Origin: Akkermansiaceae bacterium
GTDB taxonomy: Bacteria > Verrucomicrobiota > Verrucomicrobiia > Verrucomicrobiales > Akkermansiaceae
Assembly: GCA_019634595.1 (NCBI GenBank)
Contig: JAHCBC010000007.1
Coordinates: 1 to 64,000, forward strand
Reading direction: 5' to 3'
Length of the DNA: 64,000 nucleotides
The translations under genes were made by a program, and so were the position numbers. The notes under the pieces are model-generated. The model was not told where the DNA came from. It saw nothing but the letters and a program-made list of their open reading frames with translations, and did not search any database. Below are positions 1 through 64,000 of this stretch, piece by piece. Each line of letters begins with the position of its first letter. The first letter of the stretch is position 1.

Positions 1-2808
<2,808 letters not shown>

Positions 2809-2830
2809 CTGGGATTCTCTAAATCAAAGA

Positions 2831-2871
2831 GGTAGAAGCCGGAGTGGGGACAGATGGTCCCTACCTCCGGC
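2831..2871. repeat. Intergenic hairpin between hydrolase and gltB
   Basis: GCCGGAG at 2838-2844 pairs with CTCCGGC at 2865-2871, and an inner GGGAC/GTCCC pair (2847-2851 and 2857-2861) extends the structure. It lies just after the hydrolase stop codon and upstream of gltB on the same strand. It could end hydrolase transcription or be one more copy of the palindromic repeats seen in this window. Confidence 0.5.
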
Positions 2872-2948
2872 GCTGGCCGAATAAAAGCGACCGGGGAAGG
2901 TCTGCCAAGCAGGAATTGTGCCCGGAATGCGACAGCCGCCGCGGAGAT

Positions 2949-3809
2949 TCACAAAATGGGGCTTTCCTCCGGAGCGCTTGGCTCCGGGCTGAGGAGGCCG
3001 TGCTTCACGAGGAAGCGGTCCATCGCTCCGACGGTCAGTTCGAAATTCTGGTGACTCACGTTGAAGTTGAAAAAGCTGTGGTCAGCCCGTTCGAAATCAA
3101 CCAGTTCAATCGAATTCCGCCTCCAGCGCAGGCGGCGGCGGAATTTCTCCACTTCATCAAAGGAGGAGATCCGGTCGGATCTGCCATGGAACATCAGGAT
3201 AGGAGGGAGTTTGCCCCGCACCAGTGAGGTCGGACTCAGCCGCTTTGCGGTCTTCGCATCCGGGAAACGCGCTCCGTGGGGAGACTTCGGGCCGGTGTTC
3301 ACCGTCGCACTGAAAAGGACCAGCGCCTGGGGGCGGCAGTCCACGCCATCCACCGCCGGGAGATCCTTCTCCTTCGGCAGGGTGGTGAGCAGGGCAAGGT
3401 AGGCCCCCCCGGCTGCTCCGCTGATGGTGATGCGGGCCGGGTCGATGTTGAGGGTCTCCGCATTCAGCCGGATCCAGCGGATCAGCTCGCGGGCGTCTTC
3501 GACCGCCTCCACCGGGCCGGTGCCATGGCGGGAGGTCGTGCGGGTTTCCGCCGCCACGGCGACTGCCCCACGGCTGGCGAAGTGGAGGCAGTGGGGGACG
3601 AACTGGGTCGGCATGGCCGCGTCCCAGAAGCCACCATGGAAAAACACCACCGCCGGCCTGGGAGTGGCGCTGATGCCCTCCGGCTGGAAAACGTGCGCCA
3701 GGATCTCACCCTGCGGGGTGGAGTGATAGACGTAGGAAGCGGAGTCCTTGAGCATCTCGCGTTCACGCGCCTCTCCGATAGGTGCCACCTTCTGCAAAAT
3801 GCTGCTCAT
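2949..3809 (-). CDS. Alpha/beta-hydrolase fold protein with nucleophile serine replaced
   Basis: It resembles acetyl-esterase/lipase (BD-FAE/HSL-like) proteins of 286 residues. The HGGFW oxyanion motif is at about 58-62. The nucleophile elbow reads ISGAAGG at about 129-135, where active relatives have GxSAGG, so the serine position is Ala132 (codon GCA). Asp212 (GRSD) and His244 (ADHS) look like the other two triad residues and are kept. The start at 3809 (MSSILQ) is preferred; an upstream in-frame ATG at 3887 would leave only 11 bases to the divergent gene at 3899. It may be an inactive or repurposed hydrolase. Confidence 0.8.
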   Translation of the reverse strand: MSSILQKVAPIGEAREREMLKDSASYVYHSTPQGEILAHVFQPEGISATPRPAVVFFHGGFWDAAMPTQFVPHCLHFASRGAVAVAAETRTTSRHGTGPVEAVEDARELIRWIRLNAETLNIDPARITISGAAGGAYLALLTTLPKEKDLPAVDGVDCRPQALVLFSATVNTGPKSPHGARFPDAKTAKRLSPTSLVRGKLPPILMFHGRSDRISSFDEVEKFRRRLRWRRNSIELVDFERADHSFFNFNVSHQNFELTVGAMDRFLVKHGLLSPEPSAPEESPIL

Positions 3810-3898
3810 ACCAATAAAAACGCGGCTCTCCCACACAAGTGGGGAGCGGCGCGATTTGTTTGTTGTGGAAAGGTGGGTCTTGTCCAATCTTTTGCCTC

Positions 3899-4777
3899 AT
3901 GATCCGTGCATTTTTTGCAGTTTTCTTTTCCTTCACCGTGGTTGCAGCAGCCCAGGAAGATCTCCGTCCGGCGCTTGAAACCACTTACAACACATGGCGG
4001 CAGGCAATCGTGAACAGGGATTTCGGCGCATGGGAGCGGGCCACGGCCAGCAACCGGCGGATCGAGGTGAGGAATCTCATCTACTCGGAGAAGCGGCCTT
4101 TCCCGGCGAGCATTTTCAACATCCCCGGGTCTCCGCCCGCCTTGCAGGGACTCAAGTTCCTGGAGGCCACCCAAAGCGGTCCGACGGCAAAGGCTTCCTA
4201 TTTCGGTAAGATCGACTTCCAGGTCGATGGTACGCCCACGGACAACCTGCTGGTGCTGTCCTTCATCCGGGAGGGGAATTCATGGCTCTATGACCGGGCG
4301 GACTTCGTGAATCTGGTGGCTCTGCCGGAGGTGAGGAGGGAATTGGCCGAAGGGAAGCTGGATTACCTGGCGGAGACGCCGGAGGCGCGCGCGTCCGGCC
4401 AGTTGCCACCTCCGGCGATTCCGGTCAATCCGGCGAAATACATCGCAAAGGTGTATGTGTTCTCCCCGGGACGGGAGGTGCATGTGCAGGTCAACAAGGT
4501 CAGCCGCCACCGCTTCGCCAATGCGAAGGACGCGCAGATCGTCATCGGCGGCCTGAGGGACGGGGCCAATGAGGTCCAGTTTTCCGTGAAAAAGCTTGAG
4601 GGTGGCAAGGGGACGGAGGCGATGACCATCCGTGTTTATCTGTTCTCCGAAGTCGAGGGGGTGAAGCCGGTGAAGGCATTCGAATACCAGCTCGCGGAAG
4701 GGGACCAGCCGAAGGACTTCGGCACCCAGATTTTCACCGTGGATGAAATGATGGTCCGCCAGATCACCGGCAAGTGA
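3899..4777 (+). CDS. Exported protein of unknown function
   Basis: A 292-residue protein beginning with a clear signal peptide (MIRAFFAVFFSFTVVAAA, cut before QEDLRP). The ATG at 3899 is chosen because it starts the signal peptide, although the frame opens 60 bases earlier. The mature part has no motif I recognise. It is rich in beta-type stretches, and a late segment (about 200-280) mentions charged, strand-forming sequence such as REVHVQVNKVSRHRF. It is transcribed away from the hydrolase at 2949-3809 from a short shared intergenic region. Function unknown; probably periplasmic. Confidence 0.75.
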   Translation: MIRAFFAVFFSFTVVAAAQEDLRPALETTYNTWRQAIVNRDFGAWERATASNRRIEVRNLIYSEKRPFPASIFNIPGSPPALQGLKFLEATQSGPTAKASYFGKIDFQVDGTPTDNLLVLSFIREGNSWLYDRADFVNLVALPEVRRELAEGKLDYLAETPEARASGQLPPPAIPVNPAKYIAKVYVFSPGREVHVQVNKVSRHRFANAKDAQIVIGGLRDGANEVQFSVKKLEGGKGTEAMTIRVYLFSEVEGVKPVKAFEYQLAEGDQPKDFGTQIFTVDEMMVRQITGK

Positions 4778-4780
4778 ATG

Positions 4781-5040
4781 AAACCGTGGCTGCGGCGTCC
4801 CGCCGCAGGCAGTGGCGATGGCGTCCCGCCGTCGCTCTGTGGGAAGTGGACGCTTCATGATCGATGAAGAGTTCAACCACAGATGGACGCAGATAAGAAA
4901 AGGATTGGGATGGGATTCTTCAATCTGCGTCCATCTGCGGTTTAATTACATTTCGGTACTGTGTTTTGGCAGTAGACCGATGATGTCCGGAGCAGTGCCT
5001 CCCTGAAAAGAGTTGCGGCGGGACGCTGCAGCCACGGTTT
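4781..5040. repeat. Nested inverted repeat (260 bp composite palindromic element)
   Basis: The outer arms, 4781-4807 and 5014-5040, match in 26 of 27 bases when one is reversed; they begin AAACCGTGGCTGC. Inside lies a second inverted pair, 4875-4894 and 4923-4942, matching in 19 of 20 bases (AACC-CAGATGGACGCAGAT). A partial copy of the GGCGTCCCGCCG core also sits near 4820. The element fills most of the 404-base gap between the exported protein and the SRPBCC operon. No gene is visible in the gap. Confidence 0.85.
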
Positions 5041-5041
5041 T

Positions 5042-5060
5042 GATTTTTTCGAAAAAAATC
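5042..5060. repeat. AT-rich palindrome upstream of the SRPBCC operon
   Basis: A run of T, a central CG and a run of A form a near-perfect 19-base palindrome directly after the nested repeat. It lies about 120 bases before the first operon gene. It could be a terminator for the leftward repeat region or part of the operon's control region. No consensus promoter is clear next to it. Confidence 0.4.
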
Positions 5061-5181
5061 GGGGAAGGATGTCCTCGATTTCCGGGGCCGTTCGTCGTGA
5101 TATTGGAAAGGGCAGAAGTGTGGTCCATCGGGATCACCACCATGCCCTGGAAAAGTGCCTTCACTTGCTATCCTGATTGCC

Positions 5182-5712
5182 ATGACCAGAAAAATCCTCG
5201 CCGCTGTTGCTCTACTCCTCGCCGCGTTCCTGATCTATGTGGCCAGCCGCCCGGGCGAATTCCGCGTCAGCCGGAGCATCACCGTCGCGGCTCCACCGTC
5301 TGCGGTGTTCCCTCTCGTGAGTGACCTGCGCGCATTCCAGACATGGTCGCCCTGGGCTAAGATGGATCCGCAGGCGAAGGTGACCTACGAAGGCCCCGCC
5401 TCCGGAGTGGGATCTTCCTTCACCTGGCAGAGCGCGAAGACGGGAGAGGGGACGATGGCCCTTTCCGAAAACAGGCAGGATGAGTTCATCCGCTTCATGC
5501 TGCACTTCCGGAAACCGTTCGAAGGAACCAACACCGCCGAGTTCACTTTCAAACCGGAAGGCGGCGGCACCGTGGTGACCTGGTCGATGCATGGCAGGAA
5601 CAACTTCATCGCGAAAGCGGTGAGCATGTTCATGGACTGCGAGAAGATGATCGGCGGTCCGTTCGAACAAGGTCTCGCGGATCTCAAAACCCTTGCGGAG
5701 GCAAAACCATGA
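5182..5712 (+). CDS. SRPBCC-family protein with N-terminal membrane anchor
   Basis: A 176-residue polyketide-cyclase/START-like protein. A hydrophobic N-terminus (about residues 4-20, ILAAVALLLAAFLIYVA) suggests a membrane anchor or uncleaved signal. The SRPBCC domain follows, with RVSRSITVAAPPSAVFPLVSD at its start and the WSPW segment typical of the family. The ATG at 5182 is preferred over one 27 bases upstream because the hydrophobic segment then begins at once. It is the first gene of a six-gene operon ending in an ECF sigma factor and overlaps the next gene by four bases. The ligand is unknown. Confidence 0.85.
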   Translation: MTRKILAAVALLLAAFLIYVASRPGEFRVSRSITVAAPPSAVFPLVSDLRAFQTWSPWAKMDPQAKVTYEGPASGVGSSFTWQSAKTGEGTMALSENRQDEFIRFMLHFRKPFEGTNTAEFTFKPEGGGTVVTWSMHGRNNFIAKAVSMFMDCEKMIGGPFEQGLADLKTLAEAKP

Positions 5713-6149
5713 GCGATCACGATATCCACAGCAGCCGGGCATTTCCTGTTTCCCGCGAGCGCCTGTATGAAGCCTTTTCCGATCCGGAACAAGTGGCACT
5801 CTGGTGGGGACCGGCGGGCTTCACCAATACCATCCACGAATTCGACCTGTGGCCCGGCGGCCATTGGCGGTTCACCATGCACGGTCCGGATGGCCAGACC
5901 TATGAGCAGGACAAGAGCTTCGGCGAAGTGATCCCCGCTGAGAAAGTCACTTTCCGTCACCACGGTCCGGTGCATGGTTTCCTGATGGAGCTTTCCTTCC
6001 ATGATGATGGCACGGGCAGCCGCTTCGACTGGCTCATGCGCTTCGATGATCCCGGCGAGGCGGCAAAGCTGCGGGACTTCATTTCCAAAGCGAACGAAGA
6101 GAACTTCGACCGCCTCCAGTCCCACATGTCCGCCATCCCCCAACCCTGA
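5709..6149 (+). CDS. AHSA1/SRPBCC-domain protein
   Basis: A 146-residue soluble protein of the Activator of Hsp90 ATPase homologue 1-like family. It shows the usual pattern: early FPVSRERLYEAFSDPEQVALWWGP, then WPGGHWRFTMHGPDG and the closing helix EENFDRLQ. Members of this family are often encoded next to sigma factors or ArsR regulators, and here an ECF gene ends the operon. Its ATG overlaps the stop of the previous gene (ATGA), so translation is probably coupled. The ligand is unknown. Confidence 0.9.
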   Translation: MSDHDIHSSRAFPVSRERLYEAFSDPEQVALWWGPAGFTNTIHEFDLWPGGHWRFTMHGPDGQTYEQDKSFGEVIPAEKVTFRHHGPVHGFLMELSFHDDGTGSRFDWLMRFDDPGEAAKLRDFISKANEENFDRLQSHMSAIPQP

Positions 6150-6164
6150 ACTCTCCATAATGCC

Positions 6165-6551
6165 ATGAAACATATCCCCAATATTGTCGGAGGCCTGCTC
6201 GGCCTGATGTTCGTCTTCGCCGCTTCGATGGTTCTTTTCAAACTGGGACCCACCCCTCCGGCACCACCGGAGGGTTCTCCGCCGGCCCATTTCATGGCGG
6301 CCTTCGGGCCGACCGGCTACCTGACCTTCGTCAAGGTGTGCGAATTGGTTGGAGGCATCCTGGTCGCGATCCCGAGAACCAGGAACTTCGGCCTGCTGAT
6401 CCTGGGCCCGATCATCATCAACATCATCGCCTTCCACGGCTTTGTGACCGCAGGGGTGGGCCTTTTTTCGCCAATGCTCATCCTGATCTGCCTCGCCGCG
6501 CTCTACCTGCTGTGGGTGGGACGCCGCCAGTTCCTCGCATTGAAAAACTGA
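6165..6551 (+). CDS. DoxX-like small membrane protein
   Basis: A 128-residue protein with about four hydrophobic segments (near residues 5-25, 48-68, 75-97 and 102-120), arranged as in DoxX-type proteins. The motif GYLTFVKVCELVGGILVAIP around the second segment fits this family. It lies 15 bases after the AHSA1 gene and 31 before the DUF1428 gene. DoxX-like proteins are frequent companions of SRPBCC and YCII proteins in ECF-controlled operons. The biochemical role is unknown. Confidence 0.75.
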   Translation: MKHIPNIVGGLLGLMFVFAASMVLFKLGPTPPAPPEGSPPAHFMAAFGPTGYLTFVKVCELVGGILVAIPRTRNFGLLILGPIIINIIAFHGFVTAGVGLFSPMLILICLAALYLLWVGRRQFLALKN

Positions 6552-6582
6552 CCCATCACCAAACCACGAACCCACTACGATC

Positions 6583-6933
6583 ATGGAAACCTACGTTGAC
6601 GGATTCGTCCTGCCGCTGCCCAAGGACGGGATCGAGAAATACAAGGAAATGGCCACCACCGCGGCCACTGTCTGGCTCGACCACGGAGCATTGGAATACC
6701 GCGAATGCCTGCTGGATGACGCCACCTGCCATGACATGGTCAGCTTCCCTGCATTGGCAGGTGCCAAGGAAGGGGAGACGGTCGTCTTCGCCTACGTCGT
6801 CTATAAATCCCGCGAGGATCGGGACGCGGTGAACGCAAAGGTGATGGCCGACCCGCGCCTCAACTGCGAGGGCTGCCCGTTCGACTACAAGCGCATGGCC
6901 TACGGTGGCTTCAAAACCATCGTCTCGGCCTGA
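6583..6933 (+). CDS. DUF1428 family protein (YbaA-like)
   Basis: A 116-residue protein matching the DUF1428 family along its whole length. It begins YVDGFVLPLPKDG, has the FAYVVYKSREDRDAVN segment and ends with KRMAYGGFKTIV, all hallmarks of the family, whose fold is ferredoxin-like dimeric alpha+beta. No enzymatic activity is established for the family. It sits between the DoxX-like and YCII genes, which supports shared control by the downstream sigma factor. Confidence 0.88.
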   Translation: METYVDGFVLPLPKDGIEKYKEMATTAATVWLDHGALEYRECLLDDATCHDMVSFPALAGAKEGETVVFAYVVYKSREDRDAVNAKVMADPRLNCEGCPFDYKRMAYGGFKTIVSA

Positions 6934-6951
6934 ACCCAACCGACAACCGTC

Positions 6952-7344
6952 ATGAGCAAATCCCAATATCTGCTGTTGTTCCGCGACACCAACTGGCACC
7001 GTGAGCTTTCGCTCAACGAGATCCAGGAAATCATGAGCCGCACCAACGCGTGGTTCGAAAGTCTGGCCCAACAGGGTGTCATCAAGGCCGGCCAACCGCT
7101 GGATGGTGTGGGGGCGATGGTTTCCTACGAATCCGGTGCCGTGGTGGATGGTCCCTTCACGGAGACCAAGGAATCCGTGGGCGGCTATATCCTCATCGAG
7201 GCGGGCAGCCTGGAGGAGGCGGTGGCCGTCGCCCGCCAGAATCCCATGGTCCCCTGCGGACTGAAGGTGGAGGTGCGCCCCGTTTCCGATGACTGCCCGG
7301 CCAGCAGGCTGGCGAAGCAGAAACTCTTCACCGTCGGTGCGTGA
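6952..7344 (+). CDS. YCII-related (DGPF-domain) protein
   Basis: A 130-residue protein with the DGPF motif in VVDGPFTETKE at about residues 64-74 and the GGYILIEAGSLEEAV segment after it. These are diagnostic of the YCII-related DGPF proteins that accompany ECF42 sigma factors. The last bases of the gene (GTGA) overlap the GTG start of the sigma factor gene, so the two are probably translated together. The role of DGPF proteins is not established; a link to stress or antibiotic responses has been proposed for the ECF42 group. Confidence 0.92.
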   Translation: MSKSQYLLLFRDTNWHRELSLNEIQEIMSRTNAWFESLAQQGVIKAGQPLDGVGAMVSYESGAVVDGPFTETKESVGGYILIEAGSLEEAVAVARQNPMVPCGLKVEVRPVSDDCPASRLAKQKLFTVGA

Positions 7345-8624
7345 AAGGGGAGCGGGTCACGGTGTCCTCCGCGTCTGAGATCCCGCGGATCACGGAGAAG
7401 CTTTTCCGCCATGAGGCGGGGAAGCTGGTTTCCATGCTCACCGGCATCTTCGGCATCACCCGCCTGCAGCTCGCGGAGGACGTGGTGCAGGACGCGATGA
7501 TCCGTGCGCTCCAGACATGGCCCTACACCGGCGTGCCGGACAACCCTTCCGCATGGCTGATGCAGACGGCGAAGAACCGTGCGCTGGATGTCATCCGCCG
7601 GGAGAAGTTCTTCCACGACAAGCAGCCGGAGATCATCACCTCGCTCGAGCAATGGGTGCCGGAGGAGGCGGACCTGAAGTTCGATGACGAGATCAAGGAC
7701 GACCGGTTGCGGCTCATCTTCGCCTGCTGCCATCCGTTGCTGCCGCAGGACGCGCAGACCGCGCTCGCATTGAAAACGCTCTGCGGATTCAGCCCCGGGG
7801 AGATCGCCAGCGCGTTCCTTTCCACCGAGGCCGCGGTGGCGAAGCGGTTGACCCGTGCGCGGCAGAAGATCGCGGAACTCGCCATCCCATTCGAGATCCC
7901 CGCCGGACAGGATCTGACGGAGCGTCTGGATGGGGTGATGCGGGTGATCTATTTCCTTTTCAACGAAGGCTACAGCGCCTCCACCGGCGACAGCGTGGTG
8001 AGGGAGGATCTGTGTTTCGAGGCCATCCGCCTGGCGAGCCTGCTGGTCGCGCACCCGGTCGCGGACCGGCCGAAGCTGCACGCGCTGCTGGCGCTCATGT
8101 TCATGAACGGCGCGCGTCTTTCCGCCCGTGAGGACCGGCAGGGGAACATCCTGAGGTTGAAGGACCAGGACCGCTCGCTGTGGGACAGGAGCATGATCGG
8201 CCACGGCCTGCTGCATCTCGCCAGCGCGGCGCAGGGTGGGGAGCTTTCGGAGTTTCATCTGCAGGCGGGCATCGCCGCTTGTCATTGCGTCGCGGAAAGC
8301 GACGAAACGACGGACTGGAACAGGATCCTCGGCTACTACGACCAATGGATCGCCATCTCCGACTCGCCGGTCGTCCGATTGAACCGCGCCGTGGCGCTCG
8401 CAAGGGTGAACGGCCCGGAAGCGGGAATGGGTGCACTGGAGACCTTGCTGGAGAAAGGTGATCTGGATTCCTACTACCTGCTGCACGCGGTGATGGGCGA
8501 TCTGGAAGAACGGCTGAACCATCCGAAGGCTGCGGTAGGTCATTTCGAAAAAGCCCTCCAGCTCACCGGAGTCAAATCGGAGCAGGTTTTTCTCGCGAAG
8601 CGGCTGATGGATTGCCGGGCGTGA
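7341..8624 (+). CDS. ECF42-type RNA polymerase sigma factor
   Basis: A 427-residue sigma factor, much longer than a usual ECF factor. Region sigma-2 covers roughly residues 10-85 (LAEDVVQDAMIRALQTWP, then AWLMQTAKNRALDVIRRE). Region sigma-4 covers about 110-175 (LALKTLCGFSPGEIASAFL). The remaining 250 residues are a helical extension of the TPR-like type, with VIYFLFNEGYSAS near its start and NRAVALARVNGPEAG later. This layout plus the adjacent DGPF gene defines the ECF42 group, which has no classic anti-sigma factor. The start is GTG, overlapping the previous stop. It is the last gene of the operon. Confidence 0.93.
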   Translation: MKGERVTVSSASEIPRITEKLFRHEAGKLVSMLTGIFGITRLQLAEDVVQDAMIRALQTWPYTGVPDNPSAWLMQTAKNRALDVIRREKFFHDKQPEIITSLEQWVPEEADLKFDDEIKDDRLRLIFACCHPLLPQDAQTALALKTLCGFSPGEIASAFLSTEAAVAKRLTRARQKIAELAIPFEIPAGQDLTERLDGVMRVIYFLFNEGYSASTGDSVVREDLCFEAIRLASLLVAHPVADRPKLHALLALMFMNGARLSAREDRQGNILRLKDQDRSLWDRSMIGHGLLHLASAAQGGELSEFHLQAGIAACHCVAESDETTDWNRILGYYDQWIAISDSPVVRLNRAVALARVNGPEAGMGALETLLEKGDLDSYYLLHAVMGDLEERLNHPKAAVGHFEKALQLTGVKSEQVFLAKRLMDCRA

Positions 8625-8629
8625 CTCTG

Positions 8630-8735
8630 GTAGCGAAGGTCGTGAGACCTTCGGCTGGGGGGAGTCCATGAAAAAACCGGAGCTTGTTTTCCGATGGACG
8701 TTCACCCCGCCGAACCTCTCACGAGGTTCGCTACT
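8630..8735. repeat. GTAG-type REP doublet (BIME-like)
   Basis: Two palindromic units face each other. The plus-strand unit at 8630-8667 starts GTAGCGAA and folds GAAGGTC around a GTGA loop with GACCTTC. The minus-strand unit at 8697-8735 also starts GTAGCGAA, with stem AACCTC/GAGGTT. Both are followed by TTCGGC and a G-rich tail ending GTCC. A GTAG head plus a hairpin in inverted pairs is the pattern of REP sequences handled by RAYT (TnpA-REP) proteins. It lies exactly between two convergent genes and may also end transcription both ways. Confidence 0.8.
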
Positions 8736-9061
8736 CAACGCACCAGCACGAACGGCGAAACCACGACCGCCGTATAGGCCTCCGCACCTTCGCGTTTCCC
8801 GAAAGTCTCCTCGTCCGCCTTCACCAGCAGTTCCTCATCAAGCCATGCCTGCACCCGCTTCCGGTCATCACGGATGAAGGCCATGCCGACATCGGCTAGA
8901 TCGAGCGCCTCATGGACGACGATCAGCACGCCGTTGCGCAGCGGTCCTAACAGATAGTCATAGGAAACGGGTCCGGTGTATTTCCGGAGCCGTTCCTCCC
9001 CGGTGAGACCGTCGTCCCCGAGCATCTGGTAGCGCAGTCTGTCGTCGTCCGGGGCAGCCAT
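8735..9061 (-). CDS. DUF2288 family protein
   Basis: A 108-residue soluble protein. Its centre (LLGPLRNGVLIVVHEALDL, then a DVGMAFIRDDRKRVQAWLDE segment) fits the DUF2288 pattern of a hydrophobic strand, a DLxxV segment and the AWL helix. No function is established for the family. Its ATG shares one base with the stop codon of the dehydrogenase gene upstream (TGATG), so the two form an operon. Its own stop codon abuts the REP doublet. Confidence 0.75.
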   Translation of the reverse strand: MAAPDDDRLRYQMLGDDGLTGEERLRKYTGPVSYDYLLGPLRNGVLIVVHEALDLADVGMAFIRDDRKRVQAWLDEELLVKADEETFGKREGAEAYTAVVVSPFVLVR

Positions 9062-10020
9062 CAGATCACGCCGTTGGCGCAGTTGGTCTCACCTTCGCCC
9101 TTGAGCGCGTTGATGAGGTTTGTGAGGGATTTCATCGCCTGGCGCGGCACGCTTTCAAAGGTGCGGGAGCCGACGTGCGGGGTGATGATGACCTTCGGGT
9201 GGTGGAGCAGCGGATGGTCCGGGGAAGGGGGTTCCTCGTCGAGCACGTCGGCGGCGTAGCCCGCCAGTTTTCCGGAATCCAGCGCGGCGATGATCGCATC
9301 CTGGTCGATGAGTTCGCCGCGGCCGGTGTTGATGACCCATGAGCCGTCCGGCATCATGGCCAGCCGCTCCGCATTGATGCAGTGGTGGGTTTCCGCGTTC
9401 AGCTTCGTGTGCGGGCTGATGATGTCCACGGACGAGAAAAGGGAGTCCAGCGAGTCATGGCGCTTGATCTGGAATTGCTCCGCGATGTCTTCCGGCCAGT
9501 AGTTGCCGTAGGCGTGGACCTCCATCCCGAATGCGTGCGCCCGGCGGGCGACTTCCTGGCCGATGCGGCCCAGCCCGATGAGGCCGATCTTCTTCTGGAA
9601 CAGCTCGTTGCCCGTCTTGCGGTCCCAGCGTCCGGCGCGGGTGCCGTCGATGGCGTAGGGGAAGTTCTTCGCCATCGCCAGCAGCAGCAGGAAAGTGTGC
9701 TCCGCCACGGTGTCATGGTTCACCCCGGGGGTGAAAAGCACCGGAATCTTCAGATCCTTGGTTGCCGCGATGTCGATCTTGTCCAAGCCGATGCCGTATT
9801 TCGAGATGACCTTCAGGCGGGGCAGGGACTTCTCCAGCACCTCGCGGGTGATGGCGTCGTCACCGCAGAGGAACGCGTCGAATCCACCGGCGATCTCCAG
9901 CATTTTCTCAAGGGAAAGCGGCCCGCGCTCGCGGACGATTTCCCAGCCCTGGGCTTCGAGCAGCGGGTGGTGGGGGCCGGGGGTGTCTTGGAAGGAACAG
10001 GTGGAGAGCAGGACGCGCAT
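9061..10020 (-). CDS. D-isomer-specific 2-hydroxyacid dehydrogenase (phosphoglycerate dehydrogenase-like)
   Basis: A 319-residue NAD-dependent dehydrogenase of the SerA/GyaR superfamily. The dinucleotide fold shows GLIGLGRIGQEVARR at about 143-157. The active-site Arg is in NTGRGELID, the Glu in DVLDEEPP and the His in TPHVGSRT. The substrate-domain sequence ISKYGIGLDKIDI is typical of phosphoglycerate dehydrogenase-like members. There is no C-terminal ACT domain, so it is the short form. The start at 10020 (MRVLLSTCSF) is chosen because an ORF extension to 10065 runs into an intergenic repeat. Substrate not certain. Confidence 0.9.
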   Translation of the reverse strand: MRVLLSTCSFQDTPGPHHPLLEAQGWEIVRERGPLSLEKMLEIAGGFDAFLCGDDAITREVLEKSLPRLKVISKYGIGLDKIDIAATKDLKIPVLFTPGVNHDTVAEHTFLLLLAMAKNFPYAIDGTRAGRWDRKTGNELFQKKIGLIGLGRIGQEVARRAHAFGMEVHAYGNYWPEDIAEQFQIKRHDSLDSLFSSVDIISPHTKLNAETHHCINAERLAMMPDGSWVINTGRGELIDQDAIIAALDSGKLAGYAADVLDEEPPSPDHPLLHHPKVIITPHVGSRTFESVPRQAMKSLTNLINALKGEGETNCANGVI

Positions 10021-10029
10021 GGGGGAAAG

Positions 10030-10069
10030 TTGAACATCGAACATCGAACGTTCAACATCGAACATCGAA
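10030..10069. repeat. Tandem and palindromic GAACATC repeat
   Basis: Copies of GAACATC run on both sides of a central GAACGTTC palindrome, giving a 40-base element with a direct and an inverted arrangement. It sits just upstream of the dehydrogenase start. Similar short GAACATC/GAACGTTC tracts are familiar intergenic repeats in Verrucomicrobiota; this statement is from general knowledge, not a search. Confidence 0.65.
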
Positions 10070-10160
10070 GTGGAGGGAGTGGGCGGAGGAGCACAAATTT
10101 TGCGGCCCTTCGCGGCCTTTGCGACTTTGCGGTGAACTCATTTTCTGGCTAGTTTGCGGC

Positions 10161-11165
10161 GTGCTCCCTTGGTTCCAGAACAAATTCCCGCTCTACCTCG
10201 CGCCGATGGCGGGGGTGACGGACCTCATTTTCCGCCGCATCTGCAAGGAACTGGGGGCGGATGTGATGGTGACGGAATTCGTCTCCGCGGAGGGGATCAT
10301 GCAGGCGGACAGCCGCACGCGGAAATACACGGAGTTCACCGACGAGCAACGTCCGGTGGGGGTGCAGCTCTTCGGCGCGGACGGGGAGCGGATGGGTGAG
10401 GCTGCGAAGAAGGTGGTGGACTGGAAGCGCCCGGATTTCATCGACATCAACTTCGGCTGCCCGGTGAACAAGGTGGTGGCACGGAACGGCGGCTCGTCCT
10501 TGCTCAAGGACTGCCCGGTGCTGGCCTCCGTCGCCGCCGGAGTGGCGAAGGCGGTGGGCGACCAGGTGCCGGTCACGGCGAAGATGCGGATCGGTTGGGA
10601 TGAAAAGACCATCAACGCGGTGGAGGTGGCTAAAATTCTGGAGGACAGCGGCATGCAGGCCATCGCCGTCCACGGGCGGACGCGGGCGCAGGGCTACGGC
10701 GGGGAGGCGAACTGGGAGGTGATCGACGCGGTGGCCCGTGCGGTTTCCATCCCGGTCATCGGCAACGGCGATATTTCCTGCGGCGAGGATCTGGTGAAAC
10801 GGAAGACCACCACGGCCGTCTCCGGGGTGATGATCGGGCGGGCTGCGATGCAGAATCCGTGGGTGTTCCGGGAGGCAAAGCACTTTTTGGAAACCGGGGA
10901 AACCCTGCCGTCCGTGCCGCTGGAGGAGCGTTGGCTTCTGGTGCTGCGGCATTGCCGGCTGGCGGTGGAGTCGGGCCGTTATGGGGATGAAAAGCAGACG
11001 CTGACCGCCATGCGTTCGCGTCTGATGAGCTACTGCAAGGGATTCCCCGGTGCGCGGGATCTCCGCCAGAGGCTTTGCCAGGTCGGTTCCGTGGCGGAGG
11101 TCGAGGATCTCGCCGCGTATTCCATCGGCCAGGCGGAGCTTGCCGAAGTGGAGCCGGTTTTCTGA
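10161..11165 (+). CDS. dusB: tRNA-dihydrouridine synthase (DusB/NifR3 family)
   Basis: A 334-residue flavoenzyme that reduces uridine to dihydrouridine in tRNA. The TIM-barrel start LAPMAGVTDLIFRRIC is followed by the FMN and substrate segments. INFGCPVNKVV carries the catalytic Cys. MRIGWDEKT, AIAVHGRTRAQGY and GNGDISCGED are the later family motifs, and GVMIGRAAMQNPWVF closes the barrel. The GTG at 10161 is chosen: the frame is open further upstream, but family proteins start just before the LAPMAG strand. It is followed 43 bases later by an HTH gene. Confidence 0.92.
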   Translation: MLPWFQNKFPLYLAPMAGVTDLIFRRICKELGADVMVTEFVSAEGIMQADSRTRKYTEFTDEQRPVGVQLFGADGERMGEAAKKVVDWKRPDFIDINFGCPVNKVVARNGGSSLLKDCPVLASVAAGVAKAVGDQVPVTAKMRIGWDEKTINAVEVAKILEDSGMQAIAVHGRTRAQGYGGEANWEVIDAVARAVSIPVIGNGDISCGEDLVKRKTTTAVSGVMIGRAAMQNPWVFREAKHFLETGETLPSVPLEERWLLVLRHCRLAVESGRYGDEKQTLTAMRSRLMSYCKGFPGARDLRQRLCQVGSVAEVEDLAAYSIGQAELAEVEPVF

Positions 11166-11208
11166 TTCCCGGCTTTCCAAGTTGGCCCGGGCCGTGCAAT
11201 TTCCCCGC

Positions 11209-11682
11209 ATGGAAAGCCATGAGGTATTGAAGCGGGCATTGAAAAAAACCAGCCCCAAGGCGGTCGCCGCGGAACTGGGGATTTCCCTGTCCCTTGTCTA
11301 CAAGTGGGCGGAGAAGCCTTCGGAGGACGGCTCTGGCAGCAGGAACCCTCTGGACCGGCTCCAGAAGGTGATCGACCTGAGCGGGGATACCAGCATCGTG
11401 GAGTGGCTGTGCCGCCAGAATGGCGGGCATTTCGTCATGGACCCGGAGGTGGAGGAACTGGACATCCAGCACGTGATGCCGGCGACCCAGGAACTCATCG
11501 CCCAGTTTTCCGGGTTGCTGAGTCAGATCTCCGCGGCGGCGCTCGATCACTCGATCACCAAGGATGAGGCCAAGGAAATCCGCGGGATATGGGACAAGCT
11601 CAAGAGCTACGCGGAGGGATTCGTCCGCTGCTGCGAGAAGGGCGACTTCGAGCGGGTGGTGAACAACCGGCCGCCGAACTGA
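11209..11682 (+). CDS. Helix-turn-helix protein related to phage regulator CII (CP76-like)
   Basis: A 157-residue protein. The N-terminal helix-turn-helix covers about residues 8-35 (SPKAVAAELGISLSLVYKWAE). It is followed by RNPLDRLQKVIDLSGD and VEWLCRQNGGHFV, a pattern of the phage CII-like CP76 family also found as chromosomal genes. The C-terminal half is helical. The ATG at 11209 follows a short intergenic gap after dusB; an upstream frame overlaps dusB and is rejected. Probably a DNA-binding regulator; its targets are unknown and no phage genes are nearby. Confidence 0.75.
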   Translation: MESHEVLKRALKKTSPKAVAAELGISLSLVYKWAEKPSEDGSGSRNPLDRLQKVIDLSGDTSIVEWLCRQNGGHFVMDPEVEELDIQHVMPATQELIAQFSGLLSQISAAALDHSITKDEAKEIRGIWDKLKSYAEGFVRCCEKGDFERVVNNRPPN

Positions 11683-11707
11683 GGTTCCCGAAGCCAGGTC
11701 CGAAGGC

Positions 11708-13357
11708 TCAATCTTTCACCGCGGGCTGCTCCGTGGCCTCCGCCGGTTGCGGTGCCAGCTTCTGCGCCCGTGCGAGCAGGCGGGTCTTCAGGGACTCATA
11801 GGGCACATCCTGGACGGAGACGTTCCCATCCAGCGCCAGCCCGGCGGCCGCGCCCGCGGATTGGCCGAGAACCATGAAGGTCCATTCCAATCTCACGGCC
11901 CCATATCCCGCGTAGCTGGAGGAAAGGGCGGAGGGGACCAGGAGGTTGGAGCACTCCGCCCGCTTCGGCACGATGGAGCGGTAGGGGATGCCGAAAGGCC
12001 GGTAGTTCGTCAGGTCGAAATAGGCACCTTCATTGTAGATCTTCCCGTTCCGGATGACGGTCCGTGCATTGTGGAGATCGACCGCCCACCAGCAGATGCC
12101 GATGGGATCCTCCACGGCAGGGCGTGGCGTGACGGAGCCGATGGGATCCCTGCGCACGTCGGCCTCGGTGATGACGTAGTCGGAGATCATGCGTCGCGCG
12201 CAGCGGATGTAGAGCTGGCGGGGCCAGCCGCCGTTGTCGGTGAACTCGTCGGCGGGCAGCCCCCACTTGCTCCACTCATCGCGGATTTCCTGCGGCACGG
12301 ACGGATCGGTGGAAAGGAAGTGGATGAGACCCTGGGTGTATTCCTTGTGTTCGCGGTAGATTTCCTGCCGCCGGGCATGGCTGGCGGTCGGATAGTCGTG
12401 GTTGCGGCCGTAGAAGTTCCCGGAAAGATCATGCCAGCTTCCCAGATCGAACAGCTTGTGATTCGGATTGGAGTTGGGGGAGCCGGGGCCGTCCAGCCAG
12501 TCGTTCTTTCCTCCTGCTGCGAGGAATCTGCGGTAGATTTCGTAGTCCGCGGGATCGTAACCGGGTGGAGCGGTGATGGGGATCTTGTTGGCGGGGTTCT
12601 TTGTGAGCGGCAGGCGGAGGCAGAATCCCATTGCGGCACGGTCTGCCGCACCGTGGGTGCCCACCGGCTCGTTCTGGACGCCCTTGATGACCCCGGAGGA
12701 GGGATCCCCGGGAATAACGTAGGGATCGACCGCAACCGTGTATTGGTCCTTGCGGGTGGGATTGAGGATGCCGCCGACATTCTCCCCATACGCGGCATTT
12801 CCCTCCCGGCCCCACGCGTAAGTGACGCCCGCGGCGGCCATCAGGTCGCCCTCCACGGTGCCGTCGATGAAAACCTTTCCATCGATGCGGGTGCCGTCCT
12901 CCAGCTTGAGGGCCGTGATCCGGTCATCCTTTTTCGCCACGGCGTCCGGAGTTTCGGCAATACGGGTGCCACGGAGCTGGCGGATCTTTTTCTCATCAAG
13001 CCAGGTGTCGATTACCTTTTGCGCGACCTTTGACTCGAAGTGGTAGCGCGGTCCTTTTCCGCCATAGGCGGCCCCGATGCGCCGGTAGAACTCCGCGGTC
13101 AGTCCGCCGATGGGTTCGCCGCTGCCGCTGCGTTTGTCGATGTCCTGGTGACCGAGTCCTTCCACCATCATCCCGCCGACGTGGGCGACCGGAGAGACGA
13201 GCAGGACATCATGCCGGGAGTCGGCGAGTTCAAGAGCCGCGGAGAGCGCTGAAGGGGATTCCCCATAGACGACGACATCCGCCTGATGGGTTTCCGCGGC
13301 AAGGGAGATGGAGCAAAGGAGGAGCGGAAGGGCGGAAAGGAGGCCGGATTTCAACAT
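11708..13357 (-). CDS. Exported FAD-dependent oxidoreductase
   Basis: A 549-residue protein with a signal peptide (MLKSGLLSALPLLLCSISLAA). The dinucleotide-binding start is ADVVVYGESPSALSAALELA, in which the usual GxGxxG is loosened to GESPSA. This variant and the following VGGMMVEGLGHQD, IDGTVEGDLMAAAGV and GQSAGAAAGLALD segments match the FAD-dependent oxidoreductase (PF12831) family common in Verrucomicrobiota and Planctomycetota. The substrate is unknown; relatives often accompany polysaccharide use. It lies 18 bases after the PEP-CTERM gene and is probably co-transcribed with it. Confidence 0.85.
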   Translation of the reverse strand: MLKSGLLSALPLLLCSISLAAETHQADVVVYGESPSALSAALELADSRHDVLLVSPVAHVGGMMVEGLGHQDIDKRSGSGEPIGGLTAEFYRRIGAAYGGKGPRYHFESKVAQKVIDTWLDEKKIRQLRGTRIAETPDAVAKKDDRITALKLEDGTRIDGKVFIDGTVEGDLMAAAGVTYAWGREGNAAYGENVGGILNPTRKDQYTVAVDPYVIPGDPSSGVIKGVQNEPVGTHGAADRAAMGFCLRLPLTKNPANKIPITAPPGYDPADYEIYRRFLAAGGKNDWLDGPGSPNSNPNHKLFDLGSWHDLSGNFYGRNHDYPTASHARRQEIYREHKEYTQGLIHFLSTDPSVPQEIRDEWSKWGLPADEFTDNGGWPRQLYIRCARRMISDYVITEADVRRDPIGSVTPRPAVEDPIGICWWAVDLHNARTVIRNGKIYNEGAYFDLTNYRPFGIPYRSIVPKRAECSNLLVPSALSSSYAGYGAVRLEWTFMVLGQSAGAAAGLALDGNVSVQDVPYESLKTRLLARAQKLAPQPAEATEQPAVKD

Positions 13358-13375
13358 GATGGATAGGATGGAGTT

Positions 13376-14251
13376 TCACCGGCGGCGGCGGAAGACCAGA
13401 AATGCCGGAGCGATGATGGCTGAAAGGAACACGGAAGGCTCGGGAACAACCGAAATCACCACATTGTCGATGGCGAAATCCTCGGCGACCGATGTGCCCG
13501 TGAAGATGCTGAAGGTATTGAAATTGGTGGCGATGCCGCTGCCATCGGTGGCGGTCATCGTGCTGATGATGTTGCCGGAGGTGTCCCGCATCTGGTAGAA
13601 CAGGTTCATGCTGTCCGCACCGGTCCGGGTGAGCGAGAAGGTGATGAGATAGCGGAGATCATCCGTCGCCAGGTTCGCGGTGCTGCCGATGGAATGGCTG
13701 CTGTTCGCCGGAGTGAGGGTCGTGGTCAAGGAAATGGGGCTGGCCGCTCCCGCCCACAGCGTTTCACTGGTGCCGGTGCGCTGGCGGAGGGTGGACTCCG
13801 GGGTGGTGTCGATGGCGGTGTCCGCGTGGATGTCGGCGAACGCTCCGTAACCGGTAGCCGCGCTCCAGTTCGGGTCGGAAATGCCGGAGTTCTTGTCCGC
13901 GTTGACCGGGGTTGACACATTGAAGAAGCCGACCCGGAAGGGACCGTCATCCGCGGACAAGATCCCTCCGGTCGCATCAAAGTTGAAGCTGACGGACAGG
14001 GTTTCCCCGATGTTCAGGGTGGTGCCGGAGAAGGTGGTCCAGACCTGGGCGTTGTTCCTGGTCGCGGCATTGAGCAGCAGATTCTGCCTCGCTCCGTTGG
14101 TGGTGAGGGTGGTGCCAGTCAGGCCCTGGGCGTAGTACCACGCGGGGGATGTCCGGTTTCCATCGGAGAAATCATCACTGAGCAATACCGTGGCGGTCAC
14201 AGGCAGTGCGGTGGCCGAAAGCGCCAGAACGACGGGGAGGAAGCGTTTCAT
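13376..14251 (-). CDS. PEP-CTERM sorting-domain protein
   Basis: A 291-residue exported protein. It has a signal peptide (MKRFLPVVLALSATALPVTA) and a C-terminal sorting tail: VPEP, then a hydrophobic helix (SVFLSAIIAPAFLVF) and an arginine cluster RRRR. Such tails are processed by exosortase in bacteria that make exopolysaccharide. The body is Ser/Thr-rich and beta-sheet-like, with a LSDDFSDGNR start that suggests a lectin-like jelly-roll. The ATG at 14251 is chosen for the signal peptide; the longer frame upstream overlaps the divergent kinase's promoter. No exosortase gene is visible here. Confidence 0.88.
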   Translation of the reverse strand: MKRFLPVVLALSATALPVTATVLLSDDFSDGNRTSPAWYYAQGLTGTTLTTNGARQNLLLNAATRNNAQVWTTFSGTTLNIGETLSVSFNFDATGGILSADDGPFRVGFFNVSTPVNADKNSGISDPNWSAATGYGAFADIHADTAIDTTPESTLRQRTGTSETLWAGAASPISLTTTLTPANSSHSIGSTANLATDDLRYLITFSLTRTGADSMNLFYQMRDTSGNIISTMTATDGSGIATNFNTFSIFTGTSVAEDFAIDNVVISVVPEPSVFLSAIIAPAFLVFRRRR

Positions 14252-14369
14252 ATGGATTTGGGTTTCCCCTGAACCGTGGAGGAAGGGGCGGGATGCGTCC
14301 AGTAGGCGAAAGGCTAGTGAACCTGGAAGTGGATCGACAGCCGGATGCGGGGTGCCTATCACGGAAGCG

Positions 14370-16451
14370 ATGCTCCGCCTGCTGCCGATGGTTCTCTCCT
14401 GCTGTGTCTGGATGTGTGCCCCAGGCTGGCTTCCTGCGGCGGACCTCACCACCGCGGAGCAGGTGCGCCGCCTGACCCTCAGGGAAAGCGCCTCCCGTAT
14501 GCCGGTGAAACTCACGGGAGTGGTGACTTACGTCCGCGGGCAGGGAGCGGGGTTGGTGGTGCAGGACGGAACCGGCGGCGTGATGCTGGAGTGGCCGCGC
14601 ATCAAGGAAAGCGAGTTCCCGGACCCATCCTTCCGGGTGGGCATGAAAGTCGAGGTCACGGGACATACCATCACCTCGCCCCCCACGCCGCGGATCCATG
14701 TGGAGGGATTCAGGGTGCTGGGAACCGCGCCTTTGCCGGAGGCGGTGGAGATGGATGTGTCCGCACTGCGGGCTTCGGAACTGGATGGATCGTTCGTGGA
14801 ATGTGAAGACGTCATCCGCGTGGCAAGGATCGAGGAGGATGTGAAGCCGTCACGGTTGGTGCTGGAACTGGGGCCTGCCTCCGGGCGGCTGATGGTATGG
14901 ATATCACGGTGGGATGAGGAAACACGGCGGCTGCTCGTCCCTGGCGCGACCGTCCGTGTGCGGGGTGTGCTGATGCGGTGGAAGACCATCAACTGGCTGC
15001 CGCTGGTTCCATTCGTGGTGGTGAACCAGCCGGATTGGGTGACGGTGACGCATCCGGTTCCGGAATTCGGCGCGGTGGCCCGCCTGCCATTGGCGGAGGT
15101 GCTGCCCGCGGCTGCTGACGATGTGTTTTCAGAGATCTTCCGCGTGGGCGGGGTGGTGAACTATGCGGACGATGAGATCGTGGTCATCCGGGAAAAGGAT
15201 GAGGTGCTCTGGATCCGGCCGGGCGGGACCACGCCGCTGATGCCGGGAGATCGTGTGGAGGCGGTGGGCTATCCCGGACTGAACGGCCCGCGGGGTGAGC
15301 TGGAGGACGCGACGATCCGGAAGACCGGCCGTGAAACCCTGCCTCCGGCGGAACGGATGGAGCCGGAATATTTCCTGGAGAAAGAGTTCCTCTGGAAAGA
15401 CGGCATGCGCGTGCGGATGAAGGGGACGGTCACCCGCGGCTCCGCGGAACCGGCGGGCGCGCCGCTCCAGTTGCTCTTCGGCGGACGGCAGATCCCCCTG
15501 TATTTTTCGGAAAAGCCATCGGACCGGGATCTGCCCGCGGCGGACAGCATCATGGAGGCGACGGGTGTGCTGGAGGCGGGCCTGAACGCCCGCGTCCTGC
15601 GCGTGGGCCGTGGGGAGGCGGACTACCGGCTGCACCTCCAGAGCGTGCGGGATCTGCGGATGATCCAGGTCGGGCCGTGGTGGACGCCGTTGCGGATCTT
15701 CATCGTGGTGGCGTCCGCGGCGGTGGCCACCGCATCCGCCGCCGTCTGGGCGCTGCTCCTGAAGCGGCGGGTGGCGGAAAAGTCGAAGGCGCTGGTCCAT
15801 GAGATCGCCGCACGGAGGGAACAGGAGATCGTTTTCCAGGAGCGCCGGAGATTGGCCGCGGATCTGCATGATACCCTGGAGCAGACGCTCACGGGGGCGT
15901 CACTCCAGCTCGAAGCGATGGGGGCCGCCGAAGCCCCCAAGCCGCTGGTGCTCGCCCGCCGGTTGCTGGACCGCAGCCGGGATGAACTGCGCCGGGCGGT
16001 GTGGGATCTGACGCCGGAAGTCATCGAGGAGCGGGGCATGGCCGACGCTCTGGCGGTCATCGCGGAGGACCAGTCCGAGCGCGGCATGGCGGTGGACGTC
16101 ACGATTTCCGGCGACGCCGCGGAGATCCCGGACCGCATCGCTGCCCATCTCTGCCGCGTGGTGCAGGAGGCCATCTCCAACGCCGCCCGGCACGGACACG
16201 CGGAAAGGGTGGGGATATCCCTGGCGGTGGAGCGGAGCGGCGTGGATCTGGTCATCGAGGATGACGGACGGGGATTCGACATGGAGGTGGCACCGGGGAT
16301 CTCCACCGGACATTTCGGTATCAATGGCATGCACGAGCGGCTGCGCCGTCTCGGGGGCGTGCTGGAAATCCGCAGCCAAACGGGCGGTGGCACGCGCGTC
16401 CGTGCTTGCTGTCCCATCCCCACCGGAGGAAATACGGAGGTGAACCGGTGA
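14370..16451 (+). CDS. NarL-type sensor histidine kinase
   Basis: A 693-residue membrane kinase. A signal peptide is followed by a large periplasmic part (about 25-435) made of repeated beta-rich, OB-fold-like units, each with a phrase such as LTGVVTYVRGQGAGLVVQDG. One transmembrane segment lies at about 440-460 (IFIVVASAAVATASAAVWALL). The HisKA_3 dimerisation box has RRLAADLHDTLEQTL with His500. The HATPase shows VVQEAISNAARHG and EDDGRGFD. The GTG of the response-regulator gene overlaps its stop, so the two work as a pair. The signal is unknown; the OB-like sensor type is common in Verrucomicrobiota. Confidence 0.92.
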   Translation: MLRLLPMVLSCCVWMCAPGWLPAADLTTAEQVRRLTLRESASRMPVKLTGVVTYVRGQGAGLVVQDGTGGVMLEWPRIKESEFPDPSFRVGMKVEVTGHTITSPPTPRIHVEGFRVLGTAPLPEAVEMDVSALRASELDGSFVECEDVIRVARIEEDVKPSRLVLELGPASGRLMVWISRWDEETRRLLVPGATVRVRGVLMRWKTINWLPLVPFVVVNQPDWVTVTHPVPEFGAVARLPLAEVLPAAADDVFSEIFRVGGVVNYADDEIVVIREKDEVLWIRPGGTTPLMPGDRVEAVGYPGLNGPRGELEDATIRKTGRETLPPAERMEPEYFLEKEFLWKDGMRVRMKGTVTRGSAEPAGAPLQLLFGGRQIPLYFSEKPSDRDLPAADSIMEATGVLEAGLNARVLRVGRGEADYRLHLQSVRDLRMIQVGPWWTPLRIFIVVASAAVATASAAVWALLLKRRVAEKSKALVHEIAARREQEIVFQERRRLAADLHDTLEQTLTGASLQLEAMGAAEAPKPLVLARRLLDRSRDELRRAVWDLTPEVIEERGMADALAVIAEDQSERGMAVDVTISGDAAEIPDRIAAHLCRVVQEAISNAARHGHAERVGISLAVERSGVDLVIEDDGRGFDMEVAPGISTGHFGINGMHERLRRLGGVLEIRSQTGGGTRVRACCPIPTGGNTEVNR

Positions 16452-17086
16452 GCGGAAAAGCAAGGACGCTGCGCCTCGTGCTGGCGGATGACCATGCCGT
16501 GGTCGTCATGGGACTGGAGGCGGTGCTTTCGCTGGAGCCTGATCTGGAGGTCGTGGCGACGGCGGATGACGGATGGACCGCGGTGGAAACCTACCGGCGG
16601 GTCAGGCCTGACCTCATCCTTCTGGACCTCCGCATGCCGGACATGGATGGCGTGGAAGCCGCCCGCCAGATCCGCCGGGAATTCTCTGATGCGAGGATTC
16701 TCTTCCTCACCTCCTATGAAACGGAGGATGAGATCCAGCAGGCCCTCGCATCCGGAGCGGCCGGGTATGCCTTGAAACGGAGCAAGGCCGCGGAGCTGGT
16801 GCAGGCCATCCGCACGGTGGCCGCCGGTGGTACATGGATCCCGGAACGGCTGGTGCGCCGGGCGAAAGAAGCCGCGGACGCGCCGGTTCTGTCCGAACGC
16901 CAGCGGGAAGTCCTTTCGTTGGTTTCAAAAGGCCTCAGCAACAAGGAAATCGCCGAGGTGCTGGGCTTCACCGAAAGCGGCACGAAGCAACACCTCCGGC
17001 AGATCTTCGCCAAGCTGGGCGTCACCGGAAGGGCCGAGGCCATTTCCGAAGCGATGCAGCGGGGGATCCTCAAGCTGGACGCGTGA
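16448..17086 (+). CDS. LuxR/NarL-family response regulator
   Basis: A 212-residue regulator partnered with the kinase upstream. The receiver domain carries the acidic pair in LADDHA, the phospho-acceptor Asp60 in LLDLRMPDMDG and the conserved Lys in GYALKRSK. The C-terminal LuxR helix-turn-helix has LSERQREVLSLVSKGLSNKEIAEVLGFT. The start is GTG, overlapping the kinase stop codon as GTGA. Its targets are not visible; the PEP-CTERM gene transcribed the other way from the kinase start is a candidate. Confidence 0.95.
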   Translation: MSGKARTLRLVLADDHAVVVMGLEAVLSLEPDLEVVATADDGWTAVETYRRVRPDLILLDLRMPDMDGVEAARQIRREFSDARILFLTSYETEDEIQQALASGAAGYALKRSKAAELVQAIRTVAAGGTWIPERLVRRAKEAADAPVLSERQREVLSLVSKGLSNKEIAEVLGFTESGTKQHLRQIFAKLGVTGRAEAISEAMQRGILKLDA

Positions 17087-17229
17087 AGGTGAAGTAGTGC
17101 TATGGAAAGAAGAGCGTCCATCTTTTCCATTTCCGTTGACGCGACAATCTGAAGCTGCTTCTCTCGCCGCCGCGAAGTGCCCCTCGTTGACCCTATGGTG
17201 ATACTGGATGCAATTCGGCGATGGTTAAG

Positions 17230-17304
17230 GCCGCTGTAGCTCAGGGGTAGAGCAATTCATTCGTAATGAATAGGTCGTCGGTTCAAATCCGACCAGCGGC
17301 TCCA
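17230..17304 (+). tRNA. tRNA-Thr (anticodon CGT)
   Basis: A complete cloverleaf can be read. The acceptor stem GCCGCTG pairs with CAGCGGC. The D-arm is GCTCAGGGGTAGAGC. The anticodon stem ATTCA/TGAAT holds the loop TTCGTAA with anticodon CGT. The T-arm GTCGGTTCAAATCCGAC is standard, and a CCA end is encoded. It reads threonine codon ACG. It lies after the response regulator. Confidence 0.97.
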
Positions 17305-18107
17305 TCTAACCCACCTTTTCGCATTTCGACGGCGTGCCATCGCGCATCTCGACGAGATTCTCCGCATCCATCCCTGATAGTTCACAGGCCCACGCGGTCT
17401 CCCCGTGTTCGGGATTACCGGCGTGAGCCTGGATCGGGGGGAGGAAAGGGACTCAGCCCGCGAGCAGGGAGCGGTGTCTGACAGCCGGGTGGCGGATCTC
17501 AATCTTCTGCTCCGGCGGAACTGGTGGATTGCGGCGGGTGACCACTTCGTGAAGCAGTTTTCCGTGGGTGCTTGCGGAGGTTTTGGTCTGGCCACTGAGG
17601 AAGATGGAGGTGGAGACCCAGAAATCCATGACGGGGGCGTTTTTCATGATGTCGGATCATTCATTCATATGGGTTTGATATCAAGATCCCCTGATCACGC
17701 AATCACGGGTGGGCTTGATGGCCGGACAAGTGCACCATGCGGACAAGGCGGGAGATCCACCGTTGCCATGTCATCGGGTTGATTCTGATGGACGTTGCTT
17801 CGATGTCGGCGGCTCCTCGGGAGATCGATCCGAAGAATCGAGGGAACCTGGACGGATAGAGGCAAATCAACGCGGCCGGAGGAGCTCCCAGGACAATCTG
17901 GTGAAGACGTTGCAGTCCGGGACCGTCCATGAGTTCCCAGCGAAGACGGGAAATCGGTGAAACGGGTACCCGACGGACAGGGCTGGCACCGGGATCGGGA
18001 GAGCGGCACCCACCAAGAATTCGTCCCGGTCTTCCAAGGGAAGCCGGGACGGGGATATTCGCGGGTGGAGCATCACCTGGAGGCTCCGCACTGGCAGGGC
18101 CTCAGCC
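17305..18107. other. About 800 bases without a convincing gene
   Basis: Open frames of 60-125 codons occur on both strands, but none shows a recognisable motif, a good start or a protein-like composition. Around 17330-17650 the minus strand has two short frames that could be pieces of a decayed gene (for instance one starting at 17647, MKNAPVMDFWVSTSIFLSG). Nothing around 17680-18090 is convincing. The sequence is somewhat more AT-rich than its neighbours. It may be a decayed region or an unrecognised RNA. Confidence 0.4.
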
Positions 18108-21100
18108 TTATTTCTTGGTGTCCTCTTCGTCGTCGATGCTGTGGTTCAGGATGAACTGCAGGTCGTCGAGGCCGAGGTTGGAGGCGAAGCCTTCGTCGCC
18201 GAGCACGTTGGTGACGAGCTGGGTCTTCTGGTGCTGGAGGATGCGGATCTTCTCCTCCACCGTGTCGCGGGTGAGCAGGCGGTAGGCGATGACCTTGTTC
18301 TTCTGGCCGATCCGGTGCGTACGGTCGATGGCCTGGTTCTCCACCGCCGGGTTCCACCATGGGTCATAGAGGATGACGTAGGATGCGGAGGTCAGGTTCA
18401 GTCCGGCGCCACCGGCTTTCAGGGAAAGCATGAAGACGGATGGATCCTTGGTCGTCTGGAAGCGTTCGATCTCGCCCTTCCGGTCCTTGGTCTGGCCGGT
18501 GAGGTAGTGGTAGGGGCGGCCTTCCAGTTCGAGGCGGGCCTTGATGAGGTCCAGCATCGAGACGAACTGGGAGAAGACGAGCACTTTGTGGCCTTCCTCG
18601 TGGAGCTGGTCCAGGAGATAGAAGAGGGATTCCATCTTCGCGGATTCCTCCTTGAGGTACTTCGGATCGATGAGGCCCGGGTGACAGCAGATCTGGCGGA
18701 GGCGCATGAGGCCTTGCAGGATCGCGAAGGAGTTCTTCTTCACCGCTTCATCGGAGTCGAGTCCCAGAAGGGCTTTCTGGATCCGCTTGAGCTCCGCCTT
18801 GTAGAGTTCGAGCTGGACGTTCTCCATCTTGGAATAGACCTCTTCCTCGGTCCGCGGCGGGAGATCCTGTGCCACCTGGAGCTTCGTCCGGCGGAGAAGG
18901 AACGGTCGGAGGCGGGAAGCGAGGCGGGTCTGGGAAAGGGGATCCTTCCGTTTGTCGAACCGTTTCTTGAAGTAGGCCCGGGAGCCGAGGACGCCCGGCA
19001 TGGCGAAGGCCATGAGCGACCACATGTCCAGCAGGCGGTTCTCGATGGGCGTTCCGGTGAGGACGAGGCGGTTCTGGGAATCCAGTTCCCGTGCGGCTTT
19101 CGCCGCCTTGGAGTCCGGGTTCTTGATCTGCTGGCCTTCGTCGAGGATGGTGGTGAGCCACTTCACTTCGTTCAGCAGATCACCGCAGACACGGAGCTGG
19201 GCGTAGTTGAGGACGAGGATGTCGATCTCGTTCTGGATCTCGTTGACGTCGATGTCCTCGCGGTTCTTGAGGATCTTGACGCGGAGCTGAGGGGTGAATT
19301 TCCCGGCCTCGCTGTGCCAGACGTCCAGAACGGACTTGGGACAGACCACCAGGGCGGGTTTCTTCATGCCCTTCTGGCGGACATTTTCCTCGAACAGCCA
19401 GAGCAGGTAGGTGAGGGACTGGATGGTTTTGCCGAGACCCATGTCATCCGCGAGGATGCCGCCGAAGTTGTTCGTCGCGAGATAAGCGAGGAACTTGAAC
19501 CCGTCGATCTGATAGGGGCGCAGGGTGGCGTTGAGGCCATCTGGTACGTCCGGGTTGACCTCGAGCTGGATGTCGCCGGCGCGGTTCTTGATGCGCTCCC
19601 ATGCCTTCGGGTCGAAGACCTCGGCCGCTTTCGGATCGGCGAGCTGCAGGGCGTGCATGCGGTGGGTTTCCCCGGAAAGGTCGAACGGGTCGAGGCCCAG
19701 GCGGGTGACCGCCTCGCGTTGGTCCGCGTCCAGCTTGATTTCGAGGCGCATCCACGAGCCGTCCTCCATGCGGACGTAGCCTCCGCGGGCGGCGACGAGC
19801 TGGCGGATCTGCGCCTTGGAAAGATTGACGCCCTGGACGTCGATGACGATGCGCAGGTCGAACCAGTCGATGTCCTGGCCGACGACCTCGAACCGCACCG
19901 CGGCGGTGACCGGGTCCGCGAGGATGGACCTCAGGCGGAGGTCGATGTCGAGATCGACATTCTCCGGCATCGCCTTGATCCATTCGGCAAATTTCTCCGG
20001 GAACTGCTTCGTGATGCGGGATTTGAAGGAAAGCAGCTTCTCATCGTAGGTGAGGCCCATCTCGTCGAGGATGGACGGCACCGGATAAAGGTCTTCGCGG
20101 GCGAAGCGCAGGAGCTGCTTGCCTTTGAGCGGCTGTTGCTCGACCAGCTCCCAGCCTTCCTTCGTCAGGCGTTCGGTGCGGCGGCCTTTCGACTCGATGG
20201 CCTGCACGTCGATGACGAGGTGCTCGGTCTCCGCTGCGGTCAGGCCGGCGACCAGCTTCATCTCGAAGCGTGGCTTCAGCTCCAGGTCCACCACGCGCTT
20301 GACGAGGGACTCCGGAAGGGAGGCACCGATCTTGCGGAGGAACTCCACGCCTTCCAGCGAGTCGATCACCCGCTTGGGGATGAGGTAGCGGGGCATGACT
20401 TCCGTTTCCTCCAGCCAGCGTGGCGGGCCGGGGAAGACGGTTTCATCGGACTGATAGAGTTCCTTGCGTCCCGGCAGCAGGCGGACGGAGTGGGAGACAT
20501 TCTCCCCGGCGGCGGTGACCAGTTGGAGGGCGAAGGATTTCGGATCGTAGGGATCGTCCTCGCAGACCCACTTGAGCGCTTCGGTGACGACCTTGAAATC
20601 CTTGTCGTCGAGGTTGACGATGTAGCCCTTCAGCGCGGGCTGGCGGAAGATCCGGTTCATGAACCGGCAGGCTTCCTCCTGGTCGAAGTCGAGCGTGGTG
20701 TCGCCCAGCTTGCGGACGTAGGAAAGGAAATGCTCCCACAGCGTCTGGCTGGAGGAGTCCATGAGGAGCGCCGCTTCATGGTGGAGGGAGACGTAGTGCT
20801 CGATCTCGTTTTTCTCGCGGAGCTGGACCCATACGTTCGCCTTCTTCTCGCGGACTTCCAGGCGGGCTTCGTTGATGGTGGCCACCAGCCGGAACTCGAC
20901 ATCCAGCGGGGCTTCCTGCGGCGGACGCTCGTTGACCTGTTCGATGCGGTCATACCAGGCGGCGACTTCGCGCTCCTGTTCCCAGTCCGCCATTTTCTTC
21001 TGAACGTGGCCGAGGTCGGTGATCACGCTCATGAACTCCGGGTAGGGGAGCTTCTTCTTGTAGAAGGCGTAGGCGATGTAGTTCCAGAACTCCAGGATGT

Positions 21101-21608
21101 CGCCGGGCGGCATCGGCCACAGTTCCAGCGGCTCGTAGGTGGTGATCTCCCAGCGCGGGGTGATGCGGACCATGTCGTGGTCGTGCAGCTCGCCTTCGAT
21201 CACATAGCGCCGGTAGCGTTTCTCGATCTTGGTGACGAAGTCCGCCTCCTTGTCATCCAGCTCGCGGCCGAGCTTCTCCTCGATGATGTCGAGGATGGGG
21301 GTATCGTCGAACTCGTTGGGGGATTCCGGCAGGTCTTCGCCGCGGTGCATCCGCTCCATCATGGTGGCGTACTGGCAGGCACCGGAGACGATGTCATCTT
21401 CCGCGGTACAGGACCCGAACCAACGGTTACCCTGGAGGCGGAGGCTGGTGCGGAAGGTGCCGGTTTCGTCTTCGACGCGGCCCTGGATGAAAAGGTGATT
21501 TCCGAAAATTTGGGTGACGGCACCGTCCTTTTGAAGCATTTCACCGCGTTTGCGGGCCTCCTCGGGGAAGCTGTTCAGGAAGTTCAGTGTGGCTCTGTCT
21601 GGATTCAT
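18108..21608 (-). CDS. SNF2/Swi2-family DNA helicase (RapA-like)
   Basis: A 1166-residue double-stranded DNA translocase. The first 600 residues are a poorly conserved region with a possible degenerate SWIM-like zinc segment at about 65-90. The ATPase core starts at about 720: ADDMGLGKTIQSLTYL is the Walker A motif. DEGQ (in ILDEGQQIKN) replaces the usual DEAH. TGTPIENRL is motif III. The C-terminal half has LSLKAGGAGLNLT and DRTHRIGQKNKVIAYR, motifs V and VI. It probably remodels transcription or repair complexes; the exact role is unknown. Two hairpins precede its start. Confidence 0.93.
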   Translation of the reverse strand: MNPDRATLNFLNSFPEEARKRGEMLQKDGAVTQIFGNHLFIQGRVEDETGTFRTSLRLQGNRWFGSCTAEDDIVSGACQYATMMERMHRGEDLPESPNEFDDTPILDIIEEKLGRELDDKEADFVTKIEKRYRRYVIEGELHDHDMVRITPRWEITTYEPLELWPMPPGDILEFWNYIAYAFYKKKLPYPEFMSVITDLGHVQKKMADWEQEREVAAWYDRIEQVNERPPQEAPLDVEFRLVATINEARLEVREKKANVWVQLREKNEIEHYVSLHHEAALLMDSSSQTLWEHFLSYVRKLGDTTLDFDQEEACRFMNRIFRQPALKGYIVNLDDKDFKVVTEALKWVCEDDPYDPKSFALQLVTAAGENVSHSVRLLPGRKELYQSDETVFPGPPRWLEETEVMPRYLIPKRVIDSLEGVEFLRKIGASLPESLVKRVVDLELKPRFEMKLVAGLTAAETEHLVIDVQAIESKGRRTERLTKEGWELVEQQPLKGKQLLRFAREDLYPVPSILDEMGLTYDEKLLSFKSRITKQFPEKFAEWIKAMPENVDLDIDLRLRSILADPVTAAVRFEVVGQDIDWFDLRIVIDVQGVNLSKAQIRQLVAARGGYVRMEDGSWMRLEIKLDADQREAVTRLGLDPFDLSGETHRMHALQLADPKAAEVFDPKAWERIKNRAGDIQLEVNPDVPDGLNATLRPYQIDGFKFLAYLATNNFGGILADDMGLGKTIQSLTYLLWLFEENVRQKGMKKPALVVCPKSVLDVWHSEAGKFTPQLRVKILKNREDIDVNEIQNEIDILVLNYAQLRVCGDLLNEVKWLTTILDEGQQIKNPDSKAAKAARELDSQNRLVLTGTPIENRLLDMWSLMAFAMPGVLGSRAYFKKRFDKRKDPLSQTRLASRLRPFLLRRTKLQVAQDLPPRTEEEVYSKMENVQLELYKAELKRIQKALLGLDSDEAVKKNSFAILQGLMRLRQICCHPGLIDPKYLKEESAKMESLFYLLDQLHEEGHKVLVFSQFVSMLDLIKARLELEGRPYHYLTGQTKDRKGEIERFQTTKDPSVFMLSLKAGGAGLNLTSASYVILYDPWWNPAVENQAIDRTHRIGQKNKVIAYRLLTRDTVEEKIRILQHQKTQLVTNVLGDEGFASNLGLDDLQFILNHSIDDEEDTKK

Positions 21609-21629
21609 CGTGTGATGGATAAAATGGCT

Positions 21630-21656
21630 CCGGGATGAGCTGTATCACCATCCCGG
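21630..21656 (-). terminator. Hairpin 5' of the SNF2 gene
   Basis: CCGGGATG at 21630-21637 pairs perfectly with CATCCCGG at 21649-21656 around an 11-base loop. In the minus direction it is followed by a weakly T-rich tract (AGCCATTTTATCC). It is 22 bases upstream of the SNF2 start and downstream of the metal operon's last gene, so it could end or attenuate operon transcription. Confidence 0.5.
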
Positions 21657-21691
21657 TACAAGCGGTGGGGGCGCAGCATACTGCACGGCCT

Positions 21692-21720
21692 TTCATTCAA
21701 TCAACAAAAACTTGAATGAA
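21692..21720. repeat. AT-rich inverted repeat after the metal operon
   Basis: TTCATTCAA at 21692-21700 and TTGAATGAA at 21712-21720 form a perfect 9-base inverted repeat around an 11-base loop. It begins 10 bases past the stop of the last metal-transport gene. It may be a terminator or an operator for the SNF2 gene. Confidence 0.45.
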
Positions 21721-21730
21721 CGCGAAATGC

Positions 21731-22603
21731 TCAGAACCGAAGCTTGAAACGGAAAAATGAGCCGATGAAAAGCACTCCTCCTGTTAGGATGATCGCCGCG
21801 CCGAGGTTGCAGTTGGCCCAGGTGGCCAGATAGATGCCACCGATGGAGGAGAGCACGGCGTGGAGGATCACCCCGGTGAGGACGCCCGGCAGACGCTTGG
21901 ACACCAGCAGCGCGGAGGCGGCGGGCAGCACCAGCAGGGCGACCGACATGACCGCTCCGACCGTCTGGAAAGCGGCCACCACCACGGCGGCGGTGGCACC
22001 GAGGAGCATCGACTGGGACCGGGCCGGGGCCTGGTCGGTCAGCTTTGAAAGCACCGGATCGAACGAAGTCGCCAGCAGGCGGTGGTAGAGCAGGGTGATG
22101 AAAAGGATGGCTCCCGCGGCGGCGGCTCCCGATGTCAGCGTGATATTGGGGACGTCCAGATTGAGAAACCGTGTGGTCTCCCCGTGAATGGCGGTTTCCA
22201 GGTTTCCGAAAAGCACGCAGTCCGGATCCAGATCCACCTTTCCCGCAAATTGGCGGAGCAGCAGCACGCCGATGGAGAACATGGCGGTGAACACCACCCC
22301 GGTGGCGGCGTCCTCGCGGACCCCCGCCTTGCGGTGGAAAAACTCGATCACCATCACCGTGAGCCAGCCGGAGAACGCCGCGCCGAGGATGATCCACGGG
22401 GAGTCCAGCGTGCCGGACACCAGGAAGCCGATGACGATGCCCGGCAGCACGCTGTGGCTGATGGCATCCCCGGTCAGGGACATCCTCCGCAGGACCAGGA
22501 AGGCACCGGGCAGGCCGCAGGCGATGGCGGTGAAGGCGGCGGTGACGGCCAACCAGAGGATGGTCGGGGACTGCCACGGGTCGGTCCAGAAAGACAGGTT
22601 CAT
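21731..22603 (-). CDS. Metal ABC transporter permease (YtgD/ZnuB-like)
   Basis: A 290-residue membrane permease of the ABC-3 family that moves divalent metal (Zn, Mn or Fe) across the inner membrane. It has about eight hydrophobic segments. The family pattern FLVLRRMSLTGDAISHSVLPGI is at about residues 35-56. The start overlaps the stop of the fused permease-repressor gene by four bases (ATGA). In the matching chlamydial operon this position holds ytgD, the second permease. It is the last gene of the operon and is followed by a perfect inverted repeat. Confidence 0.92.
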   Translation of the reverse strand: MNLSFWTDPWQSPTILWLAVTAAFTAIACGLPGAFLVLRRMSLTGDAISHSVLPGIVIGFLVSGTLDSPWIILGAAFSGWLTVMVIEFFHRKAGVREDAATGVVFTAMFSIGVLLLRQFAGKVDLDPDCVLFGNLETAIHGETTRFLNLDVPNITLTSGAAAAGAILFITLLYHRLLATSFDPVLSKLTDQAPARSQSMLLGATAAVVVAAFQTVGAVMSVALLVLPAASALLVSKRLPGVLTGVILHAVLSSIGGIYLATWANCNLGAAIILTGGVLFIGSFFRFKLRF

Positions 22604-23868
22604 GGTCGCGCCTCCTTTCCGTCATCTTCCGCAGGGATGCGGCTGCCGTGCGGGTCCAGCTCCTGCCGCCCGAGCCGTTCCTCCAGCCGGCGGCGGCCTT
22701 CCTCATCCAGCCAGTGTTCCGCCCGCTCGGCGGATTCGTGGACGTGGTCCGGCTTGTAGGATGCCCGCTCCGTCAGATAGCGCTCCCACAGGCGGTGGGC
22801 GCGCACCAGGCTGGCGGCGAACTTCCGGCCGGACCGGGTGAGGGATACCTTGTATTCGCTGACCTCCACCCATCCCGAGGAGGTGAGCTTGCGGAGGGCG
22901 GCCGCGACATTTCCCGGGATCGCCTGGCGGAACTCGGCTGTGGGCAGCGCGACATCCTTGCCCACCACTTCCTCCCGCTGCCACAGGCGTTTCAGCATAT
23001 CCTCACCCACGATGCGGATGCGCTCCCGGCGCCTGCGCAGCAGGGTGGGCACCCATCCGGAGCGTTTGCCGAAAAGGGTGGCACCGAGAAAGATCGCGGT
23101 CACGGACAGCGCCATCAGCGGGCCGGTCGGCAGGCCGCCGCCTTGGGCGGAAATCGTGACGCCGGACACACCGCCCGCCGCTCCGAAGATGCAGGAAAGC
23201 AGCGCGGTCCGTGGGAGGGAGGCCGTGCAGAACCGCGCCGCCGCCGCAGGGGTGACCAGCATGGCCGTCACCAGCACCACGCCCACCGCCTGCATGGCGA
23301 TGACGATGACGATGGTCAGCAACAGGAAAAACCCGATCTCGATCCATTTCACCGGCAGCCCCATCAGACGGGAGAAGGCCGGATCGAACGAAACGATGCC
23401 CAGCACCCGGAACAGGAGTGGCAGCAGGACCGCCGTGAACAGCGTGACCACGGTCAGCAGGATCAGGTCGTTGCGGTCGATCGCCGCCACCTGTCCATAG
23501 AGGAATGCCTGCACCCCGGCGGGCTGCAGCTTGGAGATCATTGCGATGCCGAAGGCGAAGAACACCGACAACACCAGTGCCAGCGCGGCATCACCCTTCA
23601 GCTTCGTGTGGCGGAGGATGGCGGTCAGCGTCAGCGTGCCGATGACACCGGCCGCGACGGCACAACCGAGGACAACCAGCGGATTCCTCGTGGTGCTCCA
23701 TGCCAGACCGGCGACGATGCCCGGCAGCACGGCGTGCGAGATCATGTCTCCCGTCAGCGCCATCCGGCGCACGACCACAAAGGTCCCGAGTAGTCCGGAA
23801 ACCACGCCCAGCAGCAGGGCGGCGATCACCGCCGAGGAGATCGCCGCGACCGTGAACGCCATGGTCAT
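22600..23868 (-). CDS. Metal permease fused to a DtxR/MntR-type repressor (YtgCR-like)
   Basis: A 422-residue fusion. Residues 1-275 are an ABC-3 metal permease (VVRRMALTGDMISHAVLPGI near 32-51, about eight membrane segments). Residues 280-412 are a metalloregulator: a winged helix near 285-345, then the DtxR-type metal-binding and dimerisation helices. VRAHRLWE (His358, Glu362) and HVHESAERAEH (His377, Glu381, Glu384, His385) hold the ligands. The DtxR Cys position is Glu, as in MntR. ELDPHGSRIP ends the domain. The chlamydial YtgCR has this architecture, and there the repressor is released by cleavage. Linked by ATGA overlaps to both neighbours. Confidence 0.93.
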   Translation of the reverse strand: MTMAFTVAAISSAVIAALLLGVVSGLLGTFVVVRRMALTGDMISHAVLPGIVAGLAWSTTRNPLVVLGCAVAAGVIGTLTLTAILRHTKLKGDAALALVLSVFFAFGIAMISKLQPAGVQAFLYGQVAAIDRNDLILLTVVTLFTAVLLPLLFRVLGIVSFDPAFSRLMGLPVKWIEIGFFLLLTIVIVIAMQAVGVVLVTAMLVTPAAAARFCTASLPRTALLSCIFGAAGGVSGVTISAQGGGLPTGPLMALSVTAIFLGATLFGKRSGWVPTLLRRRRERIRIVGEDMLKRLWQREEVVGKDVALPTAEFRQAIPGNVAAALRKLTSSGWVEVSEYKVSLTRSGRKFAASLVRAHRLWERYLTERASYKPDHVHESAERAEHWLDEEGRRRLEERLGRQELDPHGSRIPAEDDGKEARP

Positions 23869-24641
23869 GGAGCCTTGCCTCCTTCTCCGCGTGCGGCGCG
23901 GTTGGAAATCTCACTGAGCATCGTCAGCTTTCCGCCGTAGGTCTGGTTGAGGATCTCCGGCACGAAGACCTCTGTCGTCGGACCATGGGCGACCACATGG
24001 CCGTTGAGCAGCAGAAGCCGGTCGAAATAACGCTCCGCCGTCTGGAGGTCATGGTGGACGACGATGACCGTCTTTCCCTCATCCCGGAGTCCATGGAGCA
24101 GCGAGACGATGGTGCGCTCCGTGGCGATGTCCACTCCGGCGAACGGTTCATCCATCAGATAGATCTCCGCCTGCTGGGCGAGCGCCCGTGCAAGGAAGGT
24201 CCGCTGCTGCTGGCCGCCGCTGAGTTCGCCGATCTGGCGTCCCGCGAGGTCCGCGATGCCGGTCTGCTCCAGCGCCTCCCGTGCCCGCGCCTTCTCCGCC
24301 TTTCCGGGTCGTCCGAACCAGCCGAGCTTCGCATACGTCCCCATCAGCGCCACATCCGCCACGGTCACCGGGAAATCCCAATCCACCGACTCCCGCTGCG
24401 GCACGTAGCCGATACGGCCCAGCACCTGGTCCAGCGGCTTGCCCAGCAGTTTCACCCACCCGGTGTCCGGCTTCACCACATCCATGATGGCCTTCAGCAG
24501 GGTGGACTTTCCGGCCCCGTTGGGACCCATGATACCGGTCAGAGAACCATAGGGGATCTCCACGTCCACACCATGCAGCACGGGCTTCCCCCGGTAGGAG
24601 ACGGACAGGTCGTGGGTTTCCAGGGCCGGATTGCTTTTCAT
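23865..24641 (-). CDS. Metal ABC transporter ATP-binding protein (YtgB/ZnuC-like)
   Basis: A 258-residue ATPase that powers the two permeases. Walker A is GPNGAGKST, the Q-loop follows in YVPQRESVDWDFPVTV, the signature is LSGGQQQR and Walker B ends in YLMDEPF. The H-loop His is in IVVHHDL. The QRESVDWDFPV segment is typical of Mn/Zn/Fe uptake ATPases. The ATG at 24641 (MKSNPALE) is chosen over a longer frame reaching 24692 because it leaves one base to the stop of the outer-membrane protein gene. Its stop overlaps the start of the fusion gene. Confidence 0.95.
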   Translation of the reverse strand: MKSNPALETHDLSVSYRGKPVLHGVDVEIPYGSLTGIMGPNGAGKSTLLKAIMDVVKPDTGWVKLLGKPLDQVLGRIGYVPQRESVDWDFPVTVADVALMGTYAKLGWFGRPGKAEKARAREALEQTGIADLAGRQIGELSGGQQQRTFLARALAQQAEIYLMDEPFAGVDIATERTIVSLLHGLRDEGKTVIVVHHDLQTAERYFDRLLLLNGHVVAHGPTTEVFVPEILNQTYGGKLTMLSEISNRAARGEGGKAP

Positions 24642-24642
24642 G

Positions 24643-25401
24643 TCAGAAACGGAAGGTGACGCCTTGGGCGACGGAGAAGTCCTCCGCAGCATCGTTCAGG
24701 CCGACTCCGACGGCAATATCCCATTGGAGGTTTTCCGTGGATGCCCAGGTGAGTCCCACGTTCCCGGTGGCTTCATAGTCACCGTCACCCGCAACCCCCA
24801 CATACTCGATGAACAGGCCCAGCTTTTCCGTGAGGGAGACGCCCAGCACGGCGGAGTGGAGGAAATCCCACTCGTATTCGCCGCTGTCGCCTTCCCATAC
24901 CCGCGCCGCCTCGACCTGGAAGCCAAGGCCGAGCCGTTCCGTCAGCTCGATGGAGACGGGGAAGATCACTCCGCCTTCCCACTCGCCGCTGCTGACGGCG
25001 GTCTGGGAGGGGATGGAAACATAGGGCATCAGCGCACCGGCGGTTTTGCCTCCGTCATTTCCCCAGAGGTTGTGTTTCAGCCGCAGTTCGATGTCGCCGA
25101 AGCCTTCGCTCGTTTCACCATCGGCCTGCTCGTGGATCCATGGACGCAGGACAAGCTGGAGGTCGCTCGAAGCGGTCAGGCCCGCCTTGAGGTTCATCTC
25201 GCCGAGCGTCCATGTTTCGTCGGAGCCATCCTTGCCGAAGGCCCACACGCTGGACTCCACCTGGAACCTTCCGGCCTCCACGGTGATCGGGCTTTCCGTG
25301 GTGTCCGGCCGGTCGGCGGAGAGTTCGCGCTGGAACTCCGCGGCGTGGAGGGTAGGGAGAAGGAGAGGGAAAAGGAACAGTGGTTTCATGGTGGTGATCA
25401 T
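24643..25401 (-). CDS. Outer-membrane beta-barrel protein (transporter/phenol_MetA_deg-like)
   Basis: A 252-residue exported protein. A signal peptide is followed by ELSADRPDTTESPITVEAGRFQVE, the hallmark of the PF13557 barrel family, and the chain ends in an aromatic residue (VTFRF) as outer-membrane barrels do. It lies between the binding-protein gene and the ATPase gene, a position with no counterpart in the chlamydial operon. It may give metal a route across the outer membrane. The start at 25401 overlaps the previous stop as ATGA; an ATG at 25389 is also possible. Confidence 0.8.
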   Translation of the reverse strand: MITTMKPLFLFPLLLPTLHAAEFQRELSADRPDTTESPITVEAGRFQVESSVWAFGKDGSDETWTLGEMNLKAGLTASSDLQLVLRPWIHEQADGETSEGFGDIELRLKHNLWGNDGGKTAGALMPYVSIPSQTAVSSGEWEGGVIFPVSIELTERLGLGFQVEAARVWEGDSGEYEWDFLHSAVLGVSLTEKLGLFIEYVGVAGDGDYEATGNVGLTWASTENLQWDIAVGVGLNDAAEDFSVAQGVTFRF

Positions 25402-26336
25402 TTCAGGCCCTTCACGACGGAGTTGATGTTGTGCTTCACCATGCCGATGTAGGTGCCCTTGTCGTAGGTCTCACCGTCCACGGTTGCCGTGTCACCCGGC
25501 GCGCCCAGCGCGTCGGAAAACAGGGGTTGGTCGGACACTGCCACACCGGCCTCTGCGGCGACGGCGGAGATGCCTTTCTCATTGATGGAGGTTTCCGCGA
25601 ACACGGTCTTCACTCCCTGGCTGCGCAGGTATTCCACCAGTTTGCTGCGGTCTTTCAGGCCCGCCTCTGCGGTGGTGGAGACGCCTTGGAGTCCCCGCAC
25701 CTCGAAGCCGAACGCGCGGCCGAAGTAGAAGAAAGCGTCATGGCTCGTCACCAGGATCCGCTTTTCCCGGGGGATCGTGGAGATCTTCTCCTTTGCCCAT
25801 GCGGACAGCTCGTCGAGCTGCTTTTTGTAAGCTTCACCGTTCGCCTGATAGGCCGCCGCGCCATCCGGGTCCGCCTTGGTGATCGCGGCCACAGCGGTAT
25901 CGACCGTCTGTTTCCACAGCAGGGGATCACCCCAAACGTGCGGGTCCTTTGTTCCCTCGAAGTCTTCCTGCGGGGAAAGCAGGCTGGCCGGATCGATCCC
26001 ATCGGTCACCGCGACCACATTTCGGCCGCGCTTTGCCATCGCCTCCAGCGTGGTCTGGAAGCGGCCTTCCAGGTGCAGGCCGCCATAGAGCACGACGTCC
26101 GCCTTCTCCAGCAGGTTCGTGTCGGCCAGCTTCGGCACATAGTTGTGGGGATCCACACCCGGTCCCATCAGCCCGCGCACCTCGACGCGGTCGCCTCCGA
26201 TGACCTTCGCCAGGTCCGCGACCATGGTGGTGGTCGCCGCGACCACCGGCTTTCCGCTCCTGGCGGTTTCCGACTTCGTGCAGGAGACAGCCAGCAGAGC
26301 GCCGGCCATCAACATCAATGGTTTCATGAACATCAT
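25398..26336 (-). CDS. Metal ABC transporter substrate-binding lipoprotein (YtgA/ZnuA/MntA-like)
   Basis: A 312-residue cluster-9 (TroA-type) binding protein. A lipoprotein signal ends at SC (AVSCTKSE). The metal ligands of this family can be placed: His in DPHNY, His in DPHVWGDP, Glu in VFAETSIN and Asp in LFSDALG. This His, His, Glu, Asp set fits Mn or Fe-type members more than the three-His Zn type, and there is no long His-rich loop. First gene of the operon. Several ATGs lie at the start (26336, 26333, 26327). A promoter and palindrome lie upstream. Confidence 0.92.
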   Translation of the reverse strand: MMFMKPLMLMAGALLAVSCTKSETARSGKPVVAATTTMVADLAKVIGGDRVEVRGLMGPGVDPHNYVPKLADTNLLEKADVVLYGGLHLEGRFQTTLEAMAKRGRNVVAVTDGIDPASLLSPQEDFEGTKDPHVWGDPLLWKQTVDTAVAAITKADPDGAAAYQANGEAYKKQLDELSAWAKEKISTIPREKRILVTSHDAFFYFGRAFGFEVRGLQGVSTTAEAGLKDRSKLVEYLRSQGVKTVFAETSINEKGISAVAAEAGVAVSDQPLFSDALGAPGDTATVDGETYDKGTYIGMVKHNINSVVKGLK

Positions 26337-26379
26337 GGACGGACCCTAACAACAATCGGATCACTCGCAACTGAAAAAA

Positions 26380-26393
26380 TTAGCTTATGCTAA
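26380..26393. promoter_or_regulatory. Putative operator palindrome of the metal operon
   Basis: TTAGC at 26380-26384 and GCTAA at 26389-26393 form a perfect inverted repeat with a four-base spacer (TTAT on the plus strand). It lies directly downstream of the predicted minus-strand -10 box, so it covers the likely transcription start, and is about 44 bases from the first gene. The spacing and symmetry suit a dimeric repressor, and the operon encodes a DtxR/MntR-type domain. Binding is an inference. Confidence 0.6.
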
Positions 26394-26398
26394 AATTG

Positions 26399-26427
26399 AT
26401 TGTAATGGATAAATGATCGGTTGTCAG
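26399..26427 (-). promoter_or_regulatory. Predicted sigma-70 promoter of the metal operon
   Basis: On the minus strand CTGACA (26422-26427) and TACAAT (26399-26404) are separated by 17 bases, close to the consensus. The putative operator starts six bases downstream. The nearby AT-rich sequence is unusual in this GC-rich window. Confidence 0.65.
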
Positions 26428-26452
26428 ATTGACCTGCCTGAAAACAGCAAGG

Positions 26453-26472
26453 CCGCGCCGTAAATGGCGCGG
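26453..26472 (-). terminator. Terminator hairpin after the TonB receptor gene
   Basis: CCGCGCC at 26453-26459 pairs perfectly with GGCGCGG at 26466-26472 around a six-base loop. On the minus strand it is followed by CCTTGCTGTTTTC. It lies between the TonB receptor gene and the promoter of the metal operon, so it probably separates the two transcripts. Confidence 0.65.
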
Positions 26473-26508
26473 ACGGAACGCGGGGAGCAGTTCGGGATCA
26501 GGCTCCCA

Positions 26509-28584
26509 TCACCACTTCACCTCGCAGCCGATGCCCAGCACGCGCGGTGCGCCGATGTCCGCGTTCATGGACGGCACCACCAGCCCGACCATCCGTGCCT
26601 TGGCGTAGCGGTCGTCCAGCAGGTTGTTGCCGAACACATGGACACTGACGTTCTCCCACGCGTAGCCGAGGCGGACGGAGAGGAGCTTGCGCGTTTCCAC
26701 GCTGGTCACCGCGGCGTCCTGCACCGTGGTGAAGCTGGTGTCCGCCCAGGTGAAGCGTGAGGATGCGAACCACCCGCTGGGATGTTGGAAGGCCAACCCC
26801 ACACTCGCGGTCAGCTCCGGTGCGTTGGAGAACTTGCTTCCGGAAAAGTCGGCTCCCTGAAGCTGCAGATCCCGGTATTCCGTGTGCAGCCATCCCAGCC
26901 CGGCATGGCCGGTGAAGCATTCGGACATCTTCCAGCGTGACTCGATCTCCGCCCCGTAACGTCGGGAACTGGATGAGTTCGCGATGAGCTGATCCAGGAC
27001 CGCGACCCCTCCGGCAGCCGCGAATGGCACCTGCTGGTCCTCGATCGCCGATGCGAACACATTGAACGACACGGCCAGATCCGTCCGTGGCTTGTAGTCC
27101 ACGTAAAGCTCCGCGTCCCAGCTTGATTCCTCATCATAAGGACGGGCGATCGCGAGGGTCGCCGCATAGGCGACGCCGCCCGCACGGTGACCGCGGCTCA
27201 CCCGGAGTCCGGCTTCCACCTGTTCGTGCCCCGTCCAGTGGATGCCGAGTTCCGGCAGGATGGCGCTGTCGCTCGTCCTGTCATCCGCGAAGCGCGCGGG
27301 GAAAAGGAACCGTGTGGAGGCGTCCACATCCCTCCGCTCATGCAGGGCTCTCAATCCGCCGCTGATCCTCCATGCGGGGGAAAGCTTCCAGTTGAGGCTG
27401 CCGAACACGGCATACTTCGTGACATCCTCATCCAGTGTGATGTCGAACGGGCTGCCGCCGGGGAGGGGGAAGATGCCCACGCCCGCGTTGCCGGTTTCAT
27501 AGCGGCTCGATTCGAAGTAGGCCCCCAGCTTCCAGTCCAGTGTCTCACCCTGCCTCTCAAGCAGGACGTCCTGGGTGACGCGGAATTCATCGTTGTAGCC
27601 TTTCGCGAACCAGTTGAGGAAAGGGGAGGAGTCCAGGTCCAGCAGCCTGCCGAGGTCGAACCTCTGGACCGTGCTCAGGGAGGTCAGCGTCAGATCGTTG
27701 CCCAGCGAGAAATTGCCCTTGAGCGAGCCGAACCAATGGTCCGCCGGAAAGGAGGGTTCCGTATTCCGTGCCGTCTTGCCATCCAGCTCATTGCCGATCA
27801 GGCCCGCCACCCGGAGTGTGTTGCCCAGGGAGTTTCCCCGCGAGCCATCATACCCAGCATTCAGAACGACGGAGTCCCCTCCGCCGAACCTGGGTTTCCA
27901 CAGCAGGGTGGCGGTATGCCGCTGGCGTTCGGTGGCGGCGAACTGGTGGTTACCATAGGTGATGTTCTCCAGGTGGCCGTCGGACTCCTCCCAGTGGGAG
28001 GAAAAACGGAGGGTCAGCTCATCCGGGAGGATCACCAGGTTCTGCGACAGATAGGCGCGGCGGAAGCCATAGTCACCCGCACTGAGGGCCGCCTTCCCCG
28101 CGAAGGAGAACTCCGGGAGCGGGGAGGTGAAACGGAGCGCACCGCCCAGCGACGACGCGCCGGGAGTGACGATCTGGGGACCATTGGCGATCTCCATCCC
28201 ATCCAGATCCGTCACCAGCGGCGGGAGGTAGGTGAGGACATGGTAGGAAAGCGGGATGCCATCGCGGGTGGCCGTGATCAGCGGGTTCGAGCTGGTACCC
28301 ACCGTGGAGAACATGCTTTCCTGGCCCAGGCCACGCAGGGTGAAGCCCAGCGAAAAATCCCCGGACACATAGGCATTCGGAACGGCAGGCAACAGGTCGA
28401 GGAAGTTGGGGCTGGCCGTGGCCGCCGCATCGAGATCCTCTTTCTGGATGGTGTGCGAGTAGGAGGAGTCCGAAGTCGTGGCGCGTTGCGCGGTGACTTC
28501 GATCTCGGGAAGTGCATTCACATGCAGGCTCTGGGCGAGGGACGCACAGAGGATGATAGGAGTGTTCCGACGGCTCATCCGCAT
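26509..28584 (-). CDS. TonB-dependent outer-membrane receptor
   Basis: A 691-residue receptor. The signal peptide is followed by PEIEVTAQR, a TonB-box-like start, and a plug domain (about 30-150; LRGLGQESMF and VTDLDGMEIANGPQIVTPG). The rest is a beta-barrel ending in an aromatic residue (GCEVKW). An ATG at 28584 (MRMSRRN) begins the signal peptide; the frame continues to 28920 but then overlaps the DUF3592 gene. It lies just upstream of the metal operon on the same strand, behind its own terminator, which suggests it imports a metal or metallophore. No ligand can be read from the sequence. Confidence 0.88.
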   Translation of the reverse strand: MRMSRRNTPIILCASLAQSLHVNALPEIEVTAQRATTSDSSYSHTIQKEDLDAAATASPNFLDLLPAVPNAYVSGDFSLGFTLRGLGQESMFSTVGTSSNPLITATRDGIPLSYHVLTYLPPLVTDLDGMEIANGPQIVTPGASSLGGALRFTSPLPEFSFAGKAALSAGDYGFRRAYLSQNLVILPDELTLRFSSHWEESDGHLENITYGNHQFAATERQRHTATLLWKPRFGGGDSVVLNAGYDGSRGNSLGNTLRVAGLIGNELDGKTARNTEPSFPADHWFGSLKGNFSLGNDLTLTSLSTVQRFDLGRLLDLDSSPFLNWFAKGYNDEFRVTQDVLLERQGETLDWKLGAYFESSRYETGNAGVGIFPLPGGSPFDITLDEDVTKYAVFGSLNWKLSPAWRISGGLRALHERRDVDASTRFLFPARFADDRTSDSAILPELGIHWTGHEQVEAGLRVSRGHRAGGVAYAATLAIARPYDEESSWDAELYVDYKPRTDLAVSFNVFASAIEDQQVPFAAAGGVAVLDQLIANSSSSRRYGAEIESRWKMSECFTGHAGLGWLHTEYRDLQLQGADFSGSKFSNAPELTASVGLAFQHPSGWFASSRFTWADTSFTTVQDAAVTSVETRKLLSVRLGYAWENVSVHVFGNNLLDDRYAKARMVGLVVPSMNADIGAPRVLGIGCEVKW

Positions 28585-28694
28585 CAGGGTTTTTTCCACG
28601 CGGAAACTGTCAGCCGCTGCCTTTGAGGCAATCTTATTCAAACACGAAAATTTCCGCTTTTCCCCAAAAGGGATGACCTTGCAGAAAGCTGGGT

Positions 28695-29210
28695 TCATGC
28701 GCTTTCCGGCGGCTTCCTGCCTGCCGTGAAGGCCCGCACGGTGATGCCGAGTCCGCCGGCCACGAAAAGGGCGGGGAACCAGATGGAGTAGCCGGGGGCC
28801 TTCGTGTCCGGCTTGAGAACCGAGAAATCCGGGTTCTGCGGATCGACCCGGCAGGTGGTGCTGGTGCCTTCCTTGAAGGCGTCCAGACGCTCCTGGATCA
28901 CATCGGGCTTCGACGTCCACGGATTGCCGCGCCAGGTCATGTGGTCACCCGTCCGCGCCTGGCCGTTGAACTCGTAGCCGTAGGTCACGTTGACCCGGTA
29001 TTCCGCGGGCGAGTTCGGATCGATCCTGCGTTCTTCGGCTTTGGACTCGATGATCACGCACCGCACTTCCGGCCATGATTGCATGTGGCGGGCACGGTCA
29101 AAGCTGCGCCACATGAGCCAGAAAAAGACGCCGCCCATGAGGGCGAGGCTCAGGCCGATCGCGGCGAGATAGAGACGGGCGGCGGTGGAAGGTTTCGCGG
29201 AGGCGGACAT
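28695..29210 (-). CDS. DUF3592 membrane protein
   Basis: A 171-residue protein with two membrane segments (about 13-33 and 142-160) around a soluble domain. The domain has WPEVRCVIIESKAEE, a tyrosine-rich YRVNVTYGYEFNG and the PDFSVLKPD end typical of DUF3592. No function is established. It lies 26 bases from the esterase gene on the same strand and may be co-transcribed. Confidence 0.8.
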   Translation of the reverse strand: MSASAKPSTAARLYLAAIGLSLALMGGVFFWLMWRSFDRARHMQSWPEVRCVIIESKAEERRIDPNSPAEYRVNVTYGYEFNGQARTGDHMTWRGNPWTSKPDVIQERLDAFKEGTSTTCRVDPQNPDFSVLKPDTKAPGYSIWFPALFVAGGLGITVRAFTAGRKPPESA

Positions 29211-29236
29211 GGAAGACCGGCGGAGATGATGGAAGG

Positions 29237-30982
29237 TCAGAGGCCGGGCTTGGGCGCGGCGGCAGGGGCATCCCAGGCGTTGATGCCGGTGAGTTTCGTT
29301 TCACGCTTGAAGACCTTGTCCCCGGCGGTGGCGAAGAGGGTTTTCCTCTCCGGTCCCGCGAAGCAGAGGTTGGAAGGGAACCGCGCGCCGACCGGCATCG
29401 GGATAATGAGATTCACCCGGCCCGGCTGGTCGCAGACCTGCACGCCCATGGAGGTGGCGACGAGGAGCCAGCCGTCCTTCGTCATTGCAGTGCCATCCGC
29501 GCGGCTGCGGTTGTCCAGATCACCCGGAGGCAGGTGGAGATGGTGGTAGGGCTGCGCGTCCGACAGGGAGCCGTCCGGCTGGCGCATGATGGACCAGACG
29601 AAACGGTTCCCCGGATCCGTCACGTCGAAGCGTCCCTGGTCCGGCACGGCCTCGATGCCGTTCACGCCGCCGAACTTGTCGCTGCCCAGCACCTTCTCCT
29701 GGCCGGGACGGATGATCCACACGGACTTCGTCGGTGGCTCGGTGGCATAGATCACCCCGTCGTGGGTGACCACCAGATCGTTCGCCTTGATGTCCTTCGC
29801 GTGGATCTTCTCTTCCTTCGTCTTCACGTCCCATGAAACGATCTCACCGGCACCGGCACGGCAACCGTAGAGCCGTCCGTCCGGACCGAAAGCGAGGCCG
29901 TTGGTCTTGTTGGTGTTCTCAAGGAAGACGGAAACCTTCCCATCCGGAGCGATGGTGTGGATCTTGCTGTTGGGGATGTCGGAGAAATACACCGTGCCAT
30001 CCGCGGAGGCGACGGGGCCTTCGGTGAAGCCGTGTCCTTCGCTCACCAGTTCCCAGCCTTTGCCGTCCACCAGCATGTCCTTCGTCCTGCCCTTGCAGGC
30101 GTCGAAGTGGGTGGTCACGGGCTGCGGGTGGTCCTTCCAAAGCCAGCGCATGGCATCCGGGAGGATGGCACCGCCGTGCTGGCCGGAGTGCTTTCCTTCG
30201 CCCCACACGTGGTTCACCTCGTAGCCGGAAAAGGTCAGCGCGCGCTCCATCGCCTGGTTCGCCATCCACCAGTCGCCGCAATAGATGTTGTTGTCGTTGG
30301 AACCGTCCTGGAGGAAGATGCGCAGCGGCTTCGGCTCCGTCTTGCGCAGCAGGGTCACGATCTCGTCGCCACCACGCAGGCCGACGTAGGTGCCGATGGT
30401 GGAATACACGCGGCGGAAAGAATCCGGCCGGAACCACGCGACGTTGAACGCGGCGATGGCCCCGGAGGACGAGCCGCAGATCCCGCGGTCGTTCGGGTCC
30501 GTGCTCACCTTCAGGTCCTTCAGCGCGACCGGCAGGATCTCATCGATGAGGAAGGAAGAATAGTCGGCGGTGAAGGCGTCATACTCGTAGCTGCGGTTGA
30601 AACGGGGCTGTCCGTCCGGCTTCGTCGCCGGAACCACGCCGGGGCTGATGAAGACCGCGATGGTCACCGGCATTTCCCCGGAGGCGATGAGGTTGTCGAA
30701 GACGATCGGCACCTTGAACGATCCCTTTTCCCCGATGTAGCCGCCGCCATCCTGGAAAACCATCAGGCAGGCGGGTTTCGAACCATCATATTGGGAGGGC
30801 ACATAGACCCAGTAGTCCCGTTCCGTGCCCGGGAAGACCTTGCTGCCGGAGAACTTCGCCTGGGTGACCTTTCCGGCGGGGATGCCTTCCTTCCGCACGG
30901 AGGCGGGGTCCACGGGATAGGGGCCTTCCGCGAACAGCGGGGAGAACGGCAGCAGCAGGAGCAGGGCGATGGATTTTTTCAT
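29237..30982 (-). CDS. Exported esterase fused to an SMP-30/gluconolactonase domain
   Basis: A 581-residue exported protein of two parts. After a signal peptide, residues about 40-295 form an enterochelin-esterase/EstD-type hydrolase: RDYWVYVPSQYDGSKPACLMVFQDGG, then RGICGSSSGAIAAF with the nucleophile Ser, and HSGQHGGAILPDAMRWLW near the end. Residues about 310-570 form a six-bladed SMP-30-like propeller: FTEGPVASADGTVYFSDIPN, TNGLAFGPDGRLYGC, and PSNLCFAGPERKTLFATA. Both halves occur together in Verrucomicrobiota and Planctomycetota proteins. It may release and open a sugar lactone or ester; the substrate is unknown. Confidence 0.88.
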   Translation of the reverse strand: MKKSIALLLLLPFSPLFAEGPYPVDPASVRKEGIPAGKVTQAKFSGSKVFPGTERDYWVYVPSQYDGSKPACLMVFQDGGGYIGEKGSFKVPIVFDNLIASGEMPVTIAVFISPGVVPATKPDGQPRFNRSYEYDAFTADYSSFLIDEILPVALKDLKVSTDPNDRGICGSSSGAIAAFNVAWFRPDSFRRVYSTIGTYVGLRGGDEIVTLLRKTEPKPLRIFLQDGSNDNNIYCGDWWMANQAMERALTFSGYEVNHVWGEGKHSGQHGGAILPDAMRWLWKDHPQPVTTHFDACKGRTKDMLVDGKGWELVSEGHGFTEGPVASADGTVYFSDIPNSKIHTIAPDGKVSVFLENTNKTNGLAFGPDGRLYGCRAGAGEIVSWDVKTKEEKIHAKDIKANDLVVTHDGVIYATEPPTKSVWIIRPGQEKVLGSDKFGGVNGIEAVPDQGRFDVTDPGNRFVWSIMRQPDGSLSDAQPYHHLHLPPGDLDNRSRADGTAMTKDGWLLVATSMGVQVCDQPGRVNLIIPMPVGARFPSNLCFAGPERKTLFATAGDKVFKRETKLTGINAWDAPAAAPKPGL

Positions 30983-31087
30983 GGGCGGCGCGGATAGTAA
31001 GCGGAGAATACGGCGGATCTTACCAGCAGTTTCCGGAAGTGATTGAGGGGTGGACGGCCCGCGATTGATGCTCCAGATTGCGCGGCA

Positions 31088-32254
31088 GTGAAGCTTGATT
31101 CATCCCATCTCTCCTACTGCACCAACATCCACCCCGCTGAAACGTGGGAAGCCACCGCGGAAGTTCTCCGGACGCACGTGCTGGCGGTGCGCGAGCGCCT
31201 GCTGGCCGACGGTGAGCTGGAAGATGGCGCGCCATTCGCCATCGGGCTGCGGCTGTCCGCGGTGGCGGCTGAGGAACTGCTGGCGGGTGAGCGGCTGGAC
31301 CGCTTCCGCGACTGGCTGGCGGAGACGAACACCTACGTTTTCACGATCAACGGCTTTCCCTACGGCAGCTTCCACGGCACGCGGGTGAAAGAGCAGGTCT
31401 TCCTGCCGGACTGGACCGACCGCGCGCGGCTGGAATACACGAAGAATCTCTTCCGGATCTTGTCCGTCATCTCCCAGCCGGGCACCGGGGCGTCCGTCTC
31501 CACGCTACCCGGCTCCCACAAGACCTTCCACCCGCAGGAAGGACCGATCCTGGCTCACCTGGTGGAGCTGGCGTTGTTCCTGGATGAACTGGCGAGGGAG
31601 CACAACAGGGACTTCCACCTCGGCCTGGAACCGGAGCCTCTGGGCCATTTCGAGAACACGGAGGAAACGCTCGCCTTTTTCCAACGCCTGCACGCCTCCG
31701 CACCGGAGTATTCGGAGGTCATCCGCCGCCGCATCGGCCTGAACTACGACGCCTGCCATCTGGCGCTGGAGTATGACGAGGCGCGGGAATCGCTCGATGC
31801 CCTTGTGACCGCGGGCATCCGCATTTCGAAGATCCATCTTTCCAGCGCGCTCGCGCTCGATCCCCGCGACTCCGCCGCCCTCGAAGCGATCCGCGAGTTC
31901 GATGAGCCGATCTATTTCCACCAGGCGTTGCTGCGCGATCCGGAAGGCCGCATCAAGCGTTACCCGGATCTGCCGGACTTCTTCCAGTCACTCGATTGCG
32001 GCGAGGCGTCTCCCGCCGACTTCAGGGAAATGCGTGTCCATTTCCACATCCCGCTGGATGCCTCACCGGAGGCACCGCTCCGTTCCACGCAGGACCAGAT
32101 CCAGCAGGTGCTGGCATGGCGGCGCGACAACCCGGAGGCCTGCAACCACTACGAGATCGAGACCTACACCTGGGGCGTGCTTCCGTCCTCCATGCACCGT
32201 CCGGTGGACGAACAGCTCGCCGCGGAATACCGCTGGGTGCTGGCGAACGCGTGA
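31088..32254 (+). CDS. eboE: EboE-like metabolite traffic protein (xylose isomerase-like barrel)
   Basis: A 388-residue protein whose opening, KLDSSHLSYCTNIHPAETWE, matches EboE of the ebo cluster, a conserved set of genes linked with export of metabolites to the periplasm in cyanobacteria and others. The rest fits a TIM barrel of the xylose-isomerase-like type (LGLEPEPLGHFENTEE and GLNYDACHLALEYDE). The GTG at 31088 is chosen because it begins the conserved segment directly. No other ebo genes (eboA-D, F) are in the window, so here it stands alone. Confidence 0.8.
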   Translation: MKLDSSHLSYCTNIHPAETWEATAEVLRTHVLAVRERLLADGELEDGAPFAIGLRLSAVAAEELLAGERLDRFRDWLAETNTYVFTINGFPYGSFHGTRVKEQVFLPDWTDRARLEYTKNLFRILSVISQPGTGASVSTLPGSHKTFHPQEGPILAHLVELALFLDELAREHNRDFHLGLEPEPLGHFENTEETLAFFQRLHASAPEYSEVIRRRIGLNYDACHLALEYDEARESLDALVTAGIRISKIHLSSALALDPRDSAALEAIREFDEPIYFHQALLRDPEGRIKRYPDLPDFFQSLDCGEASPADFREMRVHFHIPLDASPEAPLRSTQDQIQQVLAWRRDNPEACNHYEIETYTWGVLPSSMHRPVDEQLAAEYRWVLANA

Positions 32255-32267
32255 CCCTGCGGACGCA

Positions 32268-33368
32268 TCACCTCCGCCCGTATCGGAACCCGGGAAAGGC
32301 CCGCACCAGCCGCCGCATCTCCAGCTTCATCAGCGTGGCCGTGACCACCTGCGCGGGCAGGCCCGCACGCTCGATGATGCGATCCACCGGTTGGTCATCC
32401 ACTGTCACGGCGGCGAAAACCTTCGCTTCCTCCTCCGGCAGCTCCGGTTGACCGGATGGGGCTTCCGACTCTGCCGCCGGCTGCTGTTGGAAAGGCAGCT
32501 CGCCCAGATCGTCCAGCAGGTGGGACGCATCCGCCACCAGGGTGGCACCGTCCCGGATGAGCTGGTTGCAGCCCATGGAGGTCGGCTTGTCGATGGGACC
32601 CGGAACGGCGAAGACGGGCTTTCCATACTCCGCCGCCAGATTCGCCGTGATGAGCGAGCCGGAGCGCAGCGGACACTCCGTCACGAGCAGCGCGCGCGAC
32701 CACGCGGCGACGATGCGGTTGCGCATCGGGAAGGTTTGTTGATCCGGCGGGGTGTGGAGGGAAAACTCGGAGACCACCGCGCCGTGACCTTCCGCGATCA
32801 TCTGGGCAAGGCCGAGGTTCTCCGGCGGATAGAGTTTCCCCAACCCGGAGCCGAGCACCGCGATGGTCCGCCCCTTCGCCGCGATGGCGGCCTCATGGGC
32901 GGTGGTATCGATGCCCCGTGCGAGTCCGGACACGATGGTGAAACCGGCGTGGGCGAGCTGGAACGCCAGCTTCTTCGTCACGGCCGTGCCGTAGTGGGTC
33001 GAACGCCGCGAGCCGACGATGCCGATGGCGTGGCGGTCCCGAGCCTCCAGCTTTCCCCAGACGTAGAGCAGCAATGGCGGGTCATAGGTATTTCGCAGCG
33101 GGGCGGGGTAGTCCTCGTCCGCCTGCGTGACGATGGAAATGCCGCGCTCCTCCGCCTCCCGCAGCTCGCTCCCGGGATCCGCATGGTCGCGCCATCCGGT
33201 CAGGATCTTCGCGGTTTCCTCACCGATCCCATCCACCCTCATCAGGCGGTCCTTCGGAGCGCGAAGGATCGCGTCCGGGGTGTCGAATGCCTCCAGCAAC
33301 CGCTTCACCCGCACCGGCCCGATCCGGGGCAGCAGGTTCAGGGTGACGATGGCTTCACGCGGACTCAT
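32268..33368 (-). CDS. dprA: DNA-processing protein DprA
   Basis: A 366-residue protein that loads RecA on incoming single-stranded DNA in natural transformation. A helix-hairpin-helix region opens it (about 1-65). The Rossmann core has IGIVGSRRSTHYG, IVSGLARGIDTTAHEAA, PMRNRIVAAWSRALLVTE and GSLITANLAAEYGKPVFAVPG, all family hallmarks. A winged-helix-like C-terminal domain ends it (about 300-366). It is convergent with the eboE-like gene, with a 13-base gap. Presence suggests competence potential; other com genes are not in the window. Confidence 0.96.
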   Translation of the reverse strand: MSPREAIVTLNLLPRIGPVRVKRLLEAFDTPDAILRAPKDRLMRVDGIGEETAKILTGWRDHADPGSELREAEERGISIVTQADEDYPAPLRNTYDPPLLLYVWGKLEARDRHAIGIVGSRRSTHYGTAVTKKLAFQLAHAGFTIVSGLARGIDTTAHEAAIAAKGRTIAVLGSGLGKLYPPENLGLAQMIAEGHGAVVSEFSLHTPPDQQTFPMRNRIVAAWSRALLVTECPLRSGSLITANLAAEYGKPVFAVPGPIDKPTSMGCNQLIRDGATLVADASHLLDDLGELPFQQQPAAESEAPSGQPELPEEEAKVFAAVTVDDQPVDRIIERAGLPAQVVTATLMKLEMRRLVRAFPGFRYGRR

Positions 33369-33466
33369 GGACGGACCCGCAGGATGCCGGGATGGACGGG
33401 CGAGTCAAAGGGGAAACGGTAGTGGGGGGCTGGGCTTTTGGCCAAGACACAGGCTAGCTCTTCGAT

Positions 33467-34051
33467 TCAATCCATTGATTCGATCTGCTGGTTTGCCCTT
33501 TTGATTTTTATGTTGATCTCCGCTGCGACAGTTTGAGCTTCCCTCATCATGTCGAGGATCTTTCTCCAGTTGTCCCAGTGCTTCGTCCAAAGTTCTTCAC
33601 CAATCATGGAGCTAAAATCGTGCTGTGACGGCTGGAACTTTTCTTCATATGCATCAAGAAGGTCCATTTTTTTGCGTAAGTCGGCGATGTTCCGTGCTTT
33701 TGGCGCACGGGGCGCCGAACTAATCATCCATGGTTTCCAATGTTTATTCCCCTTTGACTGGTTGCACTTGCCGCACGCTGGAACGAGGTTGGCAATTTCA
33801 GAAACGTAACCCGTCGGTTTTTTGTCTTTGACCAGAGGATTGAGATGATCCCATTCGGTGGAGGAGTCCCCACAATATACGCATCTAACATCATGCACGT
33901 CCATTTCCAGGGTTTCAAGAGCTTCTCGGATTTGATCCGACGTTGGAGCAAGAACGGGAATTATCGAATTGATGAATGCATTGGTAATGGATGAAGACCT
34001 CCCTGAGATTTTCATTGGGGTCGGCATCCGGAATATCGAGAGATAGGGCAT
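33467..34051 (-). CDS. HNH endonuclease
   Basis: A 194-residue protein. CVYC (57-60) and CGKC (93-96) form the zinc knuckles around the HNH core, with EWDH (His69) and NLVPACGKCNQSKGN. The N-terminal segment MKISGRSSSITNAFINSIIPVL is typical of this HNH subgroup. The start at 34051 is a choice; 34027 (MPTPMK) and 34015 (MKISG) are equally possible. The gene lies in an AT-richer patch (33420-34500) than its neighbours, which suggests recent gain. No methylase or phage gene is next to it. Target unknown. Confidence 0.82.
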   Translation of the reverse strand: MPYLSIFRMPTPMKISGRSSSITNAFINSIIPVLAPTSDQIREALETLEMDVHDVRCVYCGDSSTEWDHLNPLVKDKKPTGYVSEIANLVPACGKCNQSKGNKHWKPWMISSAPRAPKARNIADLRKKMDLLDAYEEKFQPSQHDFSSMIGEELWTKHWDNWRKILDMMREAQTVAAEINIKIKRANQQIESMD

Positions 34052-34116
34052 CTTGTTTTGAACTGACGGATAGGATTGGGTGCGGAACTCTTGTTGTCTG
34101 TATCTGGTGGCTCGGT

Positions 34117-34500
34117 CTAATCGATCCCAACCACCACATCGTCCTTGATGATCTTCCCTGAGGGCAGGCGCAGTTCGATGGGAATCACTGAAAGCGTGTT
34201 CCTGGTTTCGGTCTTGATGGATCTCGGTGCATCCCACTGTACCCATTTCGTCTCCCCGTGACCGATGATGTTGATCCGTTGCGTCTGGATCCAGGTTCCC
34301 TCGGGATTGATCACGGAGAACCAGACTTCAGTGGCACCGATGCCGACGATGTTGCCTATGGATCGCGATTGGACGATCTGGCACCGCAGGTTGGTTCCTT
34401 CGATCTCGGCTGATCCCAAGGTTCTTTGGGAGTCGATCCGCAGAATGATCACCGTAGCCAATGCGAACGCCAAGCCGATAGGGACGGATTTGTTTTTCAT
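34117..34500 (-). CDS. Small exported or membrane-anchored hypothetical protein
   Basis: A 127-residue protein. The N-terminus (VPIGLAFALATVIILRI) is a hydrophobic anchor or signal; the rest has regular beta-type alternation and no motif I recognise. It lies just upstream of the HNH gene on the same strand and shares its AT-richer composition. The ATG at 34500 is chosen because it opens the hydrophobic segment. Confidence 0.55.
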   Translation of the reverse strand: MKNKSVPIGLAFALATVIILRIDSQRTLGSAEIEGTNLRCQIVQSRSIGNIVGIGATEVWFSVINPEGTWIQTQRINIIGHGETKWVQWDAPRSIKTETRNTLSVIPIELRLPSGKIIKDDVVVGID

Positions 34501-34550
34501 GGCATCTGAAGGGTAATAGGGATCACGGCGTCCGTGTTGCTGTGGAAAAC

Positions 34551-35600
34551 CTACGCCTTCACCCTTTCCAACTTGATCGGATAGGTGTTCCCGGAGTTCC
34601 ACTGGGCGATATAGACGCTTTCCTCATCGTCGATCAGGATACCATGAGGATTGGTGAAAAGCTTCGTGTCGCTCCCCATCGGTTGCAGCTTGCCGTCCAT
34701 GTAGTCCGGTGCCGGAGCGCCGAGGTTGGAGAGGACTTTCAGGTCGGGGCCGAGGATGCTGATGAAACCACTCTGGATCTTCTTTTTGTCCCCTTGGTTG
34801 CCATTGAGGTAGGGGACCATGGTGAATTCACCGAAGGGGACGATGAAGTTCGGCTTGGTGCCCGGGAGGTCGATGACATCGACCAGTTCACCCTCCATGG
34901 TGAAGCGCTTCAGCTTGCCCTCCGTACGGGAGGTCACCCACAGGAGGTTCTTCGCATCCCGGGTGTCCACCCAGGCTCCGTGGGCGCAGGCGAGGCTGCG
35001 TCCGTCCGGCTCATTGCCACCGAAGGAAGCGACGTATTCGCCCTTCGCGTCATAACGGTGGACCCAACTCTTGCCGTAGCCGTCCACGACGAAGAATCCG
35101 CCATCCGGAGCGAGGGCGATGTGGGTGGGCTTGAACTCCTCCGGCTTCGTGTATTTCCCGCTCGCCTGCGGATGGTCCCAGGTGCGGAGAACCTGGCCGT
35201 CCAGTGCCAGCTTGTAGAACTGGTGGCGGCTGTGGTCGGTCATGTAGAAAACTTCCTTTCCGTCCTCGACTGCCAGGGTGAGGCCATGCGCGCCCGGATA
35301 CTCCGTGCCCCATTTCCCGAGCAGCTTGCCCGCCTTGTCATAGATGATGACGTTGTTCTTCGTGTGGTTGGTGAGCAGGAAGATCCGTCCGTCCTTCACC
35401 TGCACCATGGCGTGGCAGTCCTTCACCGGCGTCTCCGCGTCCAGCACGCCCCAGCCGGGGACCACCTTCCACTGGTATTTGCCCTGTCCCAGCACGGCGG
35501 CTCCGGTGGTGGGGTCCTGCGACTGGGCGGAAGCGACGGCGAGACCCGCCACGGCGGCGGAAAGGGAGGCGATGAATTCGCGGCGGTCGGTGTTTTTCAT
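34551..35600 (-). CDS. TAT-exported beta-propeller (NHL-like) protein
   Basis: A 349-residue protein. The start at 35600 opens with a twin-arginine signal (DRREFIASLSAAVAGLAVA). The body is a repeat of propeller blades: GKWGTEYPGAHGLTLAVEDG, PTHIALAPDGGFFVVDGYG and NPHGILIDDEESVYIAQWN. Such exported six-bladed NHL-like propellers are frequent in Verrucomicrobiota and Planctomycetota; the role is unknown. A longer frame upstream to 35912 runs into the divergent CorA-like gene and is rejected. Confidence 0.85.
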   Translation of the reverse strand: MKNTDRREFIASLSAAVAGLAVASAQSQDPTTGAAVLGQGKYQWKVVPGWGVLDAETPVKDCHAMVQVKDGRIFLLTNHTKNNVIIYDKAGKLLGKWGTEYPGAHGLTLAVEDGKEVFYMTDHSRHQFYKLALDGQVLRTWDHPQASGKYTKPEEFKPTHIALAPDGGFFVVDGYGKSWVHRYDAKGEYVASFGGNEPDGRSLACAHGAWVDTRDAKNLLWVTSRTEGKLKRFTMEGELVDVIDLPGTKPNFIVPFGEFTMVPYLNGNQGDKKKIQSGFISILGPDLKVLSNLGAPAPDYMDGKLQPMGSDTKLFTNPHGILIDDEESVYIAQWNSGNTYPIKLERVKA

Positions 35601-35705
35601 GGGTTGGCTGCCATTGAATGCATCCGGCGGAAGCTGGCAAGAAATCCCGCATGGAACCTGTTCGTGGCCATGGACGGCGGGCGGATTTCCGCTAGGATGG
35701 GGGCC

Positions 35706-36467
35706 ATGATGATTATCGAGGAGTCGGTGAAGCTGCCCGCCCAGTTCCGCGTGGAGGAGGAACTGAGGGAGCAACTGAGCGGCAGGCCCGGGCACCAGCG
35801 CTGTCTGGAGGGCCGCGGCGAGCTGCTGCTGATCGTCCACGAGGTGCCGAAGCCCCGTGTCCCGGAACGCACCGGCCTCTATTTCTGGAAGAACCGTGAC
35901 GGCCGCTGGCATCAGGCGGCAGGTCCGGGCCTCAGTGGCCTGGGTGAGTTGCTGGACCGTTATTCAAAAGCCATCGATGGACACGGGGAAGTGGTCGATG
36001 AGGCGGACACGGCGGCTGAAATTTTCACGATCCTGCGGCATTCCGGACCACTTGCACGATCCACGCGGAACCTGGTCCAGGCGCTGGAGCAGACGCTGGC
36101 GATGGACCCGGACGACCGGGAGATCCGCGGCTTCCGCGACCGGGCGCGAGAGATCGAACGCGCGGCGGACCTCCTCAACAACGACGCGCGGGTGACCCTC
36201 CAGTTCTGGCAGGCGGAACGCTCCGAGCAACAGGCCCGCTCCGCCGCCCGCCTCGGACGGATCGCCTACCGGCTCAACCTGCTGGCGGGATTCTTCCTGC
36301 CACTGGTGGCGCTGGGCGGTCTGTTCGGCATGAACATGGATCGCTGGGGTGGCATGTTCTGGGTGGTGGTATTCCTCGGCCTGATGATCGGCGGGTTGCT
36401 GCTGTGGGCCGTTGGCCGGAACACCGGCAAGGACGCGGATTTCGAGGATGAAGAAGGCTCTCCCTGA
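35706..36467 (+). CDS. CorA-like divalent cation transporter family protein
   Basis: A 253-residue protein shorter than CorA (about 316). A long helical region with the DRYSKAIDGHGEVVDEADT and NNDARVTLQFWQAER segments leads to two closing membrane helices (about 187-207 and 217-236). Between them GGLFGMNMD carries the GMN signature of the CorA pore. The N-terminal domain looks reduced. The ATG at 35706 is one of two adjacent ATGs. It ends 10 bases before the convergent aroB gene. Probably moves Mg2+ or a similar ion; the substrate is not certain. Confidence 0.78.
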   Translation: MMIIEESVKLPAQFRVEEELREQLSGRPGHQRCLEGRGELLLIVHEVPKPRVPERTGLYFWKNRDGRWHQAAGPGLSGLGELLDRYSKAIDGHGEVVDEADTAAEIFTILRHSGPLARSTRNLVQALEQTLAMDPDDREIRGFRDRAREIERAADLLNNDARVTLQFWQAERSEQQARSAARLGRIAYRLNLLAGFFLPLVALGGLFGMNMDRWGGMFWVVVFLGLMIGGLLLWAVGRNTGKDADFEDEEGSP

Positions 36468-36477
36468 TGATCCCTTT

Positions 36478-37560
36478 TTATGACCGCAGGTGTTCGATCG
36501 CCTCACGCAGATCCTCCGCGGTGATTTCCCGGCTGACGAAGGCATTGCCCGGGGAGTCGATCAGCACGTAGCGGATCTGGCCGGAGGAGAATTTCTTGTC
36601 CTTGGAAAGCCGGTCCATGACCGTGTCCGTGGTGATCCGGTCCGGCAGGATGACGGGAAGATGGAACCGCTCCAGCAGGCCGATGATGGCGCGGGCATCT
36701 TCCGGAGGAAGGCCGGCTTTCTTTTCGGAAAGGAAAATGGCGGCGCGCAGGCCCAGTGAGATCGCCTCGCCATGGAGCATCTCTCCATACGGAACGGATG
36801 CCTCGATGCCGTGGCCGATGGTGTGGCCCAGGTTGAGCAGGGCGCGGATGTCCTTCGTCTCATACTCATCCTCCTCCACAACCCGGGCCTTGATGCCGAT
36901 GTTGCGGGCGATGAGATCCGCCGGGACGTCCCGGCTTTCCGGATTGAGCGCGGCCAGTTCACCGACCATCCGCACATCCCGGATGGCGGCATGCTTGATC
37001 GCCTCCGCGAAGCCTTCGTGGAACTCCCGGGCGGGCAGGGTGCGGAGGGTATGTGGATCCACCAGCACGCGCTTTGGCTGGTGGAAGGCCCCCAACAGAT
37101 TCTTCCCTTCCTCCACGTTGACGCCGGTTTTCCCTCCCACGGAGGAATCGACCTGGGCGAGCAGGGTGGTGGGCACCTGGATGAAGGGGATGCCACGGTA
37201 AAAGATGGCTGCGACAAATCCGGCGAGGTCTCCCACCACGCCACCGCCGAGGGCCACGAGGAGGGATTTGCGGTCGTGGTTTTCCCGGATCATCCCGCGG
37301 CAGACCTCTTCCGCCTGGGTCATCGATTTCGATGACTCTCCGGCGGGAACGACATGGAGGGTGGCCTGGAAACCAGCCTCAGCCAGCGAGGCGAGGAGGG
37401 CCTCCGAGTGGAACTTCACGACGTTGCTGTCCGTGACGACGGCCACCCGGCAGGGCTTGACGTCCGCTTCAAGGATGGCCTGGCCCGCCCGCTGGAGCAG
37501 GCCGGGTTCGACAACCACATCGTAGGAACGGTCGGACAGATTGACTCGCACGGAAGGCAT
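36478..37560 (-). CDS. aroB: 3-Dehydroquinate synthase
   Basis: A 360-residue enzyme of the shikimate pathway that turns DAHP into 3-dehydroquinate. The NAD-binding start includes VVTDSNVVKFHS, and the core motif GGGVVGDLAGFVAAIFYRGI is clear, followed by QVPTTLLAQVDSSVGGKTGVN. Later NLGHTIGHGIEASVPYGEMLHGEAI carries metal-binding His residues. The ATG at 37560 (MPSVRVNLSDRSYDV) is preferred; the frame runs 48 bases further upstream into a repeat. It stands alone, convergent with the CorA-like gene. Confidence 0.97.
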   Translation of the reverse strand: MPSVRVNLSDRSYDVVVEPGLLQRAGQAILEADVKPCRVAVVTDSNVVKFHSEALLASLAEAGFQATLHVVPAGESSKSMTQAEEVCRGMIRENHDRKSLLVALGGGVVGDLAGFVAAIFYRGIPFIQVPTTLLAQVDSSVGGKTGVNVEEGKNLLGAFHQPKRVLVDPHTLRTLPAREFHEGFAEAIKHAAIRDVRMVGELAALNPESRDVPADLIARNIGIKARVVEEDEYETKDIRALLNLGHTIGHGIEASVPYGEMLHGEAISLGLRAAIFLSEKKAGLPPEDARAIIGLLERFHLPVILPDRITTDTVMDRLSKDKKFSSGQIRYVLIDSPGNAFVSREITAEDLREAIEHLRS

Positions 37561-37585
37561 GCGCGGAGGATTGGCGAGGATCGGC

Positions 37586-37623
37586 AATTTCCAAACCCAA
37601 AATTCCAAATTCCCAATTCAAAC
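37586..37623. repeat. AATTCCAAA-type short tandem repeat
   Basis: A run of AT-rich units reading AATTTCCAAA, AAATTCCAAA and TTCCCAATTC lies between aroB and the cupin gene. It is a short degenerate tandem tract of a kind I know as recurring intergenic filler in Verrucomicrobiota. No secondary structure is obvious. Confidence 0.5.
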
Positions 37624-37643
37624 CGGCTGTGATGGGTTGGCGC

Positions 37644-37997
37644 ATGGAGATCCGCAAATACGACGAACAGGTGCCGTTCACGACCAAGGACGGTTCGACG
37701 ATCCGCAGCCTGCTGGACCGTGCGAACGCACCCGTGGCCAACCAGAGCCTGGCGGAAGCGACGCTGCCTCCGGGAGGGGCGACCGAGCGGCACTATCATG
37801 GCGTGAGCGAGGAGTTCTATTACATCCTCGAAGGGACCGGGCTGATGGAAATCGACGGAGAGGAACGCAAGGTGGCCCCGGGTGACGCCATCCTGATCCC
37901 GGCAAAGGCCTGGCACCAGATCACCGCGGAAGGCGCGATGCGCTTCCTCTGCTGCTGCGCGCCGCCCTACGCGCATGAGGACACATTCTTTGCCTGA
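37644..37997 (+). CDS. Cupin-domain protein
   Basis: A 117-residue single-domain cupin. Motif 1 is GGATERHYHGVSEEFYYILEGTG, with the metal-binding His and Glu residues, and motif 2 is PGDAILIPAKAWHQI. It probably binds a metal; the reaction is unknown. ATGs at 37632 and 37644 are both possible. It is divergent from aroB and ends just before a strong terminator. Confidence 0.85.
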   Translation: MEIRKYDEQVPFTTKDGSTIRSLLDRANAPVANQSLAEATLPPGGATERHYHGVSEEFYYILEGTGLMEIDGEERKVAPGDAILIPAKAWHQITAEGAMRFLCCCAPPYAHEDTFFA

Positions 37998-38007
37998 GGA
38001 CAAAAAA

Positions 38008-38033
38008 GAGCCGGGGCTGGATGGCCCCGGCTC
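38008..38033. terminator. Strong bidirectional terminator
   Basis: GAGCCGGGGC at 38008-38017 pairs perfectly with GCCCCGGCTC at 38024-38033 around a six-base loop. An A-run precedes it on the plus strand, so it gives a T-run on the minus strand, and CTTTCCTT follows it on the plus strand. It lies between the convergent cupin and DUF1080 genes. Confidence 0.88.
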
Positions 38034-38051
38034 CTTTCCTTGATGGGAAAA

Positions 38052-38741
38052 TCAGAGTTCCTTCACTCGCAGGGAGCGGAAGGAGACCACGTCACCGTGG
38101 TCCTGGAAGACGAGGTGGCCCTTGGCCTCCTTGTTGAACTTCTCCCACTTGGCGAACTTGGACTTGGCAAGCAACTCCTTCCACTCATCCGTGGAGGTGT
38201 CCACATCGGCGGTGACATTGCCATTGATGGTGAGGGTGATCTTGGTGCCGTCCACCTTGATGCTGCCTTCGTTCCATTCGCCGGCCGGCTTGGAAACCTC
38301 AGGCTTCACCGGGACGATGTCGTAGAAGGCACCGGCCAGGTTGCCGCGCTTGATCTCATGCTGGTAGGCGGTCTTGGAGAGGGAATCCAGCACCTGGTAC
38401 TCCGGGCCGGTTTCGTAGGGGGCTTTGCCAGCCTCGCTGGAGCGCCACATGATGCCGGAGTTGCCTTCCGGGGCGATCTTGAACTCGAATCGGAACTCGA
38501 AGTTCGCGTACTGCTCCTTGGTGAGCAGGTCGCCGCCGCCCTTTTCGGTGAGGGTGATGGCACCGTCCTTGACGATCCACTTGGCGTTGACGTCTTCCTT
38601 CTTGAAGTTGCGGAAGCCGTCGAGGGACTTGCCGTCGAAGATGAGCTTGAAGCCGTCCGCCTTCTCCTTGTCGGAGAGGGTATTGGGTTCGCCGGCGAAA
38701 ACGGGGAGCGCCAGGGCGCTGAGCAGGATGATGGATTTCAT
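38052..38741 (-). CDS. DUF1080 (3-keto-disaccharide hydrolase-like) exported protein
   Basis: A 229-residue protein with a signal peptide (MKSIILLSALALPVFA). GFKLIFDGKSLDGFRNF is the opening of the DUF1080 jelly-roll domain. EFKIAPEGNSGIMWRSSEAG and GPEYQVLD follow in the usual order. Members have been linked with cleavage of 3-keto sugars. Such proteins are highly duplicated in Verrucomicrobiota; another copy lies at 44116-44922. The ATG at 38741 is chosen for the signal peptide. Confidence 0.9.
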   Translation of the reverse strand: MKSIILLSALALPVFAGEPNTLSDKEKADGFKLIFDGKSLDGFRNFKKEDVNAKWIVKDGAITLTEKGGGDLLTKEQYANFEFRFEFKIAPEGNSGIMWRSSEAGKAPYETGPEYQVLDSLSKTAYQHEIKRGNLAGAFYDIVPVKPEVSKPAGEWNEGSIKVDGTKITLTINGNVTADVDTSTDEWKELLAKSKFAKWEKFNKEAKGHLVFQDHGDVVSFRSLRVKEL

Positions 38742-38830
38742 AAAAGCGATGCCCATACGAGCGGGTCCCGCTCATTGTTTCAATGAAGGATTTTCACTTG
38801 GAGATACCCGGAAGCATAGGATGATGGGGG

Positions 38831-40024
38831 ATGATTTCGTTCCGCGAGGCGCTCGGCAGGTTGTTGGAGGCGGTTCCCCGTGGCGGGACGGAGCGGGTGC
38901 GCATCGAAAACGCGGCGGGGAGGGTGCTGCGGCAGGCCATCCTGGCGGATCGGGAGTTTCCTCCGTTCGACCGCGTGATGATGGACGGTTTCGCGCTGCG
39001 GAGTGCGGAGTGGGCGACGGGGACGCGGGTTTTCAAGGTGACCGGGCAGGCGATGGCGGGAATGCCACAGGTGTCCATGGCGGAAGGCACGGCGACCTGT
39101 GTGGAGGTGATGACCGGTGCTCCATGTCCGGCGGGCGCGGACTGCGTGGTGCCGGTGGAGGAACTTGCGGGGATGGAGGAAGGCGGGGCGAGGTTCAATG
39201 ACGGAGCCGATCCCGTGGCGGGGCGGTTCATCCATGCCCGGGGAAGTGATGTGGCCGCGGGAGCGGTGGTGCTGGAAGAAGGGACGGTGCTGGGTGCCCG
39301 GGAGATCGGCGTTGCGGCATCCTGCGGAGCCGGGTGGCTGGAGGTTTCCAAGCTCCCCACCATCTCCGTGATGGCGACGGGGGATGAACTGGTGGCGGTG
39401 GATGAAACGCCGCTACCGCATCAGATCCGCCAGTCGAACGCCCACGCGCTGGCCGCCGCGCTGGGGAGGGCCGGACTTCCCGCCGCGAACGTGGGTACGG
39501 TTTGCGATGACGAGGAGGTGGCGGTGGCGGCTCTGGCGGAGTGGCTGGCCGCAGGGGATTGGCTGATCCTGACCGGCGCGGTGTCAAAGGGAGCGAGGGA
39601 TTTCGTGCCGGTGGTGCTGGGGGAACTGGGATGCACGGAACTTTTCCACGGAGTGGCCCAGCGACCGGGCAAGCCGGCGGGCTGCTGGATCGGCCCGAAA
39701 GGACAGATCGTCATGGCATTGCCGGGGAATCCCGTCTCCGCGATCACCGGGCTGCATGCGTTCGTGCTGCCTGCGTTGGCCCGGGCGTTGGGGCTTGGGG
39801 AAAGGGCGGCGCGCAAGGTGGTGCCGGTGGACTGCCGGGGGCTGGAGGGGATGACACAGCACCTGCCGGTGGTGCTGCGGGAGGACGGCAGGGCGGAGGC
39901 CGCGCCTACGGGAAACAGCGGGGATTTCATCGGCTTGCTGAAAAGCGATGGCTTTGTCACCCTGCCGCCACGCGGGGAACATGCGGGCCTGCCCGCCGCA
40001 GTGCCGTTCACCCCGTGGCTCTGA
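38831..40024 (+). CDS. moeA: Molybdopterin molybdenumtransferase MoeA
   Basis: A 397-residue enzyme that inserts molybdate into adenylated molybdopterin. FPPFDRVMMDGFALRS is the family opening. MTGAPCPAGADCVVPVEE, ISVMATGDELV and the MPT-binding part SKGARDFVPVVL, then ALPGNPVSAITGL, follow in order. It is the first gene of a six-gene molybdenum cofactor operon with the rest only a few bases or an overlap apart. It suggests a molybdoenzyme elsewhere in the genome; none is in the window. Confidence 0.96.
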   Translation: MISFREALGRLLEAVPRGGTERVRIENAAGRVLRQAILADREFPPFDRVMMDGFALRSAEWATGTRVFKVTGQAMAGMPQVSMAEGTATCVEVMTGAPCPAGADCVVPVEELAGMEEGGARFNDGADPVAGRFIHARGSDVAAGAVVLEEGTVLGAREIGVAASCGAGWLEVSKLPTISVMATGDELVAVDETPLPHQIRQSNAHALAAALGRAGLPAANVGTVCDDEEVAVAALAEWLAAGDWLILTGAVSKGARDFVPVVLGELGCTELFHGVAQRPGKPAGCWIGPKGQIVMALPGNPVSAITGLHAFVLPALARALGLGERAARKVVPVDCRGLEGMTQHLPVVLREDGRAEAAPTGNSGDFIGLLKSDGFVTLPPRGEHAGLPAAVPFTPWL

Positions 40025-40030
40025 TCACCC

Positions 40031-40516
40031 ATGGAAGACAACACATTCACACACGTCCGCGATGGCAGCCCGTCGATGGTGGACATCACGGGAAAAGTGG
40101 CGAACCGCCGGACGGCCGTCGCGGAGGCGAAGATGACGCTGGGCGCGGACATCATGGCCAAGCTGGAAGGCGGCGACCTGAAGGGACCGAAGGGGCCGGT
40201 GTTACAGACGGCGATCATCGCCGGAACCATGGCGGTGAAGAAGACGAGCGAGCTGATCCCTTTCTGCCACCCGCTGCCGGTGGAAGCCTGCGATTTCACG
40301 ATCAACCCGGAGGGTGATGGGATCTCGATCCTCTGCACCGTCACGACCACCGGGAAAACGGGCGTCGAGATGGAGGCCATCACGGGGGCCAGCGTGGCGG
40401 CGCTGACCGTCTATGACATGTGCAAGGCGCTGAACAAGGGCATCGTGATCCGCGAAACGCGGCTGATTTCCAAAACCGGCGGCAAGTCCGGCGACTACCA
40501 TTACCAGAATCCATGA
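40031..40516 (+). CDS. moaC: Cyclic pyranopterin monophosphate synthase MoaC
   Basis: A 161-residue enzyme that makes cPMP from the MoaA product. SMVDITGKVANRRTAVAEA opens the domain. KKTSELIPFCHPLPVEAC and GKTGVEMEAITGASVAALTVYDMCKAL are the conserved active-site segments, ending in KTGGKSGDY. It lies six bases after moeA, and its stop overlaps the start of mobA. Confidence 0.97.
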   Translation: MEDNTFTHVRDGSPSMVDITGKVANRRTAVAEAKMTLGADIMAKLEGGDLKGPKGPVLQTAIIAGTMAVKKTSELIPFCHPLPVEACDFTINPEGDGISILCTVTTTGKTGVEMEAITGASVAALTVYDMCKALNKGIVIRETRLISKTGGKSGDYHYQNP

Positions 40517-41106
40517 GCGGGGAGATTCGGAAGCCGCTTTGTGGACTGGTGCTGGCAGGCGGGCGGAGTTCCCGGATGGGGACTGACAAGGCATCCCTGC
40601 GGCACCCGGACGGACGCACGCTCGGCAGGCGCTGCCATGACCTGCTGGAGCAGGCGGGTTGCGCGGACCTGTATCTTTCCTTGCGGGCGGATCAGGAGAT
40701 CCCGGACGGTTTCGCTGACAAGGCGGCAGAAGTGCTTAGGGACGCAGACGGCAGTTCCGGCCCCGTTTCCGGCATCCTGGCGGCGATGAACTCGCGTCCG
40801 GAGGCGGACTGGCTGGTGGTGGCATGTGACCTGCCACGGCTGGACCTTCCCACGCTGGAGCATCTGCTGTCATCCCGGCGGGAAGGGGAACTGTTCCTCG
40901 CCTACCGGAGTGAGTTCGACTCTCTGCCGGAGCCGCTCTGCACCTTCTACTCCAGCGAGGCACGGGAGGTGGTGATGAAGGCGGAACTTTTCTGCCCGAG
41001 AAAGATCCTCATCCGCAACGGATGCCGCCTGCTGGAGCCGATGACCGGCGGAGCGCTGGACAATGCGAACACACCGGAGGATTGGAAGGCCGCTACGGGA
41101 TCATGA
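40513..41106 (+). CDS. mobA: Molybdenum cofactor guanylyltransferase-like protein
   Basis: A 197-residue nucleotidyltransferase. LVLAGGRSSRMGTDKASL is the GTP-binding motif, and VACDLPRLDLPTLEHL holds the metal-binding Asp. The C-terminus ends in NANTPEDW, as in the family. MobA joins GMP to the cofactor; the alternative is an MoaE-like or CTP-specific relative (MocA), which this sequence does not exclude. The ATG at 40513 overlaps the moaC stop, and its own stop overlaps the moaD start. Confidence 0.88.
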   Translation: MSGEIRKPLCGLVLAGGRSSRMGTDKASLRHPDGRTLGRRCHDLLEQAGCADLYLSLRADQEIPDGFADKAAEVLRDADGSSGPVSGILAAMNSRPEADWLVVACDLPRLDLPTLEHLLSSRREGELFLAYRSEFDSLPEPLCTFYSSEAREVVMKAELFCPRKILIRNGCRLLEPMTGGALDNANTPEDWKAATGS

Positions 41107-41345
41107 GGACGTTCAAAGTGCTTTATTTCGGCCTGCTGGCGGAGCGGAGGGGGGTGGCGGAGGAGCGGGTGGACTCGGCGGCATCCACGGCGGCGGAACT
41201 TTACGCGGAGCTGGATGCCCGGCATGGACTGGGGCTTTCCACCACGCATTTCCGGGCGGCGGTGAACGATGAATTCGCCGCATGGGACGGGGAAATCAAA
41301 AGCGGGGATGTAGTGGCGTTTTTGCCTCCCATGTCCGGTGGTTGA
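41103..41345 (+). CDS. moaD: Molybdopterin synthase sulfur-carrier subunit MoaD
   Basis: An 80-residue ubiquitin-like protein. The opening MRTFKVLYFGLLAERRG, the FRAAVNDEFA strand, DVVAFLPPMSGG and the terminal Gly-Gly that carries the thiocarboxylate are all present. It starts within the last codons of mobA (ATGA overlap) and lies 19 bases before the moaE-MOSC gene. Confidence 0.93.
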   Translation: MRTFKVLYFGLLAERRGVAEERVDSAASTAAELYAELDARHGLGLSTTHFRAAVNDEFAAWDGEIKSGDVVAFLPPMSGG

Positions 41346-41364
41346 GGGGTAGGCTCCACAAGTC

Positions 41365-42333
41365 ATGAACGACGATATGCCGATCCGGTTCTCGCTCGCG
41401 GGTGGGGGCTTCGATGCCAACCTCCTGGCGGATGAGTTGACGGATCATCGGGCCGGAGCGCGAGTCATGTTCGACGGTCGCGTCAGGAATCACAACGAAG
41501 GTTCCGAGGTGGCGTGTCTGGAGTATCAGGCCTATCCAGCCATGGCGCTCAAGGTGGGGCAGGCCATCATCGAGGATGAGGCGGCGAAGCACGGACTGCT
41601 GCGGGTGAGGGCGGTCCACCGGACGGGGGCGCTGGAGATCGGTGAATCCGCGGTATGGGTGGGTGTGGCATCAGCCCATCGTGCGGCCGCGTTCGATGGC
41701 GCGCGGGCGATCATGGAGCGGCTGAAATACGAGCTACCGGTGTGGAAGAAGGAGACCTATCTGGATGGCCGCATCGACTGGGTGGGACCGGACAACAAAT
41801 CGGCGGAAACCGGCATGGAGAAAGCCGGGGAGGTCGCGGAATGGGACGGACGGATCCGGACGATCTACATTTCCGATGGCCATGATTTCCGCGGGCGTCA
41901 TGGACTGGGCAGGCAGGACCATGGCATCCGGGCGGTGGATGCCGTCCTGTGCGTGGCGGGCATGGGGCTGAAGGGGGACCGCTATTTCGGGATGAAAGAG
42001 GACTACAAGGGACAGATCACCTTTTTCGATGCGCGGATGGTGGAGGCCGTCCGCGGACGGTTCGGGCTTCCGGATCTGGAGGCCGGGATTTTCCGCAGGA
42101 ATGTGATCGTGGAGGGAGTGGATCTTTCCGCGTGGGTGGGCAGGAAATTCAGATTCCAGGGGGTGGAGTTCGAGGGCAGTGAGGAGTGCAAGCCGTGCTA
42201 CTGGATGGATGAGGCGGTCGCTCCCGGAGTGGAGGATTTCCTCAAGCCGAACTGCGGTGGCGGACTGCGGGCGAGGATCCTGTCGGATGGCATGCTGAAA
42301 GTGGATGCGCCCGGGTTTCCGACGTCATCATGA
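41365..42333 (+). CDS. MoaE (molybdopterin synthase) fused to a MOSC domain
   Basis: A 322-residue two-domain protein. Residues about 1-150 are MoaE: ARVMFDGRVRNHNEGSEV, VAVRAVHRTGALEIG-like segments, and AIMERLKYELPVWKKETY with the catalytic lysines. Residues about 160-315 are a MOSC domain: GMGLKGDRYFG, FFDARMVEAVR, RNVIVEGVDL and ECKPCYWMDE with the paired cysteines of the family. MoaE adds sulfur to cPMP with MoaD; the MOSC domain may handle sulfur or cofactor delivery. Fusions of MOSC with cofactor genes are known in other arrangements. Confidence 0.92.
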   Translation: MNDDMPIRFSLAGGGFDANLLADELTDHRAGARVMFDGRVRNHNEGSEVACLEYQAYPAMALKVGQAIIEDEAAKHGLLRVRAVHRTGALEIGESAVWVGVASAHRAAAFDGARAIMERLKYELPVWKKETYLDGRIDWVGPDNKSAETGMEKAGEVAEWDGRIRTIYISDGHDFRGRHGLGRQDHGIRAVDAVLCVAGMGLKGDRYFGMKEDYKGQITFFDARMVEAVRGRFGLPDLEAGIFRRNVIVEGVDLSAWVGRKFRFQGVEFEGSEECKPCYWMDEAVAPGVEDFLKPNCGGGLRARILSDGMLKVDAPGFPTSS

Positions 42334-42421
42334 ATCCGATGACACACGGTGCGCCGAAAGGTTCATGGGCGGGGGCGTTTGGCCGGTTGCCCTGACGACC
42401 ATTTCGCCCTAGGATCCCCGC

Positions 42422-43429
42422 ATGGACTTGCAGCCGGTGACGGACCGTATGGGCCGGGGATTGCGGGATCTCCGGATCTCCGTGACGGATCGTTGCAATT
42501 TCCGCTGTCGCTACTGCATGCCGGCGGAAATTTTCGGTCCGGGCTACGCCTTTCTGCCGAAGGGTGAGCTGCTCAGCTTTGAGGAAATGGAGCGGCTGGT
42601 GCGGGTGCTGGTGCCGCTGGGGGTGGAGAAGATCCGCCTCACCGGCGGCGAGCCGTTGTTGCGCCGGGGGCTGGAGGATCTCGTCGCCATGCTGGCGTCC
42701 ATCCGGGGGATACGGGACATCGCGATGACCACGAATGGCATCCTGCTGGGGCATCATGCGGAGGCGCTGGCACTGGCTGGCCTGAATCGGGTGACGGTGA
42801 GCATGGATGCGCTCGACGGGGATATTTTCGCACGGATGAATGGCACGGGGGCGAAGGTGGAGCGCGTGCTTTCCGGGATTTCCGCGGCGCAGGTTTTCGG
42901 CCTGCCGGTGAAGGTGAACGCCGTCATCCAACGCGGGGTGAACGAAAGCCAGATCCTCCCGTTGGCGCGCTGGGCGAAGGATGCGGCGGTGGATCTCCGG
43001 TTCATCGAATACATGGATGTGGGCGAGACCAACGGCTGGCGGATGGACCAGGTGGTGTCCGGGGAAGAGATCCTGCAGATCCTGGGGCAAGAGTTCACGC
43101 TGGAGCCACGGCAGGCCGCCTATCGCGGGGAGGTCGCGGTGCATTGGCGGCACGCGGATGATGGCAGGGAGATCGGACTGATCCGCTCCGTGAGCAAGCC
43201 GTTCTGCCAGGACTGCCAGCGCCTGCGTGTTTCCGCGGACGGGAAAATTTTCACCTGCCTCTTCGCGGCGGATGGTTTCGATCTGAAAGGCGTGCTGCGT
43301 GGCGGTTTGCCGGATGATGCGCTGCGCGAAACCGTGCGCAATGTGTGGCAGGGCCGCACCGACCGATACTCCGAAGAACGTGGTTCGGTGGCGAAGCCGA
43401 AGGCGGAGATGAGTTATCTGGGTGGGTGA
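42422..43429 (+). CDS. moaA: GTP 3',8-cyclase MoaA
   Basis: A 335-residue radical SAM enzyme that starts molybdopterin synthesis. The first cluster is CNFRCRYCMP with SVTDR before it. RLTGGEPLLRRGLEDLV is the SAM-binding segment, and the C-terminal second cluster sits in KPFCQDCQRLRVSADGKIFTCLF, so three Cys are visible. It ends with LFAADGFDLKGVLR. The usual C-terminal GG motif is present as YLGG. It lies 88 bases after the moaE fusion; its end overlaps the convergent membrane gene by 16 bases. Confidence 0.96.
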   Translation: MDLQPVTDRMGRGLRDLRISVTDRCNFRCRYCMPAEIFGPGYAFLPKGELLSFEEMERLVRVLVPLGVEKIRLTGGEPLLRRGLEDLVAMLASIRGIRDIAMTTNGILLGHHAEALALAGLNRVTVSMDALDGDIFARMNGTGAKVERVLSGISAAQVFGLPVKVNAVIQRGVNESQILPLARWAKDAAVDLRFIEYMDVGETNGWRMDQVVSGEEILQILGQEFTLEPRQAAYRGEVAVHWRHADDGREIGLIRSVSKPFCQDCQRLRVSADGKIFTCLFAADGFDLKGVLRGGLPDDALRETVRNVWQGRTDRYSEERGSVAKPKAEMSYLGG

Positions 43430-43914
43430 ATTTCCTCGCGGCGATCCGCGGGACCTTGGTTCAAGCCGATGAACAGGGCCAGGGACATGCCGTAGGCAAA
43501 GCCCATCAACAGGATCTTTCCTACGGATGTCGCTGTCACGGCGAGCGGACCCGGCAACGTGAGTCCGGATGCCGCGATCCTGATGAAGAGCAGCAGGAGC
43601 ACCACCGCCACCACACCGGATATGCCCCCAATCATAGTGGTCGGGAACAGGTGGCGATCATACCTACGGGAAATGGCCCTGATCCCTGCCAGAAAGGGCG
43701 CGGAAAGCAGGACCAGGAGCGGCAGCGCCAGCAGGAGGCTCCCGGCGAAAACACCCATCGTCCAGACAAAGGCGGTTTCTTCGGGCAGGTCGCCGTGGAA
43801 GATGAGGGCGGTGAGCAGCGAACCGAGAAAGGCCCCCATGGAGACTGACTGCCACAGCATCTTCACCGTGCGGAGGATCGTATCTGGCTTCGGGTCTGTG
43901 ATGCGGGACGGCAT
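43414..43914 (-). CDS. Membrane protein of unknown function
   Basis: A 166-residue protein with about four membrane segments (near 24-44, 49-71, 89-110 and 125-146). No family is recognised. The ATG at 43914 is preferred because the longer frame up to 44061 runs into a long inverted repeat. The 3' end overlaps moaA by 16 bases. Confidence 0.6.
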   Translation of the reverse strand: MPSRITDPKPDTILRTVKMLWQSVSMGAFLGSLLTALIFHGDLPEETAFVWTMGVFAGSLLLALPLLVLLSAPFLAGIRAISRRYDRHLFPTTMIGGISGVVAVVLLLLFIRIAASGLTLPGPLAVTATSVGKILLMGFAYGMSLALFIGLNQGPADRREEIHPPR

Positions 43915-43966
43915 GTGTCGTGTTGATAGCGGATGTGTCGTGCGTGGCAAGGTTTGGAGGAGGATC

Positions 43967-44043
43967 ACTGGGACCGCGGAATTCATTCCGCCCCGGAGAA
44001 TCCAGCCAGCAAAACCAAGCGGAATGAATTCCTCGGTCCCAGT
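43967..44043. repeat. 24-bp inverted repeat with GGAATGAATTCC core
   Basis: The arms 43967-43990 and 44020-44043 match in 23 of 24 bases when one is reversed (ACTGGGACCG, then GGAATTCATTCCG). The loop is 29 bases. It lies between the divergent membrane and DUF1080 genes. It is similar in design to the other palindromic elements in this window but not in sequence. Confidence 0.85.
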
Positions 44044-44115
44044 TCCTGGCTGCCGCGCCAAAGCATTCCGGCTTGGCTTCCTGCGGGAAGCGGCAGAGCT
44101 TCATCACCATACGCC

Positions 44116-44922
44116 ATGCCTCTTTTCCGTAACCAACTCCGTGCCATTGTCGCCGCCTGTCCGCTCATTCTCGCCGTCATCCTGCCTGCCGGTGCGGCGG
44201 AGGAGGGGAAATGGGTGAAGCTTTTCAACGGCAAGGACCTCACCGGATGGACCCCGAAGATCACCGGCCATCCGCTCGGGGAGAACACGCACAATACCTT
44301 CCGCGTGGAGGACGGCATCCTCAAGGTGTCCTACGATGGCTATGAGAAGTTCGGGAAACAATACGGCCACCTTTACACCAACATCGCCTACTCCCGTTAC
44401 ATCTTCCGCTGCGAATACCGCTTCGAGGGAAAGATGATGGCGGACGCCCCGCACTACGTGAACCTCAACAGCGGCGTGATGATCCATTCGCAGTCGCCGC
44501 AAAGCATGGGCATCGACCAGGAGTTTCCCTCCAGCATCGAGTGCCAGTTCCTCGCGGATGAGGGCAAGGGCGCTCGCCCGACCGGAAACATGTGCTCGCC
44601 GGGCACCCACATCGAGATGGATGGAAAGCTGGTCACCAAGCACATCGTCAATTCCACTTCGCCCACATTCCCGGCGGACGAGTGGGTGAAGGTCGAGGTG
44701 GAGGTCCGTGGCAACGAGGAAGTGATCCACCGGGTGAATGGCGTGGAGGTGCTCCGCTTCCAGAAACCGCAGCTCGATCCGGAAAACGCCATCTCTCCGG
44801 CCAGCGAGCTGCTGGATGCCGGTGCGGCGCGCCTGCTCAGCTACGGACACATCGCGCTCCAGGCGGAAGGGCAGGGCGTCTGGTTCCGGAACATCGAGCT
44901 GAAGTCGCTGGAGCAGCCTTGA
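44116..44922 (+). CDS. DUF1080-domain exported protein
   Basis: A 268-residue protein with a signal peptide (RAIVAACPLILAVILPAGAA). EGKWVKLFNGKDLTGWTPK opens the DUF1080 domain. EYRFEGKMMADAPHYVNLNSGVMIHSQ and PSSIECQFLADEGKG follow. It has no obvious partner; relatives occur in sugar-degradation loci. Paralogue of the gene at 38052-38741, but clearly diverged. The ATG at 44116 is chosen for the signal peptide; the 24-bp repeat lies upstream. Confidence 0.88.
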   Translation: MPLFRNQLRAIVAACPLILAVILPAGAAEEGKWVKLFNGKDLTGWTPKITGHPLGENTHNTFRVEDGILKVSYDGYEKFGKQYGHLYTNIAYSRYIFRCEYRFEGKMMADAPHYVNLNSGVMIHSQSPQSMGIDQEFPSSIECQFLADEGKGARPTGNMCSPGTHIEMDGKLVTKHIVNSTSPTFPADEWVKVEVEVRGNEEVIHRVNGVEVLRFQKPQLDPENAISPASELLDAGAARLLSYGHIALQAEGQGVWFRNIELKSLEQP

Positions 44923-45024
44923 ACTGAGGTGATGCGCGCGACCGGCCTTGGCAACTGTTAGATACACAATGGGCCGCGCGACCTTTCCCTGAGAGGGTAT
45001 TGTAGTTGAACATAGGTCCGGGAT

Positions 45025-47313
45025 ATGTTTCATCGCCCGCCCGTGAAATCCCCGGTCCGTTCCTTATCCCGTGCCGCCGCCCTGTTGCTGGCGGTTTTCC
45101 TATCTCTTTCCTGCTATCTCTCCGCACAGATCACGGAGTTGAAGGTATCTTCGCACCGGCTCGACGAACAAGACCGCTTCATCGTCACTGGATCGGTTCC
45201 GGCCGGATCCCGCCATGCGATCCTCGAGGCGATGATTCCATCCGAAACCGGAATGGCGTGGCGGCCGATGATCGCCACCGTGCTCGACGGACGTGCCGCC
45301 ACGGTTGAGTTCCGGCTGCCACGGAATGGAGCGAAGACCATCCTCGCCCGGATCCGCGCGGGGGACGCCACCAGCCACCCCACGCCAGTTCTGACGGACC
45401 CGGCACTCTGCAGCGTTAGCTACAGCATGACGGATCGGCAGAAAATGGACTTCCTTGCTTCGGCCAGCGTCAAGTCGAAGGACTGGGATCATCTCGGACC
45501 GCAGGCTGGATTCGAGGCTTTGGCCGGTTGGCTGAAAACGCAACCCGGAGTGGCGGATGCCTACCTTTCCGAGACCGGGGCTTCCGTGCTGATCGAACTT
45601 GAGGACGGAGACAGCCTGACCATTTTCAATCCGAAACCCGGAGCTACGGCGGAGCCTTCGCCCTTCCGCGGTGCCACCCCATCGTCCGCTTCCGGCGCCC
45701 TTTCGAACGACGGGAACAACCAGGCACCGGCGGCTGCCAATGGCATTGTCAAAGGACTGCCTGCCTCCAACCGCGTGATATGCGCCAACTTCCTGGAGCC
45801 TTATTTCCCTGATTCCACGCACAAAGTCGCCGGTTGGTTCAACTCCCACGGTTATGCCGCCATCGTAAAGCAGATGAACACGGTGCCGGAGGTAAAGGCT
45901 TGGTTCAACAACGGGCCGCTGGGGTCCTTGTTCATCCAGGCCCATGGTTTCGAGTATCCGCACAAGGAAGGCACCATGCTGGCGATCTCGCTCAACCAAG
46001 TGACCCAGGAGACCGCCGAAGACGTCCACTACGCGGAAATGCGGCGGACCGGTGAGCTGAAGATTGCCTGTGAGCGGGGCAAAAACACGCCGCTCTATGG
46101 CATCACCCGCGTTTTCATCCGCAAGCACATGCTTTTCTCCAATCACGCGGTGGTGGTCGCGGATACCTGCAATGGTGCCAATGCGGAACTGGGCAAAGCG
46201 TTCATCGACCAGGGTGCGGGAACCTATATCAGTTGGGATTGGGAATCCGGACCGCAGAGTGTGTTGCGATGCGAACAGATTTTCGACCGCCTGCTGGGAA
46301 CCAACAAGAGCGCACCGGTTTCCGTGCCGGAGGAACGTCCGTTCTCCATGCAGGCGATCCAGACATGGATGACCAACAAGGGTTACGACCTGGATCCCAC
46401 CACCGGGCTCCAGACAACCGCACGGCTCAAGTTCCGCCATCACCTCACCATGCCGGGCCACATCCTGCGCCCTGCCATCCGCAGCATCGAGTATGACAAT
46501 TCGCCCACCCAGACGATGTTGAAACTCACTGGGGACTTCGGCAAGGATCCGGGCGCGGAAGGAAAGGTATTCTGGGGCGGACGGGAAATGCATGTCGCCA
46601 AGTGGGACCAGGATGAGGGGATCACCATCGATCAACTGACGGTACCGCTGCCTGTCGGCGATTTCGAGGTCCGCATCCGCGACCGGCACAAAAGCAACCT
46701 CACGCCGATGACGGAGTGGACCATTCCTTTCACCTACGAGGTGAAAGGGAATGGCACGCTGAAGTACAACATCAACGGGTCCTACAAGGTCCGGTTTGAC
46801 GTTCACGGCTTCCGCAACCTGCCGGAGGATCCCGTGAACTATCCGCTGGTGCCGTTCCTCAATCACGCGGATTTCAGCGGCACCGCCACCGCGTCCGGGC
46901 AATACGTTGAGCCACCTGTCGGCGAGGGTGGTATCGAGACCATCCACGCATGGAGCGGCAACCGCACGTTGAGGTCCTATGACCAAGGGGGCACCGGCAA
47001 TCCTGAAAACTTCCTGCTATGCAGCGCGCAGCTCAACACCCGTACCGGTGTTCCTCTGAGCTTCATCATCGGCGCCAGCAGCTATATTGATGTCAGCATG
47101 AACGGCTTCCAGATTCCTCCGCTGACCGTCACCTACGATTACAAAACGATGTCCATGCTGCCGCTCGTATTCGACCCCGCCGACAAGTGGAAGTTGAAAG
47201 GGGACATCTACCGCAGCGATGCCCCCCTCAGCATCCCGCAGGCGGTCTCCGCCAGCATGACCTGGCCCACCATCACACCGCAGGCGTATCCGGATACAAA
47301 AACAGCCAGATGA
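45025..47313 (+). CDS. Large exported protein with a possible clan CD (caspase/gingipain-like) active site
   Basis: A 762-residue protein. A signal or anchor lies at about 16-35. The middle has LGSLFIQAHGFEYPHKEG (His307-Gly308) and, 70 residues on, NHAVVVADTCNGANAELG (Cys382), then QGAGTYISWDW. A His-Gly and Cys after hydrophobic strands, in this order and distance, is the layout of clan CD cysteine peptidases such as gingipain or CHAT proteins. The C-terminal third is beta-rich. The link is by motif layout only; it may be something else, such as an inactive domain. It stands alone. Confidence 0.65.
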   Translation: MFHRPPVKSPVRSLSRAAALLLAVFLSLSCYLSAQITELKVSSHRLDEQDRFIVTGSVPAGSRHAILEAMIPSETGMAWRPMIATVLDGRAATVEFRLPRNGAKTILARIRAGDATSHPTPVLTDPALCSVSYSMTDRQKMDFLASASVKSKDWDHLGPQAGFEALAGWLKTQPGVADAYLSETGASVLIELEDGDSLTIFNPKPGATAEPSPFRGATPSSASGALSNDGNNQAPAAANGIVKGLPASNRVICANFLEPYFPDSTHKVAGWFNSHGYAAIVKQMNTVPEVKAWFNNGPLGSLFIQAHGFEYPHKEGTMLAISLNQVTQETAEDVHYAEMRRTGELKIACERGKNTPLYGITRVFIRKHMLFSNHAVVVADTCNGANAELGKAFIDQGAGTYISWDWESGPQSVLRCEQIFDRLLGTNKSAPVSVPEERPFSMQAIQTWMTNKGYDLDPTTGLQTTARLKFRHHLTMPGHILRPAIRSIEYDNSPTQTMLKLTGDFGKDPGAEGKVFWGGREMHVAKWDQDEGITIDQLTVPLPVGDFEVRIRDRHKSNLTPMTEWTIPFTYEVKGNGTLKYNINGSYKVRFDVHGFRNLPEDPVNYPLVPFLNHADFSGTATASGQYVEPPVGEGGIETIHAWSGNRTLRSYDQGGTGNPENFLLCSAQLNTRTGVPLSFIIGASSYIDVSMNGFQIPPLTVTYDYKTMSMLPLVFDPADKWKLKGDIYRSDAPLSIPQAVSASMTWPTITPQAYPDTKTAR

Positions 47314-47445
47314 TGGGATGAGGTTCCTGTCTCCGGCCGCTTGTCGACGAGCGGGCGGAGATCAACGTGCGGAGGAGCAATATGGTAGATCGATCCTTGT
47401 TTCAAGATGGTAAGAATCGGATCGCCACGTGAGTATCGGCGACTG

Positions 47446-48855
47446 ATGAAAATCCCGCTGTTCCTTTCACTGGCCGTCCTGTCGATGGCCGCTACCGCAC
47501 AGGATGCCCCGGAGTCATTTCCCGCGCCGAGGTCGCTCGGTGACGTCACCGGGCGGGGAAAGAACATCCAGCGGACGATGCGTCTGCTGGCGGAAAGCAC
47601 CCCGGAGCGCAGGAACACGGTGCGCATCCTTTTCTACGGCCAGAGCATCACGGAACAGGGTTGGTGGAAGATCGTCGCGGATGACCTGCGGAAGCGTTTC
47701 CCGCATGCCGATCTGGTCATCGAGAACCGGGCGCTGGGTGGATTCTCATCGCAACTCCTGGTAAGGACAGCGGAGTCGGACCTCTATCCGTTCCAGCCCG
47801 ACCTGGTGATCTTCCACGTCTATGGAGCGCATGACAAATACGAGGACATCATCCGCCGCATCCGGGAGCGGACCTGTGCGGAGATCCTCCAGCAGAACGA
47901 TCATATCACCAAGCCGGAGGCACTGGCGGAGGAAACCGATCCGGCGAAGGCGACGATCCAGGCGGGCGATTGGGACGCGTTCATGAACCACAATTTCCTG
48001 CCATCCGTCTCTCGGAAGTATGGCACGGAATTCTGCGACCAGCGTGCGCTGTGGAAGCAGTATCTCCGCGACCATGCCTTGCAGCCGCAAGCGCTGCTCA
48101 AGGACAATGTCCACCTCAACGCGCATGGGGAGCATGTGATGGCGGAGTTCGTGAAATCCTACCTCCGGTACGATCCGGCGCTGGGATCATCCCCTGCGGA
48201 AGATTGGGTAAAGACCCTGGCGGCAGGAAAGGACTTCCGGTTCAGTGATGGCAAACTGAAGCTCGGGTTCACGGGCAACCGGGTGGATGTCATCTGCAAG
48301 GCAGGCGAGACGGCCCCCGCAGCCATCCTGATCGACGGCAGGAAACCATCCGCGCATCCCGAACTCTACGGGGCAACCCGCGCGCAGCCGAAGCCCGGCT
48401 GGAAGTGGCCGCCGGTCGCGCCGATCACCCTCGGCGGCACGCCAGAGGTGGAGGACTGGACCATGGAGGTGACCACGGATGCGGGTGGTCCGAAGGTCCA
48501 TTCATTCACCCTCACCGGCAGTGTTACCGGCGCGGATGGGGAGGGCAGGAGCGACCAGCCCTTTGTCTCAAAATCAGGGAGGATCTCCATCGCACCGGAT
48601 GCATGGGGCGTTGAGTTCGCATTGGGAACGCTCGCCGGGCTGAAGCCGCTGCCGCCGACGTTCACCGTGACCTGGAAGACCGCGGCCCATTTCACCGACA
48701 GCTTCATTTCCCCGGGCATAAAGGATCCGGCGGTGGAAACCACAGTGACCCTTGCGCAAGGGTTGGAGAACGGAACGCACACCCTCGAGATCTCCGGAGG
48801 GGAGGCGACCATCTCCGGACTGCGGATTTATCATCCGCCGCTGGGCGGCAAATGA
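47446..48855 (+). CDS. Exported SGNH/GDSL-type hydrolase with extra C-terminal domain
   Basis: A 469-residue protein with signal peptide (MKIPLFLSLAVLSMAATA). Residues about 60-250 are an SGNH hydrolase: RILFYGQSITEQGWW carries the nucleophile Ser (Gln instead of the usual Asp before it), ALGGFSSQ is block II, and NVHLNAHGEHVM holds the block V Asp-less His segment. The block III GxND is replaced by YGAHDKY, so the oxyanion Asn is not evident. The last 200 residues are beta-rich and not identified. The substrate is unknown; a carbohydrate esterase is likely. The ATG at 47446 fits the signal peptide. Confidence 0.8.
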   Translation: MKIPLFLSLAVLSMAATAQDAPESFPAPRSLGDVTGRGKNIQRTMRLLAESTPERRNTVRILFYGQSITEQGWWKIVADDLRKRFPHADLVIENRALGGFSSQLLVRTAESDLYPFQPDLVIFHVYGAHDKYEDIIRRIRERTCAEILQQNDHITKPEALAEETDPAKATIQAGDWDAFMNHNFLPSVSRKYGTEFCDQRALWKQYLRDHALQPQALLKDNVHLNAHGEHVMAEFVKSYLRYDPALGSSPAEDWVKTLAAGKDFRFSDGKLKLGFTGNRVDVICKAGETAPAAILIDGRKPSAHPELYGATRAQPKPGWKWPPVAPITLGGTPEVEDWTMEVTTDAGGPKVHSFTLTGSVTGADGEGRSDQPFVSKSGRISIAPDAWGVEFALGTLAGLKPLPPTFTVTWKTAAHFTDSFISPGIKDPAVETTVTLAQGLENGTHTLEISGGEATISGLRIYHPPLGGK

Positions 48856-48859
48856 CCGC

Positions 48860-49900
48860 TTATTTCCGCAGGTCCAGCCGGCAATCCGCTTCCGGCTTCA
48901 CGGGATCCCCGGCTTCTTCCACCGGATGGGTGTAGAGATAGCGCCAGACATCCTCGAACAGGAGGTTGCCGTCCTTGTCCTTGGGCGAACTTTTGCCAGG
49001 GGTGACGCAGCTATGGGCCTTCTCCGCGTTTCCTCCCACATCGGCGGCGGTGACCAGACGGCGGGTGTTGCCATAAGGCGGCTTCGCCTCCGCAATATCC
49101 ACAACGGGACCGAAATTGTTCAGACCGAGCATGATCCATGAGCGGCAGTAGTGGTCGCCGGACCAGCCACCGTCGAGAACGTGGGAGAATCCGAAGTAGC
49201 GGTTCTCCGCAGTGGCGGACGGGAGTTTCTGCCACGCCTCGAACTGGTCGCGCGGACCGCAGAACATCACCACCCGGTCCACCTTCGTGTGTTTGGCGAA
49301 ACGCGCCGCCGTGGTGGCTCCGTGTGAGGCACCGCTGAGGATGACCTTTTCCCATTGCAGTCCCTTGCCGTCCGCCGTGAGGAACTGGCTCCAGTTGCCC
49401 TGCGGATTCTCCTTGTCCAGCCACTTCACGAACTGGAAGGACCGCTCCATGATGGAGTCCGGCTTGGGGATGTCGATGGCAGGCCCCTGATCCTCGCCGA
49501 TGGCGGCTTCCAGACGGATCTTGGACAGCCACAGGTCATCTCCCGGAGGCGTTTCCTTCGACAGCTTGCCGAACCATCCGTTCGCATAGTGGACCTGGAT
49601 GGCATGGAGGCCGTAGCTGGAAATGCGGTCGAAGTGGGCCTGGTTGTGACCCATCAGCCAGATCACGAGTTTTCCCTGCGAGGCGACGCGTGTATCGACG
49701 GAGGCTTTCTCCGTATCGGCGGGTTTGCCTTCCTTTTCGAAAACGAAGCCCACTTCGGGATGTTCCTTCGCCCGTGGGTCGATCTGGCTCGCGCGGGCCG
49801 TCAGGTCATACCGCTTGGGGTCGGGGTCGTTGTAGGCGGGAGGCGCGGCGAAGGCGTGGGAGACAAGTGCGAGCGCGGAAAGAAGCAGGGCGGGTTTCAT
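48860..49900 (-). CDS. Exported alpha/beta-hydrolase-like protein (BPSS1187-like)
   Basis: A 346-residue protein with a signal peptide (MKPALLLSALALVSHAFAA). KVILSGASHGATTAARFA has a GxSxG elbow with a Ser nucleophile. MGHNQAHFDRIS and the late KAHSCVTPG segment complete a fold seen in BPSS1187-like proteins. Activity is unknown. It is convergent with the SGNH gene, with a 4-base gap, and reads away from the lipoprotein gene upstream. Confidence 0.72.
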   Translation of the reverse strand: MKPALLLSALALVSHAFAAPPAYNDPDPKRYDLTARASQIDPRAKEHPEVGFVFEKEGKPADTEKASVDTRVASQGKLVIWLMGHNQAHFDRISSYGLHAIQVHYANGWFGKLSKETPPGDDLWLSKIRLEAAIGEDQGPAIDIPKPDSIMERSFQFVKWLDKENPQGNWSQFLTADGKGLQWEKVILSGASHGATTAARFAKHTKVDRVVMFCGPRDQFEAWQKLPSATAENRYFGFSHVLDGGWSGDHYCRSWIMLGLNNFGPVVDIAEAKPPYGNTRRLVTAADVGGNAEKAHSCVTPGKSSPKDKDGNLLFEDVWRYLYTHPVEEAGDPVKPEADCRLDLRK

Positions 49901-49969
49901 GGAAGGCCAGCACTACGCCCGGAGTGGCGGTGTTCTTACTCCGTGATGTGGGGGATGAACTTCAGGACG

Positions 49970-49986
49970 TCACCCCGCGACGGGGT
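49970..49986 (-). terminator. Small hairpin after the lipoprotein gene
   Basis: ACCCCG and CGGGGT pair around CGA, right at the lipoprotein stop codon. A weaker CGGAGT/ACTCCG hairpin lies nearby at 49920-49943. Neither has a strong T-run, so a terminator role is only possible. Confidence 0.35.
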
Positions 49987-50411
49987 CACTCCGCCCACTC
50001 GAAGTCGAAGATGTAAGTGCGCTTGTCACCGTCGTTCTTCGCCTGGGCGCGGGTGGGGGAGATGAACTTCACCTTCCATTTGTCCTTCAGGTCGAAAACG
50101 AACTCGCCGGTGCGTTTCCCGGTCTGGTTGTAGATGTAGAGGCCGCGGCGGATCTCGCGGTTCTTGCTGCCGCGCGGGGAGATGACCAGCTCCTCATAGG
50201 TGCCGAGCTTGGAGAGCTTGTAGTAGTATTCGCCGTGGTTGTCCTTGTATTCCATCCGGCTGCCGCGCGGATCCTTCACAAAGGAGTTGGTGGTGCCCGG
50301 GGAGATGGCCTGCACCGGCACTTCGGACGCGGGGTTGAACATGGACTCCGGACCGCACTGGGTGAGCAGGAGCGCGCCGCCGAGGATGGGGAACAGATGC
50401 CGGATCTTCAT
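49986..50411 (-). CDS. Small lipoprotein of unknown function
   Basis: A 141-residue protein with a lipoprotein signal (MKIRHLFPILGGALLLTQC, lipobox LTQC). The rest is basic and tyrosine-rich (HGEYYYKLSKLGTYEELVISP) and matches no family I know. Spacing from the upstream palindrome is 64 bases. Confidence 0.65.
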   Translation of the reverse strand: MKIRHLFPILGGALLLTQCGPESMFNPASEVPVQAISPGTTNSFVKDPRGSRMEYKDNHGEYYYKLSKLGTYEELVISPRGSKNREIRRGLYIYNQTGKRTGEFVFDLKDKWKVKFISPTRAQAKNDGDKRTYIFDFEWAE

Positions 50412-50475
50412 GATTGGGGAAGCTTCAGTGGAGTTGTTAGATTGTCAAGATGCCGACGGAGGGAAAGTCCGGGTT

Positions 50476-50688
50476 GGTTTCCTGATTTTTTCAACCGCGA
50501 ATGGACACGAATGGACGCGAATGAAGAAGATTCAGCAGTCCTTGCGGGTGGTTTCCCCCATGAGCCGGACTATTGGAAGAAGTGGATCATCCGTGCGGTT
50601 TTTCCATCCTCCCATTTCTGCCCAGATCCGCCTGAATTTGAATTCGCGTCCATTCGTGTCCATTCGCGGTTGGAAAACTCCGGAAACC
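50476..50688. repeat. 213-bp element with 47-bp terminal inverted repeats
   Basis: The arms 50476-50522 and 50642-50688 match in 44 of 47 bases when one is reversed; the inner 31 bases are perfect (beginning CAACCGCGAATGGACACG). Three ATGGAC-type units repeat within each arm. The spacer is 119 bases and has no gene. The unit design resembles the inner repeat at 4875-4942. The 320-base gap 50412-50731 is otherwise empty. Confidence 0.88.
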
Positions 50689-50731
50689 TTTCCGTTGAAA
50701 CCCGGGGCCATCTATCCTTGATTGGCAGACC

Positions 50732-51835
50732 ATGAAACCATTCAGCCGCCGTCATTTCCTGCATCTCGGCGCCGCCGCCGCGGCCGTCCCGTTCCTGAAT
50801 CTCCGCGCCCAGGAGGGTGGCGGGAAGAAACTCGGCATCGCCTTCGTCGGGCTGGGGGACTACGCGACCAAGCATCTGGCCCCGGCGGTGAAGGCGACTT
50901 CCAATGCCCGGGTGGCAGGCGTGGTGACGGGTTCCCCGGACAAGGTCCCCGCGTGGCAGAAGGAATACGGCATCCCGGATGGCAACGTGTACAGCTACGA
51001 GAATTTCGACTCCATCAAGGACAACAAGGACATCGACGTGGTCTATGTGGTGACCCCCACCGGCCTGCACGCGGAGTATGCCATCCGCGCGGCGGAGGCG
51101 GGGAAACACGTCATCTGTGAGAAGCCGATGGCTCCGACCGTGGAGGACTGCGACCGCATGATCGCCGCGGCGAAGAAAGCGGGCGTCACCCTCCAGATCG
51201 GTTACCGCCTCCACTGGGATCCCTACCACCTCCAGTTGATGGATGCGCTCAAGACGAAGAAATACGGCGACTGGAAATCCATCGAGGTGGGGAACGGCTA
51301 CAAGGTGAACAACTTCACCGGTCACAACGCTTGGCGGATCAAGAAGGACATGGGCGTTGCGGGTGCGCTCTATGATGTAGGCGTCTATGCCGTGCAGGGC
51401 GCGCTCTACACCGCGCAGGTGAACCCCATTTCCGTCACCGCGAAGAAATCCACGGAGCGTCCTGACATCTTCAAGGAAGTGCCGGAAACCTACGAGTGGA
51501 CGCTGGAGTTCCCCGGCGGCAGGAAATCGGATGGCTTCTCCAGCTACGGGCGGAGCGGCAACTACGTGCGGGCGGAACTGGAAAAAGGGAAGATCGAGAT
51601 TTCCCCCTCCTATGGCTACGGCGGGCAGAAGGGGTTCACTCCGGATGGTGCGATGGCCCACCTGGTGGTGAATCAGCAAGCCCTGCAGATCGAAGGGCAG
51701 ATCGCCGCCATCCTGTCGAAGCAGCCGAGCCGCGTGCCGGGCGAAATGGGCCGCCGCGACATCGGCGTGATCCGTGGCATCGTGGAAGCGGCGGACACAG
51801 GTTCCGCGGTGAAACTCGCGGATCTCGGCTACTGA
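50732..51835 (+). CDS. TAT-exported Gfo/Idh/MocA-family oxidoreductase
   Basis: A 367-residue NAD(P)-dependent enzyme. A twin-arginine signal opens it (FSRRHFLHLGAAAAAVPFL). The Rossmann fold starts LGIAFVGLGDYATKHLAP. YVVTPTGLHAEYAIRAAEAGKHVICEKPMA has the EKP motif typical of the family; the catalytic Lys is in that segment. The C-terminal domain has TGHNAWRIKKDMGVAGALYDVGVY. Exported members of this kind are frequent in Verrucomicrobiota and act on sugars or sugar derivatives; the substrate is unknown. Confidence 0.9.
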   Translation: MKPFSRRHFLHLGAAAAAVPFLNLRAQEGGGKKLGIAFVGLGDYATKHLAPAVKATSNARVAGVVTGSPDKVPAWQKEYGIPDGNVYSYENFDSIKDNKDIDVVYVVTPTGLHAEYAIRAAEAGKHVICEKPMAPTVEDCDRMIAAAKKAGVTLQIGYRLHWDPYHLQLMDALKTKKYGDWKSIEVGNGYKVNNFTGHNAWRIKKDMGVAGALYDVGVYAVQGALYTAQVNPISVTAKKSTERPDIFKEVPETYEWTLEFPGGRKSDGFSSYGRSGNYVRAELEKGKIEISPSYGYGGQKGFTPDGAMAHLVVNQQALQIEGQIAAILSKQPSRVPGEMGRRDIGVIRGIVEAADTGSAVKLADLGY

Positions 51836-51845
51836 GCCGCGCTCC

Positions 51846-52865
51846 TCACCCGATCACCAGTCCACCGGCCTGCTGGTTGCCACCGAGCGCGGTGGCGACC
51901 GCCTGCTGGCAGGTGCCGGAGCGGATGGACGCGGCGGCCACGACCACCTGCAGGGCCGCGGACGCGCCCATCGATTCGCCCAGGATGCGGCGCGGGGAGA
52001 GGCGGGCACCGCTCCAGTCCTGCCACGCGTCTGATTCCGCACGGTCGATCCTTGGGATGCCGATGGTTCCGTCCACCAGCAGGGATGTCTCCTCATTTCC
52101 GCCACGCAGAATCTCCCGCAGGTTCCGTGCGGCCTGGGTGCGGGAGACGGCGGAAAAAGGAATGGGGTCCGGTAGCTTGAGCAAGCGCACCGGACCGTCA
52201 CCGCGTTCCAGATAGACCGCGGCTGCACCTTCGGACGGAACATAGTGCCGGGAGTAGAGGAGGAGAGCCTCCGCGCTCAGCCAGTCGATCTCCTCGCTGG
52301 CGACCACCAGGCAGCCATCGACGTCCCCGCGGAGGAGCCATTCGGCAGCAAGGTCAAGCCCACTGAAAAAGCCCGCGCCATCCGTGACGAGCGTGTCGTT
52401 CGGGCTGCGTCCGCCGATCATGGCGGAGATGTGGCTGGAGGGCGCGTTGAAGACGGTCTCCGGAAAGAGGATGGGGCTGGCGACGGCGGGATTTGCCAGC
52501 GCTTCGCCGAAGAAGCGGTTCGAGTAGTTCACGCAGCCATTCGTCAGCGTGAAGATGACACCGATCCGCAGGTCACCCGCGACACTGGCGGCGATGCGGT
52601 CCGGCCCGAGTGCCTCCGCTACGGCGGCGGCGGCGAATTTCGAGATCGGGCTGGTCCTGCGGAGCCGGGCGAACTTTGGCGTGGCGGTGGGATCCGCGGG
52701 AACTTTCAGCACCTGCGTGCGGACGACTCCATCCTCCAGCGGACGCTCGATTTCCGACGTCCGCAACGCATCGCCTGCCGCGAGGGATGCCATCAATGCG
52801 GGAACTCCCCAGCCTGCCGGCGAAACGGCGCCGATGCCGCTGATGACCAGTCCGGAGCCACTCAT
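51846..52865 (-). CDS. Chain-length-factor-like ketosynthase homologue (no catalytic Cys)
   Basis: A 339-residue thiolase-fold protein. It keeps the opening VISGIGAVSPAGWGV and the closing LGGNQQAGGLVIG, but at the nucleophile region (about 158-170) it reads TLVTDGAGFFSG, with no Cys. Also no clear catalytic His pair. This is the pattern of the chain-length factor (KS-beta) partner in type II polyketide, aryl polyene or flexirubin-type systems. Its start overlaps the stop of the active ketosynthase gene by four bases (ATGA). Function as a heterodimer with that enzyme is likely. Confidence 0.82.
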   Translation of the reverse strand: MSGSGLVISGIGAVSPAGWGVPALMASLAAGDALRTSEIERPLEDGVVRTQVLKVPADPTATPKFARLRRTSPISKFAAAAVAEALGPDRIAASVAGDLRIGVIFTLTNGCVNYSNRFFGEALANPAVASPILFPETVFNAPSSHISAMIGGRSPNDTLVTDGAGFFSGLDLAAEWLLRGDVDGCLVVASEEIDWLSAEALLLYSRHYVPSEGAAAVYLERGDGPVRLLKLPDPIPFSAVSRTQAARNLREILRGGNEETSLLVDGTIGIPRIDRAESDAWQDWSGARLSPRRILGESMGASAALQVVVAAASIRSGTCQQAVATALGGNQQAGGLVIG

Positions 52866-54112
52866 CGCAGGCCCTCCTTGGCGAAGATGAGCGTGGCATT
52901 CGCACCGCCGAAGCCGAACGAGTTGGTGAGCACGCGGCTGACCGTCGCCCCGCGCGGTTCACGGATCAGGTCAAAGGTGCACACGGGATCGGCTTCACGG
53001 ACATTGAGATTCGCGGGCAGAAACTGGTTCTCCAGCGCGATGAGGCTGATCACGGACTCCACCGCGCCCGCGCCGCCCAGCAGGTGGCCGATGGAGGATT
53101 TCGTGGAGCTGACTTTCACGCCGGGAGTGGCCGGTCCCGCCCATCGCCGGATCGCATTTCCCTCGGCGATGTCATTGAGCGGGGTGCCTGTGCCGTGGGA
53201 GTTGATGTAGTCGATCTGCTCCGGCGACAGCCCCGCCATCCGGCAGGCCGCCTGCATGGTGGAAAGGGCGGCGTCACCCTCTGGTTGCGGCTGGGTGAGG
53301 TGGTGGATGTCCGTTGCCGCACCGTAGCCGAGGACTTCGGCGATCACCCGTGCTCCGCGTTGCTTCGCCGCTTCCGCGGATTCCACGACAACGAAGCCAG
53401 CACCTTCGCCGAGGGCGAGGCCATCCCGCGCGGCGTCAAAGGGGCGGGGGATGCCGGAAGGGCTGAGCGCCTGGAGCGCGTCGAACCCGGCGAAGACGAG
53501 CTGTGAGAGCGCGTCATAGCCACCGGCGAGCACGCGTTCCGCCCGACCGGATCTGACGAGATGGAAGGCATGGCCGATGGCATTCGCACCGGACGCGCAG
53601 GCGTTAGAGATGATCCGCAGGGGGCCTTCCACATCCAGCAGGCGGGCCATGTTCGTGAGCTGCCTCTGTGACTGGTACCACTCCACCCGGGAAAACTGGT
53701 CATGGCGGCGGCGACCGGGCCGCAGGGCCTCCTTGTAGTATTCCTCGCCGATGGGCATGGCGGCGGCGGAAGTGCCTACCACGATGGGCATCACACCACC
53801 ATCCAGCCCTGCGCTGGCGAGGGCCTCACGGGCGGCGATCCAGGCGAGCTTCGTGCCGCGGTCCATGCGGGACCACGCCCTGGAGGAAATGCGTGGGGAA
53901 GGGGACGTTCCCGGCAGATCGACCTGTCCGGCGGTGCCCACCCGTTGCTTCGACACGTCGAACAGGGTGATGGGACGGAAGGTGGTCTTTCCTTCGCGGA
54001 ATCCGGCCGCATTTCCCGCCCAATCATCCCCCATGGGTGAGATGATGCCCGCTCCTGATATGACCACGGGCCTCGTCTGGACCGGGTGGGGAGCGTCATG
54101 GAAAAAGGCCAC
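52862..54112 (-). CDS. Beta-ketoacyl-ACP synthase (FabF-like, active)
   Basis: A 416-residue condensing enzyme. The elbow ISNACASGANA holds the nucleophile Cys172. NSHGTGTP (His306), SSTKSSIGH (Lys338, His343) and NSFGFGGANA complete the FabF-type active site. It is coupled with the Cys-less homologue downstream. A housekeeping fabF would normally sit with fabD/G or acpP; none is here, so specialised fatty-acid or polyene synthesis is more likely. The start at 54112 is not fixed by a strong signal; VVISGAGIISPMG could begin nearer residue 15. Confidence 0.9.
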   Translation of the reverse strand: MAFFHDAPHPVQTRPVVISGAGIISPMGDDWAGNAAGFREGKTTFRPITLFDVSKQRVGTAGQVDLPGTSPSPRISSRAWSRMDRGTKLAWIAAREALASAGLDGGVMPIVVGTSAAAMPIGEEYYKEALRPGRRRHDQFSRVEWYQSQRQLTNMARLLDVEGPLRIISNACASGANAIGHAFHLVRSGRAERVLAGGYDALSQLVFAGFDALQALSPSGIPRPFDAARDGLALGEGAGFVVVESAEAAKQRGARVIAEVLGYGAATDIHHLTQPQPEGDAALSTMQAACRMAGLSPEQIDYINSHGTGTPLNDIAEGNAIRRWAGPATPGVKVSSTKSSIGHLLGGAGAVESVISLIALENQFLPANLNVREADPVCTFDLIREPRGATVSRVLTNSFGFGGANATLIFAKEGLR

Positions 54113-54186
54113 GGGAAATTTCTGGGGAAGTTAAGGCTCGTCAGACAGGGTCCGCGCTAGCTACGGACTGCCGCGCACCTTGTCAA

Positions 54187-55434
54187 ATGCTCTATCTCCG
54201 TTGGCTGGAAACCTCAAGGCGGCATGCCGCCCGACCTGCTGTTTTCGACAGCGGGCGAGTCGTTTCCTTCTCGGAGCTGGCGGAGAGGGTGGAGCAGGCA
54301 CCCGTGGCGGAATGCACGTTGGTTGCCAGGACAGGGGATGCTGGATTTTTCGTGACCATCCTCCGCGCGTGGCGTGATGGGGTGGCAGTCATCCCCATCG
54401 AAAAGGATGCGCCGGAGCCGGTCCTGAAATGCGACCCACCGGAGGGAACCTGTCTGGTGAAATACACACCCGGGTCCAGCGGGGTGCCACGGGCGATCTT
54501 CTTCAGGGACCGGCAGGTGATCGCCGACGGGGACCGGTTGTTCCATGCGATGGGGCTTTCCCCGCAGGTGCCGAACCTGGCGGTCATCTCGCTGGCCCAC
54601 TCCTATGGCTTTTCGAACGTGGTGATGCAGATGATCCTGCACGGCGTTCCTGTCTGTCTCGCGGCGGTGCCATTTCCACGGGTGGTGGAGGAAATCTGCC
54701 GCGAGCAGGAATCGGTCACCATCCCGGCGGTGCCGTCGATCTGGCGGGCTTGGCACCGGGCGGGCATTCTGCCATCCCTGCCGGTGAAGCTGGCGGTATC
54801 CGCGGGAGCGCCGCTGTCGCTCCTGCTGGAGCGGGAGATCTTCGAAGCCGCTGGGCTGAAGATCCACAATTTCTACGGAGCCAGTGAATGTGGCGGCATT
54901 TCCTTTGATGCGACGACCACGCCCCGGGACCAACCGGACATGGTCGGGACGCCCTTGCCCGGTGTGTCCGTCTCCATCGGTGCGATGGGGCGTCTGTTGG
55001 TGGAAAGTGATGCGGTCGGCACCGGCTATGACGAGGGGCGCGACGATGACCAGCTGAAGGACGGCCGGTATCTGACGCGGGACATCGCCTTTCTGGACGG
55101 GGAGTCCATCCTCCATCTCTCCTGCAGCACGGGTGGAGCGATCAATGTCTCCGGCAGGAAGATCAGCCCTTCCAAGGTGGAGGCCGCGCTCATGGCGACG
55201 GGGCTTCTCCGCCGCGTCCGGGTCTTCGGCGTGCCCAGTCCGGACCCGGACCGGTTCGAGGAAATACTCGCACTCTATGACGCCGGGCCGGGTGTTACGG
55301 TCGAGGCGCTGAAGCACGCGACCTCCAGCCGTCTGGAGTTGTGGGAGCTGCCCCGCCACTGGTATGATGCGCCGGAACTCTGGCAACTGGACGCCGCCGC
55401 GCTGAAGGCGAAATGGGTGGCGAAGGAACTCTGA
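54187..55434 (+). CDS. AMP-dependent acyl/aryl-CoA ligase-like enzyme
   Basis: A 415-residue adenylate-forming enzyme, shorter than usual (about 500-550). The P-loop segment is VKYTPGSSGVPRAI. NFYGASECGGISFD and the YLTRDIAFLDG segment are core motifs. SGRKISPSKVEAAL begins the C-terminal lid. The late lysine may be in LKAKWVAKEL. It is divergent from the ketosynthase pair with a 74-base gap. It may activate an acid for the condensing enzymes; no acyl carrier protein is visible in the window. Confidence 0.85.
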   Translation: MLYLRWLETSRRHAARPAVFDSGRVVSFSELAERVEQAPVAECTLVARTGDAGFFVTILRAWRDGVAVIPIEKDAPEPVLKCDPPEGTCLVKYTPGSSGVPRAIFFRDRQVIADGDRLFHAMGLSPQVPNLAVISLAHSYGFSNVVMQMILHGVPVCLAAVPFPRVVEEICREQESVTIPAVPSIWRAWHRAGILPSLPVKLAVSAGAPLSLLLEREIFEAAGLKIHNFYGASECGGISFDATTTPRDQPDMVGTPLPGVSVSIGAMGRLLVESDAVGTGYDEGRDDDQLKDGRYLTRDIAFLDGESILHLSCSTGGAINVSGRKISPSKVEAALMATGLLRRVRVFGVPSPDPDRFEEILALYDAGPGVTVEALKHATSSRLELWELPRHWYDAPELWQLDAAALKAKWVAKEL

Positions 55435-55449
55435 CGGACAACGGGAATC

Positions 55450-55986
55450 ATGCGGAGCATCAGTCAGTGGTTGAGATGTGAGGAATCCGGCGGGCCTTTC
55501 ACCCACTGCGTCCGCTGTCGGCTGCCACTCAGGGAGATCGCCGCGCCATGGCTGGTCAACAAGGACTACCACCGGGAGGAATGCGTGCTGGAATACGCGA
55601 TCTGCCAGCCGTGCCGCGATGTGATGTCGGCGGAGTTTTCCGAGGAGTCGAAGGAGTCCGTCCGCAACTTCCTCGAAAAGGAGGTCGATTGGGAGGAACG
55701 GCAGAAGGAATTCATGCTGATGCATGATGACGCGGAACGCCTGGAGGCCTGCATCTCCTGCCGGAAAGGGCGGGGGGAGTGTGAGGGCTTCTCCATCTCA
55801 TCGCTTTTCGATGCCGGTGGGAATCTGGTCACGGGGCCGCTGCCGCTGCTGGTCTGCAACGGATGTGTCGGCAGGATCATGGCAGGGGTGTCCCCGGAGA
55901 GCAGGGAGGTGTGGCGGCGATTCATCGCCGATCACTTCGACGGCCCGCCGGATGAGGACGGCATGGAAGGTTTCGGCCTCTTCTGA
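55450..55986 (+). CDS. Cysteine-rich, zinc-knuckle-like hypothetical protein
   Basis: A 178-residue protein with several CxxC pairs: CVRC (20-23), CQPC (53-56) and, in a second part, CISC (101-104) and CNGC (136-139). These could hold two zinc sites. The rest is helical and acidic. No family is recognised. It lies 15 bases after the ligase gene on the same strand and probably belongs to its transcript. Confidence 0.7.
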   Translation: MRSISQWLRCEESGGPFTHCVRCRLPLREIAAPWLVNKDYHREECVLEYAICQPCRDVMSAEFSEESKESVRNFLEKEVDWEERQKEFMLMHDDAERLEACISCRKGRGECEGFSISSLFDAGGNLVTGPLPLLVCNGCVGRIMAGVSPESREVWRRFIADHFDGPPDEDGMEGFGLF

Positions 55987-55991
55987 CCGGG

Positions 55992-57461
55992 TCAGGCGTG
56001 TGACAGCGCTTCCTCGAACACGGAGATGATGTGCTCCAGCGATTCCTGCCCGACGGATACCCGCAGCAAGTTCGCCGACACACCGCATCCTTCCGCCCAT
56101 TCAAGCTCGGTGTAGTGCGCGAGCATGGTGTAGGGGCAGACGAGTGTGAACGAGGTGCCGAAGCTGGGACCCTTGCTGAAGCGCAGGGAGTCATAGACCT
56201 TCGGGGTTTTTTTCTGCGACTTCAAGACGAAGGAAAGCAATCCGCCGAAGCCTCCGCCGGGACGCATGACGTCCTGGTAGTGCTCCGTATTGACCAGCGA
56301 CGGGTGCCACACCTCGGCGACGGCGGGATGGGCCGCAAGCCACTTGGCGAGCGCCAGGCCGTTTTCGTTGATGATCTTCATCCGGGCCGTGTAGCCCTTC
56401 ATGTTGGAAAGGAGGACCTCCGCATCTCCGATGTAAAGCGGTGCGTTTTCCGTGGAGTCTTCCGCGAGGGATTGGCGGAACTGTTTTGCGAATGGGGATC
56501 TGTCGCGCACCCCTGCCATGCCAGCCATGACATCGCCCGCACCGGACACCCATTTCGTGAGGCTGCCGGTCACCACATCCGCGTATTTCAGTGCGTCCAC
56601 GTTCAGCGGACCGGCGGCGGAGTCATCCACCACCAGAGGAGTGTTGCCCTCCGCACATGCCTCCGCGACACGCTTGAGGTCGATGGTGCGGAGGAGAGGG
56701 TTGCTGGGGACCTCCGTGAAGACTCCGGCGAATTCGCCTTGGCGGATGCGCTGGAGAGCTTCGTCGAAGGATTCGCCGACGGCTTCGTTCAGATAGACAA
56801 CGCCATGGCCGAAGAGTTCCTGGATTTTGAGGGAGTCCACATAGGGGAACTCGATCTGCAGGGTTTTCTTGCCCTCCAGCATGCCCGGGAGAGCGCGCTG
56901 GACCGCGGTGACGGCGGACATGCCGCTGGTGAAAATGAAGACATCCTCCGCAGGGATATTGAGATATTTGGCGACAGAGCGTGCGACGAGATGGGACTTC
57001 GATCCTTCGCGCAGCTTGCCTTCCAGGAAATCCTCCGCCTGGCGGCTGCTCACGACCTCGCCGGAGAACCTCCAGTAGTATTGTGCGTCGGCCTTGGCCT
57101 TCGCGGGCACCACCAGCACCTGGAGGCCATGGAAGCTGGCGATCCGGACGGCGGTCGATGACTGGCGCTCCACCCACCGGTGGGCGCGCTGGACGGCACC
57201 GCGGGTAGGCAGCACGATGACTTCCTCATTTTCCCCGGCGACCTCGCTTTTCGCGGTGGTGAACAGGCGCTCCACAAGTGGATGGCGGAAAAACCGTGGA
57301 TAGCCCGTGCGCATCCGGCGCGTGACTTTTTCACGTCCTTCCTCATAGCCCACAATGGCATCCCAGGTAGGGAGACATACCGAGCACGCGTGCAGGGAAT
57401 CTGGGAGCGGTGCCCCCAGATCCTCTTCTTGCCACGCAGGGTCCGCAATCAGGTCACGCAT
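55992..57461 (-). CDS. Cystathionine gamma-synthase-like PLP enzyme (fungal STR2-type)
   Basis: A 489-residue PLP enzyme of the Cys/Met family. The first 100 residues hold SLHACSVCLPTWDAIVGYEEG and TGYPRFFRHPLVERL, an extra domain typical of fungal cystathionine gamma-synthases (STR2) rather than bacterial MetB. The PLP part has TSGMSAVTAVQ and the cofactor lysine Lys303 in GSLTKWVSG. It likely joins O-acyl-homoserine with cysteine. The start could be 57461 (MRDLIAD) or 57506. It is convergent with the cysteine-rich gene (a 5-base gap). Confidence 0.85.
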   Translation of the reverse strand: MRDLIADPAWQEEDLGAPLPDSLHACSVCLPTWDAIVGYEEGREKVTRRMRTGYPRFFRHPLVERLFTTAKSEVAGENEEVIVLPTRGAVQRAHRWVERQSSTAVRIASFHGLQVLVVPAKAKADAQYYWRFSGEVVSSRQAEDFLEGKLREGSKSHLVARSVAKYLNIPAEDVFIFTSGMSAVTAVQRALPGMLEGKKTLQIEFPYVDSLKIQELFGHGVVYLNEAVGESFDEALQRIRQGEFAGVFTEVPSNPLLRTIDLKRVAEACAEGNTPLVVDDSAAGPLNVDALKYADVVTGSLTKWVSGAGDVMAGMAGVRDRSPFAKQFRQSLAEDSTENAPLYIGDAEVLLSNMKGYTARMKIINENGLALAKWLAAHPAVAEVWHPSLVNTEHYQDVMRPGGGFGGLLSFVLKSQKKTPKVYDSLRFSKGPSFGTSFTLVCPYTMLAHYTELEWAEGCGVSANLLRVSVGQESLEHIISVFEEALSHA

Positions 57462-57600
57462 CGCAGGAACTGCATGCCCGGACCTCGGGCGGAGGGCAAG
57501 CCGCATCTGAGCGAAGGGGCGAAAGTTTCCGGAAAAGTTGATTGTAATGAAATTGCATTGTCGAAAAGCGGAAGAATCCGCCGGTTTCAACGGCGTTATT

Positions 57601-58200
57601 TCACCCCAGACGCAGGGCCGCCATGCCCAGCCCGGCCAGTGCCATCAGCACACAAGCGGGCCTTTCCACCGCACTGCGGTACCAGGCGCGGTTCCAGATC
57701 AGGGCGACCGCCGCATAGGCGAGGCCCAGCACCGCCAGTTGGCCGAACTCCACGCCCAGGTTGAAGCTGAACAACGCGGGCAGGAAGTCCTCACGGGGGA
57801 TCGGCGTCGCCGCGAACGAGTGGGCGAACCCCATCCCATGGACCAGCCCGGAAACAAACACGACCCACGGCCGCCAGGCCCGCAGGCGGTTCCCGGCGTA
57901 AAGGTTTTCCACCGCCACGAAGGTGATGCTGAGCGCGATGGCCACCTCGATCCACTCCACCGGCAGGGCGATCACTCCGTAAAGGGACAGTCCCAGCGTC
58001 AGCGAGTGCGCCACCGTGAACAACGTCATCTGGAGCAAAAGCAGCGGAAAGCTACGGCTCAGGAAAAACAGCCCCAGGATGAACAGCACGTGGTCCAGCC
58101 CGTCCGGCAGGACATGGGTGAACCCGCTCAGGAAATACGTCGGGATCACCGCGCCGGCGGCGGCCAGCGCGATGATCGACCCGATGAGGACACGCATCAT
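57601..58200 (-). CDS. HupE/UreJ-like membrane protein
   Basis: A 199-residue membrane protein of the HupE/UreJ_2 type, with about six membrane segments. SGFTHVLPDGLDHVLFILGLFFL carries the conserved His and Asp of the first motif, FTVAHSLTLGL the second, and VHGMGFAHSFA the third; these His residues may bind a metal. Members are predicted metal (Ni, Co or Cu) permeases. The ATG at 58200 is the first of two in a row. It lies 69 bases after the TonB receptor gene and shares its strand. Confidence 0.82.
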   Translation of the reverse strand: MMRVLIGSIIALAAAGAVIPTYFLSGFTHVLPDGLDHVLFILGLFFLSRSFPLLLLQMTLFTVAHSLTLGLSLYGVIALPVEWIEVAIALSITFVAVENLYAGNRLRAWRPWVVFVSGLVHGMGFAHSFAATPIPREDFLPALFSFNLGVEFGQLAVLGLAYAAVALIWNRAWYRSAVERPACVLMALAGLGMAALRLG

Positions 58201-58269
58201 TGACGTGCGGGATACTGGAAGATCCGGCCCCGGAGGAAAGAAGGATTTCCCCCCGGCGGACACCCATGG

Positions 58270-60315
58270 TCAGAACCTCTTCGTGAAGGTCACGCGGAAG
58301 GTCCTTGGTTCCGAAGGGTGGAGGTGGATGTCCTCATGGCCGCCAGTCGGTCCGGTGCCCGCCGCCTCCCCGGGCATCAGGGATTCGTAGAAATACTCGA
58401 TGTCGTTGTCCTTCCGGTCGAGCAGGTTCAGGCAGTCCAGGGAGACTTCCCAATCGTTCTTCCGGTAGCCGATGCGGGTGTTCACCTGGAGGCTGGCGCG
58501 GGATTCCTCGCTGCCGTCCTCGATGAGAGGCCGCGGGCTGAAATAGCGCGACCGCAGGGTGCCGAAGAAGCCTTCCTGCTTGCCGATCGTGATGCCCGCG
58601 CTCCAGACAAACGGAACGGCTCCCGGGATCTTGTCATCGCCGCCCACGCCCTTGAGCTTCCCTTCGGAGAGCGTCACTTCGTTGTCAACCATCAGCCACT
58701 CCGTCGGACGCCAGTAGGTGGCCCACTCCACGCCATACCGCTCGGTGGCGGGGCCGGCCTCCGATGTACCAGCATCCCCGACATACAGCAGTTCGGAGTC
58801 ACTGTGGAGGTAGAAGAAGGAAAGCGTGCTGACCACGTTCTCCAAGGCCTCCGTCCGCACGCCGATCTCCCCGCCGTAGGTGCGCACCAGCGGATCCACA
58901 CCGTCCACGCCGAGGTTCACGCCGCGGGCATCATTGCTGTGGAAGCCGTAGCCGCCGCTCACATAAAGCTCGGTTTCATTCCATGGCCCGAAGACGAGGT
59001 TCAGCTTCGGCGAGATGATGGCGTCATTGTCACTGCCGGAGTTCACGGGGTTGTCGCTGTCCACGTCGAAGTGGAAAAAGTCCGCCCGGATGCCCGGCTG
59101 CACGCGGAACCATGGATTCACATGGAAGTCGAGCGAGCTGAAGATGCCCACCGTGTTCACCGTCACGTCATCCTGCCGGATGGTGCCGGTCCGCGCGCGG
59201 TCGGTGGTGTTGTAGAGGCCGATGTCGTTGAGGAAATCATTGCGGGTCTGCACGCCCACGATGAGGCGGTTCTTTTCCGCGAAGTCCCACTCCCGGCGGA
59301 CCTCGCCGCCCACGAACCAGCGCTCGTCCTTCTGCTCGAACTGGTCGCCGCCGCCGAGGACGTAGGTGAAGTTCGAGAACAGATCGAGGTCGTAGTAGCC
59401 GGCGTAGGCGTTCACATGGGTGCGGCCGTTGGTGTGCTCACGGTCCCACGCGGCCATCAGGCTGTAGCGGTTCGAGTTCCCGCCCAGGGTGGGGTCGATG
59501 TTACCGAAGCGGCTGAGCGTTCCGTCGTCGATCGCACGCTTCGGGATCTGGTCGGTGGAGTTCCAGTCACCGGTGTAGGCCATGGCGGTGAGGCTGAACT
59601 TGTCCTGCCCCGCTTCGTGGAAATACTTGAGGAATCCGTTCGCCCGCTCGGAGTCGGACTTCATCGTCCACGGTCCGTCATAGTAGTTGTACTCCAGCGC
59701 GTAGGTGAGGCCGGATCGGACGGACAGGCCGCCATCTCCGGAGGAGAGGTCGATGGTGTCGGCGACCAGGCCACGGTAGAAATTGTCCTCGCCGATGGTG
59801 AAGCTGGCGATCCCGGATGGCAGCATGTCGAAGAAACGGAACTTGGCCGCTCCGGCGGTGCTCAGGTCGCCCAGCTCCGCGAAGAACGGACCTTTCCAGT
59901 AGTCGATGGATTCGACCAGTTCCGGGATGATCGGGTTCAGGTCGGCGTAGCCCTGGCCGTGGGCGTGGGTGATGAAATTCACCGGCTGCCCGTCCATGAA
60001 GATCGAGAAGTCGGTGCCGTGGTCGAGGTTGAAGCCGCGGACGAAATACTGGTTCGCCTTACCGTCGCCGGAGTGTTGCGTGATGATGACGCCGGGAACG
60101 GATTCCAGCAGTTCACCGCGCCGGAGGAACGGGCGCTCGGCGAGTTCCTTGGCGCTGGTCTGGCCCTGTGAGGAGGTCCGTGCCTTGCCGATGAGGTGCT
60201 CCGCCTTGCCGACCACCTCCACGGTGGGCAGCTCTTGGGAGGTATTGGTGGATTGGGCGTTCGCGCCGAGTGAGAGGACGAAAAGGTAGAATGGGGAAAA
60301 ACGGGAAAATTTCAT
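58270..60315 (-). CDS. TonB-dependent receptor linked to HupE
   Basis: A 681-residue receptor. A signal peptide (MKFSRFSPFYLFVLSLGANA) precedes LPTVEVVGKAEHLIGKA and a plug domain with RGELLESVPGVIITQHSGDGKANQYFVRGFNLDHGTD and PELVESIDYWKGPFFAELGD. The barrel ends in an aromatic residue (VTFTKRF). It lies between a small membrane protein gene and the HupE-like gene, so it may carry a metal ion. The ATG at 60315 starts the signal peptide; the longer frame to 60402 overlaps the small gene. Confidence 0.92.
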   Translation of the reverse strand: MKFSRFSPFYLFVLSLGANAQSTNTSQELPTVEVVGKAEHLIGKARTSSQGQTSAKELAERPFLRRGELLESVPGVIITQHSGDGKANQYFVRGFNLDHGTDFSIFMDGQPVNFITHAHGQGYADLNPIIPELVESIDYWKGPFFAELGDLSTAGAAKFRFFDMLPSGIASFTIGEDNFYRGLVADTIDLSSGDGGLSVRSGLTYALEYNYYDGPWTMKSDSERANGFLKYFHEAGQDKFSLTAMAYTGDWNSTDQIPKRAIDDGTLSRFGNIDPTLGGNSNRYSLMAAWDREHTNGRTHVNAYAGYYDLDLFSNFTYVLGGGDQFEQKDERWFVGGEVRREWDFAEKNRLIVGVQTRNDFLNDIGLYNTTDRARTGTIRQDDVTVNTVGIFSSLDFHVNPWFRVQPGIRADFFHFDVDSDNPVNSGSDNDAIISPKLNLVFGPWNETELYVSGGYGFHSNDARGVNLGVDGVDPLVRTYGGEIGVRTEALENVVSTLSFFYLHSDSELLYVGDAGTSEAGPATERYGVEWATYWRPTEWLMVDNEVTLSEGKLKGVGGDDKIPGAVPFVWSAGITIGKQEGFFGTLRSRYFSPRPLIEDGSEESRASLQVNTRIGYRKNDWEVSLDCLNLLDRKDNDIEYFYESLMPGEAAGTGPTGGHEDIHLHPSEPRTFRVTFTKRF

Positions 60316-60394
60316 ATTGGAGGAGGATTGGAGACAAACAAACGGGACCACGCGGAACGGATCATGTCCGTCCCGGCGCGGGGTGGGTCGTTGT

Positions 60395-60850
60395 TCATCC
60401 AATCCTCGGCGGCGGCCCCGGCGGAGCCTGCGGCCATACCGGCGTCCACCTGCGGCACCAGTCGGAACAGGCGGCCAGTCCGATGGACGGCGGCGGCAGC
60501 GTGCGACCCATGCGCCAGTCGGTCGCGGGCATCTTCACCTTCCCGGAATCCTTGACGGGTTCCTTGGACGGGGAGGGGGCCTTTTCGCTTTTGGATGCCA
60601 TCGGCTTTCCGGCTGCGAGGGCGGCTTGGAATTCCCCGCTGCGCCATGCCTTCGTGAAAGCCGGGCCGATGCCTTCCTGCGGGATCTCACGCACCGTGAG
60701 TTTGCACAGGAGGCTCACCTGCAGGATGATCAACGGCCCCGCCATGAGCTGGAACAATGCCAGCGCATAGAGCCATTTCGCCTTCCTGAGGCATGGGATC
60801 CTGAACACGGCACGGATGCTGGCAGCTCTAACAGCGGCGGGCAATTTCAA
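60395..60850 (-). CDS. Small membrane protein upstream of the TonB receptor
   Basis: A 151-residue protein with one hydrophobic segment near 27-48 (LYALALFQLMAGPLIILQVSLL) and a Pro-rich, charged tail containing four Cys and Trp pairs. Unknown family. It starts the set small protein, TonB receptor, HupE, with an 79-base gap to the receptor start. A metal-handling role is possible because of that context and the cysteines. Confidence 0.55.
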   Translation of the reverse strand: MKLPAAVRAASIRAVFRIPCLRKAKWLYALALFQLMAGPLIILQVSLLCKLTVREIPQEGIGPAFTKAWRSGEFQAALAAGKPMASKSEKAPSPSKEPVKDSGKVKMPATDWRMGRTLPPPSIGLAACSDWCRRWTPVWPQAPPGPPPRIG

Positions 60851-60884
60851 TCACGCTTCCCGATAGGGAAATCCACTCTCTCCC

Positions 60885-62759
60885 TCACAGCGTTTTCAAC
60901 GCGGTGTCCGGACTAAGATCCCTGAAAAGCCGGGCGGCGTTGATCTTCGCCACATCAGTGGAAAACCCGCTGTCGCGGAAAACCACGCGGACCGGCTGAC
61001 GTTCCGCCAGTTCCCGGATGAGGGCATCATCCACCCCGGTGGCGAAGCAAGCGGCCAAGGCGTTCTCCGCGACGAAGAAGACCTTCTTCCCGGCGAGTGT
61101 TTCCTCCCGGATGGGCAGACCCAGGTCCACACCGCAGCCCAGCATCACCTGGAACAGCAGATCCTCATCCGTGCGGCTGTCGCTCCCGACTTTCAGAACG
61201 CGGAAGCCGATGTCCGGCGGGGTTTCTCCCGGAGGGAGCCTTGATCTCCATTCCTCCAGAACCTTCTTTCCGGCACGGCGGAGGCGCTCCTTGCCGATCT
61301 CCGCGATGGTCGTGTAGCCGGCCTTCCGCGCGTCGCTCCTGTCATCGCACGGCTCCGCAAGCTGGACCATGATGTGGCGGCGGTTGCCACCATCCTCCGC
61401 ATTGAGTTTCATGACCGCGTGGGCGGTGGTAGCGGATCCGGAGAAGAAATCGAGCACGATGGCATCCCGGCCGTCGATCAGCCGCAACAGGAAGGCGACC
61501 AGTTCCGTGGGTTTGCAGAAGGGGAAGGGGATGCCAAGCGCCTTGAGCTCCTTCGTCCCCCGGGAGTTCGGGTAGTCGTAGATGACATCCTCCGGATGCA
61601 GCGTCGCTTCGGCGTCCTCGTCGAAATAGACCTTCGGGTAGATGTTCCACTTCGACTGCCTGCCATGCTCATCCAGCAGCGGGTTTCTCGATGATGCCGG
61701 CGTGAAGATCAGCAGATGCCTCTGCCGCAGATAGGTGTCCACCGACCACCGCCACACCTTGTCCGCGTTGGAGAGGGGTCTGACTTTGCTGCCGTCCTTG
61801 CGCTCCTCAGGGAAGACATTGCCCGGAGGAATGATCAGGCTGCCGTCCGGTGCCTCGATGTAATACCGCTGGTTCGGGCGGGAATCCAGCGACGGCTGGA
61901 ACAGGGACGCCCCGCTCTTTTTGTATCTCCGGCCGTTCTTCTCGGACCGGGTGTAATCGCCGATGTCCCGGACCTTCCTGACGCCGAACTCCGGCAGGTC
62001 CCGGATGCTCTTCGCATAGGCGAGGATGTAGTCCTTCGTCGGGCGGAAGTGGGTCCCCTTGTCGGAGGTCCGTTTCGCGATCCTCGTGACCTGGGAGATG
62101 AAGTTGTCGCTGCCGAAGATCTCGTTGCACAGCTTCTTCAGGTTGGCGATCTCATCGTCACCGATGCTGATGAAAATCACGCCATCATCCGCCAGCAGGT
62201 TCCTCGCCAGCTTCAGCCGGGGATACATCATGGACAGCCATCCGGAGTGAGTGCGGCCATTCGTCGCGGACAGAGCGTCGCCCTCCTCATCCACTTCACC
62301 GGAGCCGCGGGCATATTCTTCCCGGCTCATGGAGAAATCATCGTCATAAATGAAGTCGTTGCCCGTGTTGTAGGGAGGGTCGGTGTAGATCACCCTGATC
62401 TTGCCGTGGTAGCTCTCCAGGAGCAGCTTCAGCGCGTCGAGGTTGTCGCCCTCGATGTAGAGGTTGCCGGTGGTGTCGAAATCCACCGACTCCTGCCTGG
62501 CGGGGCGGAGGGTCTTGTCGATGGGGGAGTTCGCCAGGGCGAGCGCAGCCCGTTTTCCCGGCCAATCGAGCCGGTAGCGTTCCTGCGGGCCGTCCACCAA
62601 GTCCGGCGAAAGCTCCTGCCGCAGCAGATCAAAGTCGATGGCGCGAACCGTCTTTCCATCGGCGTCCGTGGTTTCCGTCACGCAGTTCGGAAACAGCCTC
62701 GCGATCCGGTCCACATTCCGGGCAGTGAGGTCAGGAGTCTGGAGGTCGAGGCGATCCAT
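60885..62759 (-). CDS. Type III DNA methyltransferase (Mod), no adjacent restriction gene
   Basis: A 624-residue adenine-specific methylase of the beta class. Motif IV, TDPPYNTGNDF, comes first and the SAM-binding LDFFSGSATTAHAV follows, as in Mod subunits. LYIEGDNLDALKLLLESYHGKI opens the domain. The C-terminal target-recognition region and the family ending are present, so it is not truncated. The usual res gene should follow at lower positions, but a membrane protein gene lies there. It may be an orphan methylase with an epigenetic role. The ATG at 62759 (MDRLDLQTP) is preferred over 62786. Confidence 0.92.
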   Translation of the reverse strand: MDRLDLQTPDLTARNVDRIARLFPNCVTETTDADGKTVRAIDFDLLRQELSPDLVDGPQERYRLDWPGKRAALALANSPIDKTLRPARQESVDFDTTGNLYIEGDNLDALKLLLESYHGKIRVIYTDPPYNTGNDFIYDDDFSMSREEYARGSGEVDEEGDALSATNGRTHSGWLSMMYPRLKLARNLLADDGVIFISIGDDEIANLKKLCNEIFGSDNFISQVTRIAKRTSDKGTHFRPTKDYILAYAKSIRDLPEFGVRKVRDIGDYTRSEKNGRRYKKSGASLFQPSLDSRPNQRYYIEAPDGSLIIPPGNVFPEERKDGSKVRPLSNADKVWRWSVDTYLRQRHLLIFTPASSRNPLLDEHGRQSKWNIYPKVYFDEDAEATLHPEDVIYDYPNSRGTKELKALGIPFPFCKPTELVAFLLRLIDGRDAIVLDFFSGSATTAHAVMKLNAEDGGNRRHIMVQLAEPCDDRSDARKAGYTTIAEIGKERLRRAGKKVLEEWRSRLPPGETPPDIGFRVLKVGSDSRTDEDLLFQVMLGCGVDLGLPIREETLAGKKVFFVAENALAACFATGVDDALIRELAERQPVRVVFRDSGFSTDVAKINAARLFRDLSPDTALKTL

Positions 62760-62935
62760 GCGGGCGGAGGAGGTCGTGCCGGGCACGGCTTTCTACACAT
62801 GCCGATGGCAGGGACAAAGCTTCCGTTTTTGCGTCATCGGAACTGCCAGGGGTGTGGGTCCAATGACGGGCTTACAGCAATCCGATGGATTGAATTCCGC
62901 ATTACATACATTGTAACAAGTAACTATTGGCGACC

Positions 62936-63535
62936 TCAGGAGGCCGGATTCCCACCCTTAATCCAGAAAACCAACCGGTTCCGGACTTCCAGCTCCCCGG
63001 AGTCCACTTGCTGCCACTCCATCTCCGCCTGCAGTTCCGGAATCTGTCGGTAACCCCGCTTGTTCCAGAAGGCTTCGTTGGTCCGGTAGTCCGCTGGCTT
63101 CAATCGATGATCGTCCGGGCGCACGACCGCACAGAATGCGGTGACCGCGTAGCCGAGGCTGGCGGCGTGCTTTTCCCGCTCATCGAAAAACCGGTGCCCG
63201 ATGCCTTGGCCGCGTTCCTCCTTCGCCAGGACGGATTCTCCGAAGTAAAACACCGTCGAGATGTCCCAGCCTGCATCCAGAAACGGCTTCTGGAACGCTT
63301 CGTCGGCTTCGGACAGCGGCAGGCCCGTGGAGATGCCGACGGCGCGGCCGTCACGGACCGCCAAGACGATCACGGCATTTGCGGACTCTCCATAGGTGGC
63401 CAAATAGCCGCGCTCATACTCTTCCGTGCCTTCGTAGAGGTAAGGATATTCGCGGAAAACGGCGATCCTGAGCCGGGCCGCATCCGCCAGATACGGCTGG
63501 AGCGATTCCCCCACGGCACTGAAGACCTCAATCAT
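62936..63535 (-). CDS. GNAT-family N-acetyltransferase
   Basis: A 199-residue protein. VLAKEERGQGIGHRFFDEREKHA carries the Q/RxxGxG/A acetyl-CoA motif, with preceding strands VGISTGLPLSE and STVFYFGESV. The C-terminal half with NEAFWNKRGYRQIP fits the fold. The substrate is unknown. The ATG at 63535 is chosen over a TTG four codons upstream. Confidence 0.85.
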   Translation of the reverse strand: MIEVFSAVGESLQPYLADAARLRIAVFREYPYLYEGTEEYERGYLATYGESANAVIVLAVRDGRAVGISTGLPLSEADEAFQKPFLDAGWDISTVFYFGESVLAKEERGQGIGHRFFDEREKHAASLGYAVTAFCAVVRPDDHRLKPADYRTNEAFWNKRGYRQIPELQAEMEWQQVDSGELEVRNRLVFWIKGGNPAS

Positions 63536-63553
63536 TACTTGTGACAATCCGAA

Positions 63554-64000
63554 TCACCCTTTCGGCAGGCCAGCCAGCAGAGTTTCCCACCTCGCCTTGA
63601 ACGTCGCATTGTCCAGCGAGAGCCGGTCGGCGGCGGCAGTGGCCCGTGCCCGGTCCCCCACCAGCCAGTCATAGGCGATGGCCGTTTCATGTCGGGGCTG
63701 CAGCTTTTCCGTCTCCGCGGCGCGGCTACGTGAGTAGGTGGTGCGGTAGAACTGGACGGCGGATCCGGGGTCGATGTCCCCCCACCCGAACTGGCCCGCC
63801 TGCCCGCCCGGAGCGATGCCGGAGAGCTGCCCGGGAGCGGTGATTTTCACCTGGTCGATGGCCTCGCCGGTGCGCAGCCGGAGCTGGACCGGCTGGAAAC
63901 TGCCACTGATCTCCTGTTCCAGGAAATCCAGAAAATCAATCGCAAGTCGGTTGATTTCCAACAAGGAATCACGTTTCGCCCCGGGTGGATCGGCGGTGAG
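63554..64000 (-). CDS. C-terminal part of an unidentified gene (cut by window edge)
   Basis: The frame is open from the right edge to a stop at 63554, giving about 148 residues. It reads as soluble, alpha+beta sequence (KITAPGQLSGIAPGG, then SAVQFYRTTYSRSRAAETEK) with no motif I recognise. It lies 18 bases upstream of the GNAT gene on the same strand, so the two may share a transcript. Confidence 0.55.
   Translation of the reverse strand, partial: LTADPPGAKRDSLLEINRLAIDFLDFLEQEISGSFQPVQLRLRTGEAIDQVKITAPGQLSGIAPGGQAGQFGWGDIDPGSAVQFYRTTYSRSRAAETEKLQPRHETAIAYDWLVGDRARATAAADRLSLDNATFKARWETLLAGLPKG

Follow-up and report, generated by a model that had tools for sequence, protein, structure and literature searches.

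A predicted MntR box at the promoter of a metal importer operon encoding a permease–repressor fusion in Akkermansiaceae

Results

The importer operon and its surroundings

The window (the whole analysed stretch of 64,000 nucleotides from the genome of an Akkermansiaceae bacterium) contains a five-gene metal importer operon on its minus strand. The genes and the regulatory elements are listed in Table 1. The gene of the Phenol_MetA_deg-type beta-barrel-like protein recurs in importer operons of the family. At loci L093–L096 and L112 it opens the operon, with a predicted MntR box directly before it. On the same strand, a TonB-dependent receptor gene (26509–28800) ends approximately 80 bp 5’ of the operator region and is followed by a terminator-like hairpin (26472–26453); the receptor might serve the importer as its partner in the outer membrane.

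Table 1. Genes of the importer operon and elements of its upstream region, in window coordinates.
Feature	Coordinates	Strand	Remarks
ABC-3 permease, second	21731..22603	-	operon gene
ABC-3 permease fused to DtxR-type domain, YtgCR-like	22600..23868	-	PF00950 and PF02742 in one protein
ABC ATPase	23865..24692	-	operon gene
Outer-membrane beta-barrel-like protein	24643..25401	-	Pfam Phenol_MetA_deg
Metal-binding lipoprotein, ZnuA/MntA-type	25398..26336	-	first gene; PF01297, E 6e-77
Probable −10 box TAGGGT	26343..26348	-	weak; start site probably at or beside the ATG, given the constant TTG-to-ATG distance shared by both operator classes
Probable −35 box TTGCGA	26365..26370	-	34 nt before ATG; TTG[AC] here in all aligned relatives; identical in the sister species
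Predicted MntR operator, strong, 18 bp, TTTTAGCATAAGCTAATT	26378..26395	-	8 of 8 invariant TTAG/CTAA bases present; genome-unique; encloses the 14-bp palindrome 26380–26393
Predicted second operator, weak, ATTTATCCATTACAATCA	26397..26414	-	centre 19 bp upstream of the main site; includes TACAAT
CTGACA, −35 box of the earlier note	26422..26427	-	not conserved; probably fortuitous or species-specific

The palindrome and its uniqueness in the genome

The perfect 5-4-5 inverted repeat TTAGCATAAGCTAA occupies positions 26393–26380 of the minus strand, exactly as described in the earlier note on this DNA. A bare palindrome of this kind is weak evidence by the chance estimate: with at most one mismatch, TTAGC-N4-GCTAA has a chance expectation of 0.25 occurrences per window, and at least one match was found in 21 of 100 shuffles. 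The entire genome (5.09 Mb) contains a single exact match, compared with five for the reversed control pattern. A blind profile was built from the sites of 35 relatives, with the site of the window and that of its sister species left out. Its top match in the window was the palindrome site (E = 0.005, the runner-up having E = 4.6), and over the entire 5.09 Mb this site was the sole match with E ≤ 10 (E = 0.4). The sites of the relatives had been located by motif search; the resulting circularity was addressed by the shuffle control and by the blind scan. The copy of the sister species taken by itself yielded p = 0.06 in the shuffle control, and core positions 6 and 9 are degenerate in both the window and the sister copies. 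The palindrome is nevertheless above chance, since it is unique in the genome, is matched by the blind profile and has a fixed place in orthologous operons. It is real and conserved, and the genome contains no other predicted DNA switch of this type.

Conservation across the family

From genomes of the family (Akkermansiaceae-like), some 60 loci encoding the fused permease were collected. At most of them a palindrome is found at a fixed position 5’ of the metal-binding protein gene. The family consensus is AATTAGCC-NN-GGCTAATT, an inverted repeat of approximately 18 bp with 9-bp half-sites, and the operator centre lies 47–52 nt before the ATG in 31 of 32 aligned operons. At L052, L053 and L072 the seemingly absent operators were found farther upstream, ahead of the preceding gene. 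Base identity of TTAG/CTAA is kept across the relatives, beyond what mere pairing would demand. Conservation upstream of orthologous operons was the test proposed in the earlier note; the palindrome is conserved across the family, which supports reading it as the promoter operator of a metal repressor of the DtxR/MntR type.

Predicted MntR boxes occur at metal-uptake promoters of the relatives, including fused and unfused ABC operons as well as feo operons. In L055, L056, L080, L081, L094–L096 and L112 the box is situated in the promoter spacer or in the −10 region. L043 carries a further box-like palindrome, ATTAGTCTTGGCTAAA, 3’ of the main operator and overlapping the presumed −10 region. 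One extra exact box match each was observed away from the metal-binding protein gene at L107:1552, L106:1332 and L108:5813; these are possible further members of the regulon. For Verrucomicrobiota, we found no open paper on leaderless starts or on MntR boxes.

A second, weaker site

In the family, the conserved operator is accompanied by a weaker copy farther upstream. When different offsets were scored, the best score outside the main site was found at exactly −19 bp, the same centre-to-centre distance as between neighbouring MntR sites in the Bacillus subtilis structure (PMC11275975). Known MntR sites are 18 bp long and consist of two 9-bp inverted repeats, and neighbouring sites are 1 bp apart (PMC11275975). 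The half-site match of the weaker site is 5 of 7 positions in the window and 6 of 7 in the sister species, with TTATCCAT-N-ACAAT common to both. Judged from this comparison, the TACAAT that had been read as a −10 box is part of the weaker candidate box.

Operator classes and regulator switching

Two operator classes were found before these operons. Class A, to which the window site belongs, is accompanied by a short stand-alone MntR (28 loci), and class B (TTTGA-N4-TCAAA), by a long stand-alone DtxR (nine loci and one more with both regulators), with no cross-overs in either class. In genomes that encode the long regulator, class B palindromes are found at the promoter of the same operon in L058, L061–L066, L068, L070 and L073, and at further loci (L090, L109, L202, L204, L210, L214, L218, L230, L235, L240 and L252), with small variants of the sequence among the listed loci. 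At independent named loci, a divergent short MntR lies beside TTAG-type sites and a divergent long DtxR beside TTTGA-type sites. A third palindrome, ATTGAGA-N5-TCTCAAT, precedes the same importer operon in L085 and L088 (genus g6).

Three changes of operator class are seen on the tree of the fusion protein, each accompanied by a change in the class of the regulator. The occurrence of the predicted MntR box follows the presence of the regulator. Three independent co-switches are too few for significance, and we consider this pattern of sequences as support, not proof.

Promoter and start site

The earlier note had proposed a CTGACA-17-TACAAT promoter with the palindrome lying over the start site. 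The match is present as described, on the minus strand (26427–26422 and 26404–26399, followed by the palindrome), and coincides with the σ70 consensus in 10 of 12 positions; such consensus matches are, however, easily come by, four having been found in 10 kb compared with 1.3 expected from shuffles. Its hexamers are not conserved: CTGACA is missing from the sister species, where blocks TTGCGAGTGATCCGA and TAGGGTCCG are retained, and from all other relatives. The element that is conserved is TTG[AC], found in each of 28 operons at a distance of 34–37 nt upstream of the start codon. It begins 13–16 nt past the operator centre in 22 of 22 loci, compared with 14% of control windows. Further, ten operons carry the unrelated palindrome of class B; in these, TTGA is found 34–35 nt before the ATG, and class B sites overlap this −35 box. 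Given that two unrelated operators share one fixed TTG-to-ATG distance, TTGAC is likely to be the −35 box, with transcription from the AUG.

Because the placement of TTG[AC] is conserved in both operator classes, the mRNA of the operon is probably leaderless, starting at or beside the ATG, and the operator probably adjoins the −35 box on its upstream side. The palindrome would then lie just upstream of the −35 box, and not over the start site. By consensus in the genome of the window, CTGACA/TACAAT outscores TTGCGA/TAGGGT, whose −10 box is poor, and a second, species-specific start at CTGACA/TACAAT may exist.

Stand-alone MntR and the fused domain

The genome of the window encodes two PF02742 proteins, the permease fusion and a stand-alone MntR of 146 aa; there is no long DtxR-type stand-alone regulator among them. 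The mntR gene is not adjacent to the importer operon (contig C4, ~555 kb; L092:1291–1731). Residues D16, E19, H85, E107, E110 and H111 of MntR are invariant in the family, and we take them to match the six Mn ligands of B. subtilis MntR. The similarity to B. subtilis MntR (1ON1) has E = 4.6e-35.

In the 24 genomes having both proteins, the recognition helix is 78% identical in MntR versus 24% in the fused domain. In the same matched genomes, the metal domain of the fused protein is 67% identical and its permease, 53%. The DNA-binding domain PF01325 was detected by Pfam in the stand-alone MntR and not in the fused domain. Lys takes the place of the MntR ligand Glu11 in almost all fusions of clade A. 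The AlphaFold model of the fused protein (pLDDT 85.5) combines a PsaC-like Mn permease with a C-terminal fold like that of the metal repressor DR2539, and according to the model the winged helix is still formed. The net charge of the winged helices is −0.2 in the fused domain and +1.3 in the stand-alone protein, and helix 1 of the fused domain is strongly positive; we attach no weight to this weak difference.

Unfused importer operons carry the same box in genomes where the short MntR is the only PF02742 protein. In genus g11, a more diverged TTAG-N6-CTAA box is located between the divergent mntR and importer genes. No such box was found before the importer operon of G069, a genome without any PF02742 protein. 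In two genomes of the genus, G013 and G053, the box instead precedes a feo operon with a DtxR–FeoA fusion as the first gene, and the short MntR is the only other PF02742 protein.

Predicted MntR boxes lie at L098:2795 and L110:1862 before feo operons whose first gene encodes a DtxR-type metal domain joined to FeoA. Here a DtxR domain has been captured by a second type of transporter.

Discussion

In our preferred reading, the palindrome forms the main half of a tandem MntR box through which MntR loaded with Mn would repress the importer operon; we assign this reading a probability of roughly 0.8. The stand-alone MntR, rather than the fused domain, most likely binds the palindrome. An Mn2+-loaded dimer of the 146-aa protein would occupy the 18-bp site at 26378–26395, and a second dimer could occupy the weaker site 19 bp upstream. 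Bound MntR would deny RNA polymerase access to the neighbouring promoter TTGCGA-16-TAGGGT, the mRNA of which probably begins directly with the start codon (AUG) of the first gene, that for the metal-binding protein. Under Mn2+ scarcity the repressor would be released and the importer operon expressed. The permease-fused DtxR-like domain would be dispensable for reading the site, having kept its metal-binding and dimer core and not a conserved DNA-reading helix.

The earlier note had assigned the palindrome to the repressor encoded in the operon as a fusion. The corresponding scheme, in which the fused domain is cleaved off and represses its own operon, has a precedent in Chlamydia trachomatis, where YtgR is cut from YtgC and represses ytgABCD (PMC6504234, PMC5599777); moreover, the fused domain retains a metal site and its modelled winged-helix fold is close to that of the Mn repressor DR2539. 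We nevertheless consider the fused domain an improbable reader of the operator. Its recognition helix varies while the operator is invariant, PF01325 is undetected in it, Glu11 is lost from the clade-A fusions, and the same operator is found in genomes lacking the fusion. Besides, similar clade B fusions occur with two unrelated operators, which follow the class of the stand-alone regulator. A joint action, with MntR providing most of the repression and the fused domain binding the same box weakly, e.g. as a heterodimer or a tethered partner, would agree with the high conservation of the fused dimer core and its relation to DtxR/MntR-type domains. The unconserved helix and the retention of the box without the fusion make it just as improbable.

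Activation instead of repression, by MntR or another regulator, also seems unlikely, if slightly less so than a role of the fused domain. In B. subtilis, MntR activates mneP from a tandem operator upstream of the −35 box (PMC11275975), and the tandem sites here, with their 19-bp spacing and position upstream of the −35 box, resemble that arrangement. However, the operon encodes an importer, and the position of the box varies among the relatives, being upstream of the −35 box, in the spacer, in the −10 region or, for class B, on the −35 box itself. We prefer repression because of the importer product and because the box stays within reach of the polymerase, where it could block it, despite these shifts. 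Finally, the palindrome might act at the RNA level, its transcript forming a small hairpin ahead of a T run that works as an attenuator or a weak terminator. TTAGC-N4-GCTAA is indeed followed by TTTTTT, and the 31-nt RNA folds with z = −3.6, but the stem is very weak (−4 kcal/mol), the identity of TTAG/CTAA rather than pairing alone is conserved, and the conserved promoter would leave the site untranscribed. This explanation is rejected as highly improbable.

Sites of the MntR-box kind are already known, and the palindrome adds a further predicted example in this family. Like the boxes of mntH and mntABCD in B. subtilis and Escherichia coli, it is an ~18-bp inverted repeat of two 9-bp half-sites at the promoter of a predicted Mn importer, in a genome whose MntR is close to that of B. 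subtilis with all Mn ligands; the 19-bp tandem spacing is also known from the mneP and mntS sites. Unlike those boxes, its half-site is AATTAGCC, it directly precedes the −35 box of what is probably a leaderless promoter, the operon holds a permease–repressor fusion, and its binding is predicted. With chlamydial YtgCR and ytgABCD the locus shares an ABC-3 permease having a C-terminal DtxR-like domain, an ABC metal importer operon and an AT-rich palindrome at the promoter, whereas here there is a separate MntR, the class of which predicts the operator, and the fused DNA-reading helix is not conserved. The resemblance to the YtgR operator is one of gene context only (PMC6504234, PMC5599777). The TTTGA-N4-TCAAA palindromes at the promoter of the same operon in relatives are similar to DtxR/TroR-type operators accompanied by a long stand-alone regulator; the window site differs from them both in sequence class and in regulator.

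Thus, a concrete predicted MntR box is now available at a defined promoter for this bacterial family. The presence of a permease–repressor fusion in an operon does not prove that the fused domain controls that operon. As a tentative view, the fused domain may descend from a repressor, have lost the ability to read DNA and now serve as a built-in metal sensor, throttling the importer in metal-replete cells, with a separate MntR (a long DtxR in other lineages) controlling transcription via the palindrome; the DtxR–FeoA fusions of MntR-boxed feo operons in the genus may reflect the same reuse. Permease–repressor fusions have been reported from 11 phyla (PMC5599777). Whether these widespread fusions act as a second repressor or as a metal-sensing gate on the transporter is now directly testable.
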